Virus record (IMG/VR): IMGVR_UViG_3300031645_001454
Span: 1 to 37,131 of that record
Length of the DNA: 37,131 nt
Reading direction: 5' to 3' (one strand)
Origin: a virus
Of this stretch, positions 1 through 37,131 are shown piece after piece; the first letter of the stretch is position 1; every line of letters starts with the position of its first letter. Both the position numbers and the translations under genes were made by a program. The notes under the pieces were generated by a model. That model saw nothing but the letters and a program-made list of their open reading frames with translations. It searched no databases and was not told the DNA's origin.

Positions 1-170
1 ATGAAAGAGTCATACTGTGAAGAGTTAGTTACTTACACTGACCTCGAGTCATGCGTTGGAACTCGTGAGGGTTTCAGCGAAGCGTTGACAGAGGTCCGTA
101 TGAGCTGGGTATTGAGCCGTGAAACAGTTCTTTAGGGTGCCGACGTTGCCGCAGAAACTTAAGCTTGCCA
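1..170 (+). mobile_element. Truncated 5' remnant of a group II intron
   Basis: The first 165-170 bases resemble the well-conserved stretch that lies upstream of the reverse transcriptase ORF in many bacterial group II introns. It includes the short open frame at 1-135 (44 codons, starting MKESYCEELV and ending with a TAG) that is often annotated there as a hypothetical protein, and the following GGGTGCCGACG segment. Similarity as I recognise it fades after about 170. No intron-encoded maturase follows; instead there is unrelated sequence, a terminator and a tRNA fragment. I infer a decayed or truncated intron in host DNA outside the prophage. It is recognised from memory of the family, not from an alignment. 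Confidence 0.5.
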
Positions 171-301
171 CTTTGAAGATCAAGTAAAATAACATTTCTA
201 CAAACTTGAGATGCTCTGCGATAACCATAAGTGTTACGTATATAGGGCGAAAATCTTAGCCCCTCATTTAGTCCGAAAATAATTTTTCATATAGATTGGA
301 A

Positions 302-334
302 GCCCGGTGATTACTGCCGGGCTTTTTATTTTTG
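302..334 (+). terminator. Rho-independent terminator
   Basis: GCCCGG at 302-307 pairs with CCGGGC at 317-322 across a 9-base loop and is followed by TTTTTATTTTT. It would end plus-strand transcription coming from the left. It lies in the presumed host flank. Confidence 0.7.
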
Positions 335-413
335 AGAGATAAAAAAGGCAAGGGGCACAAGTGAAACTTTCAAAAAAGAGCGTCAGAACGGTAAAAAAGT
401 TAATTTCAAAAAA

Positions 414-441
414 CAAAGTGGCGTACAAAGTGGCGTACAAA
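414..441. repeat. 12-bp tandem repeat beside the att site
   Basis: CAAAGTGGCGTA occurs twice without a gap (414-425 and 426-437), followed by a further CAAA. Short direct repeats close to a tRNA att site can be arm-type binding sites for a tyrosine recombinase. By the tRNA logic, however, these lie on the host side of the junction, so they could belong to an older or neighbouring element. Function is not shown. Confidence 0.45.
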
Positions 442-450
442 CGCAAACGC

Positions 451-485
451 AAAAAAAGGCCCAGCTAACAAATGTTAACTAAGCC
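451..485 (-). terminator. Minus-strand terminator after the tRNA fragment
   Basis: Read on the minus strand, GGGCTTAGTTAAC pairs imperfectly with GTTAGCTGGGCC, using several G-U pairs, and is followed by seven T. It lies directly downstream of the tRNA 3' half, so it is probably the original tRNA terminator. It now also ends integrase transcription. Confidence 0.6.
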
Positions 486-497
486 CTTTAATTTTAT

Positions 498-543
498 TGA
501 AGCCGATGCGCAGACTCGAACTGCGGACCTACTGATTACGAAT
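498..543 (-). other. Prophage att site: 3' half of a tRNA-Thr(CGU) gene
   Basis: On the minus strand this reads as a tRNA from the anticodon loop (TTCGTAA with the first bases cut) through the variable loop, a perfect T-arm (CGCAG TTCGAGT CTGCG) and the acceptor 3' strand CATCGGC. It ends in TCA rather than CCA. No D-arm or 5' half is present; sequence 5' of the anticodon loop is the integrase gene, whose stop codon begins at the last base of the fragment. This is how a tyrosine recombinase crossing over in a tRNA anticodon loop leaves the displaced 3' end. Because phage DNA lies 5' of the fragment, bases left of about 498 should be host, and the intact tRNA-Thr should lie beyond the right edge of the window. 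The CGU identity rests on the loop sequence alone. Confidence 0.75.
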
Positions 544-1700
544 TATTTATTCGTTTTTAAATGCCTTGAAATATCAATAACTTGCGCTGAATTATCGTTG
601 CCTGGTTGGGCAGCGATTTTGTCTTGATCATATTCTCTTTTGGCTTTATCCAGATACTCCTGGCGCTGTTGATTTATTTCCCGCCGTCGGGCTTGAGATA
701 TATGAGTATATATTTCTGTGGTTCTGCTTGAGGCATGATCAAGTTCAACTTGCACAGCTCGCAAATCACCGGTTGCTTCCAGGGTGAAAGTTGCATAAGC
801 ATGTCTTAATAGGTGCGGATTGATTTTCACTCCGGCTAAGCGCCCCGCCGTCGCCCAGGCCTTTTTCTGATTAGAATACGGTTCTCCTGTAACCGGGCTC
901 GGAAAAATCCAACCAGAAGCCTCTCCTTTGCCTGCCTTCGCCCAGGCTGGAGAGAGCAGCCGCCGGCAGCGATCGCTAAGAAATGCCATGCGCTCTTTAT
1001 CGCCTTTCCCTTTGACGTTAATACTTCCAGATTCCCAGTTTATCATTTCCCAACGCAAATTTGCTGCCTCGGACCAGCGCAGGCCATTATCATAAAGTAT
1101 TCCGGCAAGAGCTTCTTGCATGGGATCGTGTTTTCCGAGAGCGCTCAAAAACGCTTCGATCTTTGCGGGGGTCGGGATCTGCGGTAAGGGTCTCCGACTT
1201 TTTAGCTTTTTAATTTTGAATGGCAGCGGGTAGCTGTACTCCTGTTCGACCATCCAGCTGATAATGCTGCTCAGGTAGGCCAGCTCTTTATTGATTCCGG
1301 AAGGTTTAATCTCCCCGATCCGTTTGCCTTGGGCAGTGACCCGGCCCGCCTTTTTACGCAAGGATATATAATCCTCGATGAGGCTGCGTGTAATCCGATT
1401 TACCGGGTAGTGGCCAAAGTGCGGTTGCAGTTTTTTGAGCGTCAGTTCGATATCTTTGACCGTCTTGACGGCCCGATGGTTACGCATCCAGGTTAAATAC
1501 TCCGGCAGAATGGCATTGATGGTCGGGTTTTTCAACGGCCCGCTACCATGCTGTTTACGGAGATCAGCTTCGGCAGCGTCGGCCTCGGCCCTGGTGCCGA
1601 CATAGATCAACCGCTGGCGCGCTTTTTTGGAATCATAGTAGTCGACCATCCACTTATTGGATTGGATGACGCCTTTGCGTTTATAAGGTCGGACGGCCAT
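543..1700 (-). CDS. int: Tyrosine recombinase / phage integrase
   Basis: 385 residues, a normal phage integrase length. The N-terminal part has a short basic arm-binding-like region (about 1-55) and a SAM-like core-binding domain (about 60-155). The catalytic domain carries the expected residues: Arg in NGLRWSEAANLRW (about 205), HLLRH (about 300), a second His in LDHASSRTTEIYTH (about 325) and the nucleophilic Tyr in EIYTH. It catalyses site-specific integration and excision of the prophage. The stop codon abuts the tRNA-Thr fragment used as att. It is the last gene of the minus-strand lysogeny cluster, 41 bases after the DUF2845-like gene. The ATG start gives MAVRPYKRKG; the preceding ribosome site is weak. 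Family assignment is firm. Confidence 0.95.
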   Translation of the reverse strand: MAVRPYKRKGVIQSNKWMVDYYDSKKARQRLIYVGTRAEADAAEADLRKQHGSGPLKNPTINAILPEYLTWMRNHRAVKTVKDIELTLKKLQPHFGHYPVNRITRSLIEDYISLRKKAGRVTAQGKRIGEIKPSGINKELAYLSSIISWMVEQEYSYPLPFKIKKLKSRRPLPQIPTPAKIEAFLSALGKHDPMQEALAGILYDNGLRWSEAANLRWEMINWESGSINVKGKGDKERMAFLSDRCRRLLSPAWAKAGKGEASGWIFPSPVTGEPYSNQKKAWATAGRLAGVKINPHLLRHAYATFTLEATGDLRAVQVELDHASSRTTEIYTHISQARRREINQQRQEYLDKAKREYDQDKIAAQPGNDNSAQVIDISRHLKTNK

Positions 1701-1741
1701 CGATTTGCCTTTTTTATTTTTCGCTCAAACTTATCTATTGC

Positions 1742-2026
1742 TTAGTCTATTTTCCGTATATCATAAACTTTATCGCTAACTATTTTAAGGATGTATGTCT
1801 TGTTTTGGTATTTATAAACCCACTCCTCAGCCTTGAACCATCCGCTTCTGGTTCTGATCTCGCCGACTGTTTCCCGGCTTATCGGTTCGCCACAGTTATC
1901 CAGAACTTTATATTTACTATCTCCAGTACAGACTATGGCTCTCTTGTAATGCATACAGTTTGCAATGGCTAAGGCGTTGGTGGATATTAACAGAATTAGA
2001 ATGATGGAAAAGATTAGTTTTTTCAT
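1742..2026 (-). CDS. Small secreted DUF2845-like protein
   Basis: 94 residues with a clear signal peptide (MKK, then a hydrophobic run to about residue 21). The mature part has two Cys near the start (CMHYKRAIVCTGDS), then FGEP/CGEP-like and VGE-R motifs and an aromatic WVYKYQNKTY strand. This matches the DUF2845 pattern, whose function is unknown. A diverged paralogue is encoded at 15955-16263, sharing CM-Y-(R/A)-VC-GDS, GEP, VGE-R and E-W-Y. It lies between the membrane zinc-ribbon gene and the integrase in the lysogeny cluster, so it may be expressed from the prophage and act in the periplasm or on the envelope. Family call moderate; role unknown. Confidence 0.7.
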   Translation of the reverse strand: MKKLIFSIILILLISTNALAIANCMHYKRAIVCTGDSKYKVLDNCGEPISRETVGEIRTRSGWFKAEEWVYKYQNKTYILKIVSDKVYDIRKID

Positions 2027-2054
2027 GAATGCCGCTCCTGGTTTAATTTATGTG

Positions 2055-2843
2055 TTAGTGTTGATTTATTTTAACCGAGGTTTTCTTCACCTGTCCGGCC
2101 AGATCCTTTTTTATCATGCCGGTGCCGCGAACTATTTGGTTACCGGGGTTGATAGTCGTATTTTCGTTACTCATCTTAAGAATGAAGTTGTTCTCGTCTA
2201 ACAATTGGAACTCGACATAAACCTTTACTGGATCAGAACTCGGGTTGTGGAGTGTTGTCTGCCAGGCGTAGGTGCGGTAGCTATGGCCAGAGTCGGTCCA
2301 GCGCATAGACTGGCTTTCGATCTTGATTAAAAGCCTGCGAGCTGGCGGGGTGTATTGCGTGATTAATGGGTTCCCGGCCGGTATTGATAGCGCGGCACCG
2401 GATCTGGAACCTGTGTCGGGAGCTGGTTTAAACAGGGCAATTAACCCGAGAACTGCGACTATTCCCAGCAGGATCGGCAGCTTATCTTTTGACGTATCGG
2501 GGAAAAGTGGGGTTTTGCAGTAGGGGCAGTTTTTAAATTTTGCCGGGGCCGGGCGGCCGCAATTCGGACAGTTTGTCATCCCGTCGGTGGGTTTATTTCC
2601 GGTTGCGTTTACCGCCGACGGTCGGTTGATCCTCTGATAATACCCGCGCTTGCCGATATAGATGGGGAAAGTGATAATCCAGAGCAGGGCGCAACTTAAA
2701 CTCCAGCCCAGCGGGCTCATATTAAAAAAGCCGCTCGACTGGCCCTTACGGATGCCGATCGATTGAGCATCGAAATATACCCAGATACTGGTTACAATGA
2801 TTAATAGCGGAACAACAGAACTATAAAATAAGATGTCAAACAT
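2055..2843 (-). CDS. Membrane protein with a central zinc ribbon
   Basis: 262 residues. Hydrophobic helices are visible at about 5-25 and 48-62, then a zinc-ribbon knuckle pair CPNCGRPAPAKFKNCPYC (about 92-109) facing the cytoplasm, a third helix (LPILLGIVAVLGLIALF, about 123-140), and an extracytoplasmic C-terminal half of about 120 residues with beta-like sequence. I do not recognise a specific family; the layout resembles generic zinc-ribbon membrane proteins of unknown function. Its place in the lysogenic, minus-strand cluster between repressor and integrase suggests expression in the lysogen, for example superinfection exclusion or host modification, but that is inference. The upstream 160 bases are AT-rich and could hold its promoter. 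Confidence 0.6.
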   Translation of the reverse strand: MFDILFYSSVVPLLIIVTSIWVYFDAQSIGIRKGQSSGFFNMSPLGWSLSCALLWIITFPIYIGKRGYYQRINRPSAVNATGNKPTDGMTNCPNCGRPAPAKFKNCPYCKTPLFPDTSKDKLPILLGIVAVLGLIALFKPAPDTGSRSGAALSIPAGNPLITQYTPPARRLLIKIESQSMRWTDSGHSYRTYAWQTTLHNPSSDPVKVYVEFQLLDENNFILKMSNENTTINPGNQIVRGTGMIKKDLAGQVKKTSVKINQH

Positions 2844-3002
2844 GCTCTTTCTCGCAAACTATTATTTTCTAAAGTAAAAATATTTTCTATTTAAATTACT
2901 ACCTGTTTATACCTTTGGTTAATATAGATAGATTATATTATCTACATGTCTATAGCTCCGAACTCGGCGCGGGGCGCTTTGCTGGTGGGCTGCGCCTGAG
3001 TA

Positions 3003-3572
3003 TCATTTCCCGTTGGCAGCCGGATCGAGGTTGTTCCCGTTGGTTCCTTTCTTTAGTAATTCAATTTGATTTTCAAGTGTTTTGATTTTAGCGAAAAAGC
3101 TTTGTTCCAACGCTGAAAACTTGGCGCTGAGGGTACGTTCACGGTCAACCGATTCGACGGCAGCATGGAAGGCATCAACGTTATAGGTCAGGGCGATGCT
3201 GTAGGGGGTGTTGGATTGTAAAACGCGGGCGGTTTTGCCTAAGAGTTCATCGAGCCGATCGGCGGGTGCTGCGGTTGGGGGTTCGGGTTGGGGTTCTTTG
3301 TCTTTGTTTTCCCAGGCAAGTCGCACCGATGTATGGACCGGCTTCGTGAACATATCCCCTTCACCGGTTTCGAGCCAACGTCTGGAGATTTTATGATTTA
3401 TTTGGATCAATTGCATTAATTGGTCTGAAGGTACTTTATTTTTTTTCTCTATGTCTGAAACGTAACCGCCCGTTATTCCAGTGGAATTTCCAAATTCCTT
3501 TTGGGTGAGATCAAGAGCTCTTCTGGCTTTTCTTAATCTTATTCCGAAAGTTGCAGTTTTTTCTGTTGACAT
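3003..3572 (-). CDS. CI-like phage repressor (XRE HTH plus coiled coil)
   Basis: 189 residues. Residues about 8-65 form an XRE/Cro-CI helix-turn-helix (LRKARRALDLTQKEFGNSTG, then GGYVSDIEKKNKVPS), followed by the RRWLETGEGDMF segment common after the HTH of phage CI-like repressors. A Pro/Glu-rich linker (about 90-105) leads to a C-terminal helical region with heptad-like spacing (LSAKFSALEQSFFAKIKTLENQIELL), a likely oligomerisation coiled coil. There is no S24/LexA-type peptidase domain, so RecA-stimulated self-cleavage is not expected. It is divergently transcribed from 3667 across a 94-base gap holding an inverted repeat. It probably maintains lysogeny and represses the early plus-strand operon. 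Confidence 0.85.
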   Translation of the reverse strand: MSTEKTATFGIRLRKARRALDLTQKEFGNSTGITGGYVSDIEKKNKVPSDQLMQLIQINHKISRRWLETGEGDMFTKPVHTSVRLAWENKDKEPQPEPPTAAPADRLDELLGKTARVLQSNTPYSIALTYNVDAFHAAVESVDRERTLSAKFSALEQSFFAKIKTLENQIELLKKGTNGNNLDPAANGK

Positions 3573-3599
3573 AATAAGTTCAAATGAGTTATTCAGATT

Positions 3600-3625
3600 G
3601 AAACTGACTTTTTCAGCTTAGTTTC
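3600..3625. promoter_or_regulatory. Candidate operator in the divergent early/repressor gap
   Basis: Between the repressor and the first rightward gene, GAAACT (3600-3605) is mirrored by AGTTTC (3620-3625), with inner CTGA/TCAG halves. A dyad of about 26 bases here is where a CI-like repressor would bind to control both directions. I could not place -35/-10 boxes confidently. Confidence 0.4.
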
Positions 3626-3666
3626 TCGGTTTGCAAATTTAACCGTTCGCTTTTGGAGGTCACACC

Positions 3667-3912
3667 ATGTCGAAAGTCATTCTAATAAATGGCTCAGGGT
3701 TGGGGATAACTCATCACGCCAAACTTCTGGAGGCAGAATATCGCCGCCAAGGAATAGCCTGCAGGCGCTGCCAAACAGGCAGGCGGCTTGATCCGGGAAC
3801 AATAAAGACAATCAACTCGTTCACTGGTTATGTAATTATTGAAACCAACCAAGCGACGATCGAAGGGATAACCCCCTGGCAAACAATAGAGGTCTCTGGT
3901 GGTCGTCAGTAA
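3667..3912 (+). CDS. Hypothetical early protein (possible Cro position)
   Basis: 81 residues starting MSKVILINGSGLG. It has a good ribosome site (TTGGAGG, 7 bases before the ATG). It is the first gene of the rightward operon, where Cro usually sits, but no clear helix-turn-helix is visible. The N-terminus (VILINGSGLGITHHAKLLEAEYRRQG) looks like a beta strand, glycine loop and helix, reminiscent of a small nucleotide-binding or flavodoxin-like fold, with a ...SFTGYVIIETNQATIEGI... strand later. I do not recognise the family. Its position suggests a role in early regulation or in switching on lytic growth. Confidence 0.6.
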   Translation: MSKVILINGSGLGITHHAKLLEAEYRRQGIACRRCQTGRRLDPGTIKTINSFTGYVIIETNQATIEGITPWQTIEVSGGRQ

Positions 3913-3963
3913 ACATTACAGAAACTTACTTTCAGTATTAACCATAAATTTGCAGGTTTTACA

Positions 3964-4440
3964 ATGACAAAATTTAAAGATGAAGTGAAGTTGCAGTCCT
4001 GGCAGATCTTTGCCGCCGCCCGGCGGCATCTGGGACCGAGCGTAGTTTCGGCTATTTTTGGCAAGCGCCGGGCGCGTATGGCCTATTTATGGGCCCAGGA
4101 TCCGGCGGTTACTGATTCTCATCATGGCCGGGATCCGCTGGAGTCGATCAAGATGATGTTTGAGCGCATGGCTGAGGTCGGTCGGGGTGATGTGGTGCGG
4201 TCGGCATTGGGTTATCTGGCTGGAGCTTTGGACGATAGCACCGAGATCGATCCGGTGGTGGATTGTTTACCGACTATGGATGCTGAGCTCTTGGCTGATT
4301 TCGGGGCTGTGGCTCTGTTGCGGGAAGGGATTGAGGAAGATTTCGAACCCGAAGAGGTCGAGAGGTTGGCGCAAGCCGCAATCGATGAAGTGGGCCGGTC
4401 GTTGGCAAAATATAAAGCCGAAATTAAAAAGCGGAGCTGA
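3964..4440 (+). CDS. Hypothetical phage early protein, possible CII-like regulator
   Basis: 158 residues, acidic in the C-terminal half (IEEDFEPEEVERLAQAA). The middle segment RRARMAYLWAQDPAVTDSHHGRDPLESIKMMFERM followed by GRGDVVRSALGYL resembles small proteins coded just after the repressor in other prophages, where they take the place of CII-type regulators. This is resemblance only; no canonical DNA-binding motif is clear. It has its own ATG 51 bases after the previous gene and is followed after 2 bases by the next gene, so the two are probably co-translated. Confidence 0.6.
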   Translation: MTKFKDEVKLQSWQIFAAARRHLGPSVVSAIFGKRRARMAYLWAQDPAVTDSHHGRDPLESIKMMFERMAEVGRGDVVRSALGYLAGALDDSTEIDPVVDCLPTMDAELLADFGAVALLREGIEEDFEPEEVERLAQAAIDEVGRSLAKYKAEIKKRS

Positions 4441-4442
4441 AC

Positions 4443-4706
4443 GTGACCGAGCTTGACCAGGTGAAATCAGAGCTAAAAGAGGTTCAGGGCTCACTAAATG
4501 CGGTTATGGGGTTGCTGGAATCAGTAGTGGGGCGACTCGACCGGTCCGATGTGGCCCAGGGTGAACCGACAATCTATGAAGTCGGTTGTGAGATGTCTCC
4601 GGAAACGATCAACCGCGAAATCTCCAGGGGCAATCGCCGCCCCCTGCACGAGCAGAATAAACGGCGGCTGCAAGCATTAAAAAAAATTACAATCAGGTCG
4701 TCGTAA
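4443..4706 (+). CDS. Hypothetical small helical protein
   Basis: 87 residues in the early operon, starting with GTG... context directly after the preceding stop (ATG two bases downstream at 4443 on the track of MTELDQVK). The N-terminal 35 residues form an amphipathic helix with heptad-like spacing (LDQVKSELKEVQGSLNAVMG), followed by a basic C-terminus (INREISRGNRRPLHEQNKRRLQALKK) that looks like a truncated helix-turn-helix or basic nucleic-acid-binding segment. No family recognised. Probably co-regulated with the neighbouring early genes. Confidence 0.5.
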   Translation: MTELDQVKSELKEVQGSLNAVMGLLESVVGRLDRSDVAQGEPTIYEVGCEMSPETINREISRGNRRPLHEQNKRRLQALKKITIRSS

Positions 4707-4735
4707 AAGGACTGATTATTCTCCAAGGAAATAAA

Positions 4736-5386
4736 ATGCCGGACCAAGCACTAGAAGAGAAAGAGCGAAACCCGATATTAACTGCGGCTGAGATCGCCGG
4801 TGATTTGCAGGCTGACGATCTTTCCGACAACGTCATTGAGAGGTTTGCCGAAAAGATCTACCCCGCCGGGATGCGATGCCCACGTTGTCAAAACATTTTA
4901 ACCGAAACCCAGAAGAAAGCCTTGCTGCGCGGCGGTCGGGTGGTTTGTAAGCATTGCCAGAAATGGTTCAGCTTTTTTTACGGGACTCGTTATCTTGGCA
5001 CCCATCTAACAATTAAACAGATCGCCTGGTTGGCACTGTTGCTTGATTGTGGTCTCAGTAATCGAGAAGCGGCAAAACGAATCGATCTTCACGTTGACAC
5101 GGTCAATAGTTGGCGTCATCGCTTTGCCGGTAGACCATCAAGCTATATGGCCCGCCGACGTAAATCTTTAAAGACTCCCTCCTCCCCCCGGCTGTCAAAG
5201 GTTGTATCGGGCTCGACCGGCAGCACTGCCCAAACCTCTCTGTCTGAGAATACCTCTCCTGGGTGGGCGACGGCCTCACCTGCAGAAAACCCGGAGCCGT
5301 TAAATGAAATTATTTGCGATATCTGCGGGGCTAAAAACCCGCGAAATAGTCGCTGTTGCGGGGGTTGTTATGCTCCGTTAGATTGA
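4736..5386 (+). CDS. Zinc-ribbon + HTH DNA-binding regulator (first of two paralogues)
   Basis: 216 residues; ribosome site AAGGAAA before the ATG. The segment YPAGMRCPRC...CKHC (about 43-75) is a zinc ribbon of the kind found at the N-terminus of IS1/IS1595-type transposases, followed by GTRYLGTHLTIKQIAWLALLL and a helix-turn-helix GLSNREAAKRIDLHVDTVNS (about 100-125). There is no DDE catalytic domain. A Ser/Thr/Pro-rich linker leads to a second zinc-ribbon-like end CDICGAKNPRNSRCCGGC (about 193-210). The product at 10585-11073 shares the ribbon-HTH core. The two flank the replication region, so I infer a domesticated transposase DNA-binding unit used as a transcription factor. Confidence 0.65.
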   Translation: MPDQALEEKERNPILTAAEIAGDLQADDLSDNVIERFAEKIYPAGMRCPRCQNILTETQKKALLRGGRVVCKHCQKWFSFFYGTRYLGTHLTIKQIAWLALLLDCGLSNREAAKRIDLHVDTVNSWRHRFAGRPSSYMARRRKSLKTPSSPRLSKVVSGSTGSTAQTSLSENTSPGWATASPAENPEPLNEIICDICGAKNPRNSRCCGGCYAPLD

Positions 5387-5433
5387 TGTTGAACCGCTGC
5401 CGGTGTGGCGGCCAGAAAAAAGGTATATCTCAA

Positions 5434-7032
5434 GTGCAACTCAATGAAATAATAATTGATAACTTCGCCGGTGGTGGCGGTGCCAGTACGGCGATTGAAT
5501 TGGCAGGCTTTAAAGTTGATATTGCAATCAACCACGATCCTGAAGCGATCTGTATGCATATGGCCAACCACCCGGACACTAAACATTATTGCGAAGATGT
5601 CTGGTCGGTAAATCCGCACGAAGCGGTTGCCGGGCGTCCGGTCGGGTTGGCGTGGTTTAGTCCGGATTGTAAACATTTTTCCAAAGCCAAAGGCGGCAAG
5701 CCGGTCGAAAAGAAGATCCGGGGCTTGGCTTGGGTAGTCGTGCGTTGGGCTGCAGCTGTGCGGCCACGAGTGATCATCCTTGAAAACGTAGAAGAGTTTC
5801 AGACTTGGGGGCCGTTAGGCCTGGATAATAAGCCAGATAAAGTCAGCAAGGGGTTGACGTTCCAGCGCTGGAAAAAACGCCTGCAGGATCTTGGTTATGT
5901 TGTTGATCACCGAGAGCTCAAAGCCTGCGATTATGGAGCTCCGACAATTCGTAAACGCCTCTTCTTGGTAGCCCGGTGTGACGGTCAACCTATCGTCTGG
6001 CCAGAACCAACCCATGGACCCGGATTAATCCCATATCGAACCGCAGCGGGATGTATCGACTGGTCGATTCCGGCACCGAGTATTTTTGAACGCAAAAGAC
6101 CGCTCGCTGAAAACACATTGAAACGTATTGCTAAAGGCATCAAAAAGTTTGTCATTGATGCGGCTGAACCTTTCTGCATCACCTATTATGGGCCAAAATC
6201 AGAAGATGAGTTTCGCGGCTTCGGTATGGGTGATCAGATCCCGACCCAGACCACAGAAAACCGGTTTGGTTTGGTGGTGCCGTTCATCACAGAACACGCC
6301 AACGCCAGTAGCCAACGCAATATGCCCGCTGACGAACCGCTGCGAACTCAGTGCGCTCAGGTTAAAGGCGGCCACTTTGCTTTGGTTGCCCCGATTATTG
6401 ACCGGCAATTTGGTCAAAGTAAAGGGAATAGCGTTGCTGACCCATTGGGCACTACTACCGCTGACGGTTTGGGTAAATCAGCTCTGGTCACGGCCTTTCT
6501 AGCCAAGCATTACACTGGCGTCGTTGGGCAGTCAGTAGAGCAGCCAACCGGCACAGTCACAACCAAAGATCATCATGCTTTAGTCACTAGCCACCTGATT
6601 AAGATGCGCGGCACCTGCCGTCCCGGTCAGGATGTGCGGAAACCCATGCCGACAATTACTGCCGGCGGATTGCATGTCGGTGAAGTCCGGGCTTTTTTGA
6701 TCAAATATTACGGCAATGAAAAAGACGGCTGCCAACTCCGTGATCCGCTGCACACGGTTACCACTAAGGATCGCCTGGGTTTGGTAACAGTCGCCGGACA
6801 AGATTATCAGATTACCGATATCGGCATGCGTATGCTGGCCCCGCGTGAACTCTTCAAAGCCCAGGGATTTCCGGAAAGTTATATCATCGATCCGCTTTAC
6901 AACGGCAAGCCCATGACTAAAACAGCTCAAGTACGGATGTGCGGTAACTCGGTGTCGCCCAACCCGGCGCAAGCGTTGGTTGAGGCTAACTATAAACAGA
7001 GCACAGCAACCAGCGCTGTTAATTGGCAATAA
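5434..7032 (+). CDS. DNA (cytosine-5) methyltransferase with six-fold repeated target domain
   Basis: 532 residues from a GTG start at 5434, chosen because AAAAAGG lies 9 bases upstream and motif I follows at once. Visible C5-methyltransferase motifs: I, NFAGGGGAS (10-18); IV, FSPDCKHFS (75-83) with the catalytic Cys79; VI, ENV (117-119); VIII, GAPTIRKRLF (168-177); X, CGNSVSPNPAQAL (503-515). Motif IV is SPDC rather than the usual PPCQ, a known phage-type variant. Between VIII and X, residues about 245-455 contain six units of about 30 residues ending in patterns such as PTGTVTTKDHHALVT. It probably methylates phage DNA against host restriction. It transfers methyl from S-adenosylmethionine to cytosine. 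Confidence 0.9.
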   Translation: MQLNEIIIDNFAGGGGASTAIELAGFKVDIAINHDPEAICMHMANHPDTKHYCEDVWSVNPHEAVAGRPVGLAWFSPDCKHFSKAKGGKPVEKKIRGLAWVVVRWAAAVRPRVIILENVEEFQTWGPLGLDNKPDKVSKGLTFQRWKKRLQDLGYVVDHRELKACDYGAPTIRKRLFLVARCDGQPIVWPEPTHGPGLIPYRTAAGCIDWSIPAPSIFERKRPLAENTLKRIAKGIKKFVIDAAEPFCITYYGPKSEDEFRGFGMGDQIPTQTTENRFGLVVPFITEHANASSQRNMPADEPLRTQCAQVKGGHFALVAPIIDRQFGQSKGNSVADPLGTTTADGLGKSALVTAFLAKHYTGVVGQSVEQPTGTVTTKDHHALVTSHLIKMRGTCRPGQDVRKPMPTITAGGLHVGEVRAFLIKYYGNEKDGCQLRDPLHTVTTKDRLGLVTVAGQDYQITDIGMRMLAPRELFKAQGFPESYIIDPLYNGKPMTKTAQVRMCGNSVSPNPAQALVEANYKQSTATSAVNWQ

Positions 7033-7064
7033 GATGCCGTCCTACAAAGAAAGAGGTTTTAATC

Positions 7065-7208
7065 ATGTCAGATACACAGATTGACCGGATTAACCAGATT
7101 ATCGACAAAGCCATTGACCGGGCCATCCCGGTGTTGCTGATCCTGGCCGCTATCTGCGCCGTTGAGTTGTTGGTTGTCAACCTTTGGCGCTGGGGGATGC
7201 AAGGATGA
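7065..7208 (+). CDS. Small single-span membrane protein
   Basis: 47 residues from the ATG at 7065, preceded by AAGAGG. An amphipathic N-terminus (MSDTQIDRINQIIDKAIDR) leads to one transmembrane helix (AIPVLLILAAICAVELLVVN) and a short WRWGMQG tail. The stop codon overlaps the start of the next gene (ATGA), indicating translational coupling. Function unknown; tiny membrane proteins in phage early operons often target host functions. Confidence 0.55.
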   Translation: MSDTQIDRINQIIDKAIDRAIPVLLILAAICAVELLVVNLWRWGMQG

Positions 7209-7615
7209 GCACTTTATTTGATAAATTTCCGGGCCTGGCCCGTTATGATCAGGACGCCGATCAGGGTGCGGTGGTGGCCAACATTCAGGAAGACCCTTTC
7301 ACTAAAATCTTTCTCGATGCTCTCAAGAAAACCGACGCGGCTGCCCGGCAGCGTTACTGCGGGGCTTTTTTTGCGGGGGTCAACTTCTTGGCCTGGGCTC
7401 GGGATAATGCCGGGGCCGATTTCGGCGATTATCTGGATACCGAGACCAAGATTGACGATCTTTGGTGCAAGAAGGCGCCGGAAGAGAGTTTTATTGCCGC
7501 CTTGCGGGTTTGGGCTGGAGCTTATCTCTATCTTGCCCGACGCTGTCACTGGGCTTTGATCGATGAAATTAACGCCCAGCTCAAGGGTGAGGAGCTGCAG
7601 CATGGGTTGGGCTAA
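7205..7615 (+). CDS. Hypothetical protein between methyltransferase and primase
   Basis: 136 residues from the ATG at 7205, which overlaps the stop of the preceding gene; its own 3' end overlaps the primase start by 14 bases. The protein is acidic at the N-terminus and rich in aromatic residues and Ala (FFAGVNFLAWARD, VWAGAYLYLARRCHWALI), probably a compact helical fold. No family recognised. Tight overlaps on both sides place it in the replication operon, so a role as a replication accessory is possible but unproven. Confidence 0.6.
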   Translation: MSTLFDKFPGLARYDQDADQGAVVANIQEDPFTKIFLDALKKTDAAARQRYCGAFFAGVNFLAWARDNAGADFGDYLDTETKIDDLWCKKAPEESFIAALRVWAGAYLYLARRCHWALIDEINAQLKGEELQHGLG

Positions 7616-9977
7616 GGAAAACCTCTCGGCCGGAGAGCGGGCCACCATCGCCCGAGGGCTTTTTGAGGTCGATGACAACCGTTCCAATGAAATCTGGATG
7701 CGGGGTTTGTGTCCGATCCATGGCGAGACTAATTCATCATTCGGCTATAATATCGTTGAGGACTATTTCAACTGCTTCACCTGCTCTGCAACCGGGGATC
7801 TGATCGATCTCTTCAGCCAAATCAATAGCCTGAACAAAGAGGATGGCTTTAAGCAGTTTCAGGCTCAATTTGGCCGGGGTGTGGCACCAGATAGAGCTGC
7901 AGGAACCAAGGGCGCGAAAAAGCCGCCAAAACTCACCCCCAAGCCCCCCAAAGAGAGCCCGATCATTGCTGAAGAGATCTGGGCCCGGATGCAGTCATTG
8001 CCGGAAGAGCGGTTGCAACGGTTGCAGGATGTGCGCGGCTGGACACCGAAGACTATCAAGGATCTGGATCTGCGCTTCCAGACCCTCTATCGCGCGAAAA
8101 AAAACGGTAAGATCATCGAGATCAAAAAGCCGGAACGGGTGGCGATCCCGATCCGTGACAAAGAGGGCAAACTCCGCAATATCCGCCTCTATAAACCGGG
8201 CGCCAAAGATTACAAGATCATCTCTTGGGGGCAGGATTACGGCAACGCCCGCCTCTTCCCCGCCCTGCCTATCGACAATAGCACTATCCTGCTCTGTGAA
8301 GGCGAACCCGACACCATCTGCGCGATTGCGCACGGTTTCAACGCTATCACCCAAACCAGCAAAACCCGCAACTGGGATGCCGAACACCTAGCCCCGTTTG
8401 TTGATCGTGATGTCGTGGTTGCCTACGATGCCGACCAGGCGGGGCAAACCCACGCCGGACACGCCCTGAAGGCCCTGGCTAAAGTGGCGGCTTCGGTACG
8501 TCAGCTTGAATGGCCGCCGTTTATGGGCCGCACTCAAGAGGGTGATTGGCCCAAAGATCACGGTCAGGATCTGACCGACTATTTCGTTAAACACAAGAAG
8601 ACCGCCGAGGATCTGCGCGAACTGATCGCCCGGGCTCCGGTCTACGAAGCCGAAGACGAAAAAGAACCCGACAAAAAATCGAGTGAGCGCCAGTTCTTCA
8701 CCCAAGGCATTAATGGCCGGCTGTCGTTTAAATCGCCATTGCTGGTCGATCGCATAATGAAAGATGTCTCGCTGTTGTCTGATCCGGAAACCAGCGTGCT
8801 ATATCGCTGGAATATGGTTCATTGGGAAGAGTACAGCGTCGAAAATGTCAGCGCTACAGCGCTTCGCTACCTGGGCCAGGAGGCTTCGAAAGCGCGGGCC
8901 GAGGATGTTGTTTACCAGGTGCGCCGCCTTTCAACGATACCTCACGGCCGCAAAGTCAACGATCGCGTCGACTGGGCCTGCCTGCAGAATGGTATGCTCA
9001 ATCTCAAAACGCTGGACTTAAAATCTCACACCAAAGATTTCTATGCAACCAATGTCCTGGGCGTAAAATTTGACGGCAAAAGCACAAAAGCCTGCGAGCG
9101 CTGGCTCAAGTTTCTCGCTGAGACCATCCAGGATCCCGACTCAATTAAACAGTTTCAAGAGTTCGCCGGCTACTGTCTGACCCGCGATGTCAAGTATGGC
9201 AAGTGCCTGCTGCTGATAGGCGACGGGAGCGATGGCAAATCCACCGCCCTGAAGATCCTGCGCCAACTCGTTGGTAAGCAGAACTGTTCATCGGTCGGTT
9301 TCGAGGAGCTCGACGACCAGTTCCACCGCTCTGCCCTGAAAGACAAACTCTTAAACACCGCAACCGAGGTCGGCAGCAAAGCCCTGGAAAGTAATCTTCT
9401 GAAAGCCCTGGTCACCGGGGAGGAGGTGCGCGCCGCCTTTAAACACAAGGACGGCTTCGACCTTTCATCGTACTGCAAGTTCGCCTTCTCCGCCAACCGC
9501 CTGCCCCGTGTTCTCGACAACTCTGACGGTTTTTTCCGGAGACTCCTGATCATCCGTTTTAAGAAACAGTTCATGGGCGCCGCCGATGATACTAACCTGA
9601 TAGAGACACTGGAGACCGAACTCTCCGAGATCTTCTCCTGGGCCCTGGTCGGCCTGCACCGCCTCATGGAGCAGAGCCGCTTTTCCGACAGCGCAGAGTC
9701 ACAGGAGATCATGCAGGCATATCGCCGCCTCAACAATCCTATCCAGTGCTTTGTCGAAGACTGCTGCGCAATTGAAGAGGATAGCAACGCTGTTAAAGAC
9801 ACCCTTTACGGCAAATATCGTGAGTATTGCGGCAAGTATGGTTACATGCCCCAGAATTACGAAAACTTCCTGCGAGAGCTGCGCTCGGCTGTCAAGAACC
9901 TGAGGGACTTTCGTCCGCGCGTTTCGGGTGGTGCCCGACCCCGTAGCCTGAAAGGCATCAGGTTGGTGGAGGGATGA
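7602..9977 (+). CDS. Primase-helicase, P4-alpha / D5-like
   Basis: 791 residues from the ATG at 7602 (GGAG 8 bases upstream). Domains in order: a CHC2-type zinc finger CPIH...CFTC (about 37-61); a TOPRIM-type primase core with LLCEGEPDTICAIAHG (about 230) and VVVAYDADQAG (about 268); a charged linker near 350-370; then a D5_N and superfamily 3 helicase region with Walker A GDGSDGKST (about 540) and downstream FAFSANRLPR (about 627) resembling the SF3 motif C. The combined primase and helicase in one chain, as in satellite P4 alpha, starts and drives DNA replication. The iteron cluster directly downstream is its likely binding site. Confidence 0.92.
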   Translation: MGWAKENLSAGERATIARGLFEVDDNRSNEIWMRGLCPIHGETNSSFGYNIVEDYFNCFTCSATGDLIDLFSQINSLNKEDGFKQFQAQFGRGVAPDRAAGTKGAKKPPKLTPKPPKESPIIAEEIWARMQSLPEERLQRLQDVRGWTPKTIKDLDLRFQTLYRAKKNGKIIEIKKPERVAIPIRDKEGKLRNIRLYKPGAKDYKIISWGQDYGNARLFPALPIDNSTILLCEGEPDTICAIAHGFNAITQTSKTRNWDAEHLAPFVDRDVVVAYDADQAGQTHAGHALKALAKVAASVRQLEWPPFMGRTQEGDWPKDHGQDLTDYFVKHKKTAEDLRELIARAPVYEAEDEKEPDKKSSERQFFTQGINGRLSFKSPLLVDRIMKDVSLLSDPETSVLYRWNMVHWEEYSVENVSATALRYLGQEASKARAEDVVYQVRRLSTIPHGRKVNDRVDWACLQNGMLNLKTLDLKSHTKDFYATNVLGVKFDGKSTKACERWLKFLAETIQDPDSIKQFQEFAGYCLTRDVKYGKCLLLIGDGSDGKSTALKILRQLVGKQNCSSVGFEELDDQFHRSALKDKLLNTATEVGSKALESNLLKALVTGEEVRAAFKHKDGFDLSSYCKFAFSANRLPRVLDNSDGFFRRLLIIRFKKQFMGAADDTNLIETLETELSEIFSWALVGLHRLMEQSRFSDSAESQEIMQAYRRLNNPIQCFVEDCCAIEEDSNAVKDTLYGKYREYCGKYGYMPQNYENFLRELRSAVKNLRDFRPRVSGGARPRSLKGIRLVEG

Positions 9978-10097
9978 TGATTATAAGATTAAGCCACCGA
10001 TCCCCCGTACCCCCAGCAGATCCCGTTCGCGGTGCTCACAGCTCCGAGGCAACCATAAGGCGCTCCTGCACCCTGAAAACACCTGAAACCCCGCTCA

Positions 10098-10364
10098 TGG
10101 TACCAACCCGGTCCACCCTGGTCCAGGGGGGGTGGTACCAGCAAACCGAGCAACCAAGCGGGTTAGAGCGTGGTGGTCCAGGTGGTCCACCCATATCAAA
10201 CATAATGCACATGTGCGCCCGCGCATATTATTATATTCTTTACAAATCTTTCTTTTATTTAAAAAATAGTTGGACCACCTGGACCACCCCAAAAAATCCC
10301 AACGTTCATGCGGTCTCGCTGGTACCACCCCACCCGGACCACCCCGGTACCAACTCGGACCACC
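10098..10364. other. Iteron cluster with AT-rich core: candidate replication origin
   Basis: This gap of over 500 bases after the primase holds about ten short related units. TGGTACCA-type units lie at 98-105, 131-140, 320-329 and 345-353 (each plus 10000). GGTCCA / TGGACC units lie at 10110-10117, 10119-10127, 10172-10189 (two in a row), 10271-10288 (two in a row), 10336-10343 and 10356-10364. The paired units at 10172-10189 are the exact reverse complement of TGGACCACCTGGACCACC at 10271-10288. Between them is an 80-base AT-rich tract with TTTATTTAAAAAATAG, suited to strand opening. Satellite P4 has iterons and an origin-associated element by its alpha gene. No convincing gene is seen from 9978 to 10540. 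Confidence 0.6.
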
Positions 10365-10584
10365 AAATAATCAACGGGTCCTTCTGGCGAAATCACAGCT
10401 AGCGGGCAGCAAAGCACCCGAAAAACGCGCACGGTTGAAATTTTTTCAGCCCTTGAATTATTGAATGGTCGTAATGTTTTGCAATTGATCGGGCTCACGG
10501 TGATCCTGATTGTGGGGATCCGGTAGTCGGAGAGTGGGGTAGATGATGCAACAGGAAACGGTAAGTAAAATGGGAGGGCTGAAA

Positions 10585-11073
10585 ATGACGGCTGGCGGGG
10601 ATACAATGATTGATCCGAGGGGGGTAGGCGAAAAAGGGCGCGGGGGGGCGCGGGTGGTGGCCTTTTCTATAGCCGCTGTTGGCGTGGCCGCCGATTGGCG
10701 TTGGCTGGATGAAGAGGTATGTCGGTTGTGGCTCCTGAAGCAATTTTATCCGGCCGGGCCGAGTTGTCCTGTCTGTGGGGTTGAGGTTCGTAATGGTAAA
10801 GCAACAGATAGCTGGTGGCATTTGCGCCGGGTCCACTGCCATAACTGCGGTAGCTTCTATCGGGCGACCAGAAATACCATTCTACATCGTTGCAATTTAA
10901 AGTTTCGGCAGGTTGTAATGCTGGCCTGGGCGTTCGTTTTAGGTTTGGATAACTCTCGCGCTGCCAAGCTGTCCGGAATCAATCCAAAAACCGCCCGATT
11001 GTGGCGGCTTCGCTTGGAGGTAGTGGTGACGAACACAAGAAGTGAAAAGGAGTTAATCAATGAAAAGCTTTAA
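10585..11073 (+). CDS. Zinc-ribbon + HTH DNA-binding regulator (second paralogue)
   Basis: 162 residues from the ATG at 10585, chosen for GGGAGGG 6 bases upstream; an in-frame ATG at 10543 would add 14 residues. After a Gly-rich N-terminus, FYPAGPSCPVC...CHNC (about 57-90) is a zinc ribbon and LGLDNSRAAKLSGINPKTAR a helix-turn-helix. Aligned by eye with the 4736-5386 product it shares YPAG--CP-C, RRV-C--C, a GT/NT step, Q--xLA, GL-N--AAK and T--WR-R. It lacks the second ribbon and any transposase catalytic domain. It is just upstream of the SLOG protein and terminase genes, so a late-gene activator role is plausible. Confidence 0.65.
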   Translation: MTAGGDTMIDPRGVGEKGRGGARVVAFSIAAVGVAADWRWLDEEVCRLWLLKQFYPAGPSCPVCGVEVRNGKATDSWWHLRRVHCHNCGSFYRATRNTILHRCNLKFRQVVMLAWAFVLGLDNSRAAKLSGINPKTARLWRLRLEVVVTNTRSEKELINEKL

Positions 11074-11530
11074 ACTCTCGATCCATGGCAGCCGGTCTTT
11101 AACAGATGAACGGGTGAAAATCATTCTTTTAGAGAAGATCAGAAAATATTCTCCTACAACCTTGGTTACTTATGCCGAGCCAGGTGGGGTCTGTGAGATT
11201 GCCAGGGATCTCTGTAAAGAGATTGCTTTACCTCTGAAGTTACATTTTTTAAATTTTCGCTACTTGCGTGGGGCTTTCGAGCATCGCAGTAAAGATGCGA
11301 TCGCCGATTCTGACTACTGTATTTTTATTCACGACGGCAAAAGCAAGGGCACGCATAACGAAATGAAACTGGCCAAGAAGATGGGGATCCCTTTCGAGCA
11401 CCATGAACTGCCACCAGCCGAATTTGACAAGAGCGTCGGTTTCGATATCGAGGTCGACTGGGATCAGCTGATCATAGATGATAGTCAACTTGAAGAAAGT
11501 CTTAAAACCCTCAACAATCTGAACGTCTGA
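11060..11530 (+). CDS. SLOG-superfamily (DUF2493/YspA-like) protein
   Basis: 156 residues; the start overlaps the end of the regulator gene by 14 bases. The sequence begins with a strand and the loop IHGSRSLTDERV, typical of DUF2493/SLOG Rossmannoid proteins. It continues with TYAEPGGVCEIARDLC, where those proteins have a glycine-containing nucleotide-binding loop, then ADSDYCIFIHDGKSKGTHNEM, matching the second strand and THNE/TxNxI-like helix of the family. SLOG domains bind nucleotides or derivatives and often accompany phage or defence genes; the substrate here is unknown. Stop and next start overlap (ATGA-type) with terminase small subunit. Confidence 0.65.
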   Translation: MKSFKLSIHGSRSLTDERVKIILLEKIRKYSPTTLVTYAEPGGVCEIARDLCKEIALPLKLHFLNFRYLRGAFEHRSKDAIADSDYCIFIHDGKSKGTHNEMKLAKKMGIPFEHHELPPAEFDKSVGFDIEVDWDQLIIDDSQLEESLKTLNNLNV

Positions 11531-12276
11531 TGCCGAACCCGAATAAAACCACATCCGACAAGCTGAATGATGCTCTGGCTTATGAAGAGCAGATTTTAAA
11601 AGGTGCAGTGATCAAGACCCTGGCCAAAGTCCAAGGGAAGCCAACTGCCGAGAACACCCGTAACCATCAGGCCGCGAAGAAAGCTTTAGAAGGGTTTCAG
11701 CACAAACGTCAGATAACTGAAAATCCGGATGAGGTAGTTTTTAAGACGGTGGCCGAGGCTTATAGATATGCCGTGGATAACGACTATCGCCGGACGCGGC
11801 AGACGATGGATAATCATATTGAGTCGGGTTTTTTGGTGCGGCTTGCGGATGGCAGGATCTCTAAACCGGCGGTCGATGCTTATTTGGCGATGCAGGCCGG
11901 CATCGATACCGACAACCCAGTTGCGGTCCTCGAAATGCGGGACCAGGAGGCCAAGACCAAAAAAACCGAGGCTCAGGCTGAAGTTTGGGGTATTCGGGCG
12001 CGGCGAGAACGGGGCGAATTGATCTATCGTGATGAGGTGGAAGGGATGCTCGCGCAAAGGGCTCAGTTTCTACGACAGGATCTGGAGAGCTTTTTCCGGG
12101 TGTTGTCTCCGGATGTGATCGCCCTGGTCAATGGTAATGAGGACCGGGTTTTTGATCTGACGGAATTTGGCCTGGACCGTTTGGAAGAACATCTTGATCG
12201 CTACAGTCGGCCAATGCCGATGGGAGAGGTTTATAAAGACGCGGGGCCGGTAACTGTCCCTGTTAAGGAAACATAA
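11530..12276 (+). CDS. Terminase small subunit-like protein
   Basis: 248 residues, immediately coupled to the preceding gene. The middle part (VAEAYRYAVDNDYRRTRQTMDNHIESGFLV) looks like a helix-turn-helix of the Nu1 / terminase small subunit type. It is followed by a long helical segment (MRDQEAKTKKTEAQAEVWGIRARRERGEL) and a C-terminal region with RRGELIYRDEVEGMLAQRAQFLR, the arrangement of GpNu1-like small subunits where an HTH recognises the packaging site and a helix oligomerises. The large subunit follows, separated only by a cargo gene. The stop codon lies inside an attC-like repeat. Assignment rests on context plus this layout. Confidence 0.65.
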   Translation: MPNPNKTTSDKLNDALAYEEQILKGAVIKTLAKVQGKPTAENTRNHQAAKKALEGFQHKRQITENPDEVVFKTVAEAYRYAVDNDYRRTRQTMDNHIESGFLVRLADGRISKPAVDAYLAMQAGIDTDNPVAVLEMRDQEAKTKKTEAQAEVWGIRARRERGELIYRDEVEGMLAQRAQFLRQDLESFFRVLSPDVIALVNGNEDRVFDLTEFGLDRLEEHLDRYSRPMPMGEVYKDAGPVTVPVKET

Positions 12277-12355
12277 CGACCAGAATCAGGTGCGGGCCGA
12301 AAACTACCAGCAAACGCCCGCGCTTATTCCCGTCCCCTGAATTTGCTGGTTATGT
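12271..12355. repeat. attC-like imperfect inverted repeat A
   Basis: The left arm ACATAAC-GACCAG-AATCAGG (12271-12290) is mirrored by the right arm CCTGAATTTGCTG-GTTATGT (12336-12355), with one unpaired base in the right arm and a GCGGGC/GCCCGC stem inside. The terminase small subunit stop codon is the TAA inside the left box. The pattern core box, spacer, inner box, loop, inner box, core box GTTATG matches integron attC sites. Confidence 0.5.
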
Positions 12356-12373
12356 GAGTACCGGAGGTGTGAA

Positions 12374-12607
12374 ATGAACAAGGCAAGGCGTGAAAGAATA
12401 GAAGTAATAATTGACCAGTTGAACGCCATCTCAGAGGAGCTAGAAACCCTGTATGAAGAAGAAAGCGAAGTTTTAGAAAATATACCTGAAAATTTACAGG
12501 GGTCAGAGCGCTACGAAAAAATAGAGGACGCTGCCGGAACCATCGATAACACTGCAACTGAAATTAGTACGGCGGCATCTGAACTTCAAGAAGTTATAGA
12601 AGCATAA
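12374..12607 (+). CDS. Small acidic coiled-coil protein (cargo gene)
   Basis: 77 residues with GGAGG 7 bases before the ATG. The product is strongly acidic and all-helical, with heptad-like spacing (IEVIIDQLNAISEELETLYEEESEV). No family recognised. It interrupts the usual small-to-large terminase order, follows an attC-like repeat, and ends with a stop followed by a lone core-box-like GCATAAC. It is more AT-rich than the terminase genes. I infer a recently acquired insert with unknown role. Confidence 0.6.
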   Translation: MNKARRERIEVIIDQLNAISEELETLYEEESEVLENIPENLQGSERYEKIEDAAGTIDNTATEISTAASELQEVIEA

Positions 12608-12668
12608 CATTGTCAATAAATGGAAAAACCATAAGGAATAATGACAAAACTGGAGATTTTTACCGCTA

Positions 12669-14552
12669 ATGGCTGAGGCCCTGCAACAATTTTCTTTTTT
12701 CGAGCCGGTTCACTGGGTTCAGGCTGAACGGGATATCTGGCGGCGGCGGGAGCGCTTGACGGTTTCTGCTTTTGCGGAGAAGCATATCACCGTGGTGGGT
12801 GGGGCAATGGCGGGGCCGTGGCGAAATCAGTCGGTGCCTTACCTGGTTAAGCCGATGGATACTTACGGTTTGCCTTATGTCCGGGAGTTGGTGATCTGCG
12901 CGGTGGCGCAATCAGGTAAAACTCGGGCGGCTTATAATTGTTTGTTCTGGAGCCAGGATCGGGATCCGGGCCCGGCGATGACGATTATGTCGGGCCAGGC
13001 GGCGTTGAACAAGTTTTACGCTGATTTCCTGATTCCGACCATGCAGCAGTCGGAGCGGCTGGCGGCGCAACTCTCGACCAACCCTGACGATACGGCTAAA
13101 CGGCGGATCAGTTTAAAATCGGGCGTTACTTTTTATCCGGCCTGGGCGACTTCGGCGGCGGGTCTGGCGTCGTTCGGGATCCGCTATATGATTTTTGATG
13201 AGACCGACAAATATCCGTCAGTGGTTGGCGAAGAGACGGATCCAATCACCCTAGGCGAAAAGCGGACCCGGGTCTTTGAGCGTCGGGGCGGCTATAAGCG
13301 TATCTATATCTCGACGCCGACGCGCGAGTCTGGTTTTATCTGGAAGAAATTGCAAACCTGTCATCAGGTTTGGGTTTATGATGTGGTCTGTCCTGGATGC
13401 GGCAAAGCCCAGCAGATGCAGGTCGAACAACTTTGCTTTCCGGAAAAGCTTAGCATCGAAGAACTCGAAAACCAGCGCGCCGGGCGTTATCAATGTTTGC
13501 ACTGCGAAGATCTCTGGGATGAACGCCGCCGGGAAATGGCGATTCGCGCCGGGGGTTGGCGTTGTACGAAGGGGGCCGATCTTAGCCGTCCGGAAAAAGT
13601 TGGCTTTCATATCCCGGCCTGGATCGTCTTGGACATCAGTCTGACTGAGATCGTGGTTAAATGGAAAAAAGCCCAGACCGACCGGGCCGCACTCATCGAT
13701 TTTTACAACGATGTCCTGGCCGAACCCTTCGAAGATAGTTTTTCCGAGCGCAAAGAAGATCGAGTTTTAGCGTTAAAGGATGAGCGCCTGGCCGGGGCCC
13801 TGCCCGGGCTTGATGGTGAGGGTCGCGAACAGATTGCGGCTTTAATTCTAGAGGTCGATACCCAGGATAATGGCTTTTTTTATGAGGTCCGGGCCTACGG
13901 CTTTGATCGGGAGCAGGAGAGCTGGGGGGTGCGGGCCGGGTTTATCCAGACCTTTAACGGTTTGGATCAGATTATAAAGACTCTCTACAAAGATCCGCGC
14001 GGGGTTGAATACCGGATCTCGGGCGGGGCCATTGATACCGGCGGCCATCGCACCTCGGAGGTTTACGACTGGTGCCGGATGAACCCCGGCATGATGGCAA
14101 TCAAAGGGCAGCAGCGCCAGACGACACCTTACCGGGTGACCCTGCTCGACCGCTATCCGGGTACCGGCAAATTGATGCCGGGGTCGATCCGGCTTTGGAA
14201 TATCGACACCAATTTTTACAAAAATCAGCTCACGCAAAAGCTGGATATCGCGCCGGCCGATCTCGGCGCCTGGCATCTAAACAGCGAATACACCGAAGAC
14301 TATGCCCGGCAGATGTGTGCCGAGTACCGCGATGAACGCGATCTTTGGCAGTGCCCTAAAAATAAGGCCAACCACTTCTGGGATGTGTCGGTCTACGGTA
14401 TCGCTTGTGCTGACATTATGGGGCTCAGGTTTATGGCGCGCCCGGAAATCCAACCGAAAAAAACGGCCCTTAAGCCGACCTCGAAAAGCACTACAGAACC
14501 TGCCACCCGCAACCGGCCCCGGAGCCGACCGGGCTGGTTTAACCGGAGATAA
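12669..14552 (+). CDS. Terminase large subunit, lambda GpA type
   Basis: 627 residues, typical of GpA. The packaging ATPase region has a Walker A-like AVAQSGKT (about 78-85) and a Walker B YMIFDETD (173-180) with the catalytic Glu. A zinc-ribbon insert CPGCGKAQQM...CLHCEDLW (about 240-280) is characteristic of GpA. The C-terminal nuclease half includes LILEVDTQDNGFFYEV (about 395) and AIDTGGHRTSEVYDW (about 457) with acidic residues of the RNase H-like fold. It pumps DNA into the prohead and cuts concatemers. A basic, Pro/Thr-rich tail follows. Membership of the GpA family suggests lambda-type genome packaging, possibly cos. Confidence 0.95.
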   Translation: MAEALQQFSFFEPVHWVQAERDIWRRRERLTVSAFAEKHITVVGGAMAGPWRNQSVPYLVKPMDTYGLPYVRELVICAVAQSGKTRAAYNCLFWSQDRDPGPAMTIMSGQAALNKFYADFLIPTMQQSERLAAQLSTNPDDTAKRRISLKSGVTFYPAWATSAAGLASFGIRYMIFDETDKYPSVVGEETDPITLGEKRTRVFERRGGYKRIYISTPTRESGFIWKKLQTCHQVWVYDVVCPGCGKAQQMQVEQLCFPEKLSIEELENQRAGRYQCLHCEDLWDERRREMAIRAGGWRCTKGADLSRPEKVGFHIPAWIVLDISLTEIVVKWKKAQTDRAALIDFYNDVLAEPFEDSFSERKEDRVLALKDERLAGALPGLDGEGREQIAALILEVDTQDNGFFYEVRAYGFDREQESWGVRAGFIQTFNGLDQIIKTLYKDPRGVEYRISGGAIDTGGHRTSEVYDWCRMNPGMMAIKGQQRQTTPYRVTLLDRYPGTGKLMPGSIRLWNIDTNFYKNQLTQKLDIAPADLGAWHLNSEYTEDYARQMCAEYRDERDLWQCPKNKANHFWDVSVYGIACADIMGLRFMARPEIQPKKTALKPTSKSTTEPATRNRPRSRPGWFNRR

Positions 14553-14566
14553 CAGGTGAAATTGAT

Positions 14567-14758
14567 ATGGAGCAGAAGAAATTGGCCCGTTTAAATATCG
14601 ATCAGGCCCGGAAAAGAATTGGTTGCAGCCGCCCGCACGTTTACCGATTACTGGCAGAGGGCAAAATTAAAGGCTATCGCTTCGGGGTGCGGCGCGGGAT
14701 CCGAATCTATGGTGACTCGATCGAGAAGTTTATGCAGGGTTTGGATGAAAATGAATAA
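14567..14758 (+). CDS. Small excisionase-type HTH protein
   Basis: 63 residues, almost all of it a winged helix-turn-helix of the excisionase/MerR-like (HTH_17) type: LNIDQARKRIGCSRPHVYRLLAEGKIKGYRFG followed by RRGIRIYGDSIEKFM. Such proteins bind DNA as excisionases or small regulators. It is far from the integrase gene and 14 bases after the terminase, so control of late genes is as likely as excision. It is preceded by AGGTGA. Confidence 0.75.
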   Translation: MEQKKLARLNIDQARKRIGCSRPHVYRLLAEGKIKGYRFGVRRGIRIYGDSIEKFMQGLDENE

Positions 14759-14770
14759 GGGGATAAGGCT

Positions 14771-15013
14771 ATGACTAAACCGGAACAAGAGAAACGTATG
14801 TGGTGTTATATCCAGCCTCCTCCTATGTTTGGCATTAAATGTGATAAGTGTGGAGGCGAAAATATAACATGGTCTGAGTGGCAAGGGCTGATTTGGTGTT
14901 TTGATTGCGAAATAGACACAGTCGGCACAAAGGGTATTTTTGATAGCCCAATACCAAAACAAATGGCTGAACTTTTAGGAATCAGTTTTGACCGAGTAAC
15001 TTTAACCATATAA
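14771..15013 (+). CDS. Small zinc-ribbon protein (cargo gene)
   Basis: 80 residues starting MTKPEQEKRMWCY, with GGGGATAAGG upstream. CDKCGGENITWSEWQGLIWCFDC (about residues 27-49) is a classic zinc ribbon with an aromatic core. The rest (FDSPIPKQMAELLGISFDRV) looks helical. No specific family recognised. From here to about 15850 base composition is markedly AT-rich compared with the packaging and head genes, indicating a separate origin. Its stop codon lies inside the left core box of a collapsed attC-like site. Confidence 0.6.
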   Translation: MTKPEQEKRMWCYIQPPPMFGIKCDKCGGENITWSEWQGLIWCFDCEIDTVGTKGIFDSPIPKQMAELLGISFDRVTLTI

Positions 15014-15036
15014 CGACCTTAATTTGCTGGTTATGA
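15008..15036. repeat. attC-like site B, collapsed
   Basis: ATATAACGACC is followed almost directly by AATTTGCTGGTTATGA. The outer boxes match sites A and C (the right arm shares AATTTGCTGGTTATG with site A), but the central loop region is missing. It looks like an internal deletion of a full-length element. The preceding gene stops within the first box. Confidence 0.4.
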
Positions 15037-15044
15037 GAGGGCTT

Positions 15045-15230
15045 ATGGGCATTAGAAGAATGGATATGTATATTATTGTCTGTGATATTTGCGGAGAAGA
15101 ATTAGAAAATGGGGATGGTGGAATTCTATGTTCTTTTTCAAAAAAAGAAGCTGACAAATATAGAGAAATGAGCGAATGGATAAAAAAGGATGGTAAAATT
15201 GCTTGTCCTAATTGTTATGAAGAAATTTAA
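15045..15230 (+). CDS. Small zinc-binding protein (cargo gene)
   Basis: 61 residues from the ATG at 15045 (GAGAGGG just upstream); ATG codons at 15024 and 15060 are alternatives. It has two CxxC knuckles, IIVCDICGEEL and IACPNCYEEI, about 35 residues apart and separated by a charged helix (KKEADKYREMSEWIKKDGK), so one zinc ribbon is expected. No family name recognised. It is AT-rich and flanked by attC-like sites on both sides, like a gene cassette. Confidence 0.6.
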   Translation: MGIRRMDMYIIVCDICGEELENGDGGILCSFSKKEADKYREMSEWIKKDGKIACPNCYEEI

Positions 15231-15232
15231 CC

Positions 15233-15321
15233 GCATAACGACCGCAAATCACCCAGCCGCGCCGTGGGGTTGATAGAGTTTTGGTGCTTATTCGCGGTCG
15301 GGTGAATTTGCTTGGTTATGG
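15233..15321. repeat. attC-like imperfect inverted repeat C
   Basis: The left arm GCATAAC-GACC-GCAAATCACCC (15233-15254) pairs with the right arm GGGTGAATTTGC-TT-GGTTATG (15299-15320). The pairing has one extra A in the right arm and CCGCG/CGCGG pairing inside. It is the best-formed member of the set, 89 bases long. The extra base on the right arm means the canonical extrahelical-base rule would orient the site on the minus strand. Confidence 0.5.
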
Positions 15322-15337
15322 GAACATGGAGATGATA

Positions 15338-15550
15338 ATGTATGATGGGACAAAAGAAGAAAACAAAGAATTTGCACTTGAAAACATAGCTTTACAAGTT
15401 GATCGGATTGACAATCTTTTAGCAGCTATGTCTATACCGGTTGATAACTCGATACATGTTAACGCGCTAAAAGAATCTTTACCAGAAATGAAAAGTAAAT
15501 TGAAACAAGCTTACTTTGAACTTGGTGGCAAAGATGCATGGACCACATAA
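15338..15550 (+). CDS. Hypothetical small protein (cargo gene)
   Basis: 70 residues from the ATG at 15338, chosen because GGAG lies 6 bases upstream; ATG at 15326 or 15332 is possible. The product is all-helical and charged (FALENIALQVDRIDNLLAAM, LPEMKSKLKQAYFEL). No family recognised. The stop codon is the TAA inside the left core box of attC-like site D, as in the genes before sites A and B. AT-rich like its neighbours. Confidence 0.55.
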   Translation: MYDGTKEENKEFALENIALQVDRIDNLLAAMSIPVDNSIHVNALKESLPEMKSKLKQAYFELGGKDAWTT

Positions 15551-15634
15551 CGCTAAAGGGTGAGCTGCTGCCCGAGAGATTAACAAAGAATACGGGAAGC
15601 CTGTTGCGGTCGGGGCTCTACCCGCTGGTTATAT
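15545..15634. repeat. attC-like imperfect inverted repeat D
   Basis: The left arm ACATAAC-GCTAAA-GGGTGAGC (15545-15565) pairs with the right arm GCTCTACCCGCTG-GTTATAT (15615-15634), again with one extra base on the right arm. The arms differ in sequence from A and C but keep the same geometry, as attC sites do. Length is 90 bases. Confidence 0.45.
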
Positions 15635-15649
15635 TACGTTGAGGTTAAT

Positions 15650-15847
15650 ATGGAAAGTTTAGCTGAAGCATTACCAAAAGAGCAACAAAGAGTCCGTGAA
15701 ATTTTAAGTTATTACAAAGAAATTCCTGCCGGGCAATTTGGCGCGATTATGATCGAATCAGCTTTGCGCTTTGCAGATAAAGCTGCGGCAAACGGAGACG
15801 TTATACAAATGACAAGGGCTTATAAAGCCCTCTGCGAGATAAAGTAA
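15650..15847 (+). CDS. Hypothetical small conserved protein (cargo gene)
   Basis: 65 residues, starting MESLAEALPKEQQRVREIL, with GAGG upstream. Small all-helical proteins with this beginning, a central PAGQFGAIMIESALR segment and a closing MTRAYKAL segment are familiar as hypothetical proteins of phages and plasmids; I know no function. It follows attC-like site D, but no convincing fifth site follows it. Confidence 0.6.
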   Translation: MESLAEALPKEQQRVREILSYYKEIPAGQFGAIMIESALRFADKAAANGDVIQMTRAYKALCEIK

Positions 15848-15954
15848 GATAACAGATGGATAAGAGGAAAATATGTCCCAAGAAGATTTGGCCGGCTGGT
15901 CCAAATTGCATATTTGAGCTAAAGCGGTTAGATTAGCAAAAGGAGGGGTTTGCA

Positions 15955-16263
15955 ATGAAGAGACACTTGATAAGTATGGCTATAGTAATAATGATTGTGA
16001 CAGCTGGGGCCGCCGGCCGGGCTGGGGCCGATGACTGCATGCGTTACAATAACCGCAAGGTCTGTCCTGGGGATAGCGCCTTTGATGCGATTACGCTGTT
16101 CGGCGAACCCGACAAAAGTGCCGTCGGCGAAGTTAGAGGGCCGCTGGGGAGTCGCAATATCGAGTTATGGATCTATCAACACAAAATGTGGCGCTGGGAA
16201 TTGACGGTGGCCAATGGCCGGGTCCTGGTGATCAAGAAGGTACGCCTGCGCAGGGTTAGATAA
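15955..16263 (+). CDS. Small secreted DUF2845-like protein (second copy)
   Basis: 102 residues with a strong ribosome site (AAAGGAGGGG). A signal peptide spans about residues 1-25 (ending GRAGA-DD). The mature part has CMRYNNRKVCPGDSAFD, FGEPDKSAVGEVR and ELWIYQHKMWRWELTV, matching DUF2845 and the gene at 1742-2026, with an Arg-rich end. Identity between the two is limited to the motif positions, so they diverged long ago or entered separately. It lies at the end of the cargo region, before head genes. Periplasmic location expected; function unknown. Confidence 0.7.
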   Translation: MKRHLISMAIVIMIVTAGAAGRAGADDCMRYNNRKVCPGDSAFDAITLFGEPDKSAVGEVRGPLGSRNIELWIYQHKMWRWELTVANGRVLVIKKVRLRRVR

Positions 16264-16300
16264 AAACTTCTTCTTAAAGTTACCCAAAAAGGTGTTGAAC

Positions 16301-16377
16301 TTTGCTTCGCCCCCTCCGAAGGGGACAGAGCTCAGAGCGGCTAGGGCGTTTCACGCCCGGCCTGGAGGTCTGTCCCC
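16301..16377 (-). repeat. 57-bp palindrome-ended repeat, copy R1, with GC-rich tail
   Basis: Positions 16321-16377 begin GGGGACAG and end CTGTCCCC. They are the exact reverse complement (57 of 57) of 18396-18452. The tail on the left (16301-16320, TTTGCTTCGCCCCCTCCGAA) corresponds to the tail that follows the other copies on the right. It looks like a REP or small MITE-type element. It lies in the 337-base gap between the DUF2845 and gpW-like genes. Confidence 0.7.
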
Positions 16378-16390
16378 GCATTAAGACAGC

Positions 16391-16440
16391 CTGGGTTCAG
16401 GGTTTTTAACTTTGAACTCTGAACTTTGAACTTTGAACTG
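16391..16440. repeat. 7-bp repeat cluster (GAACTTT / GAACTCT)
   Basis: Consecutive heptamers such as TTGAACT, CTGAACT and TTGAACT follow GGGTTCAGGG. It is one of four such clusters in the window (also near 19901, 22139 and 26673), all between genes. Confidence 0.65.
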
Positions 16441-16447
16441 ACCCACA

Positions 16448-16475
16448 GGTCCGCCGTTCGGCGGGCCTTTTTTTT
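16448..16475 (+). terminator. Rho-independent terminator
   Basis: GGTCCGCC pairs with GGCGGGCC (one G-U) around GTTC and is followed by eight T. It separates the cargo region from the head operon. Confidence 0.75.
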
Positions 16476-16524
16476 GCCTTTTCCCTTTTTAATTGCAAAA
16501 AAACCTCCCTTTTTGAAAATATTA

Positions 16525-16560
16525 TGTCTCTGTTGTCTCTGTTGTCTCTGTTGTCTCTGT
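16525..16560 (+). repeat. Four tandem copies of a 9-mer
   Basis: TGTCTCTGT is repeated four times without interruption, just upstream of the gpW-like gene. It lies in a pyrimidine-rich, AT-richer stretch where a late promoter or regulator site could be. An open frame through it encodes a Cys-Leu repeat and is not credible as a gene. Confidence 0.7.
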
Positions 16561-16600
16561 TGTATTAGACAAACCCCGCCTTATCCGCCATATTCTCTCT

Positions 16601-16843
16601 ATGGCAATATTTACGATTACAGAGTGTGACGAAGTGTTAGCCGCGTGTAAACAGGCGATCATAAAGGTGCTTGCGGGGCAATCGCATGAGCTCGAAACCG
16701 CCGGTTTTCGGCGCAAAGTGACGCGCGCCGATTTACCCGATATCGAGGGCACCATTAAGACGTTTAAGGCGTATCGCGACGAAGCTGACACTGGTTCGAC
16801 CGGGAGCAACCGGATTAATGTGGCGCGGGTGCGGCGATGGTAA
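16601..16843 (+). CDS. Head-tail joining protein, gpW-like
   Basis: 80 residues, close to lambda gpW (68) in size and placed between terminase and portal as in lambda. The pattern of a helix (ECDEVLAACKQAIIKVLAGQ), a two-stranded turn (SHELETAGFRRKVTRADLPD), a second helix (IEGTIKTFKAYRDEAD) and a basic tail fits the gpW fold. gpW plugs the portal and joins the tail. It overlaps the portal start by 7 bases. The call rests on position and layout. Confidence 0.7.
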   Translation: MAIFTITECDEVLAACKQAIIKVLAGQSHELETAGFRRKVTRADLPDIEGTIKTFKAYRDEADTGSTGSNRINVARVRRW

Positions 16844-18432
16844 GGGGCGCCAAGAAGAAAACGTCCGTCAAGCCTAGTCTTTTTGATCGGGCGGTGGCGG
16901 TAATCAGTCCTGAACGGGGTTTGCGACGTTTACAGGCCCGGCATGCGATTAATGCTCTTGGCCAGCTCGGGAACCGGGTTTCGCGTACCGGTGGCGGTTA
17001 CGGCGGGACTTTGTCAGGTTGGCGGCCAAAGGTTTTGACGGCTCGGGGTGAAGCTCGGGAGCGGGAAATTATTGCCCGACGCTCGGCTGATCTGGCGGGC
17101 TCCAATGCCCACGCTGCGAGCCTGGTTGATGGGCTTCTGAATAATTCGGTAGGTATTGGTTTACGGCCTCAGGCTCAACCCCAACACAAAATGTTAGGGA
17201 TCAGCCAGGAGGCCGCTTCCGAGGTTGCCGCCCAGGCGGAATGGGCCTGGAAGCTTTGGGGTCGCAGTGCCGGGGCCGATGGCTCCTCGATTATGAATCT
17301 CCAGCGCCGGGCTTTCTGGTCGGCCATGGTTTATGGTGAGCACTTAAGTTTACCGTTAATGTTGAGTCCTAAAGAAAGGCAGAAAGCGGATCTCAAGTTC
17401 GCCCTGGCGGTCCGCCTTCTGGATCCGGCCCGGCTGCAGACACCGGTCCATTTAACCCGTGCCGCCAATATCTATGACGGTATCGAGCTCGACCAACACT
17501 CCCGGCCGCTGGCCTATCATCTGGCCGACCCGCAAGGGGTTAATGCAGTTCTGAAAAAAGCCGATTTTAAACGGATCAGCGCCCGTAAAGGGCATCGCCA
17601 TAATGTCCTGCACGGGTTTATCGCGAACGAGCCCGAGAAAGCGCGCGGGGTTTCGGTTTTAGCCCCGGCCTTAAAGGCGTTCCGCGATCTGGCCGACTAT
17701 CTCGACTTCGAACTGGTCGGGGCGATTGTGGCGGCCTCTTTTCCGATGTTTGTGGAATCCGCCAATCCGATGGAAACGGGACGCAGTTTTGCACCGACCG
17801 ATACCGGTAACAGCAGCACCGGGATTCCGGCTCACCAGGAAGTTGAACCGGGGCAGATCCTTTATGGCCGACCGGGTGAAAAACCCCACGTCTTAAAGAA
17901 TGAGCGGCCCGGCAACTCTTTTGAAGCCTTTGTCGAGCTGTTGTTACGCTCGGTCGGGGCCGCCGCCGGGATGCCTTATGAAGTCCTGGCAAAAGATTTT
18001 TCCAAAACTAATTACTCTTCCGCCCGCGCCGCTTTGATGGAAGCCTGGCGGGTCTTTATCACACATCGAACCTGGCTGGTTGAAACCTTGTGCCGGCCGC
18101 TTTACGAGATGGTCTTTGAAGAGGCTTTTTTGCGGGGCATGATTACCCTGCCGCCAGGCGCTCCCGATTTTTACGAGAACCGGGCGGCCTGGACCAACAC
18201 CCTCTGGATCGGCCCGGCCCGGGGCCATATCGACCCCTTGAAAGAGATGAAAGCTAATACCCAGGGCTTGGAAGCAGATATTATCACACTCTCCGATATC
18301 GCAGGGGAACAAGGCCGTGACTGGGAAACCCAGATCACCCAACGCCAACGCGAAAGAGAAATGCAACAGCCGCCTGAACCAGCCGCCGCAGAGGTGGGGA
18401 CAGACCTCCAGGCCGGGCGTGAAACGCCCTAG
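16837..18432 (+). CDS. Portal protein, lambda gpB family
   Basis: 531 residues, the usual size for lambda-type portals. The N-terminus is basic; GWRPKVLTARGEAREREIIARRSADLAGSNAHAASLV matches the opening of the phage_portal_2 family, followed by GVSVLAPALKAFRDLADYLD and LAKDFSKTNYSSARAALMEAW (about 390), a signature of this family. It forms the dodecameric ring through which DNA enters. The last 12 residues and the stop codon are encoded by repeat R2 (18396-18452), so the native C-terminus was probably replaced. Coupled to the gpW-like gene. Confidence 0.92.
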   Translation: MVRGAKKKTSVKPSLFDRAVAVISPERGLRRLQARHAINALGQLGNRVSRTGGGYGGTLSGWRPKVLTARGEAREREIIARRSADLAGSNAHAASLVDGLLNNSVGIGLRPQAQPQHKMLGISQEAASEVAAQAEWAWKLWGRSAGADGSSIMNLQRRAFWSAMVYGEHLSLPLMLSPKERQKADLKFALAVRLLDPARLQTPVHLTRAANIYDGIELDQHSRPLAYHLADPQGVNAVLKKADFKRISARKGHRHNVLHGFIANEPEKARGVSVLAPALKAFRDLADYLDFELVGAIVAASFPMFVESANPMETGRSFAPTDTGNSSTGIPAHQEVEPGQILYGRPGEKPHVLKNERPGNSFEAFVELLLRSVGAAAGMPYEVLAKDFSKTNYSSARAALMEAWRVFITHRTWLVETLCRPLYEMVFEEAFLRGMITLPPGAPDFYENRAAWTNTLWIGPARGHIDPLKEMKANTQGLEADIITLSDIAGEQGRDWETQITQRQREREMQQPPEPAAAEVGTDLQAGRETP

Positions 18433-18474
18433 CCGCTCTGAGCTCTGTCCCCTTGCGAAGCAGGGCGGAGCGAT
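18396..18474 (+). repeat. 57-bp palindrome-ended repeat, copy R2, inside the portal 3' end
   Basis: GGGGACAG at 18396 to CTGTCCCC at 18452 is the exact inverse of R1. The tail TTGCGAAGCAGGGCGGAGCG follows. The element supplies the last portal codons and the stop TAG (18430-18432). Confidence 0.75.
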
Positions 18475-18521
18475 AGTCAAACTGGCTCGCTGGTTATTCA
18501 AGACAGAAGGAAAGAAATAAA

Positions 18522-19898
18522 ATGAACTTAGCTGATATTGTGAACGGACCATGGGCGGTGACACCGCAGATGTTGAACGAGATCCGGGGGATCTATGCGA
18601 CCCATTTAAAGGGTGACAAGATCGATCTGGAAGCGGTCGAAGCCCGGCTCGGACGGCCGTTGAACAATGAGCCGAAACCTTATCAAGTAGTTGATGGGGT
18701 GGCGGTAATCGAGATTCATGGGGTGATCGGCAAGCGTATGAATATGTTTACCCGGATTTCGGGCGGGGTCTCAACCGATCGCGCCCGGCTCGATCTTGCC
18801 GAAGCTCTGGACGATCCTGACGTCAGTGCGATTTTACTCGATATCGATTCACCCGGCGGCTCTGTGGAAGGAACTCCGGATCTTTATAATGAGATCCTGG
18901 CGGGGCGCTCGGTGATGCCGATTGTGGCGTTTTCGGACGGGACGATCGCTTCTGCCGCCTACTGGTTGGCGGCCGCAACCCATAAGATCTTTATCGCCAA
19001 TGATGCAACCGTGGTCGGTTCAATCGGGGTGGTTGCCGCGCATCAGGATATCAGCGGGGCGGAAGCTAAAACGGGGGTCAAGACAACGGAGATCACGGCC
19101 GGCCGTTATAAACGGGTGGCCTCCAGTTACAAAGCGCTCGATGACGAAGGGCGGGCCGATATTCAGGCGCGGATCGATTATATCTACGGTTATTTTGTCG
19201 ATTCAGTGGCTGCAGGCCGTGGAGTATCGGTTGATACGGTTTTAGAGAAGATGGCCGACGGGCGGATTTTTATCGGTAAACAGAGTGTTGAAAACGGTTT
19301 GGTGGACGGTGTTGCCGCCAAAGCCGATCTTATAGCAAGAATCAAGGCCGGGGAGTTTGACGACCTGGTGCAACCTGCGGCCGGTGTTGTCGCAGCCAAC
19401 CAAGAGGTAAAAATTATGGATATTGCAAGTTTGAAAAAAGAACATCCTGCACTGGTCGCTGAAATTGAAGCTGAAGCCCTGGCCAAAGCCCTGCCCGAAG
19501 CTGAGACTCTGGCGATTACTGGTGAACGGACGCGGGTTTTAGATCTGCACCAGGCGGTTTTTGGAGAAGAGGCCGGGACCCGGTTATCGAGTATTGTTAA
19601 TTCAGGCGTCAATGCGGATCAGGTTAAAGCCCTGGCCGGAGCCCTGCCCACACCAACGATCGTCGCTCAGGAGAGCCCCTCACGGGCTGAGATCCTGGCC
19701 GCGCTCGAAGCTGCCGGGCCGGAAGATGTGGATGGTAAAACGCCGGTTAAAAGCGAGGAAGAGGATGCAGCCCAGGCTTTTGAAACCAAGATCAAGGAGT
19801 ATCGGGTGGAACATGATTGCAGTCGCGGTAAAGCGATGTCGAAAATGACCCGCGAATGGCCGGAACTGCACAAAGCCTGGCTCGAAAGCAAGCAATAA
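18522..19898 (+). CDS. S49 family capsid protease with C-terminal scaffold
   Basis: 458 residues. The N-terminal about 280 residues are an SppA/S49-type serine protease like lambda gpC: VAVIEIHGVIG (about 64), LDIDSPGGSVEGT (about 106) and ASAAYWLAAATHKIFIAND with VVGSIGVV (about 145-172). The Ser of ASAAYWLA and a Lys further on (GRYKRV, about 200) are the expected catalytic pair. The C-terminal part from Met299 is helical, charged and scaffold-like. As in lambda C/Nu3, an internal start probably gives the separate scaffold. It processes prohead proteins during maturation. Confidence 0.9.
   Translation: MNLADIVNGPWAVTPQMLNEIRGIYATHLKGDKIDLEAVEARLGRPLNNEPKPYQVVDGVAVIEIHGVIGKRMNMFTRISGGVSTDRARLDLAEALDDPDVSAILLDIDSPGGSVEGTPDLYNEILAGRSVMPIVAFSDGTIASAAYWLAAATHKIFIANDATVVGSIGVVAAHQDISGAEAKTGVKTTEITAGRYKRVASSYKALDDEGRADIQARIDYIYGYFVDSVAAGRGVSVDTVLEKMADGRIFIGKQSVENGLVDGVAAKADLIARIKAGEFDDLVQPAAGVVAANQEVKIMDIASLKKEHPALVAEIEAEALAKALPEAETLAITGERTRVLDLHQAVFGEEAGTRLSSIVNSGVNADQVKALAGALPTPTIVAQESPSRAEILAALEAAGPEDVDGKTPVKSEEEDAAQAFETKIKEYRVEHDCSRGKAMSKMTREWPELHKAWLESKQ
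19416..19898 (+). CDS. Internal in-frame scaffold protein
   Basis: An ATG at 19416 in the protease frame has AAGAGG 8 bases upstream and would give 160 residues beginning MDIASLKKEHPALVAEIEAE. The product is acidic and helical with a basic, Lys/Trp-containing end (MTREWPELHKAWLESK), as expected for a capsid scaffold that binds coat protein with its C-terminus. Lambda Nu3 arises the same way inside gene C. Inferred from the internal ribosome site and family precedent. Confidence 0.6.
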   Translation: MDIASLKKEHPALVAEIEAEALAKALPEAETLAITGERTRVLDLHQAVFGEEAGTRLSSIVNSGVNADQVKALAGALPTPTIVAQESPSRAEILAALEAAGPEDVDGKTPVKSEEEDAAQAFETKIKEYRVEHDCSRGKAMSKMTREWPELHKAWLESKQ

Positions 19899-19900
19899 AT

Positions 19901-19960
19901 CAGTTCAACGTTCAGGGTTCAAAGTTCAAAGTTCAAAACCCTGAACTCTGAACTCTGAAC
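19901..19960. repeat. 7-bp repeat cluster with hairpin
   Basis: Tandem TTCAAAG heptamers are flanked by GTTCAGGGTT (about 19910) and AACCCTGAAC (about 19938), which can pair. Then CTGAACT units follow. Lies between the protease and decoration genes. Confidence 0.65.
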
Positions 19961-19981
19961 AGATAAATAAGGAGATTTACC

Positions 19982-20368
19982 ATGAATAAAGATAGCAAAA
20001 CTTTTGTTGCCGGGGCCGCTCTGGCGCAAAAACGCCTGGTTAAACTAGCGTCCGGCGAACTGGCCTACAACACAGCGACCTCGACCGATGACTATATCGG
20101 GGTTAATGATTACGCTGTGGCTGAAGATGATAATGCCAATGTTATCCTGGCGAACCGGGGGGGCACGGTCGAGTTGACCGCCGCCGGCGCGATTACAGCC
20201 GGGGCCCGGATCTATGCCGCCGCCGACGGTAAAGTCCAAGCGGTCCCGGCCGTCGATGCAACTTATCGTCTGGTTGGTATCGCCCTGGTCGCGGCCACAG
20301 CGGATGGTGATATTATTGAATGTCTGCTCTGCGGTTGGGCTGAGACCTTAACCGTCACCGGGTCGTAG
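19982..20368 (+). CDS. Head decoration protein (DUF2190-like)
   Basis: 128 residues with AAGGAG before the ATG. It is mostly beta-strand, rich in Ala/Gly/Val: VAGAALAQKRLVKLASGELA at the start, IGVNDYAVAEDDNANVIL, GTVELTAAGAITAGARIYAAADGKVQ in the middle and VGIALVAATADGDIIECLL at the end. This is the pattern of DUF2190 / gpD-like decoration proteins that trimerise on the expanded capsid. It lies between protease and major capsid genes, as gpD does in lambda. Confidence 0.8.
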   Translation: MNKDSKTFVAGAALAQKRLVKLASGELAYNTATSTDDYIGVNDYAVAEDDNANVILANRGGTVELTAAGAITAGARIYAAADGKVQAVPAVDATYRLVGIALVAATADGDIIECLLCGWAETLTVTGS

Positions 20369-20443
20369 GGTTGTAAGCTAGCAAAGCCGGGTTTACTAAA
20401 CGGTAATCCTGTCTATTTACGTTATAAATAAAAGGAGGCAATT

Positions 20444-21403
20444 ATGCCCAGGTTAAAAAGTGCCAACACCCTACGTCCCGATCTCGGGGCTGTAGCCATT
20501 GAATATGCCCTCGAGGCAAGCCAGCGCGGCTTTATCGGCGTTGAAGTTATGCCGGTTTTCGAAACCCCTGAGCAGTCCGGTGAATACCCGGTTATCCCGG
20601 TTGAATCCCTGCTCAAACTGCAGGATACCAAACGCGCGGCCCGGTCCGCTTACGGGCGCAGTGATTATGAGTTTGAGTCTGCCGATTTCGCTTGTAAAGA
20701 GGATGGTTGGGAAGAACCGGTCGATGACGGCGAAGCGAAGATGTACGCCACCTATTTCGACGCCGAAGAGCTGGCCGTCCAGCGGGCTCTTGATGTCGTA
20801 TTGCGGGCCCAGGAGAAACGGATCGCCACAGCGGTGATGAATACGACTAATTTTTCTGTGAACAACGTTTCGGTCAAATGGACCGCCCCCGCAACAGCGG
20901 TGCCGCGGGCCAATATTAAGGCCGCTCGGACGGCGCTGCGCAATGCCACGGGGCTTGAAGGTAATGCGGTGATTCTATCGCTTGATACCTTTGAAAATGC
21001 GATGTTGTGCGCGGAATTTCTGGATCATGTCAAATACACCAACCCGGTATTACTGGAAAATTTCGAGACCCAGAAAAAATTGATGGCGCTGTATCTGGGG
21101 ATTGACCGGGTTTTAGTCGGCAACGCCTCATATGACGCCGGGAAGAAGGGTCAAGCCCTTTCGGCAACCGCGATCTGGCCGACGGCTTACGGGATGGTGG
21201 CCCAGATCGGCACTAACGCCCAGGACCTGCGCGAGCCCTGCCTCGGTCGGTCGTTTTTGTGGACTGCCGATACCCCTGACAATGTCGTGGTTGAGCAGTA
21301 TCGCGAAGATCAGACCCGGTCTGATATCTACCGCGTGCGCCAGTATATGGATGAGAAATTCGTCTGTATCGCGGCCGGTTATCTGTTGGGTAATCTGGCT
21401 TAG
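20444..21403 (+). CDS. Major capsid protein
   Basis: 319 residues; AAAGGAGG precedes the ATG. Order (protease, decoration, capsid) and size fit a HK97-fold coat protein. Visible pieces include an extended N-arm (ALEASQRGFIGVEVMPVFETPEQSG), an E-loop-like charged stretch (YGRSDYEFESADFACKEDGW), a spine helix (YFDAEELAVQRALDVVLRAQEKRIATAV), and a domain with LDHVKYTNPVLLENFETQKKLMALYLG. It ends with EQYREDQTRSDIYRVRQYMDEKFVC, a segment typical of one widespread prophage coat family. No delta domain or long N-terminal scaffold is needed because a separate scaffold is present. Confidence 0.85.
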   Translation: MPRLKSANTLRPDLGAVAIEYALEASQRGFIGVEVMPVFETPEQSGEYPVIPVESLLKLQDTKRAARSAYGRSDYEFESADFACKEDGWEEPVDDGEAKMYATYFDAEELAVQRALDVVLRAQEKRIATAVMNTTNFSVNNVSVKWTAPATAVPRANIKAARTALRNATGLEGNAVILSLDTFENAMLCAEFLDHVKYTNPVLLENFETQKKLMALYLGIDRVLVGNASYDAGKKGQALSATAIWPTAYGMVAQIGTNAQDLREPCLGRSFLWTADTPDNVVVEQYREDQTRSDIYRVRQYMDEKFVCIAAGYLLGNLA

Positions 21404-21426
21404 GCCATTTTTAGCTGCCTCGATGT

Positions 21427-21505
21427 GGGGACAGTCCTCCAGGCGCTGGCTGCAAGCCGGTCGCTGCTCTGAGCACTGTCCCCTTGCGAAGCAGGGCGAA
21501 GCGAT
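21427..21505 (+). repeat. 57-bp palindrome-ended repeat, copy R3
   Basis: It has the same length (21427-21483), ends (GGGGACAG, CTGTCCCC) and right-hand tail (TTGCGAAGCAGGGCGAAGCG) as R2. The central 30 bases are largely different while CCTCCAGG and GCTCTGAGC are kept. It is a diverged member of the family. Confidence 0.7.
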
Positions 21506-21543
21506 GTTTATAGTTGACCGCTTAAACTTAAAGGTTTGTTTCC

Positions 21544-22122
21544 ATGTTTGATATCCAGCTTGAAGGTTTAGACGAAGCCCTGGCCCTGTTCGGTCCTAAA
21601 AAGGTCGATAAGGCTCAGGGTCGGGCGCTCAATCTGGCCGCGCGTAAAGGCCGGGTTGAGGCTTCGCGGCGGATCCGCAAGCATTGGAATATCAAAGCTA
21701 AAGATGTCAACCAGCGGCTGAAGGTGGTCGCCAAAGCGAACCCCGGGAAGCTTACGGCTGAGATTGTGGCCCGCTCCAGGCCGTTTAGTTTGAGTTATTT
21801 CGGGGCTAAGTATTACCGGGGCACGACCGTGCAAACTAAAAAAAGCGGTCGCCGGTTAAAAAGGTCTTCGGGTCGGTCCGGGGTCTATGTTCAGATCCTG
21901 CGCGGCGGTCCGCAAACCCATTTGCCGGACTCCTTTATGATCGGGCTCTCATCCGGTCATGTCGGGGTTTTTAACCGTATGGGTAAGGCCCGGCTGCCGA
22001 TTCGCGAAGAACGAGCCATTACTTTAGCGAGCATGTTTCAGCAGGCTCAAGTCTATGACCCTGCGGTTAAAGTAATCGGCAAGATCTGGGCGGATGAGTT
22101 CACCCGCCAGTTAACCCTTTAA
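21544..22122 (+). CDS. Tail completion / minor tail protein Z-like
   Basis: 192 residues, basic (many Arg/Lys), lambda gpZ length. The N-terminal IQLEGLDEALALFGPKKVDKAQGRALNLAARKGR and VEASRRIRKHWNIKAKDVNQRL match the prophage minor tail protein Z family. The C-terminal half has SFMIGLSSGHVGVFNRMGKARLPIREE. gpZ acts at the head-proximal end of the tail. The position after the capsid gene and before the tail tube is right. The start has a weak ribosome site. Confidence 0.8.
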   Translation: MFDIQLEGLDEALALFGPKKVDKAQGRALNLAARKGRVEASRRIRKHWNIKAKDVNQRLKVVAKANPGKLTAEIVARSRPFSLSYFGAKYYRGTTVQTKKSGRRLKRSSGRSGVYVQILRGGPQTHLPDSFMIGLSSGHVGVFNRMGKARLPIREERAITLASMFQQAQVYDPAVKVIGKIWADEFTRQLTL

Positions 22123-22138
22123 AACCTGGGGTCGCTTT

Positions 22139-22172
22139 TAACCCTGAACCCTGAACCCTGAACCGAGAACTG
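22139..22172. repeat. 7-bp repeat cluster (CCTGAAC)
   Basis: ACCCTGAACCCTGAACCCTG and a final GAACCGAGAACTG form direct heptamers directly upstream of the next gene. Same family as the clusters at 16391, 19901 and 26673. Confidence 0.6.
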
Positions 22173-22177
22173 ATCAC

Positions 22178-22468
22178 ATGGACCTGCAGGATGATTTCTC
22201 TTTTATATTTGAAGATTCTGAAGATAATATCACCATTGACGGTATCGATTGTGACGGTTTTTTTTGCCGTCCGGATCCGGTTCTCGAACCGTTCCACGGC
22301 GATGGTGCTGAGGCTGCGACCTTTATTCTGGTCCAGCGTGACGACCTTGAGGCTTTGGGTCAATGGCCGGTTGATGCGCCGGTGGTGGTGGTTGATGAAC
22401 TTACTTACCGGGTGGTGCGCGATCACGAAAACGGTGGCCATGTTCTACTCTATGTTGAGGAGGCTTAA
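22178..22468 (+). CDS. Head-tail connector-like protein
   Basis: 96 residues, very acidic at the N-terminus (DLQDDFSFIFEDSEDNITIDGID), then mainly beta (ATFILVQRDDLEALGQWPVD, VVVVDELTYRVVRDHENGGHVLLYV). The closing strand order, with a Y-VV-D---GG---L-L pattern, is that of lambda gpFII-type head-tail attachment proteins, which are of similar size and place. Weak but consistent. It is followed after 5 bases by the next gene. Confidence 0.6.
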   Translation: MDLQDDFSFIFEDSEDNITIDGIDCDGFFCRPDPVLEPFHGDGAEAATFILVQRDDLEALGQWPVDAPVVVVDELTYRVVRDHENGGHVLLYVEEA

Positions 22469-22473
22469 CCCTG

Positions 22474-22929
22474 ATGACTGAAACCGCAACCCTTTTGCAG
22501 GATCTGCAAAGCGCTCTGGCTAACGATGCTGAGTTTGTCGCCTGGTGCATCACGACCTTTGACGCGACTCCGGTCATTCAGATTGATGTTCATGATCTGG
22601 AGCAGGTTGACGATACCGATTTTCCTTTTGTCGGGCTCTTCGATATCGTCCAGGTAGAAGGCCTGACGAGTCCGCACAAGGAGTGGAATCTCAGGGTTAT
22701 GGCCGGGGTTCGGAATACCGAGCTGGCCGCGACCACGGTTAACACTTGTAAACTGAAAACCTATACCGGGCGCTTAGAGTCGGAAAACTTACGCGAAGCG
22801 ATCGCGGCGGCTCTTTTTCGCGGCGGGCTCGGGGCGCAATTAAAAATCGAAGGCTTTCATATTGAACGCAGTTTCCACCCTAAATACTACAGCGGTTTTA
22901 ATCTGACCGTTGAGAAAGTGAGGATTTAA
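22474..22929 (+). CDS. Tail terminator-like protein
   Basis: 151 residues with GAGGAGG before the ATG. Helical start (TETATLLQDLQSALANDAEF), then strands (FPFVGLFDIVQVEG, WNLRVMAGVRN) and a helix LESENLREAIAAALFRGGLG. This layout and the place immediately before the tail tube gene fit tail terminator proteins (lambda gpU-like), which cap the tail tube. Family call by context and fold pattern only. One base separates it from the next gene. Confidence 0.6.
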   Translation: MTETATLLQDLQSALANDAEFVAWCITTFDATPVIQIDVHDLEQVDDTDFPFVGLFDIVQVEGLTSPHKEWNLRVMAGVRNTELAATTVNTCKLKTYTGRLESENLREAIAAALFRGGLGAQLKIEGFHIERSFHPKYYSGFNLTVEKVRI

Positions 22930-22930
22930 A

Positions 22931-23680
22931 ATGTCTACACCAAGAGCGATTTTAGCCAGCGGGAATGTCTATATGGACAGGCTGGACGACGATGGCAATC
23001 CCACCGGTTACCGGTTGGAGGGGTCGACGGCGGATTTTAAGCTGGCTCCGGAAAATGAAGAGAAGGAAATTTTAAGTAAAGGCCGGGATAACTATGGTGA
23101 GTCTCTAGCCACAGTGATACTCCCGGGTAAGACTAAACTCTCATTAACCCTGCAGACGCCGTCAAGTGAAAGTTTCGCGATGGCGGTGCTGGGCGCGGCG
23201 ACAGCCGGCAGTCAGACGGCAAGCAGCGCGTCAGCGGAAGCGGTGACCGCGATTCTCGGTTATTATGCGGCCCTAGCTTTCAAGAAGGTTTCGGCGGTGG
23301 TGGTTAAAGATGTGACCGACGCAACGACTTACGTGCTCGATACCGATTATAGTCTCGATGTCACCACCGGGATGATCAAGGCTTTGGTGGGAGGTGCTAT
23401 CGCTAATGCGGCGGTTCTGCACGTCTCTTACGATTATGCCGCTTTCTCCTATGCGACAATTAACCCCAACTCAGATCCCTCGGCCCGCTTTAAAATTTTT
23501 CTGGCCGGGAAAAACTATGCCGACAGTAAAATTATCGAAGTCACCTGTAAGAAAGTCGGCCTGGCGCTGACCGGTGATCTTAATTTCGGGGGTTCTGATT
23601 TCTTAATGCTGGAGCTTGCCGGGACCTGTGAGCTGCCGACCGGGGTCACCCATGCGGTCGATATCCTGATGGAAGAGTAG
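22931..23680 (+). CDS. Major tail tube protein
   Basis: 249 residues, the usual size of a lambda gpV-type tube subunit. The N-terminal half is beta-rich (ASGNVYMDRLDDDGNPTGYR, LEGSTADFKLAPENEEKEILSKGRD), with a segment typical of tube proteins: TLQTPSSESFAMAVLG. An Ala/Thr-rich middle is followed by YVLDTDYSLDVTTGMIKALV and a C-terminal strand set with CKKVGLALTGDLNFGGSDF. It polymerises into the tail tube around the tape measure. A strong terminator follows, as expected for a highly expressed structural gene. Confidence 0.85.
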   Translation: MSTPRAILASGNVYMDRLDDDGNPTGYRLEGSTADFKLAPENEEKEILSKGRDNYGESLATVILPGKTKLSLTLQTPSSESFAMAVLGAATAGSQTASSASAEAVTAILGYYAALAFKKVSAVVVKDVTDATTYVLDTDYSLDVTTGMIKALVGGAIANAAVLHVSYDYAAFSYATINPNSDPSARFKIFLAGKNYADSKIIEVTCKKVGLALTGDLNFGGSDFLMLELAGTCELPTGVTHAVDILMEE

Positions 23681-23711
23681 GGCTAAAAATAAATTAAGAT
23701 AAATATTTACC

Positions 23712-23746
23712 ATAAGGGGCGGGTTACGGCCCGCCCCTTATTTCTT
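23712..23746 (+). terminator. Strong terminator after the tail tube gene
   Basis: ATAAGGGGCGGG (23712-23723) pairs perfectly with CCCGCCCCTTAT (23730-23741) around TTACGG and is followed by TTCTT. The stem is 12 bp. It would reduce expression of the downstream chaperone and tape measure relative to the tube. Confidence 0.75.
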
Positions 23747-23756
23747 AAAAGGTTTT

Positions 23757-24161
23757 ATGCGAAAAATTAAAGAGATTGAAATCAACGGCCGGTCGATCAC
23801 GGTCAGCGAGCTGACGGTTGAAGAGGTTGTTAACCAGCTCGACAATGCCCAAAGTGGTTTGATCGGGATGATGTTCGACGGCCGCTTGCCGATGACCGTG
23901 GTTGCCGCCTCATGCGGAATTGTTGAGGATGAGTTCTACACCTGGCACCCGGGGGATATTGATAAGCTGCTGACGGAGGTCGAGACCGTAAACCCTCACT
24001 GCGCCCGGCTCTGCAAAACCCTGGCCGAGATCCGGGCCGCACAGCTGGCCAAAGCCTCAGAAGCGCTTGTGTCGGGCTTATCATCAACCGCGTCCATCCC
24101 GACCCCTGGGGGCTCGGGTATTCGTTCTTTCTGGAGGTTTTTAAAGCATGGCAGGAAATAG
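23757..24161 (+). CDS. Tail assembly chaperone-like protein
   Basis: 134 residues between tube and tape measure, where lambda has G/GT. The start (IKEIEINGRSITVSELTVEEVVNQL) resembles other tail chaperone N-termini. The C-terminal part is Ser/Gly/Pro-rich and basic (STASIPTPGGSGIRSFWRFLKHGRK). The 3' end overlaps the tape measure start by 14 bases. A T-rich GGTTTTTAAAG lies near the end, but I see no second frame encoding a T-like extension, so a lambda-type frameshift product is not evident. Confidence 0.65.
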   Translation: MRKIKEIEINGRSITVSELTVEEVVNQLDNAQSGLIGMMFDGRLPMTVVAASCGIVEDEFYTWHPGDIDKLLTEVETVNPHCARLCKTLAEIRAAQLAKASEALVSGLSSTASIPTPGGSGIRSFWRFLKHGRK

Positions 24162-26670
24162 CCAAAAAGAGCTGAAGCTCATTCTTTCGGCCTACGACAA
24201 AGGCTTTAAAGCGAGTTTAAGCGCGGCTCGGACCGGCTTAAATAAAACCGGCACCGAAGCTGGGAAAAGCCAGAAGAAGTTTAAGTCTTTGCGTTCTGAA
24301 ACGGCGCGGTTGACGGGCCACTTAAAAAATCTGGTCGGTGCCTATATCGGGATGCGGGCGATCGGTGGGGTGGTCGGGATGATCTCCGATTTCAACACCG
24401 AGATGGCCAAGACCTCGACCATGGCCGACACTTCGACGGCGGCCTGGGGGGGCTTGTCGGAGAAGATTATCGAGATCTCAACCCGGGTGCCGCAGACCGC
24501 CGCCGAACTGGCCGCGGCTGAATATGATATTTTGTCGGCCAACGTCGCCCTGGAGGACTCGGCTCGGGTTCTGGAGTTATCGGCTAAAGCCGCCGTCGCC
24601 GGGATAACCGACACTAAGACCGCGGCCAAGGTCGGGACCTCCGTCATCAACGCCTATGGGCTTGATATCGATAAGCTGGGTGGGGTTTATGACGATCTTT
24701 TTACGACGGTAAAACTCGGCAAAACCGAATTTCCCGAACTTGCCGCCGCCATCGGTAAGGTCCTGCCGACCGCGCGCAGCGCCAATGTCGATCTTAAAGA
24801 ACTTGGTGCCCATTTAGCAACTTTAACCCAAGGGGGCTTAAGCACAGCGGAATCAACGACAGCGCTCAGGGGGGCAATGATCGGGCTGCAAACGCCTACG
24901 GATGCTGCCAAGAAGAAGATGGCTGAACTCGGGATCGAATGGAACGGTTTGACCGGAACCATCAAACAGATTGTCGATCTTAATCTCGGGGCTGCAGTAA
25001 TGCGTGAAATCATCCCCGAAACCGAGGCTCGGAACGCAGTCTTAACCCTCTCGCAAAACTTCGGCAAGCTCGAAGAAAATCTTAATAAGATGAAGAATAC
25101 GGCCGGGGCGGCGGAAGCCGCTTATACGAAGATGGCCGTAACCCTTGAAAGTGAATTTCAGTTGATTAAAAATGCGCTGGCCGCGGCGGTTATTGACAAC
25201 GATAAATTCAAAAAGTCGCTTGATAATCTGTTGAAAAAGGTCTCAGAAAGCAAAGAGGGTCTGGCCGCCCTGGTTACTATACTGATTGACTTAAGTGAAA
25301 AGCTTGTCAACGGGGCCGCCAGTATCGGCATCTTTATCGATGCGACCAACGAGTTACTTGAGCAGGCCACGTTGCAGATTGGGATCCATGGTCAGCAGGC
25401 TGAGGCCATGGGTAAACTGGAAGCCAAAATGGGGGCCGTTAATGAAGCTACCGGTCTCCAGATTACAACCTCGAAAGAGCTGGTTGAGTTAGTCTCCGCC
25501 GGGGTTATAGTCTTTGATGAGCTGCAGGGCAAAGTCTTGGTTAATGCCCAAAATCTAAAGCTTTATAATGAGGGCTTGTTGCTGGTCGGCACGTCCGTCA
25601 ACCTGGCCGCCGGCTCCCAGGCGGCTCTATGGAAGAAGGCCGCTAAGACGAATGAAGTCCTGGTCGAACAGAAATCGGATATGGCAGCGGTTGGGGCTGA
25701 GATTGCAAAACTGGTCACGGATGAGTCGCAGCTGATCGGGACTGAGGGAAAACTACAAGGTAAGCTTAAAACCAGCGTCGACAAATTAAAAGCCGCAGCG
25801 TTGGCCTGGAAGAAGGTCGGGGATTACGCTAAAGAGACCCGGAAAAAGCTTGGTTTGGCCGGAGATAAAGCGGTTGAGGCCGGGAATAAGGGTAAAAAGG
25901 GAGCTGAGGTCTCTGAAGATGGCTGGAAATCTTTAGAGACCCAGGTGGAGCAAACGGCGGATAAATTGAAAGAGGAGATCGCCGGGATCTCGTCGGAGAT
26001 CTCCGCCGCCAAAAAAGAGCTTACCGGGTTGGAACGCTGGCGCGAACAGACGAAGCGTACCGAGTTCAATGCTTCGGCATCCTCAATTGTAGACTCGGTT
26101 AAAAATGCCGACCCCTTTACTATCCAGAAAGTAATCGCCCAGCAAAATGATATTATTAATTCACAGAGTAAATGGTTAGGCACGGACGATAAAGCCGAAG
26201 CCCGCTGGATAATCGACAAACTCCAATTAGCGATGACCGGGGTTGATTGGCGCGATGAAGAGAACACGTTAGCCCTGGATGCCAACACGAAGGCTATTAA
26301 TGGTTTCTATGATATTTTAAAGGTCTATGACACGCAAATGCCGGGCTTCGCACCCGGTGGGTTCGTCCCCGGCTCTGGCTCCGGCGATACGGTTCCGGCG
26401 TGGCTGACTCCCGGCGAATTTGTCATTAAAGAATCGATAGTCAGCGCCCTGGGCGCCGATTACTTCGCGGCCCTTAATGGCGGAATCTCGATTCCGCAAA
26501 TCAATCTGCCGGTGCAAAAGTTTGCGGCCGGCGGTATGGTTCAGGATGCGGCCAAGACGATTAATCTAAATTTTAATATTGGCGGTAAACAGGCGGTGGG
26601 CGCGTTCGAAGAGAGCAGCGCCGCGGTCCTGATTGCGGAATTGGAACGCCAGCAGATGGTGGCGCTTTAA
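24148..26670 (+). CDS. Tail tape measure protein (TP901 family)
   Basis: 840 residues. The TP901 core spans about 85-270 (STSMADTSTAAWGG-like opening, VPQTAAELAAAEYDILSANV, GKVLPTARSANVDLKELGAH, LTQGGLSTAESTTALRG). Long helical segments with Lys/Ala/Glu composition follow (about 330-640), including a probable coiled coil near KLKEEIAGISSEISAAKKEL. The C-terminus has the Gly/Pro pattern FAPGGFVPGSGSGDTVPAWL and TPGEFVIKESIV common to tape measures. Its length sets tail length; 840 residues predicts a tail of roughly 120-130 nm at 1.5 angstrom per residue. The long helical tail and position make the call firm. Confidence 0.93.
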   Translation: MAGNSQKELKLILSAYDKGFKASLSAARTGLNKTGTEAGKSQKKFKSLRSETARLTGHLKNLVGAYIGMRAIGGVVGMISDFNTEMAKTSTMADTSTAAWGGLSEKIIEISTRVPQTAAELAAAEYDILSANVALEDSARVLELSAKAAVAGITDTKTAAKVGTSVINAYGLDIDKLGGVYDDLFTTVKLGKTEFPELAAAIGKVLPTARSANVDLKELGAHLATLTQGGLSTAESTTALRGAMIGLQTPTDAAKKKMAELGIEWNGLTGTIKQIVDLNLGAAVMREIIPETEARNAVLTLSQNFGKLEENLNKMKNTAGAAEAAYTKMAVTLESEFQLIKNALAAAVIDNDKFKKSLDNLLKKVSESKEGLAALVTILIDLSEKLVNGAASIGIFIDATNELLEQATLQIGIHGQQAEAMGKLEAKMGAVNEATGLQITTSKELVELVSAGVIVFDELQGKVLVNAQNLKLYNEGLLLVGTSVNLAAGSQAALWKKAAKTNEVLVEQKSDMAAVGAEIAKLVTDESQLIGTEGKLQGKLKTSVDKLKAAALAWKKVGDYAKETRKKLGLAGDKAVEAGNKGKKGAEVSEDGWKSLETQVEQTADKLKEEIAGISSEISAAKKELTGLERWREQTKRTEFNASASSIVDSVKNADPFTIQKVIAQQNDIINSQSKWLGTDDKAEARWIIDKLQLAMTGVDWRDEENTLALDANTKAINGFYDILKVYDTQMPGFAPGGFVPGSGSGDTVPAWLTPGEFVIKESIVSALGADYFAALNGGISIPQINLPVQKFAAGGMVQDAAKTINLNFNIGGKQAVGAFEESSAAVLIAELERQQMVAL

Positions 26671-26672
26671 AT

Positions 26673-26775
26673 CAGTTCAGAGTTCAAAGTTCAAGGTTCA
26701 GAGTTAAAACCGCGAACTTTAAGCTCTGATCCCAACTTTGAACTCTGAACCCTGAACTATGAACTGAGAACTGAG
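26673..26775. repeat. 7-bp repeat cluster, longest copy
   Basis: About 100 bases made of TTCAGAG, TTCAAAG, TTCAAGG units then inverted CTTTGAACT, CTGAACC and CTGAACT units. The two halves can partly pair. It fills the gap between tape measure and tail-tip genes. Confidence 0.7.
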
Positions 26776-26780
26776 GTCTT

Positions 26781-28103
26781 ATGAGTATTGTTGCGGCAAA
26801 TGTAAAATTATATAAATCCCAGGAGATGAACGACAACGACAACGGTGGCGGCGTGATGACCGGCAGCGAGGTTGCCGATGGGGTTTCCGGTGATCTCTTT
26901 CCGTCGATCTCGCGGCTTGATAAATCTCAGGGAAAACTCAACCTGCGCAAAATCTTTGGCAAGATCGATTCCGACAACTCCGACCTTTACGGCGGGGCGC
27001 ACGCGGTTTTAACATCGCTGTCAACTGATGCTGAGGTTTCGGAGCTGATTGTTAAGTCAAGCGCATTTGAGCACTCAGATGTAGTTGCAGAACTTACTGA
27101 GAATCATAACCAAGGAACTCTGAGATCTTATCTGTCAGTAGCTGCCGTCGCCGGAGACACAACTATAGAATTTACTTCCGCTATTCCGTTGGTCGCGGGC
27201 GGAACATATTTATTTTACACAACGAAGGAATTTTTTAATGTTGTCTCAGTATCTGGAACAACAGCAACTCTGCTTGGCCCTCTCCATTACAACCATTCCG
27301 TGGCATCAACATACAACTATATTTACCCGGCTAAGTTTCCAACGACAGGTCGTTGTTATGGGGTCTCACAACTCTTTTCGGCAGCCAGTTCTGGGCAAAA
27401 AGAGGTTGTAGTTGTAAACCCATTTGCTAGGTTATTGCCTAATAACTTTGCCGCTGTACCTGAGTTTGATCCTGCTGCTGATCCTTATGCTCAGGAGATT
27501 TTTGGTGCGGGTGACACCGTCCTGTTAAAAGAGGGGGCGACCGAAGAGGAGTGTACAATCTCATCGATCTCCGGCAAAACCCTGACGCTGGTTTCTGACC
27601 TGGTCAACACCTTCACCAGCGCTGCTATCTGTTGCTCAATCTGTCCATTGGGCGATCTCCAGGCGGCAAAAGGTACCGATTTCACCCAGGAGACCTGGGA
27701 TGGATCGACTTTTTCCGATAGCCAGGATGGCGCGGCGGCATCCGGTACGTATAATTTCGCCACCTACCCTCTCTCAGTCAATAACCACGACGCTATCGCT
27801 GATCGGATCGGTCTCGACTTTACCTCAGCGACCGCCTTCAATATTATTTCAGAACTCTATGGCAACCTTGGAACCGGGACAACTTCGGCAGATGTGGCCC
27901 CGGTTAACCCATTGACCAGCGACCCCTATTTTACACTTGATAAAGATGGTTTCGGGGGCACCTGGCAGGCGGGCAACGTGTTGCGCTTTAATGTCATTGG
28001 GGCGCTGGCTGAGGTTTGGTTGGCGCGCTGTATCAATACCGGGGCTTCAGGTACCGGGGCCGATGGCACCGACATTGAACTACGCGGCGATGTGGCGAGC
28101 TAG
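26781..28103 (+). CDS. Tail-tip structural protein, family not recognised
   Basis: 440 residues. Start MSIVAANVKLYKSQEMNDNDNGGG with the next 60 residues typical of phage tail proteins in related prophages; C-terminal WQAGNVLRFNVIGALAEVWLARCINTGASGTGADGTDIELRGD is Gly/Asp-rich beta sequence. The central part (about residues 92-235) is coded by visibly more AT-rich DNA with different codon choice, and looks like an inserted beta domain. Located after the tape measure, it should belong to the distal tail or baseplate. Six bases separate it from the next gene. No catalytic motif seen. Confidence 0.65.
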   Translation: MSIVAANVKLYKSQEMNDNDNGGGVMTGSEVADGVSGDLFPSISRLDKSQGKLNLRKIFGKIDSDNSDLYGGAHAVLTSLSTDAEVSELIVKSSAFEHSDVVAELTENHNQGTLRSYLSVAAVAGDTTIEFTSAIPLVAGGTYLFYTTKEFFNVVSVSGTTATLLGPLHYNHSVASTYNYIYPAKFPTTGRCYGVSQLFSAASSGQKEVVVVNPFARLLPNNFAAVPEFDPAADPYAQEIFGAGDTVLLKEGATEEECTISSISGKTLTLVSDLVNTFTSAAICCSICPLGDLQAAKGTDFTQETWDGSTFSDSQDGAAASGTYNFATYPLSVNNHDAIADRIGLDFTSATAFNIISELYGNLGTGTTSADVAPVNPLTSDPYFTLDKDGFGGTWQAGNVLRFNVIGALAEVWLARCINTGASGTGADGTDIELRGDVAS

Positions 28104-28109
28104 AGATGA

Positions 28110-29741
28110 ATGGCAACTATAACAAAGAGAGCGGCGTTAGCTTGGCTGAGATCGGCCACTGCCGTCGACTTATCAGAATCACTGCTCTGGGGGCGCTCAG
28201 CCACCACCGCCGACTGCACCCGGCAGCTTGCTTGGGTTATGCTCAATACACCCGTCAACGGAGCGCCGGTCGAGTTGGTGTGGCGCTGGCTGGTGTCGGG
28301 GCCGCCGGCGGCAAAAGAGGTCGTCTGGGGCAGCGCTCTTGAACGGGATATCGAAAAAGCCCTGGCTTGGGTGGTCTGGTCTCCCGGGCCGACTAGAGAT
28401 GTTGAGATAGCCTGGGCGGCGGTAACGCCGCTGGATATTGATAAAAATCTAAGCTGGGCAGTTTGGAGCGCCGGGCCGAAAGCTATCGCCGAACTCGTTT
28501 GGAACGCAGGCCTTAACCGAGACCTGGCCCGCAATATTATCTGGCAGAGCTATGCAGCCCAGAATGCGGCCTGGGCTATAAACTGGAACAGTGCGACGGC
28601 TCTCAACCTTAATCGACAGCTGCTCTGGAACAGTTACAGCGCGGCCAATATTGCCAGAGAGATTATCTGGGATGTTAACAGCTTAATCAAGCAGACGACC
28701 TCGCTGATCTGGTGGGGCCAATTTACTGGGATCTTTAATATGAATTCGATCACCTTAACCCGCGTTTCTGACAGCCTTGATCTCGAGATCGAAAGTTTTA
28801 AACTCGATCTTTCGCGGGACTCCTGGTGCTGGAGTTTTTCGGCGACCACCCGGGATGCGGCAGTCTGTACGGCTCTCGATCCAGAAACCGCAGGCCCGAT
28901 TGAAGTGGAACTTGATGCCAATGGTTCGACCTGGCGCTTTATTATTGAAGGGATCTCCGAAGGCCGCGACTTTAGATCAGGCCGGGTCTGGCAGTTGCAG
29001 GGTCGGAGCCCGGCGGCGGTCTTGGCTGCCCCTTACGCCCTGCCCCTGACTACGGCTTGGACTAGCGCCAAGAACGCCCGCCAGATTGTCCAGGAGGTCT
29101 TGAGCGGATCCGGTTTTTCCGAGACCTGGAATATTACCGACTGGACGATCCCGGCCGGGGCCCTAGCCGTTGAGAACGCCACCCGGATCGAGATCCTAAG
29201 CCTGATCGCTAAAGCCACTGGCGCCGTGATCCAGGTTGATCCGGCGGCGGCGACCCTCGATTTCTCCTACCTCTATCCTGTAAGCCCGGCTGATTTTGCC
29301 ACTTTGGGCACCGTCGTTAAATGGTTTGCCGAAGATTTTGAGATCAGCGGCGGCTGGACCTGGGAGCCGGTGCCCGGTTACAACTATGTCATCGTCTCGG
29401 GTCGGGATCAAGGGGTAATAGTCCACGTCAAACGCTCCGGCAGCACCTGTACTGATATCGCTGAAACCGTGATTGATCCTTTGATCGCCGTCGAGATCGT
29501 CGGCCGCGAACGGGGCCGCTCAATCCTCGACCGCGAAGGTTTTAACCGCCGTCTCTACACCCTGAGAACACCCTTTCCAATTCCCGGCTCCGGGCCGGAT
29601 CTGGTGGTTCCCGGCGATCTCACAGGCGTCGTCGACCCGGAAATTGGTTCCTGGAAAGCCCCGGTTCGCAGTGTCTCTCTGGAAGGTTCATTAAGCGGCG
29701 GTTGCTGGCTGACGACCACTCTGGAAAAGGTGCTGATATGA
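28110..29741 (+). CDS. Tail hub-like protein with N-terminal tryptophan repeats
   Basis: 543 residues. Residues 1-205 consist of about 14 tandem units of 12-17 residues, each with a hydrophobic-x-Trp core and a following Ser/Asn-Ala step, for example LNRQLLWNSYSAAN, IAREIIWDVNSLIK and LARNIIWQSYAAQN. The rest (about 210-543) resembles baseplate/tail hub proteins of gpD or gp27 type: SITLTRVSDSLDLEIESFKL, TWRFIIEGISEGRDF, WQLQGRSPAAVLAAPYALPL, GAVIQVDPAAATLDFSYLYP. It likely forms part of the tail tip where the variable protein docks. The Trp domain is not one I can name. Its stop overlaps the next start. Confidence 0.7.
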   Translation: MATITKRAALAWLRSATAVDLSESLLWGRSATTADCTRQLAWVMLNTPVNGAPVELVWRWLVSGPPAAKEVVWGSALERDIEKALAWVVWSPGPTRDVEIAWAAVTPLDIDKNLSWAVWSAGPKAIAELVWNAGLNRDLARNIIWQSYAAQNAAWAINWNSATALNLNRQLLWNSYSAANIAREIIWDVNSLIKQTTSLIWWGQFTGIFNMNSITLTRVSDSLDLEIESFKLDLSRDSWCWSFSATTRDAAVCTALDPETAGPIEVELDANGSTWRFIIEGISEGRDFRSGRVWQLQGRSPAAVLAAPYALPLTTAWTSAKNARQIVQEVLSGSGFSETWNITDWTIPAGALAVENATRIEILSLIAKATGAVIQVDPAAATLDFSYLYPVSPADFATLGTVVKWFAEDFEISGGWTWEPVPGYNYVIVSGRDQGVIVHVKRSGSTCTDIAETVIDPLIAVEIVGRERGRSILDREGFNRRLYTLRTPFPIPGSGPDLVVPGDLTGVVDPEIGSWKAPVRSVSLEGSLSGGCWLTTTLEKVLI

Positions 29742-29965
29742 GTAATCTTTATAGCAAATTTCGCAGCCTGGTTGATGAACCCACTTTAAGGGTCGGCGTA
29801 GTTACGGTCCATAATGCCGATGGCACCAGCACCCTGGAAGATTATCACGGTTGTGAAATTATCGCCCAGGGCCAGGAGGTGGCGCTTGGCAGTAGCGCTT
29901 TTGTCAAAGATAAACGGATCCAGGGCCAAGCCCCGACCTTAACTGAAACAACGGTGTATGTATGA
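29738..29965 (+). CDS. Small tail-tip protein
   Basis: 75 residues from the ATG at 29738, overlapping the hub gene stop (ATGA). An all-beta pattern is seen (LRVGVVTVHNADGTSTLEDY, EVALGSSAFVKDKRIQGQAP, TETTVYV), an OB-like set of strands. No family recognised. Overlap with the next gene (4 bases) shows tight coupling, which suggests a structural partner of the hub. Confidence 0.6.
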   Translation: MSNLYSKFRSLVDEPTLRVGVVTVHNADGTSTLEDYHGCEIIAQGQEVALGSSAFVKDKRIQGQAPTLTETTVYV

Positions 29966-30336
29966 GCTGTACAATTAACGGTATCACGCTCCACGACCAG
30001 GCCAGTTGGCTTGATGAATTTTCCTGGTCCTGGATCCAACGCACCCAGAGTTTAAGCCTGAACGGCAACCTCATCACCCAGGCCGCTGCCAAGGTTTCGG
30101 GTCGCCCAATAACACTCGATTGCCGCTGGCTCACCCGGGCCATCCTGACCCAACTCGAAGCTTTGCGGGATTCAACCACAACCTCAGAATTTATCGTGAT
30201 CCTGCCCGGCAGCCGCAGTTTCACCTGTACCTTTATTGCCGTTGAAGTACCGATCGCCGCAACCCCACTGCAACCCCGACCCGAATATGAAGATGAGGAT
30301 CTCTTTGCCGTGATCCTTTATTTGATAACTGTTTAA
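29962..30336 (+). CDS. Tail-tip protein, hypothetical
   Basis: 124 residues, overlapping the previous gene by 4 bases. Sequence SCTINGITLHDQASWLDEFS and RTQSLSLNGNLITQAAAKVSGR then LDCRWLTRAILTQLEALRDS is typical of small tail proteins found beside hub genes in other prophages; function not established. The end (PEYEDEDLFAVILYLITV) is a strand at the C-terminus. It ends the hub gene group before the signal-peptide genes. Confidence 0.6.
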   Translation: MSCTINGITLHDQASWLDEFSWSWIQRTQSLSLNGNLITQAAAKVSGRPITLDCRWLTRAILTQLEALRDSTTTSEFIVILPGSRSFTCTFIAVEVPIAATPLQPRPEYEDEDLFAVILYLITV

Positions 30337-30360
30337 AATTTAAAAAAGGAGATTGCCCTA

Positions 30361-30696
30361 ATGAAGAATTTCAAGAGATTCTTTACCTCAAGTCTGATTG
30401 TCCTGATGTTGGTCGCCAGCGCCTACGCCACTATGCTACCCCGTGGCGGCGCTCCCGGCTTTCCCGCAATCCAGGTTTTCACCCCCCCTGCAAGCTCCCC
30501 GATAGTTACGATCGCTGGGGCTGGGGATGTCACGGTATCGGCCTATTCGGTGATTATGTTCCAAGACGATATCACGATCTACTACGGGACCGACACCACA
30601 AACACCTATCTGCTTCCAGCGAATACGCCGTTAGGGATTGCGCCGGGGGTTACCACAATCCACGTTGATACTGGGACGAGTATAATGGTGATGTGA
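30361..30696 (+). CDS. Small protein with signal peptide (1 of 3)
   Basis: 111 residues with AAAGGAG before the ATG. MKNFKRFFTSSLIVLMLVAS-AYA gives a classical signal peptide (about 1-23). The mature part is beta-like and Thr/Pro-rich (IQVFTPPASSPIVTIAGAGD, TIYYGTDTTNTYLLPANTPL). No family recognised. It is the first of three consecutive genes in the tail-fibre position that appear exported. The stop overlaps the start of the next gene. Confidence 0.6.
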   Translation: MKNFKRFFTSSLIVLMLVASAYATMLPRGGAPGFPAIQVFTPPASSPIVTIAGAGDVTVSAYSVIMFQDDITIYYGTDTTNTYLLPANTPLGIAPGVTTIHVDTGTSIMVM

Positions 30697-30872
30697 TGCG
30701 GAAACTAATCTTTGCTCTACTTATATTATTATTCTCCGCTATGACCGGGTTCGCGGCGCTGCGACTCGATCTAGGTATGATCGGCGGGGTTAATCATTCC
30801 GGCAATTGGTTCATTACCTCCGACGGTGAAACCTTTAAAACCTCTGATAATATGTATTTTACAGTGCAATAG
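30696..30872 (+). CDS. 58-residue protein with signal peptide (2 of 3)
   Basis: ATG at 30696 overlaps the preceding stop; TAG at 30870-30872. It encodes a signal peptide MRKLIFALLILLFSAMTGFA and a short mature part with GMIGGVNHSGNWFITSDGE. No family known. It is small and coupled to its neighbour, so it is likely real. Confidence 0.55.
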   Translation: MRKLIFALLILLFSAMTGFAALRLDLGMIGGVNHSGNWFITSDGETFKTSDNMYFTVQ

Positions 30873-30881
30873 GAGACCAGG

Positions 30882-31478
30882 ATGAAAAGATTATTAATTG
30901 TTTTATTGACGCTGTTTTTTATTAGTCCGGTTTGGGCGGGGCCTGATTACACCAGCTCTCTTACTGGGGCTGAGGTTGATACGGGTATCACGAAGACTGG
31001 GTATCTCACTGTAACTGGGACTATTGATTTAGATGGGATTGAGGCCGGAGCAACAGCAAATAGTGCTGATGCAACCCTCCTTAATAGAGATAGCCATACC
31101 GGCACCCAGCCTACGGGTACTATTTTAGTTGCCGCAGATGAGCGTATTGTAGGTCGCGTCTCCGGAGCTGGGGGCACCGCCGAAGAGCTTACGCCTTTGC
31201 AAGTTTTAACTATGATCGGGATCCAAACCGGCACAAAAACTATAACCTCGGCGGCTATCGATGATTGGTTGGCGGATCCTCAAACAGCAACTGTCACATT
31301 AGAAAACACCCTGGCTGACACTGATTATCACGTCATCATAACCCTCGAAGACGCCGACGATATTGCCGCCGTGGGGGTTGTTTATGCATACGATAAATCA
31401 ACAACTGATTTTAAGGTCGCCTACACCGGCGGCACTGACAATGTTGATATCTGGTATACCGTAATTTACAATTATTAA
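30882..31478 (+). CDS. Tail-fibre-like protein with signal peptide (3 of 3)
   Basis: 198 residues; AGGAG upstream. The first 19 residues (MKRLLIVLLTLFFISPVWA) are a good signal peptide. The next part has IEAGATANSADATLLNRDSH followed by TGTQPTG, a motif familiar from phage tail fibres, then a 130-residue beta region with ITSAAIDDWLADPQTATVTL and a DUF-like WYTVIYNY end. A signal peptide on a fibre-like protein is unusual because virion proteins assemble in the cytoplasm. It could act as a periplasmic or surface-exposed protein, or the leader could serve as a fibre anchor. Confidence 0.65.
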   Translation: MKRLLIVLLTLFFISPVWAGPDYTSSLTGAEVDTGITKTGYLTVTGTIDLDGIEAGATANSADATLLNRDSHTGTQPTGTILVAADERIVGRVSGAGGTAEELTPLQVLTMIGIQTGTKTITSAAIDDWLADPQTATVTLENTLADTDYHVIITLEDADDIAAVGVVYAYDKSTTDFKVAYTGGTDNVDIWYTVIYNY

Positions 31479-31488
31479 GAGGTGAGTT

Positions 31489-31929
31489 ATGCAATATATA
31501 GCAACTGATCAACCTGGGGTGGTGATCCCGGTCAACCCCGACGGAGAGCCGCAATGGGCGATTAACCCCACTTGCCCACAATGGGCAACATACGAGCAAT
31601 GGCAGGCGCTACCCGGGAGTGTTTTGTTCCCGGCGCGGCCATCGGAGTTTCATGAATTTATTAACGGCGCTTGGCAGCTGGGAGATCTAAACGAGGCCCG
31701 GAGGAGGCTACAAACCCGCAACAAGAAAGCTTGCCGGGGCCATATTTTAGCTAAATATCCAGTCGAGATCCAGCATAGTATGAACGCTGGGGTCTATGGC
31801 AGTGAAAGCCTGACGGCTTATCAGGAATTTCTGGCGGCTTGTATTGCCGAAGAAAATCGGGTTTTTGATCTCTTGGAGGCCGCTATTGATCCAACTATTA
31901 TCGAAACTCCAAACTGGCCGGAGGTGTAA
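31489..31929 (+). CDS. Tail fibre assembly-like protein
   Basis: 146 residues with AGAGGTG before the ATG. The N-terminal 65 residues (Trp- and Pro-rich: PQWAINPTCPQWATYEQWQALP) resemble small beta domains in fibre-associated proteins; the rest is helical (LGDLNEARRRLQTRNKKACRGHILAKYP, SLTAYQEFLAACIAEENRVFDLLEAA), similar in layout to tail fibre assembly (Tfa-like) proteins. Its position between fibre-like genes and the DGR fits an adhesin chaperone or an attachment protein. Assignment is tentative. Confidence 0.5.
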   Translation: MQYIATDQPGVVIPVNPDGEPQWAINPTCPQWATYEQWQALPGSVLFPARPSEFHEFINGAWQLGDLNEARRRLQTRNKKACRGHILAKYPVEIQHSMNAGVYGSESLTAYQEFLAACIAEENRVFDLLEAAIDPTIIETPNWPEV

Positions 31930-31931
31930 TT

Positions 31932-32084
31932 ATGGCTAAACATAAACTTGACCAGGGGACAATAAACAATAAAAAGGCGGCCCGCCTAGCCCTGCAAAAA
32001 GAGAAAGATAAAGGTAAAGTTACTAATATGGCCGCTGCATCAGACCACCTAGAACTGATCGAAACAATCCTTGGGTTGAAATAA
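31932..32084 (+). CDS. 50-residue basic protein upstream of the DGR
   Basis: ATG at 31932, two bases after the previous stop; TAA at 32082-32084. The product is Lys/Ala-rich (MAKHKLDQGTINNKKAARLA) with a helical end (HLELIETILGLK). It is too short for routine ORF calls, but spacing and codon use fit a real gene. Function unknown. Confidence 0.5.
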   Translation: MAKHKLDQGTINNKKAARLALQKEKDKGKVTNMAAASDHLELIETILGLK

Positions 32085-32096
32085 ACAGGAGATTTT

Positions 32097-33179
32097 ATGA
32101 GTCATATAATTTCAATACCCGACGCCATGCGGCAGTCGGTAGAAGCCGCCACTGGCGGCAAAAACACGGTTATGTATGATGACCAGGGCTTGCCCAGCAT
32201 CATGGTTGAGATCCCGAAATTTAAGCTTGAGGACATCGATGCCAGTTTAGGCACGGGTATTCATCCGGCGTTTATTATCGATGGGGTTGAAAAGAACAGC
32301 ATCTTCATTGGCAAATACCAGGCGACCCTACACGACAGCCGGGCCTGTTCCCTGCCGGGATTTGACCCCGCGACGTCGATGAATTTCGATGCCGCTTTGA
32401 CTTATTGCGCCAATAAGGGCACCGGCTGGCATTTGATGACTAACGCCGAATGGGCTGCCATAGCTTTATGGTGTTGGAAAAACGGCACGATGCCGCATGG
32501 TAACAATAATTACGGGAGAGATACGACTGATAAATTTGAAACTGGCAAACTCATGGTAGCCGGTACTGTTTTGGGGGCCAGCGGCACGGCGCGTACAGCG
32601 ACTGGATCCGGCCCCGCAACCTGGAGCCATGACCACACCCCCAACGGCATTTACGATCTTAACGGCAACGTTTATGAGTGGGTTGGTGGTTTACGTCTTA
32701 ATAATGGCGAGATCCAAGTTATCGAGGATAACGACGCCGCCGTCAATACCGTCGACCAGTCATCAACCTCGACTGCCTGGCAGGCTATTGCCGCAGCCGA
32801 TGGCAGCCTGGTCGCTCCCGGCACCACTGGCAGTCTTAAATATGATGCCACCAATGCCGATGGCTCCGGCAGCGTCCAGGTTGATGATGTTGTAGATAAT
32901 CAGTCTGATGGGTCAACTTATGCAGCTAATACATTTGAGTCCATAGCGGCGGATGCCGGGATTACAGTGCCAGATAGACTCAAACAATTAGCCTTAGCCC
33001 CAGCAGGCAGTGGACTGGGGAGCGATTATATCTACATGCGCAATCTAGATGAGCGTTTGCCGGTTCGGGGTGGCGGTTGGGACTCTGGCACGAATGCCGG
33101 CGTCTTCATGCTCAACCTCTTTTACGCTCGCTCGAGTGCGAGCAGCAGTATTGGCTTTCGTCCCGCTTTTGCGATCTGA
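32097..33179 (+). CDS. DGR variable protein (FGE/C-type lectin fold, tail receptor-binding)
   Basis: 360 residues; ACAGGAG before the ATG. Residues about 1-75 form an attachment region. From about 76 the sequence has the formylglycine-generating enzyme (FGE-sulfatase) layout of DGR variable proteins: FIGKYQATLHDSRACSLPG, LTYCANKGTGWHLMTNAEWA, GIYDLNGNVYEWVGGLR and a C-terminal RLPVRGGGW...SIGFRPAFAI. This C-type-lectin-like fold displays variable residues on one face. The last 38 residues are coded by the variable repeat VR (33052-33167), and the gene stops just after it. The variable residues include W-D-S, L-F-Y and S-A-S-S-S positions. It should bind the host receptor at the tail tip. Confidence 0.93.
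   Translation: MSHIISIPDAMRQSVEAATGGKNTVMYDDQGLPSIMVEIPKFKLEDIDASLGTGIHPAFIIDGVEKNSIFIGKYQATLHDSRACSLPGFDPATSMNFDAALTYCANKGTGWHLMTNAEWAAIALWCWKNGTMPHGNNNYGRDTTDKFETGKLMVAGTVLGASGTARTATGSGPATWSHDHTPNGIYDLNGNVYEWVGGLRLNNGEIQVIEDNDAAVNTVDQSSTSTAWQAIAAADGSLVAPGTTGSLKYDATNADGSGSVQVDDVVDNQSDGSTYAANTFESIAADAGITVPDRLKQLALAPAGSGLGSDYIYMRNLDERLPVRGGGWDSGTNAGVFMLNLFYARSSASSSIGFRPAFAI
33052..33167 (+). repeat. DGR variable repeat (VR)
   Basis: 116 bases at the 3' end of the variable protein gene that match the template repeat at 33592-33707 (offset 540). Differences: 33085, 33120, 33121, 33123, 33136, 33142, 33145 and 33148, all opposite template A, plus 33081 (G against T). The final 19 bases, ATTGGCTTTCGTCCCGCT with the preceding T, contain no substitution and include the position where homing starts (IMH). 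Confidence 0.95.
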
Positions 33180-33205
33180 AATCTGTAAACCTGTAATCTG
33201 AATTA

Positions 33206-33221
33206 ATGCGCGGTAGCGCAT
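33206..33221 (+). promoter_or_regulatory. DGR target hairpin with GRNA tetraloop
   Basis: ATGCGC (33206-33211), GGTA loop (33212-33215), GCGCAT (33216-33221). The Bordetella phage BPP-1 DGR needs a hairpin or cruciform with a GRNA loop just downstream of VR for target recognition. The loop GGTA fits GRNA. The stem is 6 bp and about 35 bp from the VR end, somewhat shorter and further than in BPP-1. No equivalent follows TR. Confidence 0.55.
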
Positions 33222-33230
33222 GGAACTATA

Positions 33231-33572
33231 ATGGAAGAGTTGGTTATTAAACAAAAAGTCGAAGATATGATCGCCTATAGCTACGTGGCACTACGTCAAT
33301 TTCCTAAATCTGAACGACATGTTTTGTCGCAGGAAATAAGACTGGGTCTGTGGCGGTTGTTGCGGTTGATCATTATTTGTAACCGACGTTATTTTAAAAA
33401 GACGACCCTGCAGGATCTTGATGCTGAGCTCGACCTCTTACGCACCCAGGTCAGAATGGCCCACATTTTAGGGTTTCTTCCATTGAAAAAATATGAAGTT
33501 TGGAGTCGCGCCCTGGATGAGGTCGGCCGCCTGATCGGCGGCTGGCTGAAGTCTTTTCGGGCGCGGCAATAA
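33231..33572 (+). CDS. avd: DGR accessory variability determinant (Avd)
   Basis: 113 residues, all helical and basic, as in Avd proteins, which form a pentameric four-helix-bundle barrel that binds the reverse transcriptase and the TR RNA. Recognisable segments: KQKVEDMIAYSYVALRQFPKSERHVLSQEI (helices 1-2), GLWRLLRLIIICNRRYFKK, and LDAELDLLRTQVRMAHILGFLPLKKYEVWSRALDEVGRLIGGWLKS. The order variable protein, avd, TR, RT is the standard DGR arrangement. It begins 9 bases after the target hairpin. Ribosome site weak. Confidence 0.93.
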   Translation: MEELVIKQKVEDMIAYSYVALRQFPKSERHVLSQEIRLGLWRLLRLIIICNRRYFKKTTLQDLDAELDLLRTQVRMAHILGFLPLKKYEVWSRALDEVGRLIGGWLKSFRARQ

Positions 33573-33591
33573 GTAGGGTTAGAGATTATAT

Positions 33592-33707
33592 AGCGTTTGC
33601 CGGTTCGGGGTGGCGGTTGGTACTATGGCACGAATGCCGGCGTCTTCATGCTCAACCTCAATAACGCTCGCTCGAATGCGAACAACAATATTGGCTTTCG
33701 TCCCGCT
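33592..33707 (+). ncRNA. DGR template repeat (TR), part of the TR RNA
   Basis: A noncoding copy of VR, 116 bases. Read in the variable-protein frame it has TAC-TAT (Tyr) and six AAY (Asn) codons at the diversified sites, the usual design, because A-only changes in these never create a stop. It holds 22 adenines. The match continues at 33709-33712 beyond one C/T difference. The RNA should extend into the 170-base spacer up to the reverse transcriptase (33708-33879), which in other DGRs supplies Avd/RT binding and primes cDNA; no gene is seen there. Confidence 0.93.
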
Positions 33708-33879
33708 CTTGCTACAGCCAGAAGTTCGGTTCTCGTAACAGGAGCCGTTCCAGTGCACCTTTAAAAGGATCTCTAATCCCCGGTTTTAAACGACCGAAAA
33801 ATATAAACAGGTAGTCCGGGATAGTAGGTTTATCCGAACCCTCGTCCTGCCGCCTCTAAAAAGCTGGATCAATTTGCAA

Positions 33880-34884
33880 ATGGCAAAAACGTATAAAGAT
33901 ATTTACCCAAATGTTTACTCTTTCGAGTCGCTCTATGAGGGTTATCTGCGAGCCCGGAAAGGTAAGCGTTACCGGCCCGAAGTTTTACGTTTTACAAAGT
34001 GTTTAGAAGAAAATCTAATTCATCTGCAAAATGAGTTGATCTGGAAGATGTATAAAACCGGGCGCTATCGTGAGTTTTATGTGTATGAACCCAAACAACG
34101 CACGATTGCCGCTCTGCCTTTTCGGGACCGGGTGGTGCAGCACTCTCTAGTTGCTGCCATCGAGCCCTTATGGGAGAGGCAGTTTATTTTCGATAGCTAT
34201 GCCTGCCGGATTGGTAAAGGAACCCATGCCGGGGTTGATCGAGCTCAATTTTTTCTACGTCGACAACGTCACCGCTCGGGCTTGGTCTATGTTTTAAAGT
34301 GCGACATCAATAAATACTTTGCCAGTATCAATCATAAGGTCCTCAAACAACTACTGCGTCGTCGGATCACGTGTCCGGACACTCTATGGCTGCTCGATGA
34401 GATAGTCGACTCAACCCCTGATCCGGGGATCCCGATTGGTAATCTGACCAGCCAATTATTCGCCAATATCTATCTGCACGAGCTCGATGAATTTGTTAAA
34501 TATGGACTCAAAGAACCTACCTATATGCGCTATATGGATGACTTTATAGTCGTCCATCACGATAAAAGCTACCTGCAGGGCCTGCGCCAAAAAATTGAAA
34601 CATTTCTAAACGAACACCTTAGTTTAATAACTAATGGAAAGACCCAAATATTTCCGGTTTCAGCCACCAGGGGCCGCGCACTTGATTTTTTAGGTTATAA
34701 AATCTGGCCGACGCATCGCCGGTTAAGAAAAGATTCAGTACGGCGAATGCGTCAGAAACTTAGGCTATTCCGCAAAAATAAAATATCTCAAGAGGAGTTC
34801 CAGCGATCCCTTAACGCATGGCTTAGCCATGCCGGACATGCGGACACACACAACCTGCAAAATAAACTTTTAAAGGAAATTTAA
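33880..34884 (+). CDS. DGR reverse transcriptase
   Basis: 334 residues from the ATG at 33880; a TTG at 33874 would add two. The RT motifs are LKCDINKYFASINHKVL (motif A with Asp), GIPIGNLTSQLFANIYLHELD (motif B; SQ present, as in DGR RTs) and YMRYMDDFIVVH (motif C; YMDD, Tyr218-Asp221), then LSLITNGKTQIFPVSATRG (motif D/E) and DFLGYKIWPTHRRLR at the thumb. No maturase or endonuclease domain is present, in agreement with DGR RTs. It copies TR RNA into cDNA, misincorporating opposite adenines, for transfer to VR. Confidence 0.96.
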   Translation: MAKTYKDIYPNVYSFESLYEGYLRARKGKRYRPEVLRFTKCLEENLIHLQNELIWKMYKTGRYREFYVYEPKQRTIAALPFRDRVVQHSLVAAIEPLWERQFIFDSYACRIGKGTHAGVDRAQFFLRRQRHRSGLVYVLKCDINKYFASINHKVLKQLLRRRITCPDTLWLLDEIVDSTPDPGIPIGNLTSQLFANIYLHELDEFVKYGLKEPTYMRYMDDFIVVHHDKSYLQGLRQKIETFLNEHLSLITNGKTQIFPVSATRGRALDFLGYKIWPTHRRLRKDSVRRMRQKLRLFRKNKISQEEFQRSLNAWLSHAGHADTHNLQNKLLKEI

Positions 34885-34887
34885 AAG

Positions 34888-34980
34888 ATGAGAGAGAAAA
34901 TTCTCAGAGTGGGGGGGCGTTCTTTTTATATGCCAATTATCGAATTTGATGAAAGGAAATTCGATAATGGCCGCCGATAA
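34888..34980 (+). CDS. 30-codon open frame after the reverse transcriptase
   Basis: ATG at 34888 three bases after the RT stop, TAA at 34978-34980; it overlaps the next gene's start by 14 bases. The peptide starts MREKILRVGGRSFYMPIIEF. An AAGGAA precedes it, inside the RT end. It could be a real micro-protein or just leader sequence for the next gene. No family. Confidence 0.25.
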   Translation: MREKILRVGGRSFYMPIIEFDERKFDNGRR

Positions 34981-35191
34981 GGATTGTGATGGGGTTTGCG
35001 TTTTCCACGAAAATTATGAAACTAAAGTTAACACCGTCTATGATTGGCATTTGGGAGAAATCGAAAGGCAGAAAACTATGAGTAAAAAAATCGACAATAT
35101 GACGGCTTGGTTCCGACGTTTGGCACTTACAATTTCTGCCGGGTTGGCGCTGCAGATTTTGATACCATTAATAAGGGCGGCAATAAAATGA
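34967..35191 (+). CDS. XhlA-like holin-associated membrane protein
   Basis: 74 residues from the ATG at 34967 (AAAGGAAA upstream). N-terminal soluble and amphipathic part (ETKVNTVYDWHLGEIERQKT), then one transmembrane helix near the C-terminus (LALTISAGLALQILIPLIRAA). This is the layout of haemolysin XhlA-type lysis proteins. It is coupled to the lysozyme gene (stop TGA overlaps its ATG). It is probably a holin or holin partner in lysis. Confidence 0.65.
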   Translation: MAADKDCDGVCVFHENYETKVNTVYDWHLGEIERQKTMSKKIDNMTAWFRRLALTISAGLALQILIPLIRAAIK

Positions 35192-35604
35192 CCAATCGAG
35201 TGATCATCTCGCAATTGATTGAACATGAGGGGTTAAAATTAAAACCCTACCGCTGCCCGACCGGCAAGCTGACGATTGGGGTTGGTCGCAATCTCGAAGA
35301 TCGGGGCATAACCGAAGCCGAAGCCCTCTATTTATTAAATAATGATATCGCCGAGTGCCTGGCCGATCTGCAGACTATTTTCTCCGGCAGGTTTTGGACA
35401 CTGCCGGAGATCGTGCGCCGGGTTTTGGTCGGTATGCGCTTTAACCTGGGTGCCACAGGATTCCGCAGCTTTAAAAAGATGATCAAGGCTTGTGCTGGAG
35501 AGGATTTTGCTCAGGCCGCCCTGGAGATGCAAGATTCAAAATGGTTTACTCAAGTTGGTGATCGAGGCTCGACGCTAGTTAATATAATGTTGAAAGCAGC
35601 ATAA
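35188..35604 (+). CDS. Lysozyme, GH24 (phage T4/R21-type endolysin)
   Basis: 138 residues from the ATG at 35188. The start HEGLKLKPYRCPTGKLTIGV carries the family catalytic pattern E-8-(D/C)-5-T: Glu14, Cys23 and Thr29, where Cys replaces the Asp seen in T4 lysozyme. The later ALYLLNNDIAECLADLQTIF and GMRFNLGATGFRSFKKM segments match the C-terminal lobe. No signal or SAR anchor is present, so release depends on a holin. It cleaves peptidoglycan N-acetylmuramic acid linkages at the end of infection. Confidence 0.9.
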   Translation: MTNRVIISQLIEHEGLKLKPYRCPTGKLTIGVGRNLEDRGITEAEALYLLNNDIAECLADLQTIFSGRFWTLPEIVRRVLVGMRFNLGATGFRSFKKMIKACAGEDFAQAALEMQDSKWFTQVGDRGSTLVNIMLKAA

Positions 35605-35660
35605 CCTTCATTGGCATATAGAGTTTAACCCAAAGTAAAATTCTAAAAAAGGAGAACACC

Positions 35661-36344
35661 ATGGTTAACCAAATAAAACTAAGCCTGGCACTACTTATTC
35701 TGACCACCCTGTTAACCGGTTGTTACGGTATGCGGCCCGAAATGTACCAGGCCCGGACGGCCTATTACAACGCCCAGGTTGCCGCTTATCAAGCTCAATC
35801 AGCCCAAGCTCAACAACCATTATTGTCAATGACCACAACTGATGGCAGTAAGGTTAGTGTGGCCAATCCGATCCCTGTAGCACTGCCTGTTGTCCAGCAG
35901 GAGCGTAACGGCTGGGTTGATTTCGGCAAAACTATTATAAACTCTACACCGTTGTCAATACTGGCAGGGGGCTGGTCAGCATCGAAACTGCTTAAATACT
36001 CAACCGGTGATGTTAATATAAATGGTGACGGAAATACCGCGAGCCCGATTAGTAACTCGTACAACACCAAAACTACTGATATCGCGTCTACAGGAGACGA
36101 CAGCACTCTTGACCAGCATGCCGACAGCAGCGACAATAGTAGTGTTGATAAGAGCGACAGTAGCGATAACAGTAATAATAGCGACAATAGTGATAACAGT
36201 AGCGTAGACAACAGTGATAACCGAACTGATTATGACAACCAGACGGCAACTCCGACAATTGTTGAGCAGCCGGCACCAGTGATTGTAGACCCGGTTATAG
36301 TCAATCCCAAAGTTGTCAATCCAGTGGTATTAAATAATAACTAA
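35661..36344 (+). CDS. Ser/Asp/Asn-rich lipoprotein
   Basis: 227 residues; AAAGGAG upstream. The lipobox LTGC gives lipidation at Cys21 after a 20-residue signal peptide. Next is an Ala/Gln/Tyr-rich helix (YYNAQVAAYQAQSAQAQQ), a middle domain (SKVSVANPIPVALP, INSTPLSILAGGWSASKLLK), and then a low-complexity run at about 148-193 made of Ser, Asp and Asn (coded by GAYAGY-type triplets at 36120-36225), ending in Pro/Val. It follows the lysozyme, where outer spanins occur, but is much longer than those. It may act at the outer membrane in lysis or lysogenic conversion. Confidence 0.65.
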   Translation: MVNQIKLSLALLILTTLLTGCYGMRPEMYQARTAYYNAQVAAYQAQSAQAQQPLLSMTTTDGSKVSVANPIPVALPVVQQERNGWVDFGKTIINSTPLSILAGGWSASKLLKYSTGDVNINGDGNTASPISNSYNTKTTDIASTGDDSTLDQHADSSDNSSVDKSDSSDNSNNSDNSDNSSVDNSDNRTDYDNQTATPTIVEQPAPVIVDPVIVNPKVVNPVVLNNN

Positions 36345-36397
36345 ACGCGCTCAGTGGCAACGCTGGCGGCGGTAATTATCGCGGAGGAGCTGGAAAT

Positions 36398-36598
36398 ATG
36401 GATATCCCAAACGTAAACATAACTGTCCCGGATCTCGATGACAAGTCGTTAGTGATCATTGCTGTAACGATTATCGCATGTTGGGCAAGTTGGGTGCTGA
36501 AAGATAACGTTGCGGCAATCACTTTGATTGTTTCAAATGCTTTTTCTGGGTTGTTTGGTATCGCCGTCGGCAGAGCCTTGCCACCTAAAGTGCCATGA
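36398..36598 (+). CDS. Two-helix membrane protein, holin-like
   Basis: 66 residues with GGAGGAG before the ATG. Hydrophobic helices at about 19-35 (LVIIAVTIIACWASWVL) and 40-58 (AAITLIVSNAFSGLFGIAVG) separated by a short polar turn, with a short charged N-terminus and a basic/Pro end. Size and topology match a class II holin. It is the second holin candidate in this module besides 34967-35191. Overlaps the next start by 4 bases. Confidence 0.6.
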   Translation: MDIPNVNITVPDLDDKSLVIIAVTIIACWASWVLKDNVAAITLIVSNAFSGLFGIAVGRALPPKVP

Positions 36599-37131
36599 TC
36601 TATGTTCTTAATTACGCAGGCCTGAGCCCGATCAGTGCTGGCATTCAACTGGCCACCTGGTCGCGGTTTAGTCATTCAGCCATCGCCAATAAATCCGGCC
36701 TAACTGTCGAAGCCTGGCATATCGGCGGCGTCGACCTGGCCGCCGATCCGTGGGAGAATCATACCCTGGGGACGCCGGTAATCATCTACAGCCTCGATAT
36801 CTCTGAAGCCGTGGCCGCTCGGATCTGGGATGCCGTTTGCGGCGAAATCGGTAAAAAGTACGACTTCCGCGCCCTGGCCGGGTTTATCCCTGCAACCCGT
36901 TGGCTCTGGCGTGACGATTCTGAAAAATGGTTCTGCAGTCACTTGAGCGCCTGGGCCTGCAAAAAGGGTGGGTATCCCCTGTTTTCCGAGCAAACCAAGC
37001 TTTATAAGATCAGCCCCGGCCTGATCGATACCAGCAGTCAACTTAAGATTTTGGGTGTTGTGACAGACTTTAAAGAGTTTAGGCAGGAGGTAAGGGAAGA
37101 GACAGAAAAAAACACAAGCAATACCACCTAG
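36595..37131 (+). CDS. Permuted papain-like hydrolase (YiiX / NlpC-P60-like)
   Basis: 178 residues, complete, ending with TAG at the window edge. The layout fits circularly permuted NlpC/P60 enzymes: the catalytic His comes first (WSRFSHSAIA, His27), and the Cys late (EKWFCSHLSAWACKKGG, Cys114). VEAWHIGGV and YDFRALAGF segments between them fit too. The C-terminal tail is highly charged. Such proteins hydrolyse amide or ester bonds in lipids or peptides; here a role in lysis or modification of the envelope is possible. The start overlaps the holin-like gene's stop, which suggests a joint function. Confidence 0.7.
   Translation: MIYVLNYAGLSPISAGIQLATWSRFSHSAIANKSGLTVEAWHIGGVDLAADPWENHTLGTPVIIYSLDISEAVAARIWDAVCGEIGKKYDFRALAGFIPATRWLWRDDSEKWFCSHLSAWACKKGGYPLFSEQTKLYKISPGLIDTSSQLKILGVVTDFKEFRQEVREETEKNTSNTT

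Follow-up and report, generated by a model that had tools for sequence, protein, structure and literature searches.

Does the set of near-palindromic repeats around the terminase genes of a temperate phage mark an integron, and if so, does this integron belong to the phage or to its host? Bacterial integrons are gene-capture platforms, in which a promoter at the integrase drives the cassettes. In the window, the whole stretch of 37,131 nucleotides of viral DNA analysed here, a sequence-only reading had pointed out four elements sharing the geometry of integron attC sites. All four are present in the sequence at the positions given below, and sites 1, 3 and 4 are full-length, but site 2 has lost its loop and most of its inner stem.

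11530..12276, plus strand: terminase small subunit, TerS (phrog_57, E 4e-6); its TAA stop lies in the outer box of site 1
12271..12355, minus strand: attC site 1, with R'' at the high and R' (GTTATG) at the low coordinates; found by held-out attC models
12374..12607, plus strand: cassette gene 1, 77 aa, coiled-coil-like (phrog_4068, E 5.7e-17); antisense to attC site 1
12603..12608, minus strand: single core CATAAC (GTTATG on the minus strand), read as closing the site-1 cassette; contains the stop of gene 1
12669..14552, plus strand: terminase large subunit, TerL, GpA type (PF05876, E 1e-46; PF20454, E 2e-51)
14771..15013, plus strand: small zinc-ribbon-like gene (weak similarity), 40% GC; its stop lies in site 2
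15008..15036, minus strand: site 2, a shortened attC remnant with both outer boxes and the loop deleted
15045..15230, plus strand: cassette gene, 61 aa, zinc-finger-like (phrog_17873, E 2.3e-7)
15233..15321, minus strand: attC site 3; held-out attC models
15332..15550, plus strand: cassette gene, 72 aa, no family match; its stop lies in site 4
15545..15634, minus strand: attC site 4; held-out attC models
15650..15847, plus strand: cassette gene, 65 aa, no family match in profile searches
15848..15853, minus strand: single core GATAAC, read as the right end of the three-cassette array

Sites 1, 3 and 4 have the R'' and R' boxes, the GTT core, the L''/L' helix with an extrahelical base and the variable loop of an attC site, whereas site 2 (29 nt) has only the outer boxes, with most of the inner stem gone and arms common to sites 1 and 3. 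In all three full-length sites the descriptor places the extra base of the inner helix in the right arm, as written on the plus strand. The stop codon of the upstream gene falls inside the first box at sites 1, 2 and 4, and just ahead of the box at site 3. The bounded genes are AT-rich, with 31-42% GC vs 51% for the whole window and 56% for TerL. These details, including the single extra base, the three stop codons and the AT-richness, agree with the sequence-only reading. The gene at 14771..15013 is either the target gene or a former cassette, and the two single cores are putative recombination boundaries. For the spaced motif ATAAC-N(70-95)-GTTAT, 0.52 occurrences are expected in the window and four are present, a number that none of 100 shuffles reaches; three occurrences are sites 1, 3 and 4, and the remaining one, at 36217, is without attC model support. 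Single-strand folding compared with shuffles is weak (best z -2.1 and -2.4, site 4 not significant), and none of the Rfam families matches the repeats.

I scanned both strands with two covariance models, R1 and R2, trained on attC sites beside the integron integrase IntI in other genomes, with the window held out of the training. With both models sites 1, 3 and 4 are the three top-ranking matches of the window, each on the minus strand. Site 1 scores 28.1 bits (E 1.2e-4) with R1 and 27.5 bits (E 2.2e-4) with R2. Sites 3 and 4 are marginal when taken singly (site 3, 13.2 bits, E 0.63 with R1 and 18.2 bits, E 0.031 with R2; site 4, 18.7 bits, E 0.026 and 14.0 bits, E 0.29, respectively), and site 2 is below significance with R1 (8.5 bits, E 9.5) and missing from the R2 list of the window. 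In 869,634 bases of control sequence from 95 unrelated viral loci each model gave a single match, with E 0.57 and 8.4, while on unseen bacterial integrons R2 gave 47 matches at E<=0.1 and 19 more in a further set. In the published phages TJE1 and PH101, R2 finds three sites of 30-33 bits and four of 26-29 bits, respectively, similar to the score of site 1, and attC sites of phages with such scores recombined in assays (PMC9892861, section 3.4). As the held-out models match the repeats, published phage attC sites score alike and the control is quiet, repeats 1, 3 and 4 are integron attC sites in minus orientation, which bears out the cassette architecture proposed from the sequence. The exact 15-base motif AATTTGCTGGTTATG is present in 119 stretches of viral contigs, with attC geometry only in the window's own. 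Among viral sequences ATAACGACC-N-TTGCTGGTTAT matched once, and this match was rejected as it lies within coding sequence and lacks the inner boxes. A stricter form of the latter gave zero matches in genome contigs, and thus no exact DNA-pattern relatives of these sites were present in the viral or genome collections searched.

Four units of gene plus attC, bounded by cores, can be discerned in the window, one of which uses the decayed site 2. A single cassette lies between TerS and TerL, with site 1 between the terminase subunits as noted before, and an array of three lies downstream of TerL; sites 3 and 4 are spaced by about 220 bases, with site 1 2.9 kb off. A TIGR02249 search of the 37,131-nt record gave no IntI above the cut-off, again as read from the sequence, but only weak partial matches to the phage's own integrase, which was rejected as an IntI. 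No IntI remnant is recognisable between 12608 and 12669. A complete integron combines an IntI gene with an adjacent attI; the window, without IntI and with at least two neighbouring attC sites within a few kb, is a CALIN, i.e. an integrase-less attC array. Relatives of cassette gene 1 were found with tblastn in seven phage records, and among 31,439 open reading frames of the fetched loci no match to the window's cassette proteins was seen at E 0.01.

The integrase that is missing here is found in relatives. In 12 of 91 sister terminase loci, from phages of Desulfobacterota with a TerL about 35-47% identical to that of the window, an IntI gene or remnant lies near TerL and on the same strand (among others in L204, L187 and L163), and some sister loci carry attC arrays in the TerS-TerL gap, the same gap as that of site 1. 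The first-pass IntI profile was built from roughly chosen open reading frames, and the identification rests on the NCBIfam model TIGR02249, whose cut-off of 265 bits is exceeded by eight of the ten sister proteins scanned, the remaining two being partial. Their alignment contains the catalytic positions of tyrosine recombinases and an extra segment, which I take to be the IntI-specific one; these proteins are thus integron integrases. The IntI stop and the TerL start overlap by 4 nt in all seven sister loci checked. Among eight further viral junctions, three are copies of the same phages with the 4-nt overlap, and the other five are at -56, -1, 0, 0 and +2 nt. In IntI trees phage and bacterial proteins each cluster yet interleave, and no origin is claimed from these quick trees, which have SH-aLRT support only, bacterial rows L250 and L366 that were apparently read on the wrong strand or in the wrong frame and, in one tree, several bacterial rows dropped for stops. 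Some sister loci contain cassettes or attC sites different from those of the window, some an IntI gene, and some none of these. The window's repeats and genes are not conserved in place there, contrary to the pattern that the sequence-only reading would have taken as the sign of a terminator or regulatory element. That reading had left open captured cassettes or a phage-borne array, and the relatives argue for the latter, at a standing site. A counterpart of the window's second array, away from the terminase gap, was not seen among the sisters.

The minus-strand orientation of the sites had seemed odd with respect to the plus-strand genes. Cassette genes usually, though not absolutely, run along the direction of their attC, whereas all four window genes are antisense to their own. 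In relation to IntI, phage attC sites have the normal polarity, as they are located upstream of and opposite to IntI in 84 of 87 viral and 60 of 60 bacterial sites. Chromosomal integrons of Desulfobacterota, alike in IntI family, attC fold and this attC-IntI polarity, differ in their genes, which follow the attC direction in 19 of 25 intervals after removal of locus L366. Genes antisense to attC account for 20 of 24 intervals in the terminase-linked arrays and 35 of 45 in the other viral ones vs 5 of these 25 bacterial intervals (Fisher p = 3e-5 and 7e-6, respectively, with several viral intervals stemming from one locus and hence not independent). The bacterial set at first held 29 intervals (19 usual, 9 reversed, one tie), and the four of L366, all reversed, were excluded after the result was seen, on the ground that genes for a phage primase, phage tail and restriction alleviation indicate a prophage there; with L366 kept, p is 2.7e-4 and 1.8e-4. 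Counted by locus majority (reversed/usual/even), the terminase set gives 11/1/1, the other viral loci 17/2/3 and the bacterial loci 3/10/0, L366 being among the three. The reversal is not universal, as the longer open reading frame has the usual direction in 14 of 69 phage intervals; among the published CALIN phages (PMC9892861), the cassette genes of TJE1 have the usual polarity and PH101 looks reversed. Pfam recognises 11 families among 64 antisense reading frames of phage arrays and none among 52 sense ones, and the recognisable cargo is mostly DNA modification.

For these counts attC matches were transcribed by hand from hit lists, and only gaps of 90-1600 bases were counted. Left out were L296 and L185 (two plus-strand matches) from the list of 103 matches; L142 (same region as L128), L170, L175, L177, L139, L185 and L143 8699-8901 from the terminase-locus list, from which the L143 site near 7626 was taken; L228 (copy of L272), L249, L252, L258 and L244 from the main bacterial list; and L372 from the second one. 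The terminase set includes L193, L131 and L129, whose attC sites are upstream of TerS.

Phage integrons as such are already known, but the terminase-linked placement and the reversed polarity were not found in print. Qi et al. 2023 (PMC9892861) described 17 CALINs in unlike phages, without a terminase-locus integron. These resemble the window in that phage genomes without integrase contain attC sites and small cassettes, and methyltransferase cargo is reported for them as well; here, in contrast, arrays and IntI occupy a single position beside TerL within a phage family, with the genes reversed relative to attC. The complete phage integrons of Vibrio anguillarum prophages p16 and p42, Shewanella M16-3 and the P1 mosaic (PMC9892861) are like the sisters in combining IntI and attC within a phage genome. 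However, the Vibrio and P1 examples are described as fragments of integrons that are either host chromosomal or class 1, whereas in the sisters IntI is joined to the terminase and the cassette genes have the direction of the phage operon. Virus Rctr41k (KX853513) also has an IntI-like gene, annotated 'xerD' and 46% identical to the IntI of L163 over 84%, amid plus-strand genes including methyltransferases, but it does not adjoin the terminase, and R2 finds no attC there at E<=1.

Could the cassettes have been captured by chance, by a host IntI acting at secondary sites in a phage lineage without an integron of its own? The sites would then still be attC sites derived from a host chromosomal integron, and the bacterial class in question is indeed integron-rich (IntI in 81 of 144 host-type genomes, attC matches in 57 of 97); the absence of IntI from the window and the second array outside the terminase gap would fit as well. 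I consider this unlikely, as the sister IntI genes or remnants near TerL are often coupled to it, with arrays in the very gap of site 1, and as the cassette genes are inverted with respect to attC, unlike those in bacterial arrays of the same class. It is hardly credible that the repeats are phage regulatory hairpins or terminators that look like attC by chance: they do lie between genes, after stop codons, and their folds are modest, but no T run follows them, their sequence and structure fit models of attC beside IntI down to the extra base and the GTTA core, the control viral set was quiet and the sisters do not keep them in place.

The reversed polarity might itself be an artefact, either of calling the orientation of a near-palindrome or of a bias of longest open reading frames in GC-rich DNA. 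The attC arms are nearly symmetric, TAA is present in both boxes, so that reading frames on either strand can stop there, and site 4 passed a looser descriptor on the plus strand too. However, the same model recovers the expected polarity in every bacterial site as well as the usual gene direction there, Pfam domains in phage arrays are confined to antisense frames and two plus-strand genes of the window belong to known phage families, which makes an artefact very improbable. The minus-strand polarity of the window's attC sites is real, and common to most phage arrays examined.

Very probably, then, the window is a temperate phage with a phage-borne integron that has lost its IntI and retains minus-oriented attC sites with reversed cassette genes. 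Each cassette consists of a small gene and the attC on its left, the gene running antisense to its attC and along the phage operon. The stop codon TAA appears to come from the TAAC core of the site that follows, so that insertion at a stop codon would leave the upstream phage gene intact. The loss of IntI from this lineage is suggested by the sisters, with IntI or its remnant by TerL and an array upstream of IntI. The cassettes would now be mobile only if a host or co-infecting phage supplied IntI, whose substrate would be the folded plus strand, i.e. the attC bottom strand. Their expression probably depends on transcription reading through from the packaging operon, not on a promoter at IntI.

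It may equally well prove right or wrong that many phages own a class of integron in which cassette genes are flipped with respect to attC, so that transcription of the phage operon covers both cargo and integrase (with a junction to the terminase gene in one family), the window being a copy minus the integrase. Recombination would then coincide with the late lytic phase, in which replicating and single-stranded phage DNA is abundant, resulting in a phage-timed shuffling of anti-restriction genes. If true, phages run integrons for their own ends, with a packaging-operon version whose genes are turned to suit phage transcription, and a separate cassette pool, its recognisable members mostly DNA-modification genes, circulates in phages. 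This would also explain how small AT-rich cargo genes can be inserted at a stop codon while the essential phage gene that ends there stays intact.

The window, a viral contig of 37,131 bases, carries phage genes for an integrase, a repressor, the terminase small (TerS) and large (TerL) subunits, a portal protein, a protease, the major head protein and a tape measure. The sequence-only reading had placed four attC-like repeats here, and I could confirm all their coordinates in the sequence; one lies between TerS and TerL and three downstream of TerL. Pairs of outer boxes at this spacing number four in the window, against 0.52 expected. The repeats and two single cores are:

12271-12355, minus strand: site 1, between TerS and TerL
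15008-15036: site 2, of which the outer boxes alone remain
15233-15321, minus strand: site 3
15545-15634, minus strand: site 4
12603-12608: single core, putative opposite end of a cassette
15848-15853: single core, likewise a putative opposite cassette end

In sites 1, 3 and 4 the outer boxes are complete, and the inner helix carries a single extra base, on its right arm when read along the plus strand. Three genes have their stop codon inside a box: TerS, a zinc-ribbon gene and the one at 15332-15550. All four cassette genes of the window are antisense to attC, and two of the four are phage-family members. Downstream of the small-gene region, ahead of the head-tail adaptor gene, lies a nine-base tandem repeat (TGTCTCTGT, 16525-16569).

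I built two covariance models of attC with the window kept out of training. The first, R1, rests on 14 attC-like sites from other viral loci and has 16 covarying base pairs (85% of alignment cells paired; 39 double-change cells vs. 16 in shuffles), and the second, R2, on 103 sites detected by R1. With filters off, the top three matches of each model in the window are sites 1, 3 and 4, throughout on the minus strand. Site 1 is clear (E 1.2e-4 with R1, 2.2e-4 with R2); sites 3 and 4 are individually marginal (E 0.03 to 0.6 over both models), and gain weight because rank, strand and position agree together. Site 2 gives no significant match to the models. Run on unrelated viral loci totalling 869,634 bases, R1 and R2 find one weak match each, and R2 detects attC in bacterial integrons of Desulfobacterota absent from its training. 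R2 also finds three sites in phage TJE1 and four in phage PH101 (100 of 132 kb scanned), at 26-33 bits, the same scale as window site 1 (27.5 bits); P12002L and Rctr41k give no R2 match at E<=1. According to section 3.4 of Qi et al. 2023 (PMC9892861), six attC sites were taken from TJE1, P12002L and PH101, and five of them recombined with IntI1. The window carries real attC cassettes in a phage.

Relatives of the window TerL occur in Desulfobacterota genomes and viral contigs, of which I compared 91 loci (11 genome, 80 viral). In 12 of these an integron integrase (IntI) gene or its remnant lies near TerL, on the TerL strand, with L142 and L128 apparently the same region; eight of ten scanned IntI proteins pass the TIGR02249 cut-off, the remaining two being partial. 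In seven sister loci IntI directly precedes TerL, its stop overlapping the TerL start by four bases (ATGA); two of these, L128 and L143, retain only an IntI stub. Eight further junctions came from the IntI search: three duplicate phages already counted, and the other five stand at -56, -1, 0, 0 and +2 nt. IntI lies upstream of TerS in L127, L181, L182 and L137, and R2 finds arrays in the TerS-TerL gap of L128, L143, L204, L187, L141 and L199. L163 has two R2 sites upstream of IntI, and a search for TerS there found none; L179 has three sites in opposite orientation. Site 1 of the window likewise occupies the TerS-TerL gap, with no IntI there, and in L003, the best match of the first TerL search, TerS adjoins TerL with nothing between. 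The gap is therefore a standing integron site of this phage family, occupied in some of its members but vacant in the majority.

An ordinary integron has its attC sites upstream of IntI and on the other strand, with the cassette genes running in the attC direction. The first arrangement holds for 60/60 bacterial and 84/87 viral sites; the direction of the cassette genes relative to attC is mostly reversed in phages. In each interval from one attC to the next I scored the longer ORF: it is antisense in 20/24 terminase-linked intervals (13 loci, including the window), 35/45 other viral intervals (22 loci) and 9/29 bacterial intervals. Four of these nine bacterial intervals belong to a single prophage contig, L366, without which the bacterial count is 5/25, with one tie. 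One-direction ORFs that begin immediately after an attC and stop in the next core are reversed in 14/14 and 17/17 phage cases; of 15 bacterial cases 13 follow the usual direction, both exceptions being L366. The 64 antisense ORFs of phage arrays match 11 Pfam families with one to three members each, among them N6_N4_Mtase, Dam, Mom, C5 DNA methylase and PAPS reductase, and the 52 sense ORFs match none, which is independent support for the reversed polarity. TJE1, with usual polarity, is an exception to the rule; PH101 looks reversed. L366 (1-13001, G139:C45), in a Desulfobacterota genome, holds IntI and a reversed array outside a terminase setting, with primase, tail and methyltransferase genes and a Lar-like restriction-alleviation cassette. 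Cassette ORFs of L143, L128 and other phage arrays match PAPS-reductase, DHH-family, Mom and Dam proteins, hinting at DNA modification.

Searching viral contigs with an alignment of the sister IntI proteins gave at least 565 relatives, of which 80 were kept. Downstream neighbours of phage IntI (102 of 117 proteins scanned) include 12 GpA-type TerL and 21 phage integrases, and phage IntI is therefore not confined to a single setting. IMG/VR contigs commonly carry IntI-like genes (L275-L354), many adjoining phage integrases and some primase, Mor or GemA genes; some of these contigs may include host flank. In quick trees phage and bacterial IntI cluster, yet interleave, which would fit several exchanges.

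The one paper devoted to phage integrons that I found in the open-access PMC literature, Qi et al. 2023 (PMC9892861), reports 17 CALINs (attC clusters lacking IntI) and four integrase-bearing phages among 10,705 genomes, as well as phage methyltransferase cassettes; its main text names a terminase once, as flanking gene of a Shewanella CALIN. Neither an IntI joined to terminase nor reversed cassettes were found described in that literature, which leaves out most subscription papers and all preprints, and the four consulted passages of a review of integron expression (PMC8876359) mention neither.

The window further holds a diversity-generating retroelement (33052-33172, 33592-33712, 33712-33852, 33874-34884). 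Its 121-nt variable repeat lies in the last part of the ORF at 32097-33179 and matches the template repeat at 92%, with eight of ten differences at template A; a reverse transcriptase comes next, and the Rfam RT-14 RNA is adjacent. At the very start, near the prophage integrase end, lies a group II intron RNA end (6-158, RF02005, E 1.5e-24), possibly host flank; attC is a known target of group IIC introns, according to PMC8876359. ARAGORN places a tRNA-Ile with the unusual anticodon AAT at 499-582, overlapping the phage integrase gene where it ends; this may be a false positive or may belong to the attachment site.

IntI recombines the bottom strand of attC in its folded form. Since the attC sites here are on the minus strand, the strand bound by IntI would be the plus strand of the window, and crossover in the GTTA core would fall on TAAC of that strand. 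As this is a stop codon, insertion of a cassette would preserve the stop of the upstream gene, and every inserted gene would terminate in or by the next core. Cassette genes so placed would be read together with the phage operon. The window is a variant of phage CALIN and seems to be part of a terminase-linked phage integron of reversed polarity.

Follow-up and report, generated by a model that had tools for sequence, protein, structure and literature searches.

A complete, probably functional diversity-generating retroelement of the BPP-1 type with a TaqVP-like target in a temperate tailed phage

The window, by which we mean the whole stretch of DNA analysed (37,131 nucleotides, positions 1-37,131 of IMGVR_UViG_3300031645_001454, to which all coordinates below refer), carries a diversity-generating retroelement (DGR) that we judge, with a probability of about 0.93, to be a complete and probably functional element of the BPP-1 type in a temperate tailed phage. 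The original prediction, made from the sequence, had placed a full set of DGR parts at 32097-34884. All of its coordinates held, and the order variable protein, avd, template repeat (TR) and reverse transcriptase (RT) can be read directly from the window (Table 1). Every sequence-level test tried sustained the DGR call, including those on the points at which the original prediction had said that it could fail, namely the variation of the variable repeat (VR), the distribution of that variation over the bases and the affinity of the RT. The class is well known and widespread, with more than 30,000 DGRs catalogued (PMC8144416), and the cassette of this phage and its target are, as had been proposed, a new example of it. 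It leaves the basic understanding of DGRs unchanged and adds one well-formed case, whose components (target hairpin, TR, spacer RNA, Avd, RT) can each be read off, to a large family of TaqVP-like phage DGRs with many sequenced relatives.

Table 1. Positions in the window of the DGR parts and of the gene for the probable carrier
Feature	Position	Strand	Description
Probable carrier/adaptor of the variable protein	30882..31478	+	Conserved C-terminal domain; putative role
Variable (target) protein	32097..33179	+	360 aa; TaqVP-like C-type-lectin fold (FGE subtype); VR at C-terminus
Variable repeat (VR)	33052..33172	+	3' end of target gene; 121-base repeat of TR; last bases are the presumed IMH
Stem-loop	33206..33221	+	ATGCGC(GGTA)GCGCAT, read directly from the sequence; presumed target-recognition hairpin/cruciform
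avd, accessory variability determinant	33231..33572	+	113 aa; bAvd PF22296, NF033474, phrog_3206
Template repeat (TR)	33592..33712	+	22 adenines; last bases are the presumed IMH*; aligned with TRs of relatives
Structured spacer RNA, Rfam RT-14 (RF02921)	33712..33852	+	141 bases, between TR and RT
DGR reverse transcriptase	33880..34884	+	334 aa, from ATG 33880; 8ub7, phrog_1423, motifs, tree

Gene products of the cassette and their closest relatives

The variable protein matched TaqVP (5vf4), the solved DGR variable protein of a Thermus prophage (PMC6328139), over its full length (E = 3e-93), and its Pfam match was FGE-sulfatase. The structure model that the original prediction had called for was confident (pLDDT 90); TaqVP ranked first among PDB folds, with a TM of about 0.9, and was followed by FGE-type enzymes, the Treponema variable protein and Mtd. 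Both the homology to TaqVP and the model place a C-terminal VR in a C-type-lectin fold, as is expected of a DGR target. The Avd protein scored 110 bits against bAvd and 114.5 bits against the DGR Avd model NF033474 (cut-off 80), and it matched phrog_3206. A phmmer comparison with solved structures gave no match for Avd, though the family models matched strongly.

For the RT, the best match among solved structures was the BPP-1 RT (8ub7, 230 bits), the next being a group II RT at 64 bits, and phrog_1423 was matched at 462 bits. The protein contains the motifs YMDD and IGNLTSQ. In a tree that sampled BPP-1, other phages and genomes from the order of a Desulfuromonas MAG, it grouped with BPP-1 and the SQ-motif RTs, and the group II RTs with QGG..SP were separate. 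These observations agree with the DGR type that had been assigned to it. A group II intron RT/maturase was rejected, as the match to TIGR04416 reached 131 bits against a cut-off of 300 and the motif is SQ rather than of the QGGxxSP type. More generally, matches to group II intron, retron and DRT models were sub-threshold and far below the curated cut-offs.

Similar to the DGR of Bordetella phage BPP-1 (mtd-avd-TR-brt) in gene order, Avd family and phage context, the cassette encodes an RT that is 41.5% identical to that of BPP-1, and both elements have, between TR and RT, a structured spacer some 140 bases long and, after VR, a hairpin with a GRNA loop. In contrast to BPP-1, the target is TaqVP-like and not Mtd-like, Mtd being a weak fold match, and the spacer matches RT-14, whereas the BPP-1 spacer at the equivalent place constitutes a separate Rfam family, Phage_DGR (RF03022). 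The DGR of the Thermus aquaticus prophage encoding TaqVP (5vf4, PMC6328139) shares with it full-length target homology and the same fold (about 45% identity in structural alignment), a VR placed at the extreme C-terminus and the VP-avd-TR order, but it belongs to another phage and host, and TaqVP is a thermophile protein that is about 20 residues longer. Pseudoalteromonas phages ACA1/ACA2 and Vibrio phages VHML/VP585 have the same module order, with RTs about 50% and variable proteins about 39% identical and with the target annotated as an antireceptor in the ACA phages; unlike this phage, they are of the P2-like or VHML-like kind and infect other hosts. The annotated ACA RT gene, unlike the one described here, also spans the spacer region, and the RT-14 match there is below the cut-off.

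Adenine-specific divergence of template and target

The original prediction had compared VR 33052-33167 with TR 33592-33707 and counted differences at 8 of 22 template adenines and at 1 of 94 other sites (a T), a count that proved exact for these 116 bases. The repeat extends further, to 33172/33712, which adds one C/T difference. The full alignment is ungapped, with 10 mismatches in 121 bases, located at 8 of the 22 template adenines and 2 of the 99 other sites (one-sided hypergeometric p = 1.3e-5 for the window's pair). With eight of the ten mismatches at TR adenines, the adenine-directed mutagenesis that had been claimed is supported. Read in frame, the changes from TR to VR are YY>DS, NN>FY, N>S and NNN>SSS; 13 in-frame adenine-bearing TR codons remain, which on paper allow ~2e12 protein variants if a TAG at the 5' edge is omitted. 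The C/T difference, at 33708/33168, sits in the common 3' end, beyond which TR and VR diverge, and the identical template/target difference was seen again in relatives. This recurrence fits the expectation for an IMH*/IMH pair, and VR therefore carries a putative IMH that is distinct from the IMH* of TR.

A scan with the variable protein yielded 80 related loci; with the addition of loci from RT scans, 51 had a clear TR/VR pair. Pooled over 47 relatives, VR differed at 539 of 1100 template adenines versus 20 of 4173 other sites. This pooled count omits the atypical pairs of L003, L021, L071 and L088, which were dropped after the pairs had been inspected (mismatches at TR adenines were 4/8 in L003, 7/12 in L021 and 7/9 in L088), and because it retains near-duplicate loci, e.g. 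L041/L044, the pooled Fisher p-value overstates independence. Four contigs (L051, L055, L059 and L060) have identical TRs and are 100% identical over the 900 bases before VR, and their VRs are 84-87% identical in pairwise comparison. Their VR polymorphism fell at 24 of 26 TR-adenine sites and 2 of 89 others, and L030/L031 and L040/L042 displayed the same pattern. The comparison of sister genomes suggested in the original prediction, run here on relatives from the family, thus gave variation lying almost exclusively at the positions opposite TR adenines. A sibling of this phage was not found in an exact DNA search of viral contigs with the conserved TR/VR start, and VR variation among the sister phages of the family bears indirectly on the predicted mutagenic retrohoming.

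Some loci depart from the usual arrangement. At L014, L023, L066, L068, L070, L075, L084-L086, L089 and L090, the fetched DNA contained no Avd, TR or RT; these variable proteins may be lone targets, or their cassettes may lie elsewhere or beyond the contig. The cassette at L017:5302-6593 has a weak Avd match (33%) and a TR-RT gap of 520 bases, compared to the usual of about 160, and its VR has adenine changes only.

The sole non-adenine mismatch within the 116 bases is at 33081/33621, where VR has G and TR has T. At first impression this T>G was a non-adenine error; a later A>T change in TR fits better, because the TR column at 33621 is A in 41 of 48 comparable relatives. It is therefore likely that VR was written from an A template and that TR changed later, the template adenine at this site having probably been lost only recently. 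Three further positions of the window's TR, 33615, 33616 and 33624, carry G, G and T in place of the A found in most relatives. Where this TR has Tyr codons (TAC, TAT), its nearest relatives, L007 and L013, have codons for Asn (AAC, AAT). A directed loss of adenines from the window's TR was considered and set aside: 4 of the 19 columns with a conserved A are affected, which is weak support, and larger losses have occurred in seven relatives.

In a separate observation, the TR at L071:5525-5640 has lost 20 of 25 adenines compared with the near-identical TRs of its sisters (L065, L072), with unchanged flanks. Just two other changes were seen in it, both T>G at non-adenine sites, and at the 5' one of these sites this TR now agrees with its own VR, which renders copying from VR as likely as self-homing. 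The L071 template change may be an assembly artefact. It seems rather unlikely that TRs are now and then overwritten in nature by adenine-mutated sequence, through self-homing or VR copying, and that templates thereby lose adenines over time. If they were, the window's TR, with non-A bases at 33615, 33616, 33621 and 33624, would represent an early stage of the process and the L071 TR its terminal stage.

RNA and DNA structures and the proposed mechanism

Two structural features had been overlooked in the original prediction. The spacer between TR and RT matches RT-14 at 51.4 bits (gathering cut-off 48.1), with higher scores, 66 and 61 bits, in the nearer relatives L013 and L007. A match running from the TR end toward the RT start was found in 12 of 18 relatives tested, and across 33 spacers all predicted pairs (21/21) had pair-keeping changes on both sides. 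The match and the covariation identify a structured RNA 3' of TR, as is expected of a DGR. In BPP-1, the spacer recruits RT-Avd and primes cDNA synthesis (PMC12875486). Because its position matches that of the BPP-1 spacer and its structure is conserved, RT-14 very probably serves this branch as its DGR spacer RNA, which would give it a likely function in holding the RT-Avd complex and priming cDNA. A limited literature search on RT-14/RF02921 found no paper, and a DGR role may be published elsewhere. The table description of RF02921 reads just 'RT-14 RNA', with no DGR label.

The other feature is the stem-loop that starts 33 bases past VR. Among the 37 hairpins at the post-VR site (the window and those relatives having one), 25 have a GRNA tetraloop, mostly GATA. 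The post-VR hairpin of BPP-1 is needed for efficient retrohoming, and the consensus reported for phage DGRs places a GC-rich stem of 7-10 bp, capped by a GRNA loop, at a distance of 4-34 bp from VR (PMC3240598). At 6 bp, the stem in the window is slightly under this published range; despite its shortness, the sequence contains the hairpin/cruciform with a GRNA loop after VR that is characteristic of phage DGRs.

By analogy with BPP-1, from which cDNA priming in the spacer, retrohoming, TR protection and the receptor role are taken over, the element may work as follows. A transcript covering the end of avd, TR and the spacer would fold at the spacer, and the folded spacer would hold the RT-Avd complex. 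The RT would then make cDNA of TR, misincorporating opposite adenines, and this cDNA would take the place of the 3'-terminal VR in the variable-protein gene, with the common IMH/IMH* end and the stem-loop as guides. TR would normally retain its own sequence, since it lacks the VR-side IMH variant and the hairpin. The altered residues fall in the C-terminal variable region, which is the ligand-binding site in proteins of the TaqVP type. As the protein is most likely an antireceptor, the phage population could in this way sample many receptor specificities.

Whether the parts form a working element can be weighed against two other accounts. It is vanishingly improbable that the repeats arose by chance or ordinary duplication beside an unrelated RT of a group II intron, retron or DRT. 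The RT domain does give sub-threshold matches to models of all three, but the group II score lies far short of its cut-off, the SQ motif stands in place of QGG..SP, and the adenine bias, already significant in the window, is overwhelming in relatives; the adenine-limited variation of the relatives and the RT tree refute this account. We consider it unlikely, though less so, that the DGR, though its sequence is intact, is silent, its VR having been written in the past and being now fixed. The change in TR after the last writing that best explains the T>G at 33081, the short hairpin stem and the failure of the viral-contig search to find a sibling would all suit a silent element. The stem length, the missing sibling and the few adenines that TR has lost and most relatives retain also weigh against the functional reading. 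Against silence, every part is undamaged, the frames are open and the catalytic YMDD is present, there is a single post-writing difference of the 33081 kind, and recent activity is visible in close family members. We therefore favour a probably functional DGR.

Phage context and the role of the target

The gene content of the record indicates a temperate tailed phage: integrase (543-1700) and repressor (3003-3572) genes precede those for terminase, portal, head protease, tape measure and tail protein, after which lie the DGR and, next, the endolysin gene. The variable-protein gene comes directly after the tail module. The C-terminal domain of the probable carrier recurs in 18 relatives, in a protein encoded at the equivalent position ahead of the variable-protein gene, which suggests a carrier or docking partner for a separately encoded receptor-binding protein; this gene product is likely the docking partner of the variable protein. 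In ACA1/ACA2, the annotated antireceptor homologue adjoins a tail-fibre attachment subunit, and between these phages, which have different hosts, target differences are concentrated in VR. From homology and position, the variable protein is most likely the phage antireceptor. The earlier readings of a 'tail-tip gene' and of 'host-range switching' are plausible, given the annotated antireceptor homologues and the location after the tail module. Adenine mutagenesis has support in the sequence itself, and receptor diversification is strongly suggested.

It is also conceivable, but very unlikely, that a working DGR diversifies something other than a tail receptor-binding protein, e.g. a protein made from the prophage and then secreted or placed on the host surface. 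Consistent with such a target, TaqVP, the closest solved relative, is monomeric, consists of one domain and lacks the trimer-forming domains of Mtd, and the best PHROG of the target has unknown function. These points are outweighed by the place of the gene, the conserved probable carrier that precedes it in relatives, the ACA antireceptors, which have different VRs in phages that infect different hosts, and the predominance of tail proteins among phage DGR targets (PMC8144416). An antireceptor thus remains the preferred assignment.

The nearest chromosomal cassette, in a Desulfuromonas MAG (L007), has an RT with 70% identity, but its terminase reaches just 31%, and neither of the two closest phage records gave a match to the terminase of this phage. 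These observations suggest that the tail-DGR cassette moves between phages as a module. No att-site direct repeat of at least 11 bp was found between the window ends. A match to the group II intron RNA family RF02005 (91 bits) lies at 6-158, at the start of the record and before the integrase gene. Downstream of the endolysin gene, an ORF at 35661-36344, lipoprotein-like with a short signal, contains Ser-Asp-Asn codon repeats at 36115-36220.
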